DNA of 64,000 nt from Isoetes taiwanensis (lineage: Eukaryota; Streptophyta; Lycopodiopsida; Isoetales; Isoetaceae). Below, piece after piece: positions 1 through 64,000 of the stretch. The stretch is from positions 8,293,132 to 8,357,131 of the forward strand of contig JAJEKV010000011.1 of the NCBI GenBank assembly GCA_021234155.1, given 5' to 3'. A program made the translations under genes and the position numbers. Positions within the stretch are counted from its first letter, which is position 1, and every line of letters begins with the position of its first letter. Below the pieces are notes generated by a model that worked only from the letters and a program-made list of their open reading frames with translations, made no database searches and was not told where the DNA came from.

Positions 1-463
1 ATGCGGAGTTACAAGGCCACCCCACCCCTCCGAAGGTGGGCCGTTGCATGCAAATGCACAACATTCTTTGATTCAAGTGCACCATAAACATAATATCGTC
101 TCAGATACATAATGCAATTTCGTAAGGTGCTCATACCCTATTCATACTTATAGAGCAATCTTTAATACACGCATAAACATCCCACATTATACACTAGCCA
201 GGCAGATACTTTTCCCTACTACGGGACGGCAACAACATTCAATGGAATCTTGGTCTCATAAGGTAGGTTTGCCTAGCGGTTGGTAGAAGGTAACTACAAT
301 TGACAAGAACACCTAAGGGTTTTAAGGTTTAACTTTATAACAACTTAAGGTTTAAGTTTTAACTTTAAAATAAGGTTTTTAAAGGTCTGGGGATACCGGA
401 CCCTGGTATCCCCCTGCAACAGAAATCAGAAAGTGACTATAACAAGTTCGTGGGCGCCCAACA
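1..463. other. Left edge, no gene seen
   Basis: No coding region is recognisable. The stretch is AT-rich around 300-380, with repeated AAGGTTTAA-like words. A short hairpin sits at 389-413. A GGGCGCCCAAC string near 450-460 faintly resembles a retrotransposon primer-binding site, so the left edge could be the tail of an old LTR. No second LTR is visible inside the window to test this. Confidence 0.3.
389..413. repeat. Small perfect hairpin
   Basis: GGGGATACC (389-397) and GGTATCCCC (405-413) are perfect inverted complements around a 7-base loop. No neighbouring gene explains it. Confidence 0.6.
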
Positions 464-1342
464 GTGGCCCCTTTTTGGCTGGCCGACCGGATCTACAAGC
501 TCGCCCCAGGCAAAAGTTCATGTCCAAACACATTCAGCGTGCAAAATACTAGCTTTAGAGTAGGAACCAGAGGAGAAGACGGATTTACAATCTTGATCAC
601 GGCAGTGGAGAGGCAGACAGAAGGATTATTTTTACACAACCGACCGAAGCAAGCTAAGGTTCATAAGATCGGATGGTCGAATTCAAGCAGGGCCTGCCGG
701 ATCTGGGAGCACAGAGCAAATGGGCATGACAGATTTTACTTATGAATTGGAGTTTGGCTTACAGGAGGCGGTGGGCATGCTTCAGAGACTCAGCTCTACA
801 TAATCCGTCCCCAATCAGGCCGAAAATCAATACAAAGATCAAATCCCCACCTGAATTTAGCTTTGGACTCTTGTTTTCCTTGCTCTACTTCCAATTTGAT
901 CAGCCCAACCGATTCTCTTCCTCCTCCTTTTTGCCCATCCGGCCAACTCTTCTATTTCTTATATACCCTTGCCTTAAGAACACTTGGCAGGATCCATCCC
1001 AGGATCAGGCCAGATGGTGAGTTTGGCATGCTACATGCATCTGTAAGCGAGATCCTACCGCTATCTGGCAGCCACGATTCCTTTCTTCCCCTGATTTAGT
1101 GTGCTCACACTTTTAGCATTCAATTTATTAAGGTTTTAAGTTACCTTAGCTAAAGTTTTTATTTAGATTTAAATGGCGCTTCTAACACACCCATGGACGA
1201 TACCAGCGTTTGCTCATATACAAATTCTGGACACAAGCTTGGACACAAGCTAAGTCCCCGGTTTGTTACGATCTTGGGTCCGCTTCAGATTTCTTGGGCC
1301 CCACACCTCTGTTTGCTTGGTCATTTGACTCCTTACCCATAT
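464..1342. other. No recognisable gene
   Basis: Short open frames of 60-90 codons exist on the plus strand, but none shows a domain, a convincing start context or splice support. I see no structured repeat here. Treat as unannotated, probably transposon-derived. Confidence 0.3.
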
Positions 1343-2320
1343 TCATGGCAAAAGATGCACGTGTCTCTTTGAAAGAATATGATCTCTCATGTGGCCATTA
1401 AGACTTCTAGATTTTGGAAAGAGTTCAAGAAGCCTTTCACACATGGCACAAATAATACAAATGTCATCATGTTTAGCATATCCACCAATGGTGTTCTCAT
1501 AAAGCTTGAACACAACATCAAAAACTCTAGTTTCTTCTTGAAACTTTGCAATGGCAGTAGCTAATGTACTTTCTACTAGAGCTTGATTCTCCTTGCGAAT
1601 GTCCAGCTCCTCCTCAACATTACATGGGCTGGTTACGCTCATAATTATCTAAGATGACTCTTGGACTTGGTGGTTGCATTCAAAGTTACACAAGATATCA
1701 TCTCCACTTTTACCATATCGTTTCTCACATTCAAGACACCAAATAGCAAATACTGGTTTACCATGGGCATCATAAGAACACAATTCAGACCTGTCCTTTC
1801 GATTCTTTCGCTGCAGCTTTAAACTCAACTTCCTCACAACAACTTGCCATTTGGCAACATCAAACTTTGTTGCTAACTTGGATAGCAACCTATTCTTTGA
1901 AAAATGCAGATCTGATACATCATCTCAAAAAGCGGTATCTTCAACGAGAACAAGCTCATCATCATTTACCTCTTCATTGGTCTGCTCCTCATCTATGACA
2001 GTTTGGTCTCCCATCTCAAATTGGAGATTTTGAGATGAAATGCTCTCAACAACAGTCCTCTGCCTTTTTTGTGCAGGCTCTCCAACCACCTTGATTGTAA
2101 CCTCGTCGGTAGAAACCTTAAACCTTACCTCCTGCCTTGACGTGAAGGCCACTTCCCTATCTCCAAGAAATACAAAATCTTTCTCATCCTCCAGTAGCCC
2201 GTCCCGTCTTATTTCATTGCGGACATCCACGTAAGTGCATTCATGAGACATCATCACGAGGCCAAGGTCAGCCACGATTCCACAACCTTCATTCACCTTA
2301 ACCACGAGCGTCCTTTCCAT
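1343..2320 (-). pseudogene. Unknown spliced gene with Cys/His clusters, two in-frame stops
   Basis: Reading leftwards from the ATG at 2,320 (MERTLVVKV...), one frame runs to 1,343 and is broken only by in-frame stops near 1,925 and 1,649, giving about 325 codons. The ATG lies just behind a good splice acceptor (TTCTTGGCAG, 2,331-2,340). A GTAAGG donor ends at 2,427, so the gene has a 97-base intron in its 5' leader. The product has an acidic middle, a CLEC...C...CNH cluster near residue 210 and a CAMC...HMRDH cluster near residue 300 that resembles a C2H2 finger. I do not recognise the family. It lies downstream of A1 on the same strand but has no counterpart beside A2, so it need not belong to that element. 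It could be a decayed host gene or a transposon accessory gene. Confidence 0.5.
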
Positions 2321-2330
2321 TTTCTTCAGC

Positions 2331-2427
2331 CTGCCAAGAACAAAGAAACAACAAATAATATTAGAGAGATGCTTGTGAATGTATAGACCGAGATGCATGC
2401 AGAAAACTGATCTTAAACTAACCTTAC
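2331..2427 (-). other. 5'-leader intron of the unknown gene
   Basis: On the minus strand it runs from GTAAGGTTAG to TTCTTTGTTCTTGGCAG, canonical GT-AG with a pyrimidine-rich acceptor, 97 bases. The upstream exon contains a short upstream ORF (MWFLEGLHLG) that meets a stop right after the junction. Confidence 0.55.
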
Positions 2428-2747
2428 CGAGATGCAAACCCTCTAAAAACCACATTTCTACCACGGATCTCAGAGAATGGAGGCCGAAATGGAGGAAGGG
2501 GAAGCTTGGCCTACACAAAAAGAGCTACTGGAGCTGTTGTAGGAAATGGATGGACTTCAAAATCAAATGCTCAACAATGCTTTATGATGCTCATCTAACT
2601 ACTTCCTAATCCATTCATGACCAAACTCTGTGGTAGATTTTTATGGGGCAGGGACGAAAAAACTTCAAAACATTACCTCCGAAACACCAAATCCATTGAC
2701 GTATTTCTGGCAGCAAGCTTCGGATTCAAAGCCCTCAAAACGTAATC

Positions 2748-3792
2748 TCACGCCTTATCTAGTCGAAGAAAACCATCCCTGAACCGTGGAAATCCATACA
2801 CTCGAGGCGCCAAAACGTAGGAGCGACCGCATGTATACGTACATTTTTTTTTCAAAAAAACCTCTTCTCCGTCCATGCACATGTATTCTACAGAATGTAA
2901 GTGTGAACCCCCCTTGATCTTAGCCCTTTGGCTTGGTTGTTTGGTCTTATCCAGACTCTCTTTCAACTTAGCACACAAGTTGCACTTTGCAAAGTTGTGC
3001 GAAGTGTCTATAGTGACATGCTTGAAGTGCTTGCTCCATAGTCTACTGAAGCTGGGTTGAGATATTGCAGGTACCATTAGTTCTCGAAGCAAAGCATTCA
3101 CTTCCTCCAATATGCTCTTCTAGATACAATGGGATGGCAATCTCTTCTCAATGAGCTATTTTTCCCCGTTGATCTTTCCTACTTTTATGTGGCATATTCT
3201 CAGCATTGAATTCAACATATTTATCAAAAACCTCCCTAGCAGCCAGGATCCTAGAAGTTGGCCTCAACATGCCATTATTTTCATGTAATGCAATTTTGTT
3301 CCCCTTTGCATGACTTGCTTGCCAATTTTGCCAAGATGAAATTGGAATGCCATGAATATTTATCCATGCAACTTTACATATCCATGCTCCTAGTAGTGGG
3401 TATCTATTTTTCTTTGGATATTTTTCATCTTGAAGTGCAAGCTCATGAATGGAGTACATGTAAGTCCTCCTCTCATCACAAGTATACTCTTGGAAGGTGG
3501 CTCTTGCTTCCACCAATTCATCAATTTCAAACTTTTGAACACAATTAGTCCAACAACATTCCATTCCCCTTACTATAGCCATAGCTTCATGTGAACAATC
3601 ACTACTTGACTTGGACCTCTTGCTAGGATAATGTTTCACCATTGAGTGTTTTTCGGAAAATGTGGTCCTGGCAGCTATTGGAGGTGCATTAGGAAAATCA
3701 GTATCATCCACAACCTCTGGCTTTGGTAAAAGGAATTCTCCTATAAACTCAATGCAGGCTATAGGCCATGGCATGATGCATAGAACCTCCAA
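2748..3792 (-). pseudogene. A1: truncated DUF7869-like transposase gene
   Basis: Two minus-strand frames (3,792-3,148 and 3,110-2,748) align in order with the middle of gene A2. The shared parts are a CCxxNC motif followed by a helical block (around 3,560), a helix-turn-helix-like segment ending in SSWQNWQ (A2 has STFYSWRKRF), a FDKYVEFNAE block (A2 has LDTFILENAR), and then LRELM...QPSFSRLWSKHF...FAKCNLC (A2 has VQELT...LPSFYKVWNKEF...FSKCNTC). The similarity stops before the catalytic region, so A1 is a 3'-truncated relic. It points away from B1, exactly as A2 points away from B2. A solo LTR now separates A1 from B1. The homology is what I see; the transposase role is inferred from A2. Confidence 0.7.
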
Positions 3793-3864
3793 TTGTTTAA
3801 TACAGGCAGTGCAATCCTAGTGATTTGACCCTTTTTCCTTCTATTTTTCTTCTAAACTTGTTAT

Positions 3865-5533
3865 TGTGACGTCCCCTACTCGTATACGGTGCCCGCACCG
3901 TGTACAAACAGGAGTTCATCCCCCATACCAGCTCCATACTGATATAGGGCCCTCCACGTATCACTGCAACCTTGAAGAGTTCCAGTGGGAAGAATGAAGG
4001 GGTCATTTTCCCTGTCTCCCTCAGGGCCTACCTAGCTGCGGAAGTGTAAACATACATGTCAGTAGTACATACATCAACATCATATGACCACCACGAAGGA
4101 TGGTCCTCCACATATCTGCATAGACAAAGATCAGCACATCACATAGGGAATCCTACCCAAGGCTCAGACACAGGGATGGACTGACAAGCTTGGGTCTCCA
4201 GAGGTCATTGCAGACAGAATTCATGGCAATGGATTTGGCTGGCATAAGAACATGGCTTAGGGTTGTCCACTCCATCCGCCCCTCCTGTGCACACTTTGCA
4301 GAGTAGGCTGAAAAGTGTTGGGACCTGACTGTAGCCCGCCGGGTGCATAGCCAAAGGGGCTATTCCTGGGTTGCATCTCCCCAGTCCCGATGGGGCAGGT
4401 AGGGATCACTCCCTCCAGAGATCTACATGCTGACTCAAGGTGACTAGAGGGCCACTGCCCGTATTCGACTTGAACCCATTGGAAGGTGAACCCCACCCCA
4501 CGGGTGTCGAGCCCATGCCTTGCCCGCACTCAGTGGCAAGCCATTAGACCTAGTCACAATGATCCCCGGTAGACTTTACACGCCAGAGGGATCGTTCAAG
4601 AGTCAGAACACGAATCTCCTTCTTAGCCAGTCTGGCCCCTTCACCCACAACCAGGTGTGGTTCTTGTACACATGCCGAATCTATATGGTGCTAGAGAGGC
4701 TAATCTAGGAGCATCTACTACCAAGCTTTAGGTCTCTACCCCCCTTCCCAATACAAGGAGTTCAGAGAGATACATCATCCATATACATCACAGAAGAACT
4801 AAAGAACAAGATCTAATCTATATCATAGAGTTAGGTTCTTTAGTTAGAGTCTGGTATCTAGAGATCTAGAAGGCTGCTATGGGCAATTTAATAGGCTAAA
4901 CCTACTGATTCAATGACTAAAAGAGGGTTTAAGCTATTAAATTGCCTAAATACCTGATCCTTGAGTTCCTCCTCCTGACCTGAGTTCGACCATCCTGCTG
5001 AAAGGCTCATTCAAGGAAAACTAACGATGCAGTTCTCTCAGACAGAGTCTGGGAGGCGGTTTTGGCTCTTGAAGCAGCCAAAACAGAGTTCTAAAACCCT
5101 AGAAACGAAAAATGGGCAAGTTAGGGTTTTCCTACTTAAATAGGCAAGGGGTTGGTTAGGGTTTCCAATTATCCCCTTTAGGCATGTGGGATAATTGGGA
5201 ATGGGCCCACTTGCCTTTAATGGCTATGTGGCAAAAAGTGCCCACATGGAAAGGTGTGCCCACATTAATGTGCATATTGGTAAATGTGCACATTAATTGC
5301 ACACTTGGGTATGGCCCACTTGGCATAAAGTGTCCACATGGGAAAATGTGCACCTAGATAAATGTGCACATGGTTAAATGTGCACATTAATAAATGCACA
5401 CTCCTTGCAAGTTGCCCCCTAGGGCTACCCGCCTAGCTATACGTCGGCGTACACGTCAGTCGGGGTGGCGTGTATGCGTGACGAGGCAATACAGTATACG
5501 TCCTGGGACCGTATACTGTGCTGGAACGTCACA
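3865..5533. mobile_element. Solo LTR (gypsy-type) with 5-bp target duplication
   Basis: The 1,669-bp unit begins TGTGACGTCC and ends GGAACGTCACA, the TG...CA ends of an LTR with a short terminal inverted repeat. GTTAT lies immediately before it (3,860-3,864) and immediately after it (5,534-5,538), a perfect 5-bp target-site duplication. There is no internal retrotransposon domain and no second LTR, so this is a solo LTR left by recombination. It sits in the intergenic space of the A1/B1 pair; without it that space would be about 0.46 kb. Superfamily is inferred from the ends only. Confidence 0.85.
5200..5402. repeat. Degenerate TGTGCACAT-rich repeat inside the solo LTR
   Basis: Variants of ATGTGCACAT, GTGCCCACAT and TGTGCACC recur about every 20-30 bases at the 3' end of the LTR. 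The core TGTGCACA is nearly palindromic. It looks like local slippage within the LTR. Confidence 0.6.
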
Positions 5534-5652
5534 GTTATGGCCACACCCACTTTATCCTCTCCTAACCTTTCATCATTGACAACTTGGATAGGATCAGCTA
5601 GTATGATATCTGTATTTTCTGTCAATAAAACTTCTGCCCGGCTGCTCATACT

Positions 5653-5782
5653 CCTGTCTATTATTTCTCTGGCAGTGAGTTAAATCTGCCTTTACATAAT
5701 TGTCCTTCATGTGTTTAATTATCCTGCATGTCATTAACTGTTCTGTCTATAATTTGTCTGGCAGTGAGTAAATTAGTCTGCC
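5653..5782. repeat. Two-copy tandem duplication, about 90 bp
   Basis: CTGTCTATTATTTCTCTGG...GTGAGTTAAA...CTGCC (5,653-5,690) recurs with few changes at 5,743-5,782, giving a 90-bp period. Both copies contain CTGGCAGTGAGT. It lies just upstream of B1, in what would be its promoter or leader. Confidence 0.6.
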
Positions 5783-7109
5783 CGTGTTTAATTGGCTGCC
5801 TTTGAGTGATTGTTCGGCCTTTCCTTTTTTGTCCTACCTATGATTAGTCTATCTGTAATTGGTGACTGTATGCCATTCTGTATAGTTTAGTCTGGCTGGA
5901 ATGGTTGACCACTCGAAATCGCGTTAAGTGTGTATTGCACCCTCGTTTGCAAGGAAGAAGAGGCAAAACCGATTGGTAATTGCTACACCTCCTCCTAAGA
6001 AAGCAAGAGGCTCGGAAGATACTCCAGTGACCTCAAGCTTACAGAAGAAGGGAAAGCCTAACGAGGATGCAGTATTCTATGCATTGTCGATGGATGATAG
6101 TGGATCCATTATCAGAGCAGACACAGATCCTCGATGCCCCGAGGAGAAGATGGATGACAGTGCGGAGTGGTATGTTGACGTAGGCAAAACAAATGGTAAG
6201 GTGGATTTTGTGTTACACTCCTGGAAGAAAGAGACCGATCTTATGAAGAAACAAGGTATTCTTATCACTTGTGAGGAGCAGGATGACATATATTGTCAAC
6301 TCCTAGTGGAAGAAAGATCTCGCCAGATTTACACATGCCAGGGCAACAGCTTTCAAAGATGGTCTGATGAAGAAGGATGTGAGTGCTGAGTCATATTTCA
6401 AGTATGGATGGCCTCAAAATACTGCTCTCACTCCAGTGTCTATAAGTGAAGGGGTGTCTGCATTGAGGAGAGCTTTGCGAGGACCTTCTCCAAGTTACTA
6501 CCTGGAAGAGTTGAAGCATCAAAATGATATCAGTGATGTACGAAGATTGCTGGACTAAGAAAAGGACATCCCAGCTGCAACAATTGATGGCATGCTGGCA
6601 GAAAATGAGTTCGAAAAAAAATCGCAGCTGGAGGCAATGAGTAGGTTGGTCAAGTATGCAGATAACTACCCACTTGGCAAATCTTTTACACATCCCATCC
6701 ATGTTGACCGTCTGGTGAGATCACATAAGTCAACATTTGTTAGTAGGAGGTATGACCCTGAGCATGCGAGAGAAATCTTGAGGGCGATGGTGAGGAATCC
6801 AGGCCAAGTCCCTATGCCAGCAGACGTGCTTCCTTGGGATAGGAAAAAGGATGCTCCACCCCAGTGGACAATACTAGAGGGGCTTACAATGGAAAACCCA
6901 AATGTATACTTCCTTATTATTGACGGACAACATTCTATTGAAGCATAACGATCCCTATCCAACCAAGCTAAGCAAACAGGACAAATCATGTATCTGCTTC
7001 ATTACAACCACAGGTGGTGTCGGTTTCTAAGCCCCCATACCCCTGCAGAGGACCTCGCAGAGATTAGTGCAACAGTGAACGAAATGGGCGAAGTCTTCCT
7101 TTATAAAAG

Positions 7110-7582
7110 GTTAGTATATTAGGTGGCATTTAGATATATCAAATAGGAATAACAGTAGTAGACTAGGTCAGGCGTGTATTCATGCTGTCAGTTCGCGCCT
7201 GGCGGGAATTGTTAGAATGAGTACACGCCAGAAGCAAATTGGCACGCAGTAGATTCCCAATTCGCGCCTGGCGCGAACTAGCAATCTTCTGGCGTGACAG
7301 AATAGTTTCTGGTGTGTATTCATGCTGCCAATTGGCCTTGTTGAATACACGCCCGAAACGGGTCTATCGGCGATATATTGCCAACTTCAGGCCGGCGTGA
7401 TGTATCAACGGCGTGTATTCACCGGGCAATGCTTGCTAATTGGCGGCTAAATACGCGTAAGCGTTTTTGGGCTGCCGCCCGGCTTTGTCCTTTCCTGATT
7501 ATTCTGTTGGCTTGATCTAAAAAGCAGTTTATTTTTGTATGCCCTGCGTGTTTTGGCTGATATGATTTTCTTATTCGTGCAG
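7110..7582 (+). other. B1 intron 1 with GC-rich palindromic motifs
   Basis: AAAAG|GTTAGTATA to TTATTCGTGCAG|CCC. Splicing joins VFLYK to SPYVEQ in frame and restores a block that is collinear with B2. Inside are repeated words: TTCGCGCCTGGCGCGAA (a near-perfect palindrome near 7,260), CGCGCCTGGCGGGAATTG (near 7,195) and two copies of GTGTATTCATGCTG. Confidence 0.65.
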
Positions 7583-9262
7583 CCCTTACGTGGAACAACT
7601 CCGTCATGCCAGAGGACGAAGTCTGGGCAAGTTTTGGGATGCTTATGCTCAGAAACAGCTGCCAGATGCAATGGGAAGAGTGTCTCCTCAAGATACTTCA
7701 ATATTTGATTTGAAGACCACCGAGATGAGGAAAATACAGGGCCTTCAGGATGACGAAGTCATTTAATTGTTAGATTAATGCATAAACAAAGAAGTTCTGT
7801 ACAAGAAGGCTTCTTCAGTTAAGGACAAAATGTCTTTCGCTGATTGTTGCACTCATATAAAGGACATGCGAGTTATGAAGGTAGCAGTTGGTCAAGAACT
7901 TCAGAAGCTATCTGGTGATGTAACATTGTCTGAACTCGGCCTACTAGACAAGTATGGCGTGTCTACCGATGACATCAAGAAATACATCTTCTGATCCAAG
8001 GACTTTCTGCAAAACAGGAAATCAAAGTTCCAACAGCATACTACATGACTTACCTGCACTCCAATACCTGGTTTCTACTGGCTATAAAGGTCTCCTACTC
8101 GATACAACAATAGGCCCTCGTAATATTTCTCTATTTGTATTGGATAGCAGAACTGCAAAAGGAGAGAAGGGGATGACTCAAAAAGAGTACAACAGTTTTT
8201 TTACTAGCTGCATAGGCTTAACAATTGAGAAGCTCTTTATTATTGTCATCATATGCCCTCCAGAAGAGCCTCATATGCATGCTTTGATGGCTTCATACGA
8301 CTTGGAATGCCTAAAGGTCGTTAGGGAAGATTCTCTTCTCTTTGAAACAAAGGATATTGATTTGAGGATGCAATTTAAAAGCGCTTGTATAATCTTCATA
8401 ATGATATCCCTTGTGCTAGATGATGACTATGAGATAGCTAAGAGCAAAGGGGCATCAGATAAAGGTGCATGGCAGTGTTTTCTTTTGGATGAACCTAGCT
8501 TGAAAAATGTCTTCTACAAAGCAGATGATGAGGATGAAGCGAATGAATGCATTGATGTTCCTGATCTTTACCAGAAAGACATCACTTTGGAATTGCTGAC
8601 AAAAGAAAAGGGGCCCTTGAATAAACATGGGTTTGCAATCAATCTGGCAAGCTATCTTGTTGAGGCTTTTGCACCACTTGATACCACTTGCTGTGAACTT
8701 CATGTTGGAGGGTACATTGGTAGAGAAGCCCTGAAGACATCAAGAAGATGTCTAAGTTTCGTCAACGATGACCAGTCCAGGGATTTCCTTGAAGTGTTTT
8801 TCAAAAAGGTACTAGCCACGGCTGATTGCGGTCCTGTCAAAGATAAAAACCCGTTGGCTTTGGTACCTTACAAAGGGAAGAAGCAGACTACTATTTCACA
8901 ACCGCCTCTAAGAACAACTCCAGAATGTTTAAAAAGCAATGCAACCCCCGAGAGAAGGCCGCAATGCTAGTGCAGGAATGTGAGATCATGGAGCAAAATA
9001 TGGAGTCTATGCTTGGTAATATTCCAACTGGTAATGTTACACTTGGGGGTACGACTACGGTAGTTCCTGATACAAGCCAGGATGTTCATGCAAGCTCAGA
9101 TTCAACCGTTGAGGTTAGGAATCAAAATCCTGAGGTAGCTTTCATAGAAGAGAACATGTCCGAACTAAACCGTGGAGTTGATGCTTCTGGCAGTAAGCAT
9201 CCGGGGAGTGAAATAGATGCTACGACTGCTGGGGATGACCACAAAGGCTTTGATGATGAAAG

Positions 9263-9330
9263 GTAATTTATGCTAGGCGCGATATGTAGAATACTTCGGA
9301 CGGACAAAACGCGCTTGGCGTATATTGCAG
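9263..9330 (+). other. B1 intron 2
   Basis: GAAAG|GTAATTTATG to GCGTATATTGCAG|ACAA, 68 bases. Joining the flanks gives DDER-QYLYGAACDKIIIFDL without frame change. This is the main evidence that the HAD domain belongs to the same transcript as the methyltransferase-like region. Confidence 0.6.
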
Positions 9331-9336
9331 ACAATA

Positions 9337-9979
9337 TTTGTATGGCGCTGCTTGTGACAAAATCATTATCTTCGATCTGAATGGTGTCCTGTGTAAAACG
9401 TTTCGTAAGAAGCTTATTAATAGGGATGACTTCGAACAAGTCCCTCTAGAATCGAATACTAAGTAGATCTATCCTCGCCCACACTTAGAAGATATGATGA
9501 ATGAGGCGTTCAGATTGTTTCGAATTGCCATCTGGTCCTCAATGATACGCAGAAATATTGATGAAGTTCTTAGGGTGTTACCAGGAATGAATCGACACTT
9601 TGTGACGATTTGGGACTAAACTAAGTGTATAAAGTTTCCATATCCAAGAGATTCGGATGGCAAACCGGTCTTCGTTAAACATCTTGGTACTATGATGGAT
9701 CAGCTTGGCATTCAAAAGAACGAGGACATCATAATAGTAGGTGATGATGCTCTTAAGTGTTTTTATAATCAAGGGCAGGCTCTAAATTCACCAAGTTATA
9801 CTCCATTAGATTACTCAACAGATGAGTTTCTAGTACTATTCATGTCCATCATGAGTGGTTTGGCTGCTGGTAAAACAGTATCAGATGTTGTCCAAACGCA
9901 TCCAGAACTAGATCGAACTAAGGAGATGGATCCCTATCTTGAGAGTTATTTGACAAAGAAAGGAGTAGTCCCTCCATGA
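9337..9979 (+). other. FCP1/SCP-like HAD phosphatase module of B1
   Basis: The conceptual product shows the HAD series: motif I KIIIFDLNGVLC (Asp at 9,374; the usual DxDxT is here DxNxV), motif II IAIWSS, a Lys in VKHLGTM, and motif IV IIIVGDD (9,732-9,749). The layout is that of NLI-interacting/FCP1-type phosphatases, which act on phosphoserines such as those of the RNA polymerase II tail. The second motif-I Asp is Asn, so catalysis would be doubtful even without the two in-frame stops (9,464 and 9,617). No equivalent is seen after B2. After the stop at 9,977 the sequence is AT-rich, consistent with a 3' UTR. Confidence 0.55.
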
Positions 9980-11151
9980 TGTAATCTTCATATCAAGTGA
10001 ATACAATGTAAAAAGTGTTCTGTGTATATTGATGTGGTGTTATCTATAAATGCTAATCAAACACCACATTCTTCTCACTAAAACAAGAAAATGTTAAGCC
10101 ACCCACTACTATAATATAAAAATTTGCAACCTTGCAAAACAGCATGTCACACACCATGACACTATATTGAAAAAAAGGTATGCAAAAGTGGCATGCTTTT
10201 GGAACAGACATAAATCCAATTTAAATGAATGATGGTTCATTCGGGTTCCTATAGTATAAATTTATACCAAGGAGGGAATGAAACGATTTAGATTATATTG
10301 CTTGCATTTGTGGCATTGAAATTTGCACCGCATGAGCTCCCAAAGTTGAGGAATGGGTTTGTAGTGATGCCAGGGATGTTAATGACAGACTCGTTGAGGT
10401 TTAATCTCCCCTCCAAGGTAAACATTCTCTCAAACTGCATGTTGGCAAGATATACTAGTCTCACGCATGCAAACAACCATAAAGATGGTGAAGGAAGTGG
10501 GCAACAATTCAACAGTAGAAGCAGAAGATTCTAAGAAACCTCCTGAAGCTCCTTCGAAAACTAAAACAAGGGCTTCAGGCTTCGTGTCCTCTCAAGAGAC
10601 TGCAAAAGGTTATGAAAGCCCAGTGGACTAGGAAGAACGACATAAGGAAACAACATGATGAACAAATCTTATACCACTACTTACTAATTAGTTACAGAGG
10701 TAGTTTTATAAGATTATTGCAACAATTACTGATAAAACGACAATTTTTTGTCTTCCATGCGATCTATTAATTTAAAATATATATTCTACTTCTTCTTTTG
10801 GGCCAACTGGTTCGTTTAGCCAAATCTGTTAGATAATACCATTTTTTTTCCACTATAACTACCAACGCACAAAGTTTCTACTAACAAGATGCAAAGCATC
10901 TACATTTTCCAAAGAGACTTTCCTGATAATAATTTTTTTTCTTTTGCAGTGATTGTTTTTCCCTAAAAGATGATGACCTTCATTTTTTTCTTCTCTCCTA
11001 GACTGCAAGTCTTCCAAAATAAACTATTTTTTAGGGCATTTTCGTAAATCTTTATACTAGAATTACTAAATAGGTCCCTCTTTAGGCCATTTTAGAAATT
11101 TCAAAATTTCTAAAAGGAATCTTTCAAACGCACTTCTTAAATAAGTGTGTT
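9980..11151. other. No recognisable gene
   Basis: AT-rich sequence. The first 100 bases are a plausible 3' UTR of B1. Frames around 10,290-10,530 reach 75 codons without a domain I trust. Homopolymer T runs at 10,850-10,990. No element ends found. Confidence 0.35.
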
Positions 11152-13149
11152 TCAATTCAAACATTGTTCCTCCTCATTGTCAATTGGATCGTCGCTGTCA
11201 CCGTCATTCGACTCTTCTGACAGGTTGTCAGCTTGCTCATCGTCATTCTTGAAACGAATGGCCACAATCTCTAAATTGCAATGATGACCTGCTATCACTG
11301 CCATGCGCTCATCTTTACTATCCTCAAAGTCATCTTCCTCAACGTCTTCAATGACAAAACTTAATTTCTCTGAAAGCTTGCTGTTGTTGCGATTCAAGAG
11401 ATGCCAATTTGAGAAAGTGAACACCAGCTTGTCAGCTTTCTTGTGAAGCAACCGATTATGTGACACTAAGTGAATGTATTTGTAGGCGCTCCAGTTCCTC
11501 TCACTTGCATTGTTGAGAAACCAATGACAAGATTATCATTGTGAATGCTTGTAGTGTCATGATGACTTGACCATGCACTTGCCACCATGCATATGCCTCC
11601 ATGCTTGCCTTTTCCTTGTGGCTTTGTATCACTTCATCCAACTCCTCATCTTCACACAGTCCAATTAAATTCTAGTACTCCATTAACTCCATCAGAAAGG
11701 CCCTACAATCGGATGGGTTGGAATAGTATCCTTCTGCAACCTTCTTTAATGACCCTATCACCTCCTTGTCTACATGTTGGTCCATGTCATGGTTAGCTGG
11801 GTCAACAACTCCTTTCCTTTGGCATAGTCAAATGGTCGATCAGGACCACTATGTTGTAATGAGGCTTGCACAAAGTGCCAACACCTCCAAACCTTATCAA
11901 TGCTTGAAGTTGAAGAATCAATTCTCCTTAGGGCATAATAAACATTCCTCACATTTCACAACATTTTCAGCTCCTTTTCAAAGCAGTTCACGTGGAACCA
12001 GGTCTCTGAGTTCGTGAGCTTCTTGGCGAGTCTTAGCGCCTTTACTTCCATTCTGCTTTCTCTCCCACTCGAAGAACTCTGTGTGATTGAATGTGTTAAT
12101 GACCCAGTCATGACATTTTATCAGCCTCTCTAAACAAGTGTAGTTGGTTGCATAACATCTTGGCCTAGGGTTTATAAGTACCAACTCCTTAACTCGCAAG
12201 CATTTATATATGGCATACACTCCAATCTTCTTAGTAAAGAACTTTACAACTCGATGCCCTTTGAGAATTGGGTCTTTAAACCACGTATGATTACGCTACC
12301 AATCCTTCAGCAATAAGTTCAAACAGTGACATTGACAATACACTGTGTGATCCAGGGAATTTTGTCTCCAACATTCCTCCTGCTAGCTTGCAATTCGATG
12401 CATTGTCTATTAGAATTTGAAATATTCTTTTAGGCCCAAAGCTTTCAATGATTTCGTAAATCCAAGTCGCTGATACTAACTCCTTCTTAGTCTCAAGATA
12501 CTTCAAAAATGCCTCACCCCCAGGATAGACAATCATGTAGTTAATAAGTGGTCTTTGTCTTCGTTACAGGTGCCAACTTTGTGTTCACCTTCTCAACCAT
12601 CATTTTGTGTATGTCATCGACCATTTTATTGTTTGTATGCTTGTACAAAGGAAACCTAAATGAAGGTCCTATCTTATCAACATCTTGAAATCCCTCCTTC
12701 AGTGCTTTATGCTCAAGTAGATGCGAGGACAACCCAACATACAAAAACACTTCGACAACTTTTTGTTGAGCCTAACGAAGTTGCTCCGTGGCTAGACATT
12801 GGTCAACCCTCTCTTATTTGCTGCTATTGGCAAGCAATTGCACTGTTTCAGCCATTCGTTGCCACTTTGTACTACATGTACCTAGTCCAATTGCATCAAG
12901 CCCACCCTCAGACAGAAATACTGGAGACGTCGTCATATCCTCAATGCCTTCATCCCGTTCTTCTTGCTCGTCTTCAACAGTTTCTCTTCCATGCCTACTT
13001 TGCACCCCTCTTGCACTTGTGTCCTTCTGGCGAAGGGCTTGAAGCCATTCTAACCTTTTCAATGCATGCTTACAAAGTTCCTTTGGGGCCAAACATTGTG
13101 CTATGCCATCAGTTTTATCTCCTTCATTAGAGGCCAACTGAGGTCTCAT
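11152..13149 (-). pseudogene. hAT-superfamily transposase, fragmented
   Basis: Five minus-strand frames reconstruct a hAT transposase in order. An N-terminal region (13,149-12,814) is followed by a DUF659-type block (12,536-12,291) with PGGEAFLKYLETK and ILIDNASNCKLAGGML. Next comes CYATNYTCLERLIKC (12,220-11,978), VYYALRRIDSSTSS (11,952), and the C-terminal dimerisation motif NASERNWSAYKYIH (around 11,480-11,520) followed by NRLLHKKADKLVFTFSNWHLL. These are hallmarks of plant hAT elements. Frames are broken by stops and shifts and the N-terminal BED finger is not evident. I could not identify 8-bp target duplications or termini. Confidence 0.8.
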
Positions 13150-13289
13150 TTTGTCCTCCTAAGGGAAATGTCACATCAGCTTGCATACTTTTCCATGTCA
13201 TCATTTTTTATGTACTTGTTTCAAAATACAACCCAACAAACCCAACAACCCAACTCAACAACCTTAACAACCCACGAAATAAATGCACC

Positions 13290-13400
13290 TAACATGGTCA
13301 CGAAATTTGAATTTCAACATGGTCATGAAATTTGAATTTAAACATGGTCACGAAATAAATGCACCTAACATACATGGTCACAAAAAGACATGGTTATGAA
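13290..13400. repeat. Short tandem repeat of ACATGGTCACGAAAT type
   Basis: ACATGGTCACGAAATTTGAA and close variants recur at about 13,291, 13,315, 13,341 and 13,370 with a period near 25 bp, interleaved with two copies of AAATAAATGCACCTAACAT. The preceding 50 bases are rich in CCCAACAA. Confidence 0.6.
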
Positions 13401-13809
13401 AGTTGAATTTTATTCTTGATGTTTATTTGTAGAGACATGAAAACATAATGAAAACATAGTATGTTTTGCTGGGGACATGATCTCGGTGCAAAAGACAGAG
13501 ATCCATGGACCCTCCTTGAAATCTGTTATTTTGGCTGGAAACCTTACGAGAATTAGAAATTCATTTTAAAGAATGGCGCTACCTCGTTCCCTCTACGGTA
13601 AATTCCAGGTTCAATTCCTTGAGAGGGGATTTTCGTGGAGCTTTTCTAAAGCAGATTTTCAATGACAAATATTCGGGTCTCTTTGCGATCTAAAGGATAT
13701 GGCCCAAGCTAGTCTAGAAAACAAGGTGGATTGAAGCCCAAACTAGATGAGAACGTTTTGAGAATTATGGGTGCAAAACATTCAGATATATAGGCAAGGG
13801 GATATATAT

Positions 13810-14038
13810 ATGCAAGAGATCCTATAACAGGTCAGTTTCCTGATTTTAACTCTGTATCAGGTCTTGTAAAATTTATGTGTGAAGGAAAAGCAGACTTGCT
13901 AGGATATTGTGAGAACATGACGAAATACATACAGCTATTGTGTTACAGATTGCAAGATACGCAAAGAATTATTAAGGAAAATGAGCAAAAAATGATCATA
14001 GTGGCAGAAGAGAAAAAACAATTGGAAGCTAAATAGAT
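13810..14038 (+). CDS. Orphan exon-like fragment with coiled coil
   Basis: A frame without an ATG reads ARDPITGQFPDFNSVSGLV and continues through KADLLGYCENMTKYIQLLCY to a Lys/Glu-rich helix (KENEQKMIIVAEEKKQLEAK), ending at a TAG near 14,036. Composition is protein-like and differs from the AT-rich surroundings. The family is not recognised. It may be one exon of a decayed gene, or noise. Confidence 0.3.
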
Positions 14039-14638
14039 ATAGTCTTGTTTTCATGAGCTAAACCTGATGCATGAATAATGATTGTGTGTATTAACTTTTG
14101 TTTTACTATTTTGCAGGTGAGGTAATGGAAATTGGTCATGTTAATGGTGTTAATGGCCAATGGGGTTCAAATCCCTTTTGCCTTGTAGTTAAATGAAATT
14201 CAGAATGATCATTCATGTAATAATGTGACAATTATGGTTAAGTTAGTTCACCATTCATTGTAATATAGGTCACCATATCGAAGAGTGCAGATCACCACAT
14301 TGGATATTGCATATTACCATTGATTAAAAACAGGTTCACCATCGGTTCATCATTATATTACCATTGAGGATCCCACCATAACAATAAAAATGTGCACCAT
14401 TGCTGCCATACTATCATCATTAGGGTGTCGGTAAAGCTCTTGTTTTTTTTAGTTAATTGTGAGCTGCAAATTCCTGTTTTCAGGTAATTTGACAGATTTA
14501 AGTAGACCATAATTTAGAGCACATATACATTTGCGTAATATAGTTTGGCGCATTTACAGAATATAGTTTCATTCAATTGATGTCAGATTTGAGAATTAAG
14601 AAGGTTCAAATTTGAGAATTAGGAAGGTTTGTGCCTTA

Positions 14639-15004
14639 GGCCCTTTTTCCACGGTAGTCATATTTCTAAAAGTCACATATTTTATCAAATGATGTTTGGC
14701 CATCTATTGTCCTAAAAGAAAATCACTTTTCCACTATGAAAGACATGTCTTTTTTAGGTTCGAAATAGAATTGGATGTAAATAGAATCTTATTTTATTTC
14801 GGGGGATTTCCCCTGCCGCAAAATAAGACACCTAGTCTTATTTGAATATATCTTATTTTTTCATGGTTTTCCACTAGTAATTTAGTGGTGTCATATTTTA
14901 TGACTACCATGCAGTGGAAAAATAAGTTTAAGTTTTGTGTGTCTCGTTTTTAGCTATGGAGTCACAAATGGTTCGTATTTTGCTACCATTGTGGAGAAAA
15001 GGCC
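14639..15004. mobile_element. Short PIF/Harbinger-like MITE (366 bp)
   Basis: It begins GGCCCTTTTTCCACGGTAG and ends with the imperfect complement CTACCATTGTGGAGAAAAGG-CC. TTA precedes it and TAA follows it. The interior GGGGGATTTCCCCTGCCGC is matched by a similar GGGGGAAACCCCCCGCC motif in the larger element at 32,420, so the two are one family. The 3-bp T(A/T)A flank and GGCC start suggest PIF/Harbinger, but this is inferred from the ends alone. Confidence 0.65.
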
Positions 15005-15231
15005 TAAAGTTGAACATTGGTGAATCCTCCAATGTAACGCGCTCACCTAAATAGGCAGGCACAATCAAGCAAGGGGGCACCACCTCGTATGCGACCACCA
15101 CCTAGTACGAGGTGGTGGCCACCACCTAGTACAAGCTCCCTGCACTCAGTCAAACAGAGGTGGTGGCCTGCATTATTGCGTGAGTGCAGCAAGGAGCCTG
15201 AGCTTGAGCCTGAGACTGAGACGTCCCATCC

Positions 15232-15257
15232 AAAGCACAATTTCATTAAAATGGGAA
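15232..15257. repeat. Left terminal inverted repeat of the A2/B2 element
   Basis: Starts AAAGCACAATTTCATTAAAA and matches the complement of 26,237-26,262 at every base. The following TTTCGTGATTCC resembles the right end's ATCTTGATTTC with a small gap. Confidence 0.85.
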
Positions 15258-15734
15258 CTTTCGTGATTCCAGTTAGGAACGAAAATACTTTTTCGGGTAT
15301 TTTTTGGCCTTATTTCCTATGATTATGGCGACGTTTAGCAAAAAAACAGCCTGAAATAGGCAATATATGGCGCCATTTAAATTTGTAGATGTGGATGACA
15401 AGGCCTGAGAAGTAGGTAATCAGTGAACATCTTAAATCGAAAGCACAACTAAAGCATTATAATGCAGCGTAGTAAAGTACAGAATATCAATTATGGCTTC
15501 TCGTAGTAGGTAAACCCGAGAAATTCACCCTTACAATGTCCTGCAAGTTCATATCCGGGAGATCAAGAATTGTAACATCAGGGACTTCGATGGGCATCTC
15601 TGGACGATCTCTGGACGATCACGCACCTTCGTTGAACATACATCTCTGCGAAAGTAGGGCGCATTGTGTTATTGACCCACAGGTGGTCCATAGATAACAA
15701 TCTCTTCAGAGCCTTGATTCGAACTTTGTTTATG

Positions 15735-16012
15735 CTAGCATTTCTTCGTCGGATGAAGCCCCCTCCTCCCAGTTTTCAGGGGGTACTTTATATAGCCCAT
15801 CAGACACGTGTCATCAGCAATAGGATGGTTAGAAGCATTCTAATCGTAGCAGTTGCAAATTTATAAGAGAGAATGAAAATAATTTGAAACTTACTTCTGA
15901 ATGTACAAATGTTGTTGTCCTCGGCAATTTTTACACAGTCCTCTCGTTGAAGATCATTAAGCAATAATGAGAGCTCATGAAGTTGTTGTTGGACGACGTG
16001 AGTGGCCACCAT
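15735..16012 (-). CDS. Possible small spliced gene at the left end of the element
   Basis: ATG at 16,012 (MVATHVVQQQLHELSLLLND...) opens a 39-codon exon that ends at a GTAAGT donor (15,894). Removing 15,840-15,894 joins it in frame to ...NASNHPIADDTCLMGYIKY..., ending at TAG 15,735, for about 73 residues. The first exon is amphipathic and helical. The 55-base intron is very short and the family is unknown. It might be a third element gene, the 3' region of B2, or chance. Confidence 0.25.
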
Positions 16013-16048
16013 CTTCTTCTATTTTGCCATGCTAAATATATACATATA

Positions 16049-16097
16049 GACCGTTGCAATGGACCGTTGCAAATGACCGTTGCAATGGACCGTTACA
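16049..16097. repeat. GACCGTTGCAATG short tandem repeat
   Basis: Four near-identical copies of GACCGTTGCAATG(G) with a 12-15 base period, just beyond the stop of B2. Confidence 0.7.
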
Positions 16098-17835
16098 GCA
16101 ACCATAGCATTTGCAATAGAAAAAGGATAAAGAGTAGCATTTGAAGACACACAATAACAAGTATATTTTAACAAAGTGCACCAATGACGATAGTCATGAA
16201 GATGTTTTATATTACATGAAATATATACAAGACTCATGCAGGCTCGGCTTCAGCAGTGGAGCCATGAGGAACCGGCTGCAAAGAACCCGTAGTAAAATTT
16301 TTAAGAAAATCAGGATCATCAAGTTTGGAGAGATCATACTTTGCTGCTTGTATCACATTGATGTCCACGTCTACCGGCTCTCCTTGAATGTTATCCACGT
16401 TTGCACTTGTGGAGGCTTCCTGGTCACCTCCAGTAGCAACCTGGTCACCTCCAGTAGCCTCCTGGCCACCTCCAGTAGCACCCTGCATCTCATTAATAGG
16501 CGTTGCTTGCAAGATTGGAGTATAGATACGTTCAATCCTGTTCAGAATTCCTTGCAAGCACTTTTGTTTGGCCTTAGTCTGCTCAAACACTATCTGAGAA
16601 TCTCTTGTCTTTTGAGCAGCCCTAGCAAAAGCGCCACAAGAGAAATAATCAAAAAACACGTCCCCTGGAGGTACCAACACGCACAAAATAAGAGGCGTTT
16701 GCGGCCAGATAGCTGGTTTTTCATCAAAATATCTCTGGCATGCCTTGCCAAGAATAGCGAAAACCGCCATGTAGCAACTTCTCAACCATTTCTTCCTTTT
16801 ACGCAGACCGGCCTCTTCCTCGTTTTATGTCGGAATTGGAGGAGCTACTTGAGGATGATCATCATAACCCAACCACGAGATTGAGATCCTCCACTTGTCT
16901 GAGGGGTGTAAAATTTGAATCTTGGTGGCATAGACCAGCACATGCAATTCTGGACCCCTTTAGGTTCATCTTTTCTATATGGATCCTCGTATGAACCAAT
17001 GTACACCCGGATCGAGACTCCAAGTTATCCGGCCGAGGAAAAGCGGCGTTATCACGAACCTTGGCAAAGCATACAATCCAGAAGGACTCGGCCTTTGTGT
17101 TCAACATAGCTTCGTTGAAAAACTCGGATAGTGTCTGTTTATCCCACATTGGCACGAGACTTCTAGTGTCAAGAGCAATCAGTGTTGCAGGCAAAGGATC
17201 ACATCGACAACGCCCTTTCTTTGGCCGGTGACCTCCACTTCAAGCATTATATCTTACGCTTCTTCTCTCCCGTCGATTCTGTTTCTTATGAGCCTAGCCA
17301 AGGACGACGGCAGAGTAGCCTCGGCTGGTTTTTTAGAAGCTTCTTTGTACCACTCGTTATGTAGAGTGCCAAAACCAATCAAATCATCATCTTCAAACCC
17401 AGGCACTAGGCTACGAAAATTTTCGAAAGATGTGAATCTATGCGGAAAATTTTCATCCACATAATCGAAAATCTGCTTCTTAAAAAAAGCAAGGGTCTTG
17501 TAAGTTTGTGCTCTAACCTTGAAGAAGCGATCTCCTTTGTAATCACTAGTGACCTTGACGTATGTAGAGCCACCTAGCACTTCATCGAAGAGTCTTTCCA
17601 TGTCCTCGTAGATCATGCCACGACATGAACGTAAATACGACTGGCTGAAGTAATCGCTTTCCTTACTCCAGACAGGTGCAATAGTCTGGCCCTTATTGTC
17701 TTTCAATTTCTTTTCTTTCCACGAGTTCCAGATCGTCATAAATTTATCGAATAGCGCATCTGGCATAAATATCCAAGAATTGAAATCCTTTGGATATTTA
17801 TTGCGCATGGTCACTTCTGCTAATGTTAGGTAGCG

Positions 17836-18111
17836 CTGAAAAAGGAAATGCGGTGTGTAAGACTGTGTAATGTAAATGGTATATAGAAATGAAATGGCGT
17901 CGTGGCTCCATTTGATTTCCAAATGGCGCCGTGGCGCCATTTGGAAATGAAGTGGAGCCGTGGCACCATTTTGAAATGAAATGGAGCCACGGTGCCATTT
18001 CATTTCGAAATGGCGCCACGGCTCTATTTCACTTCTAAATGGCGCCGTGGCGCCATTTAGAAGTGAAATAGAGCCTTAAAGAAAAATAAATGTATATTGG
18101 TAAGAACATAC
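17836..18111 (-). other. B2 intron 2, packed with palindromes
   Basis: Minus strand: TACAAG|GTATGTTC to CATTTCCTTTTTCAG|CGCTAC, 276 bases, joining TDAYK to RYLTLAEV in frame. About 190 bases of it (17,886-18,075) are six consecutive variants of the AAATGGCGCC-GTGG-CGCCATTT palindrome separated by GAAGTGAAAT-like spacers. Confidence 0.7.
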
Positions 18112-19735
18112 CTTGTAAGCATCGGTTACGGGTGACCGGCTCGGTAGGTCGGGCTACCACATGCTTTGTACTGACCCCTCAGATGTATTATCTTGTCAAT
18201 GAAAGGTTCTTTGAAGATGGTACCAGCAGCAATGTCATTGACTTCGCAGCTAAGTTGTAAATACTCAGCTTCACTTGCCGTTCCGGATATAATCCGACAT
18301 TTGCGGAACCTGTATATCTTTTGCATTTCTCTCATAGACTCAGGGGTGCCCAACCCAAAACATACTATCTGAGATGCCATGTTTGAGATAATACTCTGCC
18401 TCTTGCAGATCTTTCTCTGTTTTCCAAGCAAGCAGTTTCCCGGTATTAGGGTCGAATGGCACTACATCTGCATCCGAGAAGGCAGCATGTGGATGGTCCT
18501 GGAACCAGTCACAAAGGTTCTTGACGTGCGCCATATTCCTTGGCCTAGAAGTAAGATTTGGCGGCCCTTGGTGTAGCTTGAGAATATCAATTTTTTTGGT
18601 ATATGTAATTCCCAGAGGAAAGAGATGCCGATGCTCAGCGATTTTTCTCAACGCCTCCTCTGCAGCCTTCTCTTCCTCTGCTTTTTCAGGCTTAATCTGT
18701 TGTGTCTGCTCGAGCAACTCTTTTGATATCCGAAACGTGTGCTTCCCGGATTTTTTAGACGCCTGCTCGGACTGCTCACCTGTATGTAAAGACCTTCTAG
18801 CAGAAGGCGACGGCTCCATACTGGTTTCAGTCTCACTGTGTGCAGGGCTTGGCCGACGTTCCACCCTGGATCTTTTTGGTGTGCTTTCGGCTTCAGCAGA
18901 TTTTCTCCTTTTCTTCTCTGCCTTCCTCTGCTTCTTTTCTGCTTCCTTGTCAACCCTGTCCTTTTTATCTTTCCTCTTTTCTCGCTTCTGTTTTTCTTTT
19001 TCCTTCGGATTCTGCTCCACTACATCTTCTGCCTTCTCACTTCCTCCTTGTACATCTTCTTCTTCCGGGGGTTTTTCCACTGCCTCGCCCTGCTGAGTTC
19101 CCTTCTCCTTATCTTCTTTCCCTCCCTCCGTTTCTGCATCCTTATGATTCTTTGGCGGCTTACCCTTTTGCTTCATCTGCAACTCCGTTTTCAGCCAGGC
19201 AGTGTCTATGATGTGTGGAGTTGGCCTCAGGGAGTTCAGCCACCGAACGTAAAGAGATGGAGAGTTCATTGACTTATTCATAATAGGGCGCAATATGTTG
19301 TAGCCTCTCAAGACGTCATCAATAGACTTTATGCCCGCACTCTCAATACTCTCATATGAAGTCAAGGCCCAACCATGTTTCCTTGCACACCCAGCAGCAT
19401 TCTGTATGCTTGGGAGCATAAGTGCGGGATCATAGAACTGCCAGTCAACGTAATAAATGAGTAATTTGGTTTCAACTGGATCCTCAATCACCACGCGGAG
19501 CCAATCAGGCCGACTGCTTCTGGAACACTGTTTCATATTAATAACTATGCCGGGAGAATAAGCTTTAGAATCAGGTTCATTATTCTCTCTGAGAAGCAAA
19601 CATAGCTCTCTCCTACGATCTCCCAAGGAACCGGAAGGAGCATCATCGGAAATGGGCGGATGACATCCATAGCCCACTTCCTTTTGTTCATCCGACGCGC
19701 ATCAGATTGGAAAGATGGTTCTTCTCCGAGCCCCA

Positions 19736-20966
19736 CTTGCAACAAAGACAACCAAATATTTAATACCCACCTGCTTAATAAAGCATAGAGCTAGCAAATG
19801 GCGCCATGGCGCTATTTGCTCAGCTAAACAATAATCTACGTAGCATGCTCAGCATGCAAAGACTAACTATAGATTAACAAATAACGCCATGGCTCGGTTG
19901 CTCGGTGGGGGCATCTAAGTGCGACTTATACAAATGGCGCCATGGCTCCATTTGAAGTCTAAGTCCATAAATAGGTGATAAAATTTGAGCAAATGGAGCC
20001 ATGGCTCTATTTGGAGGTCTCGATCCCATAAATAGGTGATAAAAGGCTGAGCAAAAAAGCCATGCCATTTGAAGTCTAAGTCCCATAAGCGGTGATTGAG
20101 CAAATGGAGCCATGGCTCCATTTGGAGGGTCTCGATCCCATAAGTAGGTGATAAAAGCTGAGCAAATGAAGCCATGGCTCCATTTGAAGGTCTAAGTCCC
20201 ATAAGTAGGTGATAAGCTGAGCAAATGGAGCCATGGCTCCATTTGGAATCTCGATCCCATAAATAGGTGATGTCGAGATCCATTTGCTCGACATCACCTA
20301 TTTATGGGCGAGACTTCCAAATGGAGCCATGGCTCCATTTGCCAGCTTATCACCTACTTATGGGACTAGAGCAAATGGAGCCCATTTGCTCCTTTTATCA
20401 CCTATTTATGGGACTGAGACCTCCAAATAGAGCCATGGCTCCATTTGCTCAGCTTATCACCTGCTTATGGGACTTAGACCTTCAAATGGAGCCATGGCGC
20501 CATTTGCTCAGCTTATCACCTACTTATCGGACTCAGACCTCCAAATGGAGCCATGGCGCCATTTGTTCAGCTTATCACCTATTTATGGGACTGATCTCCA
20601 AATGGAGCCATGGCGCCATTTGCTTGGCTTATCCCCTACTTATGGGACTTAGATCCGCAGGGACCCATGGCGCCATTTTTCTCTTTTATCACCTACTTAT
20701 GGGACTTTAAGCTGCAAATGGAGCCATGGCGCCATTTGCTCAGCTTATCACCTATTTATGGGACTTAGACCTCCAAATGGAGCCATGGCGCCATTTGCTT
20801 GGCTTATCCCCTACTTATGGGACTTAGACCTGGAAATGGCGCCATGGCGCCATTTGCTCAGCTTATCACCCCTACAGCTAGCAAAGACTACACGACATCC
20901 AAATGGCGCCACGACGCCATTTAGATTACAAACTTAGAAATGAAAGAGAATGGGGCAAGTACTAAC
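19736..20966 (-). other. B2 intron 1, containing the palindromic array
   Basis: Donor TTCTG|GTTAGTACTT and acceptor TTGTCTTTGTTGCAAG|TGG, 1,231 bases. The junction links METTHLTGS in frame to VGLGEEPSFQSDARRM. Almost the whole intron is the 60-bp-period palindromic array. Support is by splice consensus and frame only. Confidence 0.5.
19797..20925. repeat. Head-to-head array of about 18 palindromic 60-bp units
   Basis: Each unit holds a 22-bp palindrome, AAATGG(A/C)GCCATGGC(T/G)CCATTT, spaced by GCTCAGCTTATCACCTA and TTATGGGACTTAGACCTCC. CCATGG centres recur near 19,807, 19,890, 19,940, 20,000, 20,112, 20,174, 20,232, 20,329, 20,435, 20,493, 20,553, 20,610, 20,667, 20,726, 20,784 and 20,843, with degenerate units near 20,060 and 20,375. 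Spacers are in one orientation up to about 20,270 and in the opposite orientation after about 20,285, so the array is an inverted dimer around TCGAGATCCATTTGCTCGA. Left units favour GGAGCC/GGCTCC; right units favour GGAGCC/GGCGCC. Spurious 'MAPFAQ'-type frames arise from it. Confidence 0.9.
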
Positions 20967-21312
20967 CAGAACCAGTAAGATGCGTGGTCTCCATGGTGCT
21001 GGTCTTCTAAAGGCCTTTGTGCTGGTGGGCGCTGGGCGCTGGAGCTGAAATGGGGGTTCTGGACCAAGTGCAGAAGGCGCTGACCTTGAAAGTGGCCTTC
21101 TGGAGCAAGTGACGATTTGGCCAGCGCCGGGCGCCGATGGAGCTGAGCCGGACGGACCTAAGGCGCCGGCCGGAAGGCTACGCCATTTACCGGGCGGCTT
21201 GAACACGAGAAAGAAAAATAATGAAATGAAATTTCCAACTGGCGCCAATGTTGTAATGGCGCAGAGGTTCCAAATGGCGCCGCCGTCCGAAAAAAGGGAA
21301 AATGCAGACGCA

Positions 21313-21522
21313 TTTTAGGCGGGCGGGAATGTGGTAAACGTCCGCCTAAAATGTCCGCCATTTTTTTAAATTTAGGCGGGCGGGAATGTTGTAAACGTCC
21401 GCCTAAAATGTCCGCCATATTTTTAAATTTAGGCAGGCGAAAATTTTGAAAACGCCCGCCCAAATTTAAATTTCAAAACGACCGCCCAAATTTAAATTTC
21501 AAAACGCCCGCCCAAACGTCCG
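21313..21522. repeat. AGGCGGGCGGGAATG tandem repeat
   Basis: A unit of about 58 bp, TTTAGGCGGGCGGGAATG...GTAAACGTCCGCC...TGTCCGCCAT, is repeated twice almost exactly, then decays into GCCCGCCCAAATTTAAATTT copies. Each unit is partly self-complementary (AGGCGG with CCGCCT). Confidence 0.75.
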
Positions 21523-21547
21523 CATTTTTTCATCAGCTGCTGAGAGT

Positions 21548-21745
21548 TTTAGGCGCACTAGATTGTTTAGGCGCTTGCGAGTTGCATATCTCAGGCGGAT
21601 GCGAGCTATCAGGCGCTGGAGGATAAGAGCTTTGGGGTTCTAGGCGCTGGTGTTCTAGGCACTTCCGGAGGAGATTTGTGCAATTCTAGGAGCTTCAGGA
21701 GATCCGCATTTGCTGGCGCTTCATCTGTTAGGCGCTATACACTTG
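21548..21745. repeat. Scattered AGGCGC motif cluster
   Basis: AGGCGC or AGGCGG occurs at least seven times in about 200 bases (for example TTTAGGCGCACTAG, TTTAGGCGCTTGCG, CTAGGCGCTGG, TTAGGCGCTATAC), immediately upstream of the A2 ATG. Confidence 0.55.
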
Positions 21746-21890
21746 AATTCTTCTGTTTAGAGTTCTATTGCAGCCAAGAACTATGGATCTGTCTAATATC
21801 AAGTAAGTCTGTTGTTCAACCATGGTTTCCGCATATTCCTGCTTCTAGCTGATACCCATGCTATGCTTACCTGATGGCATACAGTCCAAA

Positions 21891-21981
21891 CCCAAATGTA
21901 TGCCACCAACGTTCCTGCCCACTAGCTTTATTGCAAAGAAAAGAAGCTAGTGAGCAGGAACGGTGGTGGCATACATTTGGG
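21891..21981. ncRNA. Hairpin 1, precursor-like, in A2 intron 1
   Basis: Arms of 38 bases (21,891-21,928 and 21,944-21,981) are complementary except for two positions, around a 15-base loop. The stem runs from CCCAAATGTATGCC to CACTAGCTT. Size and near-perfect pairing suit a small-RNA precursor or a mobile foldback. I do not recognise the arms as a known miRNA family. Whether it is expressed is unknown. Confidence 0.45.
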
Positions 21982-21990
21982 TGTGTATGC

Positions 21991-22078
21991 GGTTGAACAA
22001 TTTCGTATATGATTCCACCCTCTTCATAGAAGGCTTCTTCTATGAAGAGTCTGCAGCCATGTATGAAGTTGTGCAACC
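21991..22078. ncRNA. Hairpin 2, precursor-like, in A2 intron 1
   Basis: An inner perfect 13-bp stem (CTCTTCATAGAAG, loop GCTT, CTTCTATGAAGAG at 22,020-22,049) is extended by imperfect pairing of GGTTGAACAATTTCG with the 3' GAAGTTGTGCAACC. The total is about 42-nt arms. It begins only ten bases after hairpin 1. Confidence 0.45.
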
Positions 22079-22278
22079 AAGCATAGTATGGGTGAGTGCA
22101 TTCTAGGTGCATATTAGATGAATGTTGTTTGTGGTTGTCGAATATTCTAGATGCATCTTAATTTAAGAACAATCTGAAAAGGGTTCCTAGCTTGATCTTA
22201 TTGCTGGCATTTAGCAATAGCACCTGAGGCAAATGGTGGCATGCTAGTTTTGATAGCTCTGTCAAAATTGCACTGCAA

Positions 22279-22480
22279 GTGGAAATGGCGCCATGGCTCT
22301 ATTTCCTCAGTATAGTGGTAATATCACACATACCAGCACAGATTCAGGCAAATGGCGCCATGGCTCTATTTCCCCAGAAAAGTGGCAATATCACATATGC
22401 CGGCCATGACCAAATGGGCCATGGCTCTATTTCCCCTGGAAAGTGGCAATATTACACCACAGCCAAATGGCGCCATTTGG
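22279..22480. repeat. Tandem repeat with the same palindrome, in A2 intron 1
   Basis: Three full units and one partial unit of about 65 bp carry AAATGGCGCCATGGCTCTATTT, then CC(C/T)CAG..AGTGG(C/T)AATAT. One copy has lost a few central bases (AAATGGGCCATGGCTCTATTT). The spacer differs from the one in the B2 array, so only the palindrome is conserved. Confidence 0.75.
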
Positions 22481-25400
22481 CTGAATTTTTCCCAAAATTT
22501 GCCTTTGCGTGTATTTAAATGGTGCCATTTTTTGCTGTTTTTTTGACATATTTTGCATATTTAGTTTGTATTCCTAATGACATTGCCTTTCTTATTGCAG
22601 TTTCAATTTTCCCTTGTACAACCTCTTCGTAGGAAGGACAATTGTTGCTAGGGGTCATCTCCTGCAGAGAACCCACCTTCATGGCCAGGAGGTACAAGAT
22701 TCGAACTTTGCAATTGAGGTGAAAGAGTCATTGGTCGGTTCAATGAACTTCGGTACCATGTGGGGTGCGAGATAACATTGAAGAGGCAGTTGGCACTTTC
22801 ATTCAGTGGCCGAAGAGGGATGTAAGGCCTGTTGAGTGGCCCTTGAGCGAAGACACATCTTCGGGACCAACCCTTAATTTGGGATCTTCAGAGGATTCAT
22901 CGAGTAGCCCACCCTCTTCCCCTAGCCAGCCAGACCTTAGTTTCGGAGTCGAGTTTGGTGAACCAAGCAAGACTAGAACAACTGAGGATGAAGAAATTGT
23001 TGTGGAGATTGGAGAACATGAAAATCTACAGGAACGTCTAGGCCTCAGGATTTACAAGCCTGAAGAGGTCAATTACTCCCGAACAGATCTACTCGGTATG
23101 CCATGCCACATTCTTCACTCATATATTGTGTCCAAGTATTCCGCGGGCAATATAGCCTTCAGTGATCCCCAGGATGCTATAGACGATGAGTTTTTGGGTC
23201 TATCAAGGATGGGTGTTTCGGTGGGTAAGATAATGGATGACATTGGAAACCAAAATATACGAAGCTGTCATGCTTGTGCAGAAAGGCCTGCAGCTGCATC
23301 CCTGGTTACCTGGGAGAGCTGTGATGTTCTACTTCAGGATGGTAGGACAGTATCCCAACACCTTCAGCCTCGAGCTGCAGCTGAGGCTATTGAAGAAGAT
23401 AGCTTGGAGGATGAATGCCTGGAAGAAACTGTTGAGAAGCAATTTAGGCGGAAAAGGAAATACACTTATGTCTCAAGGGTGCAGAGGGAACCTCAAGGGG
23501 ATAGCAAGAAGGAAAGGATGTGCGCTTCCAAAGCAATCAAGAATGCTCTCAAAACAAATTGCTGCAAAGACAATTGCACAAAGAAACTAACCACATCGCA
23601 AGTATGTGATTTAAGAAAAGAGTTTTATTCTCAATCAAGCAGTGAAAGGATTATGCTTGTTTTTGACGTGTTGAGTGTAACTTATACAGGGCACTCGGCG
23701 GGGAAAGTAGTGGTCTCTGGAGTGGAATGCTGTCATTATGCATGGCGACTTGCTTTAGGGGTTGCTCAGTCTACGTTCTATAGTTGGAGAAAGAGGTTCG
23801 ACGAAGGAAAAGAGAGCGAAACACGAATCTGTGCTCCAAGAAACCTCGATCAGTTACACTAGCTTCTGAGCGTGTGCTTGATACCTTCATTCTTGAAAAT
23901 GCGAGAGAGCATTCCACATAGGAGTAAAAGGGAAAGGGTGACATAAGGGAGAATGTTCGCAAACTTAGTCAATCCTCAATAAGAAGAGCATACACAAGGA
24001 ATTGAATGCCGTAGTCCAAGAGTTGACAGGACAATGTATAACTTTACCTTCTTTTTATAAGGTTTGGAACAAGGAGTTTCCAGATGTTAGCATAGCAAAA
24101 AATTCAGCATTCTCCAAGTGTAATACATGTGTAGTCATCAAGCAGAAAATGGAAAAAACAAAAGATACGAGGGAGAGGCGTAACCTTGCAATTCAACGGC
24201 ACGCACATATGTTGGAACAACGTTCCTGTAGGAGTCAATATTGGCATTGGCGTGCACTATCTCATCGTTCTCCAGAAAATTATCTTTGTATAATACATGA
24301 CAAGATGGATCAGGTGAAAACTCTTACACCAAGAAGTCATCACCTTGCAAAGTCAGTTTGGAGAGGAGATCGCCTTAAAAGCAGCTTGACAGGAGCATTG
24401 ACACATGGTCATGGTGGACGGGCTTACGGTCATTTCTCACTTGATCTGTGGAAAGATGACTCAAACTTCCATGTTGGATCACTTTCTAGGATCTTACACT
24501 ATCTTGAGTTACGGGATGAAGACAAGTGTGGTGATCTATGTGGAGGCAAAACCAGAGATTGCAAATTATTGCAAGCAGCAAAAGATACGCGACCACTACA
24601 ACACAAGCTAGCACAAACACGTCAGGCAGTTCCCGCACCTTCTGTTGGTGCCAGTTTAGAGGGCTTCAATCCTCTTCCTCGAAATCTCTATTTGCAATTG
24701 GATAATGCATCAGGTCAAAATAAAAATAGATATGTGTTCTCCTATCTCTCTTATTTGACATGGCTTGAGGTGTTCGATGAGATCCAGGTTGGCTTCATGA
24801 TGGTTGGGCACACTCATGATGATATCGATGCACTTTTCGGTAACTTCTCCAGTTTAATGACTCAATCGGATGCTCTAACCTTGCCTGAGTTGCTTTACTT
24901 GTTCCATACGTGCAATGCGTTGTCTCCTATTCCATATTTTGTAGATGAAGTTCCGGATTGGAAAGGCTTTGTGAAGGGATATATCCCTGATAAGGGCCAA
25001 CGTCTTACAGGCCATACGGATCCATTGCTATTTCGTTTTAAAATGGATGGAAAATGGCCCATTATGCAGTACAAGATGAGGCCAACCCATAAAGAGTGGC
25101 TACCAAAAAAGGGTGTTAAAATGTGGAAGGAGGATGAAAATGGTGACCCAGCATTACCAACAGGGGTGCCTAAAAACATCCCCCCAAGGAAGACATTAAA
25201 AAATGTGGAAGACTTGGAGGATAGCATCAACAAGTACATATCATTATGGAAGGACATCAGCAAGAGTCAGGAACAAAGTGTGTTTGGACAGCAGTACAAA
25301 GCAACTATAGATTATTGGACCGAGTCGCTTTCTTCTTTAAAAGATGTTTCTCCGGGACGACCTCAAAATGATAACTTCTGGTTGCGTACAAATCAAGAAC

Positions 25401-26104
25401 CTATACAAGTTGCCTTTGCTCCTCAGGTCGACGAATTAGCTGTTCCTGTGAGGCCTTTGCCTTCTTATTGTGGACCAGCAGATGGCCGTCCGGTGCTGCC
25501 TATGGAGGAGTTCGACCCCCATGTACATGTCACGAAAGGTATGTTTGTTCTAGTCACCTGGGGACGATAATACTCCAACATGGTTGGGCTATACAGAAGA
25601 AGATGCTGTCTTAGATCCAGAGTCTACCAATTTGGGTCATATCTATGTTTCCTGGTGGATGCCTGTTGGTCGTGACTATACGGGATGCTTAACTAAGCGT
25701 TGGCGACCCAATCCATCAGATCCATCAAGGTTTGAGAATCTAAATGCTATACATTATGCTTGGGACGCTTATGGCAAAAGACCGAAGACTGTTAAAATTC
25801 CAAAGTATATTGTTGATATGTGGGAGGACATAGCAGCAGCTAAGGGCTCTCAGTCTCAATCATGATGTAATTACTAATGATGTTTATCATGTGTATGTAT
25901 GATATGCCATTCACTTCGATATCAATGTAATTACTGTGAAGATGTTATTGGGGGTGTGATTGTGTTAGTATATGTTCTTTAATTGCACAACATAGGTATG
26001 ATATATGCATAGGTATGTAGGAAGGGTACCTGTGCATGAGACATGAAGGGTTGTATACATGAAGGGTGTGCATAAGACATGGAAGGGCTGTATACATGTC
26101 TACT

Positions 26105-26198
26105 ACACACAGTGTAAAAACACTTGACATAAGTCTACTACACACAGTGTAAAAACACTTGACACATGTATACAACACACAGTGTAAAAACACTTGCT
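26105..26198. repeat. Subterminal tandem repeat with hairpin
   Basis: ACACACAGTGTAAAAACACT recurs at 26,105, 26,140 and 26,176. Each copy can fold as AGTGT-AAAA-ACACT. The last copy is about 40 bp inside the right terminal repeat, the position where many transposases bind subterminal sites. Confidence 0.7.
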
Positions 26199-26236
26199 TG
26201 CCTCAAAAAAAAAATAATTCCAGAAATCAAGATATT

Positions 26237-26262
26237 TTCCCATTTTAATGAAATTGTGCTTT
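26237..26262. repeat. Right terminal inverted repeat of the A2/B2 element
   Basis: Ends ...AATGAAATTGTGCTTT, the exact complement of 15,232-15,257. It is followed by CCATC, also found before the left end. Confidence 0.85.
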
Positions 26263-26482
26263 CCATCGATGGGGATGCATGAGCTGCAATGGGCTGATGC
26301 GGATTTCATGCATAATCGAGCTAACCACAGGAATCCGACCAAGTTTACCACTTCTCGGAGTAGATATACGGCGCTCCTCTTATATGCATCTCTGATAAAA
26401 TCCCTCAGAGCCGATAACTTCGGAGCAAAATATCCTCCAACTCCAAGAACCATTGCTAACAGAGTGCAACAATCTTATATGC

Positions 26483-26990
26483 AGTAATCCATTATACACA
26501 TCAAATGCTTTTAGCAAACTTTCTTTTGGCTGGTTGACACCACTTCTAGCTAAGGGCTCTGTGAAAATTTTAGACTCAACAGATATCCCTCCTGTCAAAG
26601 GACAAGACAAGGCAGATGCTGCCTATAAGCAATTTGTGATTGCCTGGAATGCCAAAAAACAAGGTGATTCAGCGAAGCCTCAGTCAGTTGCTCTTGCATT
26701 AGCAAGGTGCCATTGGAAAGCCTTAATCTGGACCATGTTTTGTGCTCTATTTCGAGCAATTAGTGTATCTTATTCTTCATGGATCCTTTGTACCTTTATA
26801 AACTTTGAAGCTGGAATTCAGGACTTCAAATATGAGGGATATCTTTTGGTTTCTGTTCTTTTTCTGTCTAAGGTATTTGAGATCGTATTACAAAAAACTG
26901 CAGTATAAAGTCTACTTTGGTATCCTGTACCTTCAACACGATAAGAGAAAATCATCGCAAGCTTCTAAATGCCATTGTGTGGATGAGTAA
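26483..26990 (+). pseudogene. ABCC (MRP-type) transporter fragment
   Basis: The frame reads NPLYTSNAFSKLSFGWLTPL, then AKGSVKILDSTDIPPV, AKPQSVALALARCHWKALI, and hydrophobic segments (WTMFCALFRAISVSY, EGYLLVSVLFLSKVFE). This is the linker and start of the first membrane domain of plant ABCC vacuolar transporters, which export glutathione and other conjugates. Only about 150 of roughly 1,500 residues are present. After 26,908 the frame shifts and no ATP-binding domain follows. Likely a captured or abandoned gene fragment just outside the A2/B2 element. Confidence 0.8.
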
Positions 26991-27369
26991 TTGTACCTAA
27001 ATACAAGGCTACTTATGTCGATGGAGCATTCTGTAAGCTGTCCACCTGTTTCATGTCATCAAGAAAAACATTGTCAAGCAATTGATTACTAAGGTCACGA
27101 AAAATATATGTTTGAGGGGCAATTCTCAAGGTTTATAAGGCTCTAAAAAGAAAAGCAAATGCATTTATTGGCAAAAAGACCTTTACTCCATGTCTAACTC
27201 CACCTCTCTCTGTCAACATTCTTCCAATTTCCTTTGCTAAGCAATAACGATATGCTGTCAGGGTTTGCATGTCATCAAAAGTTCTTGAAATAACAGTGAG
27301 ATTTAGAGCGCCCAATAATGTGAGTTTGCCTTTCCTGTCTCCTATCTTAGTGTAATGATATTTATGAAA
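26991..27369. other. No recognisable gene
   Basis: Short frames only, on both strands. No repeat or element end noticed. Confidence 0.3.
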
Positions 27370-27819
27370 TCAAATACCATTACTCCTAAGAATTGGAACA
27401 GACGAAGGGAACAATAACTGATCAATACTAAAATGATGAACTTCCAACACAATGCTTATGCTTTGAGCTACAACCTTGTCTTTAAAATCAGAGGAGCAAA
27501 TACAATTGGCATCTAACTTAGGGAATCCTGGAGTTTTAGCTATTTCTTCCTTCAGCATGTCAACTAGAGTATACGCACGTGCAACTAGAATTTCATCCAC
27601 AACTTTACCTCCTTGACCAATCACAAAGCCGAGCACATTTGTTTTCCAATGTGAAGATAAATCGTTTACCCTTTTTTGCTTGACAGAATGGTGGCCAGAT
27701 TGACGAGGTTTCATGGTCACCCAGGATCCTACAGAGACGTGCATATCAATCCAATTACCATCTTCATCCTTACTATTCCTCAAAATAACCTTCTTGATTT
27801 CAAATCGCTGACTACCCAT
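27370..27819 (-). CDS. Unknown 149-codon ORF
   Basis: ATG at 27,819 (MGSQRFEIKKVILRNSKDED) opens a frame that reads like a globular protein: DGNWIDMHVSVGSWVTMKP, then NVLGFVIGQGGKVVDEILVA, a CICSSD pair and FKDKVVAQSISIVLEVHHF. Stop at 27,370. The beta-rich pattern with GxWV and DEIxVAxxYT faintly recalls a BAH-type module, but I would not name it. A T-rich stretch lies upstream. Confidence 0.35.
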   Translation of the reverse strand: MGSQRFEIKKVILRNSKDEDGNWIDMHVSVGSWVTMKPRQSGHHSVKQKRVNDLSSHWKTNVLGFVIGQGGKVVDEILVARAYTLVDMLKEEIAKTPGFPKLDANCICSSDFKDKVVAQSISIVLEVHHFSIDQLLFPSSVPILRSNGI

Positions 27820-28216
27820 GGACTAAGTTGAAAACAAAAAATACAAATATAGTAAGCTCCAAAGAACAGATCAGATCTACACAAATAGTAGAGTATGGCG
27901 CTTGAATGAAGAGAAACTGACAAGGTTTCAATTCGAGGGAAAAAAAATTGGATGGATTCGAATGTTTTTTTTTTTTCCGGCAGGTTTCAAATGTTTCTTT
28001 TGCAGACGGGTTTGGATTCATTTTCCTCTCTCAAATTTTTAATTTCGATGTTGGGTTAGATTAGAAGGTTTTTTCTCGGTGGATAAATTTTCTAATCTTG
28101 AAAGCACATTAAATTTTCTAGTCATTAATGTTCTCATTAATGCATTTACCATTATTGCTAGGATTAGAGTGCAAATAGGATGGCAGCTAGAAATCCATTG
28201 CCACAAAATACTGGGA

Positions 28217-28549
28217 TTAAAGCAAATGAGCTTCTCTCCTATTGGCTAGTGGGTTTTGCTGACGTGGTTTTTTTTCCCCCTTGAGATGGGACATTATGTG
28301 ATCTCGTCTGGCCTCTAATGTCTGTGCTCCTCCCAGAATGTGAGCATGAATTCGAGTAGCACTTCCATTCTTTGAGACATGTCCACAGAACTTACATGCC
28401 CATTGTCTGCCACCCAGCTTATCCACGTACTCCCATTCAATCCCTAGGTTTCCACCTCCTCTATATGCCTCCTTGGTTTTGACGTCCTTTGTGCTAGCTC
28501 CAGTTACCCGTACTGCATGAGAAGCAGAAGTACCACCCGCATTACCCAT
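28217..28549 (-). pseudogene. Orphan BED zinc finger from a hAT transposase
   Basis: ATG at 28,549. Residues 40-75 read WEYVDKLGGRQWACKFCG, then HVSKNGSATRIHAHILGG, the BED pattern (aromatic, CxxC, HxxxH) that binds DNA at the N-terminus of hAT transposases. The frame stops at 28,217 with no transposase core, so this is a detached N-terminal fragment or a solo-BED gene. Confidence 0.6.
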
Positions 28550-28574
28550 GTTAGTACTTCTGACCTGTCAACTG

Positions 28575-28690
28575 GGGGCTAGTATGTATAAGCAAAGAAG
28601 CAGCTCACTCGCATATGTCGCACTTCCTCCAATCGAAGCTAGCTATTGAATTGCGACTTATGATATCCTAGAGCCACTACAACTGATAAA
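28575..28690. repeat. Left copy of a direct repeat flanking the LINE
   Basis: GCTAGTATGTATAAGCAAAG, then AGCAGCTCACTCGCATATGTC, then ATCGAAGCTA and CCTAGAGCCA-TACA. The same order recurs at about 31,530-31,645. It is too long and too diverged to be a target duplication, so the LINE probably landed in a pre-existing repeat. Confidence 0.6.
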
Positions 28691-31445
28691 GGAAGGAAGG
28701 AAGGAAGGAAGGAAGGTTCTTTTATCGTCTGCGGAGGCCAATCGGCCTATGGGACCCAAATTACACGGGTGCAGCAAGCCCGTTGCTACCCGGATTAAAA
28801 AACCCCCCCTTAGGAGGGAAAACCCGTCATAGCAAACCTCCTCACTGGCGGGTGCATACAAATATACATATACACATGAATTCCCGCACCTCGTAGGCTC
28901 TGGGGCGAGAGGTGAGAGTCCAGATCCAAAACCTCCCCGGAGGTAGGAGCCAAGGGATCGACCGACGGCCAGTCTTGAAGTAGCTTCAGTGAGGGAACCA
29001 GTGTCGCACCAAGAGAATGTAGAAGCCCGAATCGACTATAGGTCGGGATGTACCGGAAGGCATGGCTTTCATCCTCAACAACCCCCAGCGGGCAACACTG
29101 AAAAAGCCTGTCCTGGCGCGGCTCTTCAATCCACCGACCCGTCTCAAGCCGAAGATGGTGGGCCCTTGTTCGAATGGACGGGATGATCCTGCGCTTCTTC
29201 ATGGGCAACTGAGAACGCAGGTAGAGCTGTGGGCCTCGAACCAGGGTGGGGTTTATGTGTTGTTTGTAGTGTGCCACCTTTACCTGCTTCGAGCATGGTG
29301 GTCCCGAGCTTCCCCAGAAACAAGAGTCCAAGTACCCCTCGGCCTATCCCTACGGCGTCCCTGTGCACCTGGATGCACCTATGTGCGTCTACGTTCCAGC
29401 GTGCTAGCCATTGGGCTCTCTTGTCCTTCCAACAAGCCCTGAGTCATTGCGGGCTCATCGCCACAATGTAAGCCAAGTGCAGGAGCCGAGTGTCGCCCAT
29501 GCTGGCCACCTTCTGGAAATAAACAATGTGTCTATCGAGGGTCGCGATGCCGCAGGGCATGAATCTGTCTCTCGCAACAAGATCCGATATGGAACCAAGG
29601 CTTGACCCCAAGTGCGCGTCAAAAATGCCTTCGGACCTCGCTCTAAGTCGTTCCAAGTCGCCAAAGACACCACTTTGGGCCCCACACCTCGACCATACGT
29701 AAGAACCGGCTCCACCGCATTCAGGAACAAATGTATTTGGTGGCCCCCATACCATACTTCCGCCCTTGTGACTATTGTTTTGCATTGCATACAACGCTTT
29801 CCAACCTGCGGTCACCCGAAGGTGAATGGATGCATCCCAATACATTGAGGACGGAAATTCCACCCCCAGGTATTTGTAGCTGGGTGTAACCTCTACCATC
29901 TGCCCCTGATAAGTGAGCGTCGGAGGTGCTGGATGACGTGAGGAGGATATGAGGACCACCTTAGTCTTGGCCAGGTTGACACGCATGTCCGTCGCCTGGC
30001 AGAATGTGTCCAGGGCATCTAGGTGTGCCTGCATGCCCTCTTGTGTATGGGCCAAGAGGTCCACATCATCCGCATAGATGAGCTGCCGGATGACCTGGTG
30101 CAAGAGTCAGATATCGCCCCCCATTGCCGCAAGCCAAGCTTCCAACCGGGTCAATGTAAAGTCCAAAGAGTGGGGGTGAGAGGACAACCTTGTCTAACTC
30201 CAATGCTATCGGGCAAATGATTGTCCTTCCGGTTGCATGCGGCTGTGCAGCTCTCCTCGTGCGACCAGCCCCTGCTCTCGCAGATCCATAGGAGCCCCGG
30301 ATGGTGCAATCTCGCCCCAACGCTTCCCGGCACCTTTGGTCGAAGCTTTTGCGGTAAGGTCCTCCCGTTCAGTTCCCGCCGCCCCCACTGTGGCCCCGAG
30401 TGTGAAGATGTGATCAATGGTCGAATGTTCTGGGTCGGAAGCCTACCGGTAAGTGCCCCTCGACTTCCCTCCGCCCATCTTTGGTTACCGCTATTCGAGA
30501 ATGCCTGCGCGCGCCTTGGCAAACACTAAGTTTGACCATGATGGTTGGTAATTGGTCGATGCAGTGGGTCCCCCGCCTTTGTAGATCGGAACAACCCCGC
30601 TTGTAGTCCATGACCGGGAAAACCCTCTTGCTAGCTCGTTGAACAAATCGCACAAGGGCCGGGCACCATGGGCTGCCCCGCCCACTTTGAGCAACTCCGC
30701 TTTGCGGCCGCCCAAGCGCCGCCTTCCCATTAGCCAGCGCCGCAGCCCTCTTCGACACCTTCTTACGCGGATCACCCCGGTGGGGCCATGTTGCGGGGGC
30801 ACATCCGTCCGTGTTCGGGGGATCATAAAAGCTGTTGCGGGTACTACTCCCATTGCACCGCCGTGATGTTCCCCGTGAGGGTGTCTTGGCTCGCGCAGTA
30901 CCCTGCGCCCGAAAGTTCTCGGGTGATGCGTCGCAGTTTGAAGCATTTCTCCCGGTGCCTTGCCGTACCTTGCCTTTGTTTCCTTGAGGAAGGCGCGGTA
31001 ATGGTACGGTGGCCCGAGCTTTCAGCGTGTCGGATCCGCGATGAGGCAGTGCACATTTTGCGTTCCTTACACTCGGCATCAAACCATCACGTTACAGCGG
31101 GAAGGTTGCGTCCTCGATTCTCTGGCGCGGGGAGGTTTCCCAAAGCACCAATACGCGCTCGAGGGAGCTCAACCGGCTGGTCGGTTCTTTGCTCAGCCGT
31201 GTGGGGCCCCGTAACCGTCGAGAGGGCTTCCGCGAGCATGTCAGTGTAAGCCTCCGCCTGCTCATAATCCAAGCGCAACCGAGGTCGGCAAGGTACCGCA
31301 TCGAGGGGGCGAGCGGCTGGCCGTGCCAGCTTCACATAGAGTGGGAGGTGATCCGAGTCCGCCTCCTCCGTCCCTACTATCCCTTGCCGACGTGAAAATG
31401 GCTGACAAGGTGTACATCCTGCGCAGCCACTATGACATAGTCCAC
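28691..31445 (-). mobile_element. LINE (non-LTR retrotransposon), degenerate
   Basis: The minus strand carries a reverse transcriptase in pieces: GVVPIYKGGG (about 30,590), SIGVRQGCPLTPTLWTLHID (about 30,205-30,150), the catalytic YADD (30,065-30,076) within QLIYADDVDLLA, then VNLAKTKVVLIS and YKYLGVEFPSS. Upstream GC-rich sequence to about 31,440 is probably the rest of ORF2. At the 3' end (28,691-28,716) a run of six GGAA units on the plus strand forms a simple-repeat tail, preceded by a GGGTTTTTTAATCCGGG motif. Many frameshifts. No endonuclease domain was recognised with confidence. Confidence 0.75.
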
Positions 31446-31895
31446 GACACTAGTTCTGGCGCCGTGATTGTAAGAACCTCACTTTATTAAGTATTGGCGT
31501 TGGGTTTGGGCTCATAAGATATAGTCAACCAAAGGCTAGTATCTATAAGCAAAGGAGCAGCTCACTCGCATATGTCACACTGCTCTCGATCGAAGCTACT
31601 GATAGAACGACGAGTGAACCTAGAGCCATTACATCTAGCAAAGGAGCAGGCTCTTGTTAAGTACTGACATTAGGTTCATATACTCAATAACGACATCAAA
31701 GGAAGACCATTTTCAAGGAGTTATGAACTGCACTTCATAGTCGATAAATTCTGTGTTGCAGCTTGGGATCGCTACTTATTGCAGAGTTCTTCATCGACGT
31801 TTCATCGGCGCTTTCTCATCTCTCAGCAGTATCCATGGCTCCCACCCTTCCCATCCTTAAAATTGTTATTTATATGTTCATATTTGTTATAATTG
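31446..31895. repeat. Diverged tandem repeat of about 180 bp right of the LINE
   Basis: TTATTAAGTATTGGCGTTGG...ACCAAAGG (about 31,482) recurs as TTGTTAAGTACTGACATTAGG...CATCAAAGG (about 31,656). Between them sits the second copy of the LINE-flanking repeat. No coding region seen. Confidence 0.45.
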
Positions 31896-32215
31896 TCGCG
31901 TGGCACGCGTGACCAGCCCCTCGCTTTTTCGAGGTGTAAATGTTGTTTTTTGTTGCGTGGCACGCGTGACCAGCCCCTCGCTTTTCGAGGTTTTTTCTCT
32001 ATTGGTTTTTCTGTTGGTGATGTGCAGGTCTAGGGGTGATGCGCGACTTCGGCATTCTCTGTGGAGCGTGGGTTTTTTGTGGGAACGTTTAGCAGCCCTG
32101 CGTTGTCCAAGCCCCTTGCCGAGATTTTATCGCTAGGGTTTTTCCTCGAAAACCCGAAAGGGCGGGGTTTTTTAATCCCGGCGATAAGCTCTCGGCAGGT
32201 ACACTAACCAACATC
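31896..32215 (+). mobile_element. Possible LINE 3'-end fragment with internal duplication
   Basis: GCGTGGCACGCGTGACCAGC plus CCCTCGCTTTTCGAGG occurs at 31,898 and again at 31,959. Near 32,165 the sequence GGCGGGGTTTTTTAATCCCG resembles the 3' end of the LINE at 28.8 kb in the opposite orientation. Suggestive only. Confidence 0.35.
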
Positions 32216-32660
32216 TGTAGCACACAATTTTATTTGGGGTCCAGGTGTTATAACTGGATATTCCCTATGTTTTTCATTTTTTGGGTAGCCTGCGATGTGC
32301 AGCTACCCACCCTATACCATTGTAGAAAAAACTGCTGAGATGAATGAAAAGCCTATGGGATGTTGTTGGTTTCATGCGAGTCGCAGTGTAAGAATGGTGC
32401 CCAGCATTGCTGGGCATAAGGCCCTTTTTCCACGGCACCTCTGTCTTAAATTTGTGAAGATATGATTGGGCCACGTAATCATATAAGACATCTTAGTTTT
32501 TCCACACACATTTTTAAGACATGTCGCAAGTGCTTACCGTACAACTCTGGAGTCCCTTTTTCTTCCGGGGGAAACCCCCCGCCAGAAAATAAGACAGCAA
32601 AACACATCCAATCGTAGGGCTTCTTCACCGAAAATTATGGGGCTTAAAAAAATGAGGTCC

Positions 32661-32840
32661 TTCTGTCGGATTTGATGGCTCTTCTGTCGCCATAGCTGCA
32701 GCTGCATGCAATACCTTCTGTCGGATTTAAAATATGGTCCTTCTGTTGGATTTGATGGCTCTTCTGTCGCCATAGCTGTAGCTGCATGCAATACCTTCTG
32801 TCGGATTTAAAATATGGTTCTTCTGTCGGATTTGATGGCT
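32661..32840. repeat. 80-bp tandem repeat inside the Harbinger-like element
   Basis: TTCTGTCGGATTTGATGGCT recurs at 32,661, 32,741 and 32,821, an exact 80-bp period with few substitutions. The unit contains CATAGCTGCAGCTGCATGCA. Confidence 0.85.
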
Positions 32841-33221
32841 GGTCCGATTTGCCCAGCTTCTGCTTTTGCCCCGCCATATCATCAAGGGCAAAAAATGCTT
32901 CTGCCCCGCCAAATCATAGACCCAGCTTCCAGGCGCAAGTGTTTCTCTTTTTGGAGAAAAGCTAGATTTTAGCCCTGGTGCATGAGATGATTCTTGATGA
33001 AAACTTCAGCCGGACATTATATAGAGATGGGATATCTGGGTACTTCGTTTCCAGTATCCATCTCTCATCAGACCATTTCCTAAAATTTTCATTTTCATTT
33101 TCTAGTTTTCAGAATGCCCAATTTGAACCCTGCCCATACTCTCCATATTATACCAACTGAACTTCAAATCTGTGCTCTAGCCGAAGGATCCCATTCCGCT
33201 TAAAGCCCAGAATTTGATCAT

Positions 33222-33295
33222 GGGCAGATATTTGATCATGGATTGCTGCAATATTTATGGGCAGATATTTGATCATGGATTGCTGCAATATTTAT
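33222..33295. repeat. 37-bp direct duplication
   Basis: GGGCAGATATTTGATCATGG followed by ATTGCTGCAATATTTAT occurs at 33,222 and 33,259 without change. Smaller duplications follow (CTGTCTCCTGTATATG twice at about 33,425; ATTCTGTTTTTCTGATC near 33,335-33,365). Confidence 0.8.
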
Positions 33296-33929
33296 GAGCT
33301 CGGCCTCTTCAGCAGCAGATTGGATTGGACCATTCTGTTTTTCTGATCGATTCTGTTTTTCTGATCCTCATCCATTATGTTTTTCTGAGACATTGAAAAA
33401 TGCACTTTCTATTTGTTTCCCTAGCTGTCTCCTGTATATGCTGTCTCCTGTATATGGAAAACTAATTTATTGGTTCAAGCCTCGTCTCTTGTACAAAACG
33501 AAGTACCAATAGCGAAGACAGAGGTAAATACCAGCAAATACAAAACGAAGTAACGTGTTTTGATATGGAAAGCCGTGGATCAGGAAACTAAGGAAGCCGT
33601 GCATAGACTATTTTCAGAAGCCGTGGATCAGGAAAACTACGTAGTGGAAAACCAAATTTATGAGACATGTCTTATATTATAAGACACCTCTTATAATCGA
33701 GCCATGGAAAACTAATCTTTTTAAGACATGCCACAAAAATGACGTGGCACCTAAAATGCTGTCTTATAATTATAAGACAGCCATATTTTAAGTCAGCCGT
33801 GGAAAAAGGGCCTAAGTTGAGAACATGTGTGGATGGAAACATGTTCATCTCATACTCCTTTTCATAAATCTAATATAATAGAAACCAGGTCCAGCATTGC
33901 TGGGCTATAATAGGTTTTTGTATATTCGT

Positions 33930-34084
33930 CACCCTTCCCCATTCCTTTGTCTTTTGCTCTATCTCACGTTTCCTTTTTTTGTCATTCTCTTACTCACTTT
34001 CTTTTTTTCTTTTCCCTTCTTCCTATTTTCCCTACACGTCTTCGTTTTCCCTTCTCTTTTTTTATTTCTTTTTTTTAACCCCCT
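33930..34084. repeat. Polypyrimidine tract, left part
   Basis: About 150 bases almost entirely C and T on the plus strand, ending at the LTR retrotransposon. It continues in kind at 44,090 on the other side of the element. Confidence 0.75.
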
Positions 34085-36016
34085 TGCTGCCATGATTTGG
34101 CAGCATAGAAGAGCAAATGGCATCACATAGCAATAACTAATGATTTGATGAAATGTATGCATGAACCTAGACATCTCAAGAGCTCGAGCTGAAGGACCAA
34201 GCAAGAACTTTCATTTGAAGCATCACAAGAAGGAACCTGAGGAGAAAAAGGTCAAAGTCACACAATGAGAAAGGCTAGGTCAACTAGAGGAGGCTATATG
34301 ACAATATCAAGTTGAGAAGACCCCCTGAAGTAAGATGTTCATTCTAGTTCGAATTCTTGGGCATTAATCTTGTTTGGGAGCACCCTTACCTATACTTCCT
34401 CCATTTCACTTGCCTCCACCCCCATACATATCTCACCATGGTTCAAAACCTTTTCCCTAGTCAAGAACTTCTCACACATCTTCAAAACAACTTCCATTTG
34501 CTTTGAAACAAAAAAAATCTATTGAGCTACCATTACCCAAAGTGGCTTTTCTCTCTCCAAGTCAAAAAAAGAGTAAGAAAAGAACTCAAAAAAAAAAAAC
34601 TCAAAATATGGTTTAAACCATTGCTCAAATTCACATTTGTCAAAATTGCCATGCCACATCATCATCCACATCACCAAACTTGCCCACCTCATATCACATC
34701 TTTTCTTTCATCTCACAAAGTTCTTGACTAGGGAAGGGTTTTGCCAAGTCACCACATGCCACGCCATCCCGAGCCACATCATCCTTGGATTACCCCACTC
34801 CCAAACATTTGAAATTGCAAATTCAATATTTTCTTATGCACCCCTTTACCTTGGCATTACCTTGCCCAATCATAGCGCCGCCACGCCACATGTGCATTAT
34901 TTTCCTTGAGCAACTGTGGGATATTGTTCTGACTAAAACTTCCCGACCTAAAAGGGTCAGGCCAAGATCCGATCTCCGAGAGATCTGGCCTTGTAATCAC
35001 GAACCTTAACCTCCATTCTGTCTCCTTGTGCCCAAAGAAACACCATAGCACGCTTAAACTAAAGCCAAACAAACTCGAAATGCCAAGAAGATGCCGGAAA
35101 GAAGAAAATAAAAAGGGGAAATTATGTGGAAACCTGGCCGGCTTCTGTGCGAAAGATTCGACCTCTGTGTTTGCATACGGAACAGATTTGCAGAATACAA
35201 GCGGAGAATGACCTGCCTAGCGTGAAATACCCGATTATTTGATGCTAAATACTTGAATGTGTACCTTCATCTGATTACCTTCGATCCTGTGCCCAAGATT
35301 CTGAGCTTGGGAATTTATGTTCCTATTTTGTGATGTTCAATGAAAGAAAATTCGAACTTGGTAAGCATTGTCTTCATTTGATATCTGTTTGCACAACTGA
35401 GTAAATTAAAGATCCCAGTTCGATTAATTAGCCTTTAAGTACATGTGTGTCTTGAGTGTTAGTCATTAGCAGGGAAAAGGACAACATGGAGTTGGGATTT
35501 TCTCAGGAAAAACCCCTTTGCTTGTCTCAAATTTAGAAGTTACTGTTGCTCATCAAAAATCTCTGTGAGAAAAAAGGAAAGACCAAATCTCAAAAAAGAA
35601 GTTCATGCACCTAGCTTGCAGAGCAATCAGAGAGCATTCCAATCAACAAAACTTGAAAAGGTGCTCTGCTCATACACTTGCAAAAAGTAGCTCTCGGGTT
35701 GGGATATTGACCCAAAATTGACCTAGTCAATGTAGTTAAATACTCATAGCTATCCTAAGAATTTCTTAGTAGACTTTTATGGCCAAATCCAGTACCCTGT
35801 CTAGTGTCCCATGAGATTCATTACACAAGGAAAATACCAGAGAACCATTTAAGAGAGGTGTTTTACTGTGACTGGTTTATTTCTGTTTTGGGAAACTAAA
35901 CTGTCTTGGTTGTTTGAGCAATTCCACTGCAGTATTTTCTCACAGATTGGTTGCCTATAGCAACCTGGAGGTTCTACACCATTGAGGTTGAGGGATTGCC
36001 AGGAATACCCTCAACA
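34085..36016 (+). repeat. 5' LTR of the gypsy element
   Basis: Pairs with 42,167-44,089. It contains T-rich and A-rich stretches and ends TACCCTCAACA. Differences from the 3' LTR are scattered and often fall at CTG/CAG sites. Confidence 0.85.
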
Positions 36017-36060
36017 TTTTGGAGGTTCTACCGAGATTCCACCTGGATCTTTGGAAACTC

Positions 36061-36789
36061 ATGGCTCCTAGGAAAAGCAACGAGGTTTCTGACCAAATTC
36101 ATATTGAAGCACCAGAGAACACTGGTGTTCCTGCCACAAATGTCACCAATCAAGGTAATGCAGGTATACAATATTTTGAGCTCAATGTACCAACTCCTCC
36201 TCCAACATTTGATCCAAGCATCAATGCCAATAATTTTTTGAGAAGCTATGAGGAATACTATCAAGAATGTGGACATAAGAAAGGTACTAAGTTTTCAGAA
36301 TTCAAGAAGTGCTTTAAAAATGAGGAGGTGAGAGCATGGTTAGAATACACTATCAGCATGGGTGTCAACACTTGGGAGGAGATTGAAAAGCACTTCATTG
36401 AAAGGTTTGGAAGGACAACTGAACCACAAGATTTGGTCTTTGAATTGCAGACTTTTCAGATCAAGCATGGTGAGACTGTACACTAGTATGTGGAGAGATT
36501 TCACACTTATCTAAGTAAGTGTCAAGCAAGTCAGGTACCAAATCATACCCTACACCTTGTGGCATGTTTCATAAGAGGCTTAAGTAGCAGACCAAGGGTG
36601 TACAGAAAAATGTACAAGTTGCGTAATAAAGTGGGCTTTGATACCATACATAAGGCTTTTACTAAAGCTATTGAGATTGCTAACATGTTCTCCTATCTTC
36701 CCGATGACATACACTCGTCTAATGACCCTTTTTTCCAGATTATGAACGAGTATGTGGGCCCGGGTCCAATACCGGTCTATACCACTTGA
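36061..36789 (+). pseudogene. gag region of the 34-44 kb gypsy element
   Basis: ATG at 36,061 (MAPRKSNEVSDQIH). The retrotransposon gag core is visible as FKKCFKNEEVRAWLEYT, then TWEEIEKHFIERFG, ELQTFQIKHGETV and YVERFHTYLSK. One TAG (36,484) interrupts it and the frame resumes to 36,789. Gag forms the particle that packages the RNA. Confidence 0.75.
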
Positions 36790-36936
36790 AAAGAAAAAGA
36801 AGAAAGCTAGAGCGAGAAGATGCATCAAATCCCACCTCGGATGTCGTGGCGAGATCACTAGAGTCTCGGAAGCCTTCTTTGGAGGTCACCAAGCAATTAC
36901 AAGAAATGAAAGCATCAAAACACGAGAAGAAAACTT

Positions 36937-38562
36937 ATGCTCCATGCGTACCTTTGCCTAAGGGATACATTCATCAGGACTTTTTTTCGGTACAGACCAT
37001 GCCCAAAGTGTGGAAAAAGAGGTCATTATGGCAAAGAATGTCCAGTATGCCACTTCTGTAAATCTGTTGGCCATTATGAAGAAAGGTGTAGTGTCAAAGA
37101 ATATTTTGCAAGACAAGAAGCAACAAAAAGTGCTGAGCCAAGTGCACCTAGTAGACTGACCACAGAAACCTCTCCTGCAGTTAGGTTTGCCACTGATATC
37201 AGTACTTCAATTAGGTTTATGCAGGAAGATCAAGAGGAAGAGATTATGGCTGTGCATACACGAGCTATGAAAAATAAAGAAGCTGCATCAATCAACAGAG
37301 GAGCTGAAGTGATCAAAGAAAAAATAGCTGAGGAAAATCAGGTTGTACCCCTCCCTCCCATTCAAAGGTTTGCTAAGAAAGAAAAAGAAAGTGATGACTT
37401 TGAATGTCTGATGAAAAATGCTAAAGTAAGTGTAGACTTGTTAACTTTACTAAAAATTGCTCCATCATATAGAAACAAAATTATGGACTTGTCAAAAGAG
37501 GATCAAATCAATCTCTCTCAAGAGGAGCAGATAGCCTTTGCGAATCACATCAGTGAGCAAATGCTTGTGCAGAACGAATATGATCCTGGTGCCTTTACAT
37601 GTGAAGCTAGGTTGGGAAAAAATCTGCTTTCTAAAGTACTTCTAGATGGAGGCTCTCCACTTAATGTTATGCCCCACCATATAATGAAGTCTTGTGGTTT
37701 GGAAGTTGACAAGAAGACACCTATGGTGCTGAAATCTTTTTCTAATTCGAGGATCAATCCAATTGGTGTGCTTAGCAACATTCCAATTGATGTGGGAGGG
37801 ATAAAAGTTGCTGCAAGCTTTGTGGTTGTTGCATTTGAAGGAGCTGATGAAAAAGCTGACATTTATGATCTATTATTGGGTAGGAGATGGCTATCCACTG
37901 TTGATGCTAGGCCAGTTTGGTCAAAGGGAGAGTGCACTATATCTGATGGCAAGAAAACTGTTACACTACTCAACAAGCTTGGTGAATTTGAGTCATTGCA
38001 CTTCATTGAAGAAGATTTATTGGTTACTAACCCATGTGGTGAGTATGAGTTTGCAATAGCTACTGCACATATGGACTCCAAGCCAGCTAAGGGGAACATT
38101 GCTCCAAGTGAAAAAGGTTTTGCCTTTCTATGGTTTGATGGAGGTGTTTCAAAAAAGTTGAGCATTGCATCTTCTGCTGCAATTATCAAAGACCATGACT
38201 GTAAGTTGCTTGCAAAAGTTGGCCAGGATCTATCCCAACACTACCTCAAACATGGCGGAATACAAGGCTATGATGAATTTGGATTACAAGAGGCCAAACA
38301 CTTAGGTATAACTAACATTGTGATATTTGGAGATTCTCAATTAGTGTGCAGGCAAATATTAGGTGAGTATCAAGCCAAACATGAAGATATGAAGACCCTC
38401 GGAGATGAAGCTTTGAAGGCGGCAAGCTTTGAGAGTTGGGAGTTAAACCATATTTCGAGAGACCTTAATGGGGAGGCCGATGCCACGTGTAAAAGTGTCT
38501 TGCTCGAGCATCTAGCGAGAGGAAATTTGTCAAGGAAGAGGAACTGGAAGAAGAGGACTTGA
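36937..38562 (+). pseudogene. Zinc knuckles, protease and extra RNase H-like domain
   Basis: A 541-codon open frame. It starts with two CCHC knuckles (CPKCGKRGHYGKEC and CHFCKSVGHYEERC), then an aspartic protease (KVLLDGGSPLNVMP, with YDLLLGRRWLS as the second signature). About 38,120-38,500 encodes an RNase H-like domain: FLWFDGGVSK, NMAEYKA in a locally shifted frame, FGDSQLVCRQI, and NHISRDLNGEADA. These are the D-E-D-D signatures of the plant/archaeal type. The domain lies before the reverse transcriptase, not after it. Confidence 0.75.
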
Positions 38563-39451
38563 GGCAGCTGCACCCTATACTAGTCATCAATGCCAACACT
38601 GAAAGAGAGGTAAAAGAGTTGAAGATTGAGAAAAATGGTAAGGAAAGAACTTTGTTTGTAGGAGACTTGTTTAAAGAGGAAAATAGAAGTAAGGTTACTC
38701 AAATGTTTGATGATTGGAAAGATGTGTTTGCTTGGGACTATGATGAACTTGTAGGAGTGGATAGTAATGTATGTGAATTTGAAATTAAAGTTAAAAAAGA
38801 TGTGAAACCTGTTATGCAAAAGCTCAGGAGAATCAATGTTGCCTTGCTAGATCTGATCAAGGAAGAGTTGTGCAAAATGGAAAATGCGAGGGGTTATATG
38901 TGAGATAGTGAATCGGAATGGTTGTCATGCATAGTTCTGTAGAAAAAAAAATAAAACCATAAGAATCTGTATTGACTATAGGGATTTAAACAAGGCCACT
39001 GTCAAGGATTGTTATCCCTTGCCCTTTTTGGAGCAAGTTTTACATGCTGTTGCAGGGAAAGAAATCTATTCATTTCTGGATGGATTTTCAGGCTTCAATC
39101 AAATCAGCATAAAAGAGGAAGATCAAGCCAAAACAGCCTTCATCACTCCTTGGGGCACCTATGCAATGAAGAGAATGCCATTTGGTTTGATGAATGCCTC
39201 ACTACATTCAAAGAGCTATGGATACCATATTCAAGGACATGCCCCCAGACCAGTTCAGAGTATTTCTGGATGATCTGTGCTTAGGCACTTTGCTAAGTGA
39301 TCATTTCACTAATCTCACCAAGGTCTTTTCTTTGTGCAGAAAGGGAGGAGTAAGTCTTAATCCAAAAAAGTGTCTGTTCATGTGCTCAAAGGAGACCTTC
39401 TTTTGGGGCACGAAGTTTCAACACAAAGGGATACGAGTTGCGAGAAAGTAA
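38559..39451 (+). pseudogene. Reverse transcriptase of the gypsy element
   Basis: Three frames together give the RT: DVFAWDYDELVGVD, KPVMQKLRRIN, RICIDYRDLNKATVKD, YSFLDGFSGFNQI, TAFITPWGTYAMKRMPFGLM and the catalytic FLDD (39,263-39,274) followed by GGVSLNPKKC. Frameshifts at about 38,930 and 39,210 and a stop near 38,901 break it. Confidence 0.8.
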
Positions 39452-39714
39452 GGTGGAGGCCCTAAAGAAACTCACACCACCGGAACTATCAAGCGGGTAA
39501 AAGTTTTTTAGGTATGACAAGCTTTCTCGGGATGTACATACCACACTTTTCTCACACCACAAGTTCTATTTCAAATCGACCAAGATAGGAAAGTTCTCCA
39601 AGCATGAGAGCAAGCATATCAGGTCCATTAATTTGAAGAACACCAAAGATGCTTTTGAAAAAATCATACAAGCCCATATCTAAAGTCAACTCTCACTGAA
39701 ACCACGATCCTATG

Positions 39715-41344
39715 AAACCTTTCCAAGCTTACATAAGTGTCACCAATAGGGCTATAGGAGCGATTTTGCTTCAAGATGAAATGATAATAACATTTGCAAG
39801 CAAAGTATGGTCGATATACGAGTTGAGATATTCGAGGCTTGAGAAGAGTGCGGCATTACGATATTCTTGATTGATAGGCAAGGTCATGTTTTCCAGAATA
39901 GCGCTGGTTGTCTCTATGAGACAAAATCCCATGACTCTCCTTTTGCAAAAAAAACAAACTAAGGCCAAAATATGTAGATGGGCATGCAGTACAAGCATAT
40001 GATATCATTATCAAAGTGGTAACTCACGGTCAATGACCGAGTGCCTATTTACCTAACATGTTGTTTGAACATGAAGATCGGGAAGGAGTAGAAGCTTCGA
40101 GGAGGCATTTAATAACTGTGACCTAGTCATGAGCAACGAAGAAACGAGGATTGGCAAGAAGACATCGGAAATATCCGGAAACCAAAGAAGTTCAATGAGA
40201 CATGAATTCGATAACCGAGAAGGTTCAAAAGAGAAGTGTGGCAAATTTAGACTAATAAATGATGTGTTGTGCGGGGGTTAACAAGGAGGAATACTAATGA
40301 GATCGTGGATGAGGAGGAAGCCAAACTGGTACTTGAAGCTTGTCATGAAGGAGTGTGTGGAGGGCATTATCGTGTGGATACAACGACAAAGAAAATTATG
40401 AGGTCGGGTTACTATTGGCCATCCTTATTTAAAGGCTGCTATGATGTCATCAAATCTTTGTCACAAGTGCCAAGTTTTTTGGCAAAAGAATTCTGCAACT
40501 TGCACCTCTCGACATCTATAGTGTCCCTGGACCCTTCAAGTTTGGGGATTAGACTTCATAGGGCCCATAGACCCACCTTCATTCTTTCGGCATGAATTTA
40601 TCTTGGTTGCTCTTGATTATTTCACCAAATGGGGAAGCTGTACCTTTGAGGCAGGCAAATGCCTTAACCAACTTTGATTTCTTCATGCGAGAACATATGT
40701 GCAAGGTTTGGTATTCCTTTGAAAGTCATCTCGATAGGGGCACTCAATTTATGAATGAGGTTATTTCCACATTACTAAACACCCTCAAAAGTAAAACACA
40801 CAAAAGCTCTGCCTATTACCCTCAAGGCAATGGCCAAAATTTGAATCCACCAACAAGGTCTTAAAAGTCTATCACTAAAAAAAGCGTGGCAATATCAAAG
40901 AAAGGCTGGCATGTGAAGCTATGTGATGCACTATGGGCATCTGGAACCACCATAAAAGGCTGCCACTAAACATACACCCTTTAGCCTAGTCTATGGGATT
41001 GAAGCCATCTTGCCTATTGAACTAGAGCTTCCCTCTTGAGGTTGGCATATAAGATTAACTTGGAAATGGAAGAAGCTCATATGGGGCGAGGTTGGCAAAG
41101 TTGATGGGGTTGGAAGAACATAGGTATGAAGCTGAAAATGCGGTCTGCGGTGAAGAAAGCAAGAGATATGGCAGCATTCAAAGCAGCTCACAAATTGCAA
41201 GGAACCCTAAAAGGGGAAATTTGGTCTTTGAAATGGAACAAGGCAAGAGAGAAAGTGGCAGCCAAGTTTGAGAACCTATGGGAAGGTCCCTATGAAGTGG
41301 TTGGAGTTAGGGGAAAAGATTCATATTGGTTGAAATCTCTGTGA
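39715..41344 (+). pseudogene. RNase H remnant and integrase of the gypsy element
   Basis: AYISVTNRAIGAILLQDEM (39,730) is the start of the conventional RNase H. From 40,269: HEGVCGGHYRVDTTTKKI, the integrase zinc region, then a core with FILVALDYFTKW, DRGTQFMN and SSAYYPQGNGQ (about 40,540-40,840). The C-terminal FENLWEGPYEVVGVRGKDSY ends at 41,344. Frames are heavily broken. Confidence 0.75.
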
Positions 41345-41647
41345 GATGAACATGAATTACTCAACCCCATCAATATCTTTTGAAGAGTTTGGCAGCGACA
41401 TGTTGCCTTAATTCTCTTTGAATAAATTTATATCATGCTTAAGTGGTAGGGTAACTTAGATTAACTAACTTTCGGTTGTTTAGTAGCATAGGTGTTGTTT
41501 CTCTTTTGAAAATGTGATCAAATTGTTGAGTTACTAGCCGGATAGTACAAATTAGCAAGCAGGTTTGAAAAAGCAATCGAGGATTGATTCTCGGGTGAGA
41601 GCCGAAACCACCGGGTTCATATTCAACAAGCGGTGATTTCCATGCGG

Positions 41648-42110
41648 GTGCATCGGCAAATCCATTATCATCCTTCACCCGGTGACCATTATCATAGAAC
41701 TCTGCACTCTTATTGCATCATTCGGATCCCCACAAAAGTTCGCGATCACCTTCTCATGAAAAAGCAACTTGTTGTGTAGGCGAAAACTTCTAATGTTGTC
41801 TCAAGTGTCATCACGGTGCATCGGCAATTCCATCTACATCCTTCACTTGTTGACCATCTCCACCTAAACTTGCACCTAGTGGCATCACTCCAGATTCCCA
41901 AAGTTGCCAATCACCTTCACACCAAAGGCAAGCTGGCTGAAGACACAAATATTCTTAACCTTTTTTATTGTCATGCGGGTGCATCGTAGATTTTCATGAT
42001 CATCCTTCATTTGTTGGCCACTTCCATAAAACCTGCCTCATTCTCCCATCCAAGATCCCACGGGTTGCCTATCACCTTCCCATTCAAGGCAACCTCATTG
42101 GAGGGGGAAT
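41648..42110. repeat. Three-copy tandem repeat of about 165 bp before the 3' LTR
   Basis: GGTGCATCGGCAAATCC...ATCATCCTTCAC and variants start at about 41,648, 41,816 and 41,979. The copies are diverged. The last one runs into the polypurine tract. Confidence 0.65.
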
Positions 42111-42166
42111 TTGTCGAGAAGTATTATCTTTGGAAAATCGGTCTGTTTCTTTTTAGCATGATCTTT

Positions 42167-44089
42167 TGCCATGATTTGGCGACATAGAAGAGCAAATGGC
42201 ATCACATAGCAATAACTAATGATTTGATGAAATATGCGCATGAACCTAGACATCTCAAGAGCTCAAATTTGAAGGACCAAGCAAGAACTTTCATTTGAAG
42301 CATCACAAGAAGGAACCTGAGGAGAAAAAGGTCAAAGTCACACAATGAGAAAGGCTAGGTCAACTAGAGGAGGCTATATGACAATATCAAGTTGAGAAGA
42401 CCCCCTGAAGTAAGATGTTCATTCTAGTTCAAATTCTTGGGCATTAATCTTGTTTGGGAGCACCCTTACCTATACTTCCTCCATTTCACTTGCCTCCACC
42501 CCCCATACATATCTCACCATGGTTCAAAACCTTTTCCCTAGTCAAGAACTTCTCCACACATCTTCAAAACAACTTCCATTTGCTTGAAACACAAAAAAAT
42601 CTATTGAGCTACCATTACCCAAAGTGGCTTTCTCTCTCCAAGTCAAAAAGAGTAAGAAAAGAACTCACATCAAAAAAAAAAAAAAACTCAAAATATGGTT
42701 TAAACCATTGCTCAAATTCACATTTGTCAAAATTGCCATGCCACATCATCATCCACATCACCAAACTTGCCCACCTCATATCACATCTTTTTCTTTCATC
42801 TCACAAAGTTCTTGACTAGGGAAGGGTTTTGCCAAGTCACCACATGCCCGTCATCACGAGCCACATCATCCTTGGATTACCCCCTCCCAAACATTTGGAA
42901 ATTGCAAATTCAATATTTTCTTATGCACCCTTTACCTTGGCATTACCTTGCCCAATCATAGCGCCACGCCACGGGCATTATTTTTCCTTGAGCGCTGTGG
43001 GATATTGTTCGACTAAAACTTCCCGAGCCTAAAGGGTCGGGCCAAGATCGATCTCTACGAGAGATCGGCCTTGTAATCACGAACCTTAACCTCCATTACG
43101 TCTCCTTGTGCCCAAAGAAACACCATAGCACGCTTTAAACTAAAGCCAAACAAACTCGAAATGCCAAGAAGATGGGAAGGAAGAAAAAAAAAGGGGAAAT
43201 TATGTGGAAACACGGCGGCCACGTCGCGAAAGATTCGACCTCTGTGTTTGCATACTGAACAGTTTTGAGAGGCCTGGCGGAGAATGACCACGCCTGGCGT
43301 GAAATACCGATTATTTGATGCTAAATACTTGAATGTGTACCTTCATCTGATTACCTTCGATCCTGTGCCCAAGATTACGAGCTTGGGAATTTATGTTCCT
43401 ATTTTGTGATGTTCAATGAAAGAAAATTCGAACTTGGTAAGCATTGTCTTCATTTGATATCTGTTTGCACAAGCCAGTAAATTAAAGATCCCGGTTCGAT
43501 TAATTAGCCTTTAAGTACATGTGTGTCTTGAGTGTTAGTCATTAGCGGGGAAAAGGACAACATGGGTTAGGATTTTCGGGGAAAAACCCTTTGCTTGTCT
43601 CAAATTTAGAAGTTCTTGTTGCTCATCAAAAATCTCTGTGAGAGAAAAAGGAAAGACCAAATCTCAAAAGAAGTTCATGCACCTGGCTTTTTGAGCAATC
43701 GATCAGAGCATTCAATCAACAAAACTTGAAAAGGTGCTCTGCTCATACACTTGCAAAAAGTAGCTCTCGGGTTGGGATATTGACCCAAAATTGACCTAGT
43801 CAGTGTAGTTAAATACTCATAGCTATCCTAAGAATTTCTTAGTAGACTTTTATGGCCAAATCCAGTACCCTGTCTAGTGTCCCATGAGATTCATTACACA
43901 AGGAAAATACCAGAGAACCATTTAAGAGAGGTGTTTTACTGTGACTGGTTTATTTCTGTTTTGGGAAACTAAACTGTCTTGGTTGTTTGAGCAATTCCAC
44001 TGCAGTATTTTCTCACAGATTGGTTGCCTATAGCAACCTGGAGGTTCTACACCATTGAGGTTGAGGGATTGCCAGGAATACCCTCAACA
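42167..44089 (+). repeat. 3' LTR of the gypsy element
   Basis: See the 5' LTR. It ends CTCAACA at 44,089, followed by CCCCT. The true start may be 42,112, next to the polypurine tract. Confidence 0.85.
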
Positions 44090-45478
44090 CCCCTTCTCCC
44101 TCCCCTTCCATTCCTTTCCCTTTCCCCTTTTCCTTTTTCCTTTTCCTTTTTCTGATGGAAATTTTCCCTTCCCTTTTCAGTCTTCCCCTTTTCTTCTTAA
44201 TTTTTCCGTGCCCTTTTTCCTTTTCCCTTTCCTCTTCCTTTTCCTTTTTCCTTTCCCTTTTCACATGCCCTTTTTTTGTTTTCTTTTCCCCGTCTTTTTC
44301 ATGTGCCCCTTTTCTTCCTTTTCCCATCCTCTTCCTCTTTATCCCATGCCCTCCGTTTTCTCATTTCTCTCTCCCCTTTTTTCTTGTACCCTTTTTCCTT
44401 CTTCTCCCCCTTTTCCATCTCCCTTGTCATTTTCCTCTCTTTTTCATCCATTCTCTGCCCTTTTCCCTTTTTCCCCTTTCTCTTTCCCTTCCTTTTCCTT
44501 TTCTCTTTCCATTTCCCTTTTCCCATGCCTTTTGCTATTCCTTTTTTCTCACCTTTTTTACGTGCGCCTTTTCCTCCTTTCCTCACCCTCTTCCCCTTTT
44601 CCATTTTTCCCTTTCCCTATTCCCTTTTTTCTTTCTCTTTCCATTTTCAATGCTCTTTTTCCCTTGCTTTCTTTCCCTTTTCTCACCCTTTGCCTCTTTC
44701 ATTTTCCCCGTGCCCTTTTCCTCTTCCTCTTTCCCATTTTCCTCTCCCTTTTTCTCGTGCCCTTTTTTCCCTCCCCCCCTTCTCCTCCACCTTTTGCCTC
44801 CATTTCCCTTTTCCATGTGCCCCTTTTCCCTTTCCTTTTCTATTTCTCTTTCCATTTTTATTTTCCCATACCTTTTTCCTCACCTTTTGTTACGTGCTTC
44901 TTTTCTTCCTTTCCCACCCTCTTCCCTTTTCCCTTTTCCCTTTGCCCATTTTTCTATCCCCTTTTTTCTTTTTCCTTTCCCCTTTCCCATGCCTTTTTTC
45001 CCTTTCTTTTTTCTTTTTCTAGCCCTTTTCCTCTTCAATTTTTTCCCATGCCCTTCTCATCTTCCTCTTTTCCATTTTACTCTCCCATTTTCTCGTGCCC
45101 TTTTTCCCTTCCCTTTTCCCCTTTCCGCCTCCTTTTTTATTTTTTCTTTCCCTTTCTATTTTTCCATGTCTTTTTTTCCTCTCTCCACCCATTTTCTCTC
45201 CCTTTCTTCCCTTCATTTTTCCTCCTTTCCTCACCACTTCCCTCTTCCCTTTTTTTCATTGCCCTTTTTCCCTTCCTTTTCCTCCCTCCCCCTTTTCTTT
45301 TACCTTATTTTTTCTTTTTTTCCATGCTATTTTTCCCTTTCCTCACGCTTTTCCTCTTCCCCTTTTTCGCATGCATATTTTCCCTTCCCTTTTCCCCTTC
45401 CCTGTTCCCCTTTTCCTCGTGCCTTTTTACTGTTCATTTTTTCTTTTCGTCCTCCCTTTTCCTTTTCCTTTCCTCTTA
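44090..45478. repeat. Polypyrimidine tract, about 1.4 kb, with higher-order period
   Basis: Nearly all C and T, with rare ATG or GTG interruptions (CATGCCCTTTT, CGTGCCCTTTT). Similar stretches recur about 340 bases apart: TACGTGCGCCTTTTCC (about 44,552) with TACGTGCTTCTTTTC (about 44,890), and CTCGTGCCC at about 44,754 and 45,093. Long open frames across it on both strands are composition artefacts. Confidence 0.8.
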
Positions 45479-46429
45479 AGAGATCAAAGCGATAACCAAT
45501 CACAGTGGTGAGAAGTCATGTGATAAATCTTGGCCTTCGGATGCAATCTGATAATCTGAGCCATCTAAAGTAGGGCGTGGTCCAACACTTACGGTAAAAC
45601 TTTATAATATAGGATGTATCCACACCTCCATGTAGCAACCCCTATGGGCTCTTGGCATGCGGCTACCATGTGGCACGCATGTGATGATACACGTCTCCTA
45701 TCCTCATGCATGTCATCTAGTCTTATGTGTATTGTGATGTGGCAGTATAGTATACATAGTTATACCAAATAGTATACTGGAACATCACATTCTCCCCACC
45801 TTGAGTTGATAATGTTCTCAGCATCACATTGTTCCCCACCTTGCATCCTGCATCAACCTTGCAATGCTAACTCTATTGTTATACACACTTGCATATACAG
45901 GATATAAGCTCTAATAACCTTATATTTGCTCAAGGTTTAAACAAAATTTGAGGCCATTGAGATAAAATGCATCACAACTATCAAGATAATAATCATAATT
46001 TAGGCAATACTTACTTAATACATCCTCTCCCACATTATAAGAAGACATTATTTTTAGAACCTTGCCTCCTCATTTTCTTCAACTTTGACCTATAGGTCAT
46101 GCATCACATAGTAATTCTATGTTTTATATTTAATGTGGTTTAAGGGGTCCATCGCTCTAAATAAATCTAATTACAAGCTAAGCTAACTAGCTTACACCTA
46201 GGTATGAACATGGAATTAGTCATAAAAGCATTACAAAGAAAATGAAGTTTTTCCCAATGACTTCGTGTGTCCCATCATGCCTACCCAAGTATGCCCTCCT
46301 AGAATGCCTACACCTTTGTCGAGATGGCATAAGGAATGGCAAAATTTCCATCGTGGCCACTGCGCATGTGCTCCGTCCTATTATGCATACTATAATGCGA
46401 CACTCTCCATCTTGGCTCTCATGTCAATT
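45479..46429. other. No recognisable gene; one palindrome
   Basis: AT-rich. At 45,733-45,789 TGTGATGTGGCAGTATA pairs with TATACTGGAACATCACA (15 of 17 bases). Its ends resemble those of the solo LTR at 3,865 after CpG decay, so it may be a remnant of that LTR family. Confidence 0.35.
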
Positions 46430-46900
46430 AAGGCTAGAACGTACTCACGTATAATATTGACGTCGACTAACTCGAAGATGCCTTGTGTTTTTTATTGCTC
46501 CATAAACCTTGGGTACTCTTCTAGAAGATCTAATTCGAGTGCCCATTTGCATTGGTGGTAAATGTGTCCAGTTAACCAGGTATTGCAAGAACTGTGACCT
46601 TCTAGTCTTCTTGAACAATTTGTCAAGAAGTGCTTCTGAAAGTGTCACATGGAAGATTTTATGCACATTTAGATGTACAGGCAAATTTAACTTAGAGGAT
46701 TGAGTTTGCACTTCTTAGACCAAGCTTCTTCCAGCTGCTAATTCTTCACTTAGTCTACTTCATCTTGATCTTCAGCCAAACCTTACCTTCTTCCTTGCAC
46801 ACACTTATACCTATCTACTAGACGCTTCTGCCTACTTTGAGCTGCTAGAAGATATCCATGGACATCTTCTACTAACTGTTGTGTATGCGCCAACAGTTGT
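46430..46900 (-). pseudogene. Gypsy integrase C-terminus and chromodomain fragment
   Basis: Minus-strand frames give RQKRLVDRYK (about 46,830), KLNLPVHLNVHKIFHVTLSE (about 46,690) and QFLQYLVNWTHLPP. In a shifted frame LELDLLEEYPRFMEQ follows. This is the end of a chromovirus polyprotein, where the chromodomain targets integration to chromatin. Confidence 0.6.
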
Positions 46901-47829
46901 TGAGAACCTCCACCTTAGACATGGGTTTGTGCCAAGCATCGGGAATCGGTCACTTATAGCTATAATTATAATGCAGGGGGGACATCTTGGATAACTCTTG
47001 TTTTGTATGGTTGTATGCAAATTCCGCAGAATGGATGTTGTTTACCCACTTTGATTGTTTATTTCAAATATAATTTCTCAACATGTGTTCTAGGATTTGA
47101 TTGGTGTGTGCAATGCATTGCCATTGATTTATGGGTGATATATTGTAGTCATCCACAAATCGTTTGGATCATGTCATTATGGGTGAAGTATAATTTCCCT
47201 TATCCCAGATGGCCTTGAGACACACAAAGCTTATTCTTGTGATATAAGTGGTTGCTTTCCTTCTTAAAATTCTTGAAGACCTTTATGTCCTTATCTGTTC
47301 TTGCCTCTTTGCTAAGGCTATATCATGCTTCTCAAAAACTTCGTATCGTTAGTAGAACTACTTCTACTCTTTTTTGAACCCACTAGTTAAGGTGAGATTA
47401 CATTACAAATTGAATTCATGTAATCGGATGGCATGAAAACACGTTAACAACCATGTTAAGCTTTCTAGGCCTATGAGTTATCTAAAATCATATTCTCCAA
47501 GAAGCTACATCTATCCTCTTTGCCTCAAATTGAGGTTAAACATGAAAGGCGTATTGAGACTCACGGTAATTGGTATTCACTTGGAACCTTCATCCTAGAA
47601 AATAATGCCCCATATCTTCAACACTCTAATATTTTGCAAGATTCCCTTGATCGTGCATTGGGTAGCGTGGTTTACGCATCGTTCATCTTCCTTGAATCAT
47701 AAGCAACGACTCAATCTTTTTTTGCATCAAAGGCGTATCGATTGTGCATCCATGCAATGAGCTTATCCCTTTTGGGGTCGGGCAATATGAGCGTGCATCG
47801 GTTTCAAGTCTTCCTTCAAGGATTGAAAC

Positions 47830-47985
47830 TAGTTTGAACTGGCCAATCCAATGGCTATTCAATCTTTGATCTTCTCTTGTTTGGTGAGGTTTGAGAGCGG
47901 GGATGAAGTCTCTCACGAACTTGCGATAGTAGCCCGCTAGGTCAAGGAAGTCTAATTTGATCGTCTGGCCTAAGGGCCAAGTCAT
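47830..47985 (-). pseudogene. Gypsy RT/RNase H junction fragment
   Basis: LDFLDLAGYYRKFVRDFIPA matches the conserved FLGLxGYYRRFI segment after the RT palm of Ty3/gypsy elements. The rest of the RT is not recognisable. Probably the same decayed element as 46,430-46,900. Confidence 0.6.
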
Positions 47986-48427
47986 AGTTTCATCTGGCCT
48001 TTGCCCATGCTTTGTAACATTTTCATTATATTTAGCGGCGTTAGGGATTGTGTGGGTCCTATAACCTATTGATCTCCATAGGCGTTAAAAATTTTTTGTT
48101 CTATTATACTAGAAAAAGTAAACCGGCGTTGTTGGGCTTTTTGTTACGCAACAAAAATGTAGGACAGTGTTTGCAAGAGAAATTGTTATATTGTTTCCAA
48201 AATATCTTCAACACAATATGTCTTACAATAACTGCATTGTGGTACTTACTTTTTGTGATAATTATATTCTTAAGAATTATGTAGAGATAATTATCTTATT
48301 GAGATTATGACATATTGATGTTGAGATATTGTTCAGATTTAAGTTTTGTGCATTGTTGCACGTACAAAATGAAATACGCCCTGAGATATTGGACATAATG
48401 ATGCAAAATGATTCAACATGAACGTTT

Positions 48428-48645
48428 TGTGACAATACAAGTTGTATTGCCATGTCCAAAGGTCTAGTCTTGCATGAAAGATCAAAGCATATTGAACTGG
48501 GCGCATTATATCGGGAAGTAGTGGGAAAAGATCATATAAAATTGATTTATATCAATAATATAAATTGATTGGCTCATATCTTGACAAAGGCCTTGTTTGA
48601 GATGAGATTTGCTGCATTAAATAAACAGATACAATGTACTGCCTA
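48428..48645 (+). pseudogene. Ty1/copia RNase H C-terminal fragment
   Basis: CDNTSCIAMSKGLVLHERSK, HIELGALYREVVGKDHI and LAHILTKALFEMRFAALN are the end of the copia polyprotein (CDNxSAIxxxxNPxxHxRTKHI...DxxTKxL). One TGA interrupts it where a Gln is usual. No LTR pair was located. Confidence 0.8.
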
Positions 48646-50952
48646 CAATATGAAGGGAAATGAAAATGTTATATTATATTGTAGTAGTATTGTGCAGGAG
48701 TTGAAGGTTGCAGAGATGGTTACAGTTGAGTTGAGACCCTTGAATATCTAAACTAGTCTATCCTATGTTAAATGGTTCAATATTAAAGGTAGCATTAAAG
48801 ACATTGTACATGGTTTTGCTCATTAGGGTTGGAGTCAAGTTTGGAATTCAAACCAATGGTCTGGCTTAGCGGTCGGATGGATCAATACAAATGTAAGATG
48901 CATCTGTAATGTGATATCGGTTCATACAGGGTGTTTACGGAAGGATAGGATCAATCAAGCTGAAATTTGAGCTGTCGGGTGTACAGTCAAATATTCTACA
49001 ATGTTTGGGTCAATCCAATTCTATAGTGATTTCACTGTAGCATAATAATTAAACTCAATGGTTTGATATTGCCTTGATAGATTGTTAGAGCATTGTTTGT
49101 AATATTGTTGTATTAAGTGGTGCCTTGTTAAGTGATCTAGCAATTGTTTGGTAATCTCCATAGATCTAAAGATTTCATGAAGCAAATCTTGAAATGATTT
49201 CCACTGAAGCTTTGCCAGTCTCCGCTACAAATAGAAAATGATGATCATTCCATAGCCAACTCTTGCTCTGCTCTCTGCAAGATCACTCTGCTGCAAATGC
49301 AAGATCGTTCTTGCACAAGAGAATTCTGCCAGCAAACGCACTCTTCTATCGTGGCGCTACCATAAATGCATAAACCCAAAAACACCCATAGTAAACAAAA
49401 AGGAAATATTTCAAGAATTCCTAAAACTTGTGGTTTACATGGAACCTAATACCAATTACTTTTAGGCATGGAAGCTTAATAGAATTGTATTGAGATGTCG
49501 AGATGAGAAATGGAGTCTAATTGCCCACGTATAAGTGGATGAGGAAACGTGTAATAACAAGAGCAATAGGCAATGATTACTAACGAGAGCAATAGGCAAT
49601 GATTACTATCTTATTGGGCACTGACCAATATTATAATTCCGTTACAATTTCCATTTTCTTGGAAGGACATTTTCTAAATGTGATAAAGGGACTTGAATTG
49701 TTGTAACGTTTGCAATTCAAGGTTCAAGTGGCGCCGGGGGAGGGGGGGTATTTGTACAGAGATATATAGAAAAGATGCGGTGGCATGTGAGGCAAAATTT
49801 TAGGGGTTTACATTTATCTTTTTGGTGCATACCTCGAGGGTTTCAGGTATTTCAGATTTAGAAAGGAAGAGACAAGTTTAGAAAGGCCATTGACTTTGGT
49901 GGATGTCGGTGATCTTTGCTATTGTTACCTGGAGATGGCCGCTTGTTGCTTTGACCTGCCTATTTTATCATTGAAGCAACCAGCTCCGAAGCGTTTTTGG
50001 AGGATGGCTATTTAATGTGAAGAAGGCCAGGTTAAGAGTCGTTTAGTTGAATCGCTACTTGTGTTCAATGCACTAGCTATGTCCTTGTGTTGCTTGTCAT
50101 CTTCTTGAATGCTGCATATGCATGTTGCATGGGAATAGCCTCCCACTCTTTAAGGGTAAACAAGCCTTTAGTTTGTGCTACACATGCAAAGGGGTTCGAT
50201 TCCCTTGGCACGAGTATCTTCTACTGTTCTTTCTGCTGCGGGAGAGGTTGATTGGGAATATGCAGGGCTTTAGCTGGAAGCCAGGTATGTACCAAGGAGA
50301 TGTATTGTATTATGGAAGTTCGCTTTGTATTTGGTTGCATTCATAAGGTTGAATTGACCCTAAGAAACAGAGCCACATAAGTGTTTGACCCCGTCAAACA
50401 CTTACATGGATAGCTAATATTGATCGTCTTGGCATATCCCATGGAATATCCTTCAATCTAATGGCTAAAAGTCCAAAATACATGAGTGTCTATCTATAAA
50501 GGGAACAATATGTAGCAAGGGAGGCACAACAAGTTCATGAAATGAGTTAAGTTGTATGGGGATTTCTAGAGAAGTCCCTTTATGGGCTTACGAGTGGTGG
50601 CTTGGAGGAGCGGGTCTAGAAGACTTCCATTCCCAACACACTAACCTACTTCCATCATCCACAACATGATAACCAAGGCTAGCCTACCTCCATTCCCACA
50701 ATAGGATAACACGTTATTTACTGGGGATCTACCCAAATAGAAGTTATAAAAGTGGTATCTTTCTAACATGCAGCAGGCATAAGCATTATTTTACAGCATT
50801 AAGATGCCAATGTCACATGCAACAAGCATTATTCGAAGCTCATATACAATGCTTTTGTTACGTTGTGTTAGTCCCTTTTATTAACACAACACACAAACAA
50901 TTCTGTGTTTTTCTTCGGTGGTGACTCTTCATTGATCGAACTGAATTAAGTT
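48646..50952. other. No recognisable gene; minor repeats
   Basis: AT-rich. AGAGCAATAGGCAATGATTA is duplicated in tandem at about 49,560-49,612. A G-rich run (GGGGGAGGGGGGG, about 49,736-49,748) looks like a polypurine tract, but no LTR was found after it. No gene is supported. Confidence 0.4.
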
Positions 50953-51647
50953 ATGGGACATTTTGTTGTTCTCCTAATTTTTGTTGTGGGCTTGTGGGCT
51001 AGTGCACAGTCTGAAGGAGTAAGAATGCTTACCGCCGTCGGCATGTCCGCTCAAATTCAAAGCTCAATTCAAGGCTTTTCCTATACAATTACATTCTTGG
51101 AATTCAACCGCCAATCTTGTTACCCTTCAATAAATCATGCAGACCTTCACAATCCGCGCATTAATCCAATTAATCGGGCCCGGGATCTGCAATGTATACT
51201 TGGAATGGGACAAACTGTTGCAATTGGAGTGGGGTTAATTGCAACCCTGGAACAGGGGCGAGTAATTGGCCTTAATCTTTTTTTCTCCTACAATAGCGAG
51301 ATCGGAATGCGCTCCCACTACGCTACTGGAGATTTTGGCCGACCTGGGGATCGGAAGAACTTCGGTTGCCGATTTGCTTTACTTGGGTCCCATTCCTCAA
51401 TCCATATCCAAGCTAAGCAAGCTTAGGAAGCTTGATCTTTATTTTAACAAAGGCATCACAGCGGCCTGCCGGAGTCCCTATTCGATCTCCCTCATCCGGA
51501 AGAACTTAATTTGCACCTGCATTTGCGGCATTGGCGGAATTATACCTCAAGCATATCCAAGCTTCAAAAGATCAAACATCTCATGCTCGGAAATACCCGG
51601 TTGAGAGGGGTAATTCCGCCAACAATTGGGTTACTCGAAATCTCAAG
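50953..51647 (+). pseudogene. LRR receptor-like gene, 5' part
   Basis: ATG at 50,953 starts a signal peptide (MGHFVVLLIFVVGLWASAQS). After frameshifts comes the N-terminal LRR cap, TNCCNWSGVNC (about 51,211-51,243), the CCxWxGVxC motif of plant LRR receptors, followed by repeats such as GPIPQSISKLSKLRKLDLYF and GVIPPTIG. Such proteins sit in the plasma membrane and sense peptides or pathogens. At 51,648 the frame runs into a retrotransposon LTR and resumes at 56,694. Confidence 0.7.
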
Positions 51648-51879
51648 TAAAAGCAGACACTTGATGTGGCACGCTATCTCACCACCCAACCACGAGCCCT
51701 CGGCCTAAGACCTGTTGCCCAAGAACTCTCCCCGAGCTACTATATAGCGTGCACACCCCCTTTGGTCCTTCTTTGGACCAAAGGCCCTCTTTGGACCATA
51801 CGGCCCCTTTTGGACTAAAGGCCATCTTTGGACCATAAAACCCCTTTTGGACTAAAGGCCACGTCCTTGGCATATTGCA
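51648..51879 (-). repeat. 3' LTR of the chromodomain element
   Basis: 232 bp. Contains repeated TTTGGACCA/TTTGGACTAAAGGCC words. Begins TAAAAGCAG and ends ATATTGCA on the plus strand. Confidence 0.85.
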
Positions 51880-51930
51880 TTCCCCCCCTCTTGACATCGC
51901 AGCTAGCCGGTCCTCACGCGCAAGGGGTGT

Positions 51931-53421
51931 CTAAATGCCTTTAGCCATCCGAGCATAATCCTTCCTTGGCCCTCGCTTAGGCCGGCTAGTAGAAGCCTGT
52001 GCTTGGACTTCCTCTTGTCCCTCGGCTTCCTTTGCTTTCCGATCTTTATATTCTCTAAGAATATCCGGATAAGCTTCTAAAACATTGCCACGCACCCATG
52101 AAGCGTCCTCCAAAGGTTTGTGAGCGAACTTATCAAATATTGTCTTGAACCACTAGTGGATTTATCCGCCAAAATTGTTTCCGGCTCTAGAACTTCGGAA
52201 TCATCAATCAATTCTGGCTCAGTTAACCTCCCAAGTTGAGGTAACTCCTTACCATGATAAGCCTTTAGGAATGAAACATTCACTACATCATGCATTTTCC
52301 AACCTTGAGGCAATCTTAATTGATATGCATTCTCATTGACCACTTTAATAACTTGAAATGGTCCATGGAAACGGGGTGCCAACTTAAGATCCTTCTTGCG
52401 CGCATCTTTCTTAAAGTGGCCTTTATGGATCCTCATCCATACCCAATCTCCTTCCTTAAAAACCATTGGTTGCCGCAACTTAGATGATTTATTTGCAAAA
52501 GATGCTTGAGCATCTCGAATACGAGCTTGAAGCAAGTCTATGAGATCCTTATGCTCAATAACCAAATCATCAGCAGCTGGAACATCCTCACACACTCGAA
52601 AGAGTGGCTCCCGCACAGACTGACCATAGACCGCCTGAAAAGGGGTCATCTTTATGGTAGACTGATAGGTATTATTATACACAAATTCAGCAATAGGCAA
52701 ATACTCTTCCCAATGACCTTGATGTTCATTGACAAACCCCCTTAAGATGGAACAAATAACTTTATTTACCACCTCGGATTGTCCATCAGTTTCTGGGTGA
52801 AAAGCAGTGGAGAACCTCAACTCTGTCCCCAATTGCATAAATAATGCTTTCCAGAATTTACTAGTAAACTTTGTATCACGATCGGATACAATAATCTTTG
52901 GCAACCCATGTAGCCTAAATATCTCTTTGATAAAGAGCGTAGCCGCACTATAAGCCGTCAACTTATCCGAACAAGGAATAAAATGAGCGTGCTTAGTTAA
53001 ACAATCAACAATTGTCCAAATGACAGTGTTCTTGCGAGAACTGGGAGGAAGACCAACAATAAAATCCATAGTGATCTGTTCCCACTTTGCCTCCGGAATA
53101 GGCAAGGATAAAGGAACACCATGAGGTTTCTTGTTCGCTTTCTTTATCCGTTGACAAGTAACACAATGCCGAATATGAACCAAAACATCTCTCCGTAATC
53201 CAGGCCAAATAAAGTATGGTTCAAGCTTTGCCAAAGTTGCCCCCACGCCCGAGATGACCAGGTAGTAGGTGCATCATGGACTTCTTTAAGAATAAGTGAT
53301 CGAAAATTCGAACAATGCATAGCTTTGGACCTTTATACAAGAACCCATTAACGATCTTATATCCATATGCATTGCCATTTTGAGCTAACAACCAAATATC
53401 CTTATAATCGGGAGGTGGCAT
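51931..53421 (-). pseudogene. Integrase and chromodomain
   Basis: A 389-codon frame (53,246-52,077) has HCVTCQRIKKANKKPHG, the catalytic triad as MDFIVGLPP (D), VSDRDTKFTS (D) and HPETDGQSEVVNK (E), the GPF motif in APRFHGPFQVIKV, and HDVVNVSFLKAYHG. After a frameshift, EDASWVRGNVLEAYPDIL is the chromodomain end, followed by a basic tail. The integrase core triad is intact. Confidence 0.85.
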
Positions 53422-53502
53422 ACAATGGCTTCATTTCCTCCAAATGGTTGGATTGTGCTATAGAAAGAGAACAAAGCGCATAACGTCTACTTAAAGCATC
53501 AG

Positions 53503-54643
53503 CTACAACATTCTCTTTACCGGGACGATAATCCGCGAGAAATCATATTGCCGCATAAAAGCAACCCATTTCAACCGCCTTTCCGATAATGTTTTACGTG
53601 AAACAATGTGCCTAATGCTTTGGTGGTCGGTCAAAATATGAGCTATTGACCCTATAAGATAGTGTCGCCACACTTTCAAAGCATGAATGATGACTAGAAA
53701 TTCCTTATCATAAACACTATATCTACTTTTCCGTGTCAAGAAAACTTCCGACTTTCATAAGCAATAGGATGACCATCACGCATCAAAACGCGCCCAAAAG
53801 CCATACCACTTGCATCAACACATAACAAGAAAGGTAGACCAAACTTTGGCAAAGTAAAACGGGAGGATTAACCATGGCATCCTTTAAAACTTGGAAAGCA
53901 AACTGATGATTATGATTCCATTGGAAAGGAACGTCTTTTAAGTAGCAACAAATATAAATCTGAAGCTAAGCGAGCAAAATTGCAGTACAAACTTCCTATA
54001 ATAAAGCGCATAAGCCCAAAAAGGAGCATAATGCAAAGAAGCTGAAGTAGGTGCAGGGCCAATCCACAATTGCTTGTACCTTCTTGGGATCAACTTTAAG
54101 ACCCTCGGTAAAAAACAATATGACCCAAATATTCAATTTCCGATTGGAAAAATATACTTTTCTTAGGATTAAGAGTAATAGACTCCTCCCTTAAACCGAG
54201 GAAAACCTCCCATAAATGCAAGTAATGGTCTTCCTCGGACTTACTAAAAACTAATATGTCATCAAAGAACACGACAACATAAACCCCATGCACATCTTCA
54301 AATATTAAGCCCCATTAGCCTGCATAAAAGAAGGCGGGCGATTTGTAAGTCCAAATGGCATGACTAAAAACTCATAATGTCCAAAGGTTGTCCTAAACGC
54401 AGTCTTGTGAACATTTTCAAGAGCAACCTTAAGTTGCCAATACCCCGACTTAAGGTCAAGGCGGCTAAAAAGCGTGGCACCTTGGAGTTGATCAAACAAA
54501 TCATCCGCCCTTGGTATAGGAAACCGATTCTTTATGGTTATCTTATTCAAAGCGCGATAATCTATACACATGCGCCAGGAATTATCTTTTTTCTTAACCA
54601 ACAAGACAGGAGCACCAAAAGGTGAAGAACTATGGCGGATCAA
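53503..54643 (-). pseudogene. Reverse transcriptase and RNase H
   Basis: [70 protein letters not shown] and the catalytic FFDD (54,258-54,269) are clear. RNase H shows YSVYDKEFLVIIHALKVWRH and HILTDHQSI (about 53,690-53,610). Frameshifts near 54,300, 54,090 and 53,740. Confidence 0.85.
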
Positions 54644-54919
54644 TCCAAATTTTGAAGTAACTCATCAAGTTGGCGCCTAATCTCAACTTGTTGGCCATGC
54701 ATTCTCCGATAAGGAGCTTGATTAGGAGGTTCTTTCCCAGGAAGAAGATCAATCCTGTGGTCCTCCAAACGTTGGGGAGGCAAAGTTTGTGGAATTTCAT
54801 TTGAAAAGACATCATCAAAATAATGCAAAAAGACTGTTTGACGCTCATTTAATGGGAATACTTCTAACTTAGAGCATAAAACCACCAAATACACAAAATG
54901 AGTTTTCATTGCCAAGCGT

Positions 54920-56300
54920 TTAAACTGCATAAATGAGAAACGTGGGAATAGGGGACACAATATCATCCTTCACAAACTTGAAGGTCTTTTTACCCCCTTC
55001 CAAGGATAACATAACAATACCCGCTTTCCAATCTATAAGAGGATTAATAGCCTTATGCCATGGCATGCCTAGAATAATATCCATACCTCCAAGGTCAGAA
55101 ACCATGAAAGAACGTTTACAGATATATCCCTGCAATTGAAATTCAACATCCTTGACCATAAATGAAGAAGGCGGAGGGGCAACATTCAAGAAAGCAGAAG
55201 ATAATTCTACATCACTTGATAAAGGAATAGAAGTTAATTTTAGTTCTTTTACCAAGCGAGCAGAAATAAAATCAAACTCACTGCCCGGATCGAATAGGAC
55301 ATGTACTTTTTGATCTTGAATAGTAGCCCAAAATCGTAAGAGACTACTATTCTCAACAGAATCCATATCCGATTTTTCCCGGACCGTAGCCACCTTCTTC
55401 CCTTTTCCATCTCCGCGAACAGAAGCTACTTTCTTACTTTTATCCTCTTTCTTAGTCCCAGACTTAAGAGTAGGTGTAGCTTCCTTTCGTTCCCCTTTCT
55501 TCTTTTCCAAATAAGTAGGGCATTCATAAAACTTATGATCAGTTGAATAACAAACAAAACACTTATTTTCCCGCATAAGCCGCTTCTTGCGTGCTTGAGA
55601 CGATTCCTTTGGCTCTTTGGCCCAGACCCTGGAGCAGATCCCATTGATTTATCACGAAAACCACTCGCCTCTTTCATAGAAACTTTGAGGCCACGTTGAG
55701 CATTAATGGCTTCAGTAAGGGCCAAACCTTCCTCCTCTACTTTCTCTGCCATCTTACAGAGCTCACCAAAAGAAAGATTGGCAACTTGCAGGTCGAGCTT
55801 TGCTCGTACCCAACGATGAACCCCACCCATGAGTTTTTCAGACTTCTCAGTATCATTTTTACTAAGCTGAAGTCCTTTCTTTAAAACTTCGTGCGCAAAA
55901 AGGCTCTAACAGTTTCCGTGTTTTGTTGGGTCAACTTATTCCATTCAGCGATAAGATCTCGCTCCCAATTATGACCCAAAAAACGATTTTTGATTTGCTT
56001 TTCAAATTCCGCAAAGGTAACAATAGGCTGATCGACTGGCTGGTTCTTCTGGATATCCAGCCACCAGTCCTTTGCAACCCCATCCAGATGACGCTCAGCA
56101 AAATACAACTGAGTGTCTTCGTCATCCTTAGTCTTAGCAAAATATGAATTCAAATCCCGGAGCCACGCGAATAGTTCATCCGCATCACTAGTAGCAGCGG
56201 AATACTTTTTGAATTCAATTTTGACATTGGCACCTGTTTTGATGCCACTACATTGGACGCCGCAGCAGACTTTTTGCAAGGCTCGCCACCTAGCCTTCAT
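54920..56300 (-). pseudogene. gag, zinc knuckle and protease
   Basis: Gag: FAERHLDGVAKDWWLDIQ, FAEFEKQIKNRFLGHNWERD and VANLSFGELCKMAEKVEE. A zinc knuckle CFVCYSTDHKFYEC lies near 55,560. The protease has VLFDPGSEFDFIS (active site DPGS) and MDIILGMPW. Confidence 0.8.
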
Positions 56301-56450
56301 AGAGAATCCAATTCTTGCAGCTCCTTAATTCGAGCCTCGGCGGTGCAAGTTTTTCTCTCATGAGCGAATTATCATGCTCTAACTCAAAAGTTTTTCCTTG
56401 AGCTCTTCATCTTCCAAGTTAACATTGGCGGGGAACCGCCATCGAAACTT

Positions 56451-56464
56451 GTTGCTCGATACCA
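56451..56464 (-). other. Primer-binding site of the chromodomain element
   Basis: The minus strand reads TGGTATCGAGCAAC, one base short of the common TGGTATCAGAGC (initiator-Met tRNA) site, directly inside the 5' LTR. Confidence 0.7.
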
Positions 56465-56465
56465 C

Positions 56466-56693
56466 TAAAAGCAGACACTTGGCGTGGCAGCTATCTCACC
56501 ACCCAACCCACGAGCCCTCGCCTAAGACTGTTGCCCAAGAACTCTCCCGAAGCTACTATATAGCGTGCACACCCCTTTGGTCCTTCTTTGGACCAAAGGC
56601 CCTCTTTGGACCATACGGCCCTTTTGGACTAAAGGCCATCTTTGGACCATAAAACCCCTTTTGGACTAAAGGCCACGCCCTTGGCATATTGCA
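56466..56693 (-). repeat. 5' LTR of the chromodomain element
   Basis: 228 bp, near-identical to 51,648-51,879, with the same TTTGGAC repeats. Confidence 0.85.
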
Positions 56694-57800
56694 CGAAGGG
56701 TTGGATCCGGCGAGAAAATTTTTGGAAGGAAATATTCGAAAGTTTAGGCGATCTATCGAGCTCAAAGGGCTTATGCTAGACCGGAATAAATTGATGTGTT
56801 CTATACCGGCATCTCTCGGGAAGCTCTCCAATCGGGCCGGATTAAGTTTGTCCAACAATCAGGGCATCGAGGTACTGGTTCCTTCCTCGCTCAAAAAAAT
56901 CGAGGGGATTATGGAGCTTGAAGCTGTCCAACATGGGTCTATCGGGTCTATTTCTGATATATTTGAAGGAATTCCACATTTATTTGATATGGATATCGCC
57001 AGCAATGCTTTTCGTAGACTGCCGCCTTCTATTGGGCTCCTTGGCAACCTATTCTATCCGCATGCCAATAACAATTCTTTTTACGGTGCCATTCTAGATG
57101 GGTTTGCTAAAAACTTGACCAATCTTTTAACTCTAGATCCGAGCTACAACAAACTTGCCCGGCCTCGCCCTCGACTTGAAGACCATACGAACCCCTGCAG
57201 ATCCCGAATTTAACAGGAAATGACTTTACCTTTGATTCCATCAAAGGCATATCTACTATTGGCAATTTAGAAAACCTTGAACTCTAGGACATTGCGGTCT
57301 CGGGGTTCCATACCAGATTGGTAAAAAGCAGGTTGAACTGGAAGAAATTTTTCATTGATTTTGATGAACTTGAGAATGTTATAATCGATCTATCGTTCAA
57401 CTCTATCACGGGGAAGCATATCACCGGATTTTGGCAATATGGGTAATCTTGGCCGACTCATTCTTAGCAACAACAAGATCTCTCGGCAAAGATACCATCT
57501 ATCTTTGGAAATTTAAGTCTTATGGAACGTCCGGATTTGTCGGGGAATAAGCTCTCGAGGCCACATACCAACAAGTTTGGGGATCGCCTAATCTTAAATA
57601 TCTAGATTTGTCAAGGAATATTTGATTGGCTCAATTCCCGAGACATTCTAATTTGGTAGCATTAGATTTTCTAAATCGTCATACAACAAACTAAGTGGAA
57701 AGATAGTAGGGGAAAGCATTGGCCAAGTTTGACACATCAAGCTTTCAAGGCAATTTGGGCCTTTGTGGCTTTCCTTTAGAAGTATGTGAATTTGTGTTGT
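56694..57800 (+). pseudogene. LRR receptor-like gene, 3' part
   Basis: Continues the LRR domain after the insertion: LKGLMLDRNKLMCSIPASLG, RAGLSLSNNQGIEVLVPSSL, FRRLPPSIGLLGNLF, and further decayed repeats to about 57,720. Near 57,730-57,790 the sequence reads DTSSFQGNLGLCGFPLEV, the conserved cap that ends the LRR domain. No transmembrane or kinase domain follows, so a receptor-like protein or a truncated kinase are both possible. Many stops and shifts. Confidence 0.7.
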
Positions 57801-60229
57801 TGGAAGACTCTTTTTAATAGAGCTCTATGGCTGCAACTAGAATATAAATGACATGCACTCAAGGTTTGTCCAACACTTACGCAATTAGAGAGGAGGATGC
57901 ATCTTTTTTGGCCCCACATCAAATCCTAATCGTGCTTCTACAGATATATGAAGTGGCTGCACTAGCATCATATATCTTAGAGGTACTAGAGAAACGTACA
58001 CAATCGCTTGAACTAAGATGCCAAAAGGGCGGGCGGGTTTGATGTAGGCTCGTCATTATCAAAGTTTTCTCCTCAAAAGAGGTTAGACAATACCGATATG
58101 TATTTGAACATTTTACCTTTGCTATGAATTCTCTGCAACTTGATTTTCATCGAAGAAGTTGATCACACTCCTCATTGATAATAACCTTAGGATGCTCGGA
58201 CACTTGCAGAGTCAACTGATCCTGTTGAAGTGTCTTTTTTGAATGTTGACATGCCTCTAAGATAGGATTGGCATCTAGAGTAGGAATAGCCTAAGCAGGA
58301 ATATTCATGATCTGAAGTTGCTTTTTCTTGTCTTGATTTTCTATAGTTAATGATCCACTCTTAATTTTGTTCTTGATTGAGAAGTTCATCAGCCGTAAGA
58401 ACTTTGGATTTTGTCCTTAGTTTTAGCATCTTGAATGATTTTATTATAGGCTAAATTAGATTGAACAGGAACTTTGCCTTAACCAAAAGCTTAAGTTCAT
58501 TTGCATGAATTGAATTTGAGTCCTTCCTAGTCAGGGAGTGGTAGTGCCCTGATTGTCAACCAACTCATTGAACACTTTATGTTGTTTCTGAGCTAATCTT
58601 TGCTTTTGGATCCTCTTGGAGCTTCCATTTACTCTTGTCCTCTTGAAATTATCACCCTCTAAAGTGGTTCTTAGTTGTTTTTTCCTCCCCAGTACTCAAA
58701 TGGTCTTGTTTATTCTGCCCAAGACCATTATCTTTTATTTAGAAGGTCTGATCCCTAGATGTTCTATCCACAATCTGGCATTCAGATATAGCATTATCTC
58801 CTGATGTAATTGCTGCATTTGTACTAGTACTTCTCTAACGTTCAGAATACTAAGAATGTCTAAAAACATTTACAATCCAGACCATCTCAGAGATAAAGAA
58901 GAATCTACACCAAAGGCATCTTTAAAGGGTATGGATAAAGGAATATCTTTTGACAGACCAAGTTGCACAAAAGATCTAGGAGGCCTTGATGGAGAGTATT
59001 CAGTGGAAATGTAGGTATCAATTAAGTTGAAAAGGGACCTGAAACATTCTTCATCTCAGTAGATAGGATTCAGACCGAAAAGAGATGTGGAAGCAATGCA
59101 CAGGTTACTCATCTACTCACTATCAAGTCACTTTAAGAAGCAAAGTTGAAAAGTCCGTGGTTTGGAAAGAAATTAATAGATGTCGAATTCCCACATTCAA
59201 TCATAATATATTGAAAGTTAAGCCAGTAAGCAACATGAATAATAATACCCTTATGCATATTAAGAAGAAAGGCCCAAAGTTTGTCAAGTTTTATTCCACA
59301 TAGAGAATTTTTTCATTTACATGAGGAACACCATATGGAATTGGCCTATGAATAATGGGATCAATGTCACGCTAAGACTCGAATCTCGGATAGAAACTTA
59401 ATGTGATACAAGATCCGTGTGGAGCTCTTTTCTTGGAGCAGATTAGCAAAATTTCCAAAGAGAAATGAGTTCTTGGGATTTTTCTGATAGTAATGAAGAT
59501 GCTGAAGCATAAAAGAACAATCAGAAAGCGGGAGATCGGCAAAGGCATGGAGAATTGCAAATTTTTTAGGGTTATTAAAAAGGGAGATGGAATCCATAAG
59601 GGAAAGTGCAGGTGGAAACAGCAAAAACACATCAGGTGATTCTTGTTTTTCCCTGATCCAAAAATTTTGGTATCCATATGAAGATTGGGCACATATGAGT
59701 CTAGAAATTGGCCGCCCTCTAAGGGCAAGAAAGGGATTGATCCAAATATTTGGATCAAATAGTGATATTTCGAAAATCCTGAGCTATTTTAGCCCAAGAA
59801 AGGGATAATTTTGTAAGGGACAAAAAAATCAAGAAAATAGGTGCTTTTGACATTTTTCCCTTTTCCCCTCCCCTTACTCAATACATTTAATCTCAGTGCA
59901 CTGTTTGAGGACATAACTGAGCGTGTGTATCCATGATGTCTTGGAGAAAAGATCCTAGCAAATACACTAAAAGTCGCGGTCCAACAATGCATGAAATGGC
60001 TTGTTAGGCAAAATCAACTCAGCAGAGCGGGCTTGAATGTGACTAAATCTTTCGACATTGCTACATAATATGACATTCGTCTTCAATGGCGCCCTGCAGG
60101 CAACATTGACAAAGTCATCCTCGCGTGCCACTCGAGCCCATCTACCCTCCCCCGCCGGAGGCAATATAAAGTTGAGCAACTTGAAGTTATCAATGGCAAT
60201 TTCTAAGTAATAAACGCGGTACGAGTTGG
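57801..60229. other. No confident gene
   Basis: Several minus-strand frames (for example 59,758-59,372, 128 codons) look weakly protein-like and may be an old LINE, but I recognise no domain. AGAAAGGGAT is repeated at about 59,727 and 59,797. Confidence 0.3.
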
Positions 60230-60935
60230 CATCGCGGATCCCATGTAAGCATGGGGTTGATCTAATCGTAACTTTGTTCTAAGACACTAGTATCCCAAAG
60301 CTTGGTAAGGAAGCAAGTATCAAGGTATTCTCGCAAGAGCGATGGTGATCCTCCTCAGTTTCTACCTATATGCACATGTGCTTTTGCACACTCCATGAGA
60401 TTGATCTCGCCCTCCTTCTTCTAGTGTGTTTTGAGGCATCATGGACCCATAGCCATTGTGTAAGCCGGGTTGGAGAGACGATCATTGCCCATATCAACTA
60501 CCTTCTAGAAGTAGATAATGTGGAGTCGAAAAGCGGTTTGCTATAAATGTAAGACACATGTCTCCCGCAAAAGAATCGGTAGAGTGCCTCGACCGGGTTG
60601 CCAGGGATATGATCGGGCCCCAGATTCTCGACTTCATACAAAGGAATGGGTTCTACCAAAGTCCTGAACAAGTGTGATAGATGAGCCCAATTATATAGCT
60701 CTGCCTTTAGCTGTTTATTTTATATCGCATATAGTGTCATCCCTAGTTGGATGGAAGCGATCCAGTATATGGTAGTAGGAAATTCTAGCAAAAGGTGTTC
60801 TTGTAGGTGGGTGCGAGCACATTTTGCCTTTGATAAGTTCGGGGAGGAAAGCCCTGATGGCATGTATATTGTTGCTAGACGCGCTTTTAAGCTTTTAAGT
60901 TGCATAATATTAACAAACAGACTTGGACATAAGAA
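60230..60935 (-). mobile_element. LINE fragment related to the 29-31 kb LINE
   Basis: The minus strand reads EFPTTIYWIASIQLGMTLYA, matching EFPSSMYWDASIHLRVT...ALYAM of the other LINE. DNA around 60,490-60,580 (CTACCTTCTAGAAGTAGATAATGTG...) parallels 29,500-29,570. Only the region after the RT is present. Confidence 0.6.
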
Positions 60936-60967
60936 AACAACTTAAAGCATTATACCCTAATCGTAAT

Positions 60968-61685
60968 CCACATTAGGGTGAGATTAATCGGTATTTTGAT
61001 CTCTTTTCAAATCCATTATTCGTCTCGATATTTCGCAGCAATGCCGCTTAAGAACCATTTTTTCGCTGGCGATCTTTCACGGATTTGGCGTTGAAGCTTC
61101 CTTCTCCGATCTCGCTTCCTTCAACCATCTCTCGATCTTCGAGATAAACAGAGATTGCCGCGATGATCTTCATACTTGCAGAGCGTAGATCGGGCCGATT
61201 TCGCCGCCTCCCTATCCGCCGATTCTTGCAAGCATGAGCGAGGATTCTACCTCCTGTCTGCCGATTCTGCCTCCTATCTAACCGATTCTTGCAAGCATGA
61301 GTGATTCTTGCAAGCATGAGCGAGGAGCAGAGGAAGCATAAAGAATTTTTTCAAGTATTCCTACGCCCATAGCACCATAGCAACGCTCTTGAATCCTTGA
61401 ATCCGTGCACTCCTTGAATCAGAAGAAGAAAATCGGCTCATTAGTCGTTAGGGCCCCTTTGGGACTCGCGTGAGAATTGCAAATACCTCTTATTTTTTAG
61501 TATCTCTCTGATTTTCGCCATAGCCGCAGATGATCTTCGCCCTCAAGAAAGCCCCCGTGAGGTAATCAGATGGGGAGATCTTCACTGAGCAAGCTAGAAA
61601 AACAGAGAAAGAGAAAGCCCGATCTTCGCCATAGCCGCCATAGCCAGGGAAATTTTTGCAGGGACGTAATCTCACCCTAATGTGG
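60968..61685. mobile_element. TIR element, 718 bp, no ORF
   Basis: A perfect 19-bp inverted repeat, CCACATTAGGGTGAGATTA, bounds it (60,968-60,986 and 61,667-61,685). No clear target duplication. The interior is rich in GATCTTCGCC words and carries GATTCTTGCAAGCATGAG three times (61,221, 61,284, 61,303). Superfamily unknown. Confidence 0.6.
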
Positions 61686-61824
61686 GGAAAGTGCACCTCT
61701 CGGAATATTCCCTCGGGAATATTTTCTCGGCAGGCGCTGCGGCTTCGCCGCTTAGGCGCCGCCTCGTCTGGCGGCGCCGCCTTGGGAAATTCCCTCGAGG
61801 AATTTCCTCGAGGTGCACTTTCCC
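61685..61824. mobile_element. 140-bp foldback element abutting the TIR element
   Basis: GGGAAAGTGCACCT (start) and AGGTGCACTTTCCC (end) are exact complements, and the arms continue as GGAATATTCCCTCGGG versus CCCTCGAGGAATTTCC imperfectly. The centre is GC-rich (GGCGCTGCGGCTTCGCCGC). It begins at the base where the previous element ends. Confidence 0.65.
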
Positions 61825-62627
61825 TAGTACATAAACCTGATTGTGAAGAGTGATAGACGCATTATATGTCATAAAAACTTTAGCATAATCTCTTTTAAAT
61901 GGGTGTTTAATTTGTACACTCCAGTCCAAGAACATCACATGAAAACACATGAGAGGAATTACCTCTCAGCATTGAAAATTCAAAATTTGCTGCTTGCAGG
62001 ATATTACTCACTCGTACTCACTCCTTATTGGTTCAAGAGAAGCATAGTGGCGAAAGAACCGGATGACATTAATGGAGACCTTGCAGTACAAATTAGTGAA
62101 AAGTCTCCAAAAGAAATGAGTTAAGAGGAAAGGGAGCAAAAGAACCATATGCCATTAATGGAGCCCCTGTAGTACAGATTAGTGAAAAGTTTCCAAGCAG
62201 AGGAAAAGGTGCAAATCGACTTCATAAGCATAAGCACTGCCAAAAGTGTTCGATTAAGCATGCCGGCTTGAACAAGGGCCAAGACTGAACAGCAACAGAG
62301 GCAACAAGGAGATTTAACGGCCATACCACGTTTAGGCCAGCAAGAGGGTATACAAAGGTATATGCTGGCATATACCCAAAAAAATTCGACGTATACTCAC
62401 ATAAGGGTTTGCCCTTAAAGTTAAGCAAAATACACTTAAAAAAAACAAGGTATTCCAGTAAAGAGTAAGATTTTTTGTGCCCTAAAAAAACAACTCAAAT
62501 TTTAACTCTAATTTGGACACAGACTCCTGCCTACAGACTCCCAAATTTTAACTCCAAATGACACAGACTAACTGTGCAGATTAAAAAAGGAGATATAAAT
62601 GGATCCTAACAAGATTTCATAAGCTTG
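61825..62627. other. Intergenic sequence downstream of the NOL9-like gene
   Basis: A diverged tandem duplication: AAAGAACCGGATGACATTAA...TTAGTGAAAAGT (about 62,053) and AAAGAACCATATGCCATTAA...TTAGTGAAAAGT (about 62,139), period about 86 bp. Otherwise AT-rich, possibly including the 3' UTR. Confidence 0.45.
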
Positions 62628-64000
62628 TTAGTCTCGGCACATGACACCTGATCCAGTACCCTCGACTAAAAGAGAATTTTGAGACAAGTACGGACAGGTA
62701 TAGCCATCCACCTGCAAAGCAAACAAAACAGAAACTCAGATTATTAACGATTATCTCAATCAAAATTTCTTTCCTTTTCACTTTGACCTGAAGAAGAGGT
62801 ATTGGAATTTCTATTTTGCCATGTAAGATTGCATTTACTTGTTCCAAAGTTTCCAATGGTACGGGGGTTACTATATAAAGGATTCCCTTCAACAGATCGA
62901 CGCCTCTCACAATACCTGAATGAAATGTGGAAGTTATATGGAGGCAACAAATGAACAACTAATACCAAAAGTTCACTAACCAAAGCCAACACATTCTGGT
63001 AGGGGAGGCTTCTTATCCGGTTCCATGAAAAGACTGTCCTTAGAACAGATTCCCAGGCCCACTAGCCGAGCATTTATGCTCTCAAGATTTTTGCATTGTT
63101 CAACCTGGCCAAAACAAATTCGCGAACACATAAGACATAAGATGATTATCATAAGGCCTTAAGACTTACCTGGCTTTGCAGCTGAATGATGGAAACATCC
63201 CGAATTGATACTTCGTATGGGATACTACGGACAAAAGCTCTTGCAACTTCCTTGTAGACATGCCGCTCTTTGCGAGGACGTAGAACTGGCCTTTCACCAA
63301 AATAGGCAAGAATACGTGAAGAACGTAAGTCGGCAGCATTCTTCTTGATTGGCTTACTGCATTGGCATGTTCAGAGGGTTCAAATGCATGCATCTCTGAT
63401 TGAGAAGCAGCAAACAATGTTTATCTAGACTATGAAGGAGAGGAACTAGAAAAGCTGAAAAACTTACACTAAAGAATCTTTGGCAGTGACCACACTCTCA
63501 ACATGCAAGGTCACGGTCGTACTGCTTCCTGTTTTATCCCAAAACTGGCCATATGGTAGATTATCGCTAGTTTTATCAGAGGTCATGCTGATGACATGAG
63601 TAGGTCTAGCATAGGAGAGCAGATCAACCAAGACATCATAGCCAATACCTATCAGAATCGCAGAGAGGCCAATAAGAATCTTAGAGACTTCATTAGTGAC
63701 CAGGAAAAACATCCTGGAAGTCCGGCAGCCTTCCTTGACAACACCCAACATGAAGCAAAAACACACTGAGATACCTTAGACAATTACACCATATTATTCA
63801 CATTTATTGCCCCAAGAAACCTGTTGGTTATGCCAGCCACCTTCCTTGAATCTCACTCAAAAAAAGACACTTGTTCCTTAAATCAGGTATTCTGAAAATT
63901 AAAATTAAGTTTACTCTACCTTAATCCAAAACAAAATGGGAGAATATTATCAATGCAAAGAGGATCAAAAAGAAGGGCAAAAAGAATTTCAGAAAGGAGC
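62628..64000 (-). CDS. NOL9: Polynucleotide 5'-hydroxyl kinase NOL9/GRC3-like, 3' exons
   Basis: Minus-strand exons: 63,648-63,468, about 63,396-63,170, 63,104-62,981, 62,915-62,788 and 62,711-62,628 (stop TAA). The last junctions are canonical and phase-consistent. They encode GIGYDVLVDLLSYARPTHVI, SSRILAYFGERPVLRPRKER, SIPYEVSIRDVSIIQLQ, INARLVGLGICSKDS, GIVRGVDLLKGILYIVTPVP, LHGKIEIPIPLLQ and VDGYTCPYLSQNS. This order (THV, AYF, YEV, NARLVGL, GIVRG...YIVTPVP, IPxxLLQ) is the C-terminal half of GRC3/NOL9 kinases, which phosphorylate RNA 5' ends in nucleolar rRNA processing. The P-loop exons lie beyond the window. One exon shows an apparent 1-base frame problem near 63,355. Confidence 0.8.

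Follow-up and report, generated by a model that had tools for sequence, protein, structure and literature searches.

A Probable Sola-Type DNA Transposon with a ParB/Methyltransferase-like Accessory Gene and an Internal Palindrome Array in Isoetes taiwanensis

Organization of the Locus

The 64-kb window of Isoetes taiwanensis DNA analyzed here (the whole stretch, to which all positions refer) contains a transposon of about 11 kb, with limits at 15233-26261 and perfect 25-bp terminal inverted repeats (TIRs) at both ends. Two divergent genes lie between the ends, as the initial annotation had proposed and as open reading frames (ORFs) and reading frames bear out; the splicing of both, deduced from those frames, is putative. 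They are A2, a predicted transposase, and B2, an accessory gene, and a second, older A/B pair (including B1) is found in the same window. The ends had been described as a perfect 26-bp inverted repeat with CCATC on both outer sides. Both features are present, the repeat as AAAGCACAATTTCATTAAAATGGGAA at 15232-15257 with a reverse copy at 26237-26262, and an 18-bp part of that repeat, with up to 3 mismatches, occurs at just these two places in the window. Comparison with other copies indicates that the first A of the 26-bp repeat is part of the target duplication, so that the TIR is 25 bp (AAGCAC...) and the duplication is TCCA (Table 1).

Table 1. Features of the transposon, with positions in the window
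Feature	Position	Strand	Basis or remark
Left target site duplication, TCCA	15229..15232	.	length same in 8/8 both-ended copies
Left terminal inverted repeat, 25 bp, AAGCACAATTTCATTAAAATGGGAA	15233..15257	+	
Gene B2 (accessory), about 1,050 codons	16237..19701	-	several putative exons; frame-broken in window copy
Methylase-like C-terminal part of B2	16530..17240	-	motif reading
6 palindromes, 29-bp spacing, putative B2 intron	17892..18058	.	
ParB-like part of B2	18150..18633	-	motifs RPRNMAHVKNL ... VVPFDP
15 palindromes between B2 and A2	19796..20922	.	8/14 intervals 57-62 bp
2 palindromes, putative 5' intron of A2	22283..22371	.	
Gene A2 (predicted transposase)	22600..25866, start approximate	+	ORFs, reading frames, copy comparison
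A2 catalytic domain, DUF7869 region, predicted RNase H fold	24170..25198	+	
Right terminal inverted repeat, 25 bp	26237..26261	-	
Right target site duplication, TCCA	26262..26265	.	length same in 8/8 both-ended copies

A perfect 4-bp duplication flanks all eight copies seen with both ends, five of them nearly identical (TCCA, TTAT, GCAA, TATA and TGTT) and three diverged (TTCA, TCTA and TCTT). This supports the proposed class II element with TIRs and a target duplication; the 5-6 bp duplication first suggested did not hold up, as 4 bp alone fits all eight copies. The TTAA duplication characteristic of Kolobok and piggyBac elements occurs in none of the eight. This count covers both-ended copies: the right ends of the near-identical left end C1061 and the diverged left end C1037:10.76 Mb were absent from the 13.5-13.7 kb fetched, and the remaining diverged left ends lie outside the count. 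All five of the full near-identical copies measure 10.5-11.06 kb and align end to end except in parts of the repeat block.

Of 34 diverged left-end loci listed, nine were fetched. All nine contain B, which begins no more than about 1 kb from the left end in eight of them and about 8.7 kb off in the ninth, and five contain A (10-14 kb fetched for each). The association of B2 with both A2 and the termini thus holds in two subfamilies that have diverged from each other. As for genes outside these termini, DUF7869 is far more abundant genome-wide than this transposon family, an excess as expected of a superfamily. Neither of the two refuting conditions set out in the initial annotation overturned its interpretation.

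The Predicted Transposase A2

A2 matches Pfam PF25273 (DUF7869), a family whose name carries no function, with an E-value of 1.7e-41 and 142.3 bits (curated cut-off 26), and the earlier DUF7869 assignment is thereby borne out. Its predicted structure contains an RNase H core, with Asp conserved at the DDE/D positions, and is similar to those of mariner transposases and integrases. Among the 50 structural matches listed, 49 are transposases or integrases and one is an Argonaute; Foldseek alone gave zero matches at E <= 0.001 for both A models. An alignment of A2 with 31 relatives (32 sequences) has an invariant Asp at three places: where β1 ends, after β4, and where the helix that follows β5 begins. 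When the set is widened to 43, the β1 Asp is nearly invariant and the other two are invariant. Weak helix-turn-helix matches, below cut-off (HTH_23, E 0.011), occur in an ORF upstream of A2. In the window copy the A2 frame is broken near 23862 and 25570, and in the C1032 copy it is stop-free over 695 codons. Coding constraint is evident between C1032 and C919 (pS 0.014, pN 0.001 over 449 codons). In the host genome, 150 DUF7869 sequences were scored among 9,902 first-look candidates, and DUF7869 proteins are also present in Physcomitrium. The predicted fold, the conserved Asp residues and this abundance support the initial view of A2 as a probable DDE/D-type transposase.

The Accessory Gene B2

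The length of B2 comes from a reading assembled from several copies. Its ParB-like part, which includes YYLVNGNHS in the C941 copy (a motif reading), is homologous to its counterpart in B1 (BLASTP E 2e-7; profile E 1.1e-8, the search space being small). When pieces of B were scanned three times against Pfam, the families listed at E <= 1, 5 and 10 included neither ParB nor N6/N4 DNA methylases, and because there is no Pfam ParB match B is termed ParB-like here, not a ParB. N6/N4 DNA methylases carry a DPPY-type tetrad. The methylase-like part of B2 has a glycine-loop-like DYFSCG, with DPLP upstream at the canonical DPPY position; diverged copies have TPVP or THVP in place of DPLP. A single weak match to a PHROG methyltransferase was obtained for this part (E 0.12), and a repeat against PHROGs with two diverged methylase-like parts and one ParB-like part gave zero methyltransferase matches. 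Between subfamilies the B proteins are about 57% identical and their coding sequence is constrained (pS about 0.8, pN about 0.27). The initial view of B2 as a conserved accessory gene is supported, and its motifs look ParB/methyltransferase-like.

Across the genome B has 117 matches, which come from 68 scored candidates. Two word-limited searches of a set of 5.8 billion proteins found none, the first having scored just the 7,998 candidates that shared most words. A phage or plasmid origin was considered and set aside: A2 and B had no match in phages, and in plasmids, where B alone was compared, its two matches, at E 3 and 6, are both meaningless. In viral contigs, 196 pattern matches to A included no true relatives. 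Genome contigs yielded one relative of A; the 4.3-kb contig that holds it is assigned to a cyanobacterial MAG and is probably eukaryotic contamination.

The Palindrome Array

A 22-bp palindrome occurs 23 times inside the element and is absent from the remaining 53 kb (up to 3 mismatches were tolerated in counts for the element and other loci); none was found in 20 shuffles. The four other full copies carry 12-26 palindromes each, and eight of the nine diverged loci carry 4-14. The core form has 1,055 exact matches genome-wide vs 0 for the reversed pattern and is kept between subfamilies. They are the likely sites at which B binds.

Frame Breaks in the Window Copy

Both genes are frame-broken in the window copy. 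With the repeat block dropped, differences between copies are clustered: of the 134 events that separate C919 from C1032, 72 extend over several columns. In the 4 of 10 copy pairs tested, the differences show a 2.0-3.4-fold enrichment near CAG/CTG, CCG/CGG and CG sites. The same tests gave 0.9-1.4 for five control triplet pairs and 1.4-1.9 for GAC/GTC. Since the assembly was made with Nanopore v9.4.1 flow cells (PMC8566536), this site enrichment suggests that miscalled bases at methylated cytosines are the likely source of some of the breaks. Some of this signal would also arise from genuine C-to-T decay at CG sites.

Relationship to Sola Transposons

The Sola superfamily was reportedly described by Bao et al. 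in 2009. Sola elements have a DDD transposase (PMC10741241) and a 4-bp target duplication, are known from moss, have TIRs of 11 to 1,124 bp and are mostly 2-9 kb long, with some over 15 kb. The Isoetes element shares the 4-bp duplication (8/8 both-ended copies), its 25-bp TIR falls within this range, and its transposase is predicted to have an RNase H fold with three Asp, invariant in the 32 sequences noted above, as a DDD transposase would. Its 11 kb exceed the length of most Sola elements, and it carries an accessory gene. Such a gene has a precedent (PMC12477816): in the brown alga Ectocarpus, the 21.5-kb Sola-1 transposon Sola1-1_Ec32 has a gene of 1,104 aa for a ParB plus DNA methyltransferase on the opposite strand, and ParB/methylase genes occur in other algal transposons as well. 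The initial annotation, which could name no superfamily with such a pair of genes, is not upheld on this point; the pairing of a transposase with a ParB/methylase-like gene is not new. Both elements are large DNA transposons with the second gene opposite the transposase strand, and B2 is of similar length, the likeness to the algal gene being one of motifs only. The Isoetes element differs in being half as long, in its lycophyte host, in its palindrome array and in a methylase tetrad that looks non-canonical. It is filed as likely Sola-like by its traits, the comparison being one of traits and not of transposase or accessory sequences. The array, unlike the gene pair, may be new.

DUF7869, a Pfam domain without known function, is thereby tied to a mobile element with defined ends and a 4-bp duplication, and Sola becomes its likely superfamily. 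The pairing of a transposase with a ParB/methylase-like gene is extended from algae to a lycophyte, where both genes are conserved between subfamilies.

Alternative Explanations

DUF7869 could instead mark a distinct DDE/D lineage, a separate unnamed superfamily in which the 4-bp duplication is coincidental and the ParB/methylase gene was gained independently. Its kinship with Sola is argued from shared traits, the term 'DUF7869' has zero mentions across a literature library of 5.39 million papers, and the other algal transposons with ParB/methylase genes (PMC12477816) mean that sharing such a gene is no proof of kinship. However, the duplication in all eight copies, the predicted Asp at the third catalytic position and the opposite-strand ParB/methylase-like gene agree with Sola, and Physcomitrium has both DUF7869 proteins and reported Sola elements (PMC10741241). 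A separate superfamily is considered unlikely. Far less credible, and highly improbable, is the notion that the termini are a MITE family with unrelated host sequence caught between them by chance. Most listed ends are indeed short matches to the query (34 of 40 left ends, 35 of 40 right ends), with the opposite end seen for few. Against this, the same two gene regions lie inside all five full near-identical copies, on which ground a MITE pair was rejected for these copies, and the presence of B in every diverged locus fetched and of A in five answers in the negative the question of whether the termini are mainly an independent MITE pair.

A somewhat stronger objection, still judged rather unlikely, concerns B2, which might be a host-derived or orphan passenger that is not ParB/methylase-like, the palindromes being simple tandem repeats in the promoter region and introns that lack a protein partner. 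The lack of a ParB or methylase family match and of any database match to B would fit this, as would the non-canonical catalytic motif, and the arrays are tandem in part, with 29- and 59-bp periods, as replication slippage can produce. Yet B is constrained between subfamilies and adjoins the left end in eight of nine diverged loci, the palindrome core is kept though the B proteins have diverged so far, and the window holds a second, older A/B pair. The reading preferred here, with somewhat better than even confidence, is an 11-kb DNA transposon, likely of Sola type, that is predicted to be moved by a DDE/D-like transposase, A2, and whose accessory protein, B2, probably binds the internal palindromes.

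Proposed Mechanism and Role of the Array

In the preferred reading, A2 would bind the termini, excise the element and join it to the target with a 4-bp stagger; the duplication is observed and the catalysis presumed from the predicted fold. B2 looks like a DNA-binding protein of ParB type that ends in a methylase-like tail, and its role and chemistry are putative. It would load on the 22-bp palindromes that fill the intergenic stretch and lie in the putative introns of both genes, marking the element as self. Its likely effect there would be control of the promoter region between the genes or protection of the DNA, through a methyl mark should the tail have kept its activity. The array makes the self-marking idea concrete, as binding of a 22-bp site by B.

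Other systems offer partial parallels. Fungal DNA transposons are reported to carry TET/JBP dioxygenase genes (PMC12730594) and are likewise eukaryotic elements with a DNA-modification accessory gene; the modifying enzyme differs, and the likeness is one of gene content, not of compared transposases.

ParB-parS is a bacterial partition and spreading system. The Isoetes element resembles it in combining a ParB-like protein with clustered palindromes on one element, and differs in being a eukaryotic transposon with no Pfam ParB match, no ParA partner noticed and putative binding. If B does bind the palindrome, this would be a eukaryotic self-recognition system analogous to ParB-parS. A more specific version, a parS-like self-recognition in which a ParB-type protein reads the array to tell the element's own copies from other genomic DNA, and its ex-methylase tail senses DNA or a cofactor and counters or tunes host silencing, is a speculative and rather unlikely extension. 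In that parS-like reading, the tail without a canonical catalytic motif would be a DNA- or cofactor-sensing module.

Element Ends, Copies and Target Duplications

The 11-kb element is a real, multi-copy transposon with defined ends, a target duplication, a gene pair (A and B) linked to those ends, and an enriched palindrome. The terminal repeat claimed in the initial annotation is present, and an 18-bp stretch of it occurs nowhere in the window but at the two ends. The genome searched with the element ends comprised 1,658,258,908 bases in 1,110 contigs. With the left end (301-bp query), 40 places were scored of 578 first-look candidates: 6 cover all of the query's element portion at 99-100% identity; the other 34 are 77-82% identical and reach at most the first 157 bp of the query. 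Among the matches listed for the right end (306-bp query), 5 are full-length at 99-100% and 35 are short.

The window's copy was compared with 5 other near-identical copies and 9 diverged left-end loci. Both ends are present in 5 near-identical copies (the window's included), which are 10.5-11.06 kb long and align end to end except in parts of the repeat block; in C1061, also near-identical, no right end was found within the 13.5 kb examined. A 4-bp duplication flanks 8/8 both-ended copies: TCCA, TTAT, GCAA, TATA and TGTT in the near-identical ones, and TTCA, TCTA and TCTT in the 3 diverged copies whose right end was seen. Its first base is T in 7/8 and its last is A or T in all eight. Because these copies agree, the element starts with AAGCAC and the duplication is 4 bp long. 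At C812 two left ends (352421 and 359476), some 7 kb from each other, share one orientation, and a separate B gene follows each.

Relation to Known Transposons

The element is likely of the Sola type, with a predicted transposase fold and Asp triad in A2. In the text available of PMC10741241, Sola elements are described as having DDD transposases, 4-bp duplications and terminal repeats of 11 to 1,124 bp; most are 2-9 kb and some exceed 15 kb. They are present in moss and seemingly uncommon among flowering plants (same source). AT-rich 4-bp duplications and captured accessory genes are reported for Sola2 (PMC3627910, in part). The 21.5-kb Sola1-1_Ec32 carries, on the opposite strand from its transposase, a gene for a 1,104-aa ParB+DNA-methyltransferase protein, and similar proteins occur in green and red algal transposons (excerpts of PMC12477816, the latter citing Iyer 2011 and Petroll 2025). 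Sola is further mentioned in passages of PMC3985635, PMC6875170, PMC10294476 and PMC8230255. In a search of the literature on DUF7869 or ParB/methyltransferase transposons, with subscription papers mostly outside it, no further description of the gene pair was recognised.

The B Gene

B2 lies left of A2 on the opposite strand. Pieces of B match all 9/9 diverged left-end loci, the methylase-like piece at 38-67% identity. The start of B lies no more than about 1 kb from the left end in 8 of these loci and about 8.7 kb away in C1105; A follows downstream in 5/9 (10-14 kb examined per locus). Genome-wide, scoring 68 of 6,711 candidates gave at least 117 B matches, many of them in open frames of at least 500 aa.

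Read by eye, B has a ParB-like part containing RPRN..HVK.L, VIPFNP and YYIVNGNHSVMAA, and a C-terminal part with a glycine-loop-like DYFSCG. Beta-class methylases have the motif DPPY, and B has DPLP, TPVP or THVP at that position. Neither label is backed by a ParB or methylase model in Pfam or NCBIfam. One PHROG methyltransferase match was weak (E 0.12) and absent with diverged B copies as query. Among 5.8 billion proteins, word-limited searches turned up no relative of B.

The Palindrome Array

The window's element carries 23 copies of the 22-bp palindrome AAATGGMGCCRYGGCKCCATTT (up to 3 mismatches allowed; 22 of the 23 have at most 1), a richness that is partly circular because the pattern was first read off this element. 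The palindrome is absent from the remaining 53 kb of the window and from 20 shuffles. Independent of this circularity are the counts in other copies and in the genome. Four other full copies contain 12-26 palindromes, C1061 has 6, and 8/9 diverged loci have 4-14 (C1105 has none). In those 8 loci, palindromes lie within the B intron (7 loci), between B and A at about 3.8-6.1 kb (7) and within the 5' portion of A at about 6.2-7.0 kb (4). Three of 4 genome-wide B loci examined (4.3 kb each) have at least one, and L043 has none; the DUF7869 loci L038 and L039 (3.6 kb each) also lack it. The exact core form with an ATGG centre is found 1,055 times genome-wide versus 0 for the reversed pattern. Among the palindrome clusters listed, 6/17 lie within 6 kb of a listed element end or B match, from incomplete lists of both. 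B would be a ParB-like binder of the palindromes and may leave a methyl mark.

Divergence of A and B

For A, C1032 versus C919 gives pS 0.014 and pN 0.001 (449 codons). Stretches below 30% local identity were removed before codons were counted. Between subfamilies B has pS of about 0.8 (saturated) and pN of about 0.27; within a subfamily its dN/dS is 0.5-0.7, probably inflated by assembly errors. Between C974 and C1032, of different subfamilies, A is 85% identical in amino acids (pS 0.37) and B about 57-58% (pS saturated). Since A is so much less diverged than B, these sequences suggest that the transposase module was exchanged between subfamilies.

Differences among the full copies C919, C1032, C1097, C1086 and C941 are clustered, and are 2.0-3.4x enriched near CG and CHG sites in the 4 pairs tested, of 10. 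Nanopore errors at methylated cytosines would be expected to leave this pattern. Some of the frame breaks may be artefact, and heavy methylation of the elements is likely. The published Isoetes taiwanensis assembly (1,658.30 Mb; 204 scaffolds and 909 contigs) used Nanopore v9.4.1 flow cells, according to the portion available of PMC8566536.

Other Sequences

Further features of the window and their positions
Feature	Position	Strand	Remark
Second, diverged A/B pair	2880-8967
A1	~3690-2880	minus	33-36% identical to P0001
B1	6559-8967	plus	ParB-like part homologous to that of B2; methylase-like tail
ORF	26399-26908		~130 bp from right end; plant ABCC-transporter-like by eye

A1 shows no match to the catalytic core of DUF7869. 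The ParB-like parts of B1 and B2 match at E 2e-7 (1.1e-8 in a small search space), and their C-terminal parts at E 0.003 in that same search space. In Pfam, a piece of the ORF beyond the right end matches nothing at E <= 1. A DUF7869 relative is carried by L036, a 4.3-kb contig (CADCWO010000071.1) of a cyanobacterial MAG; the contig is probably eukaryotic contamination.
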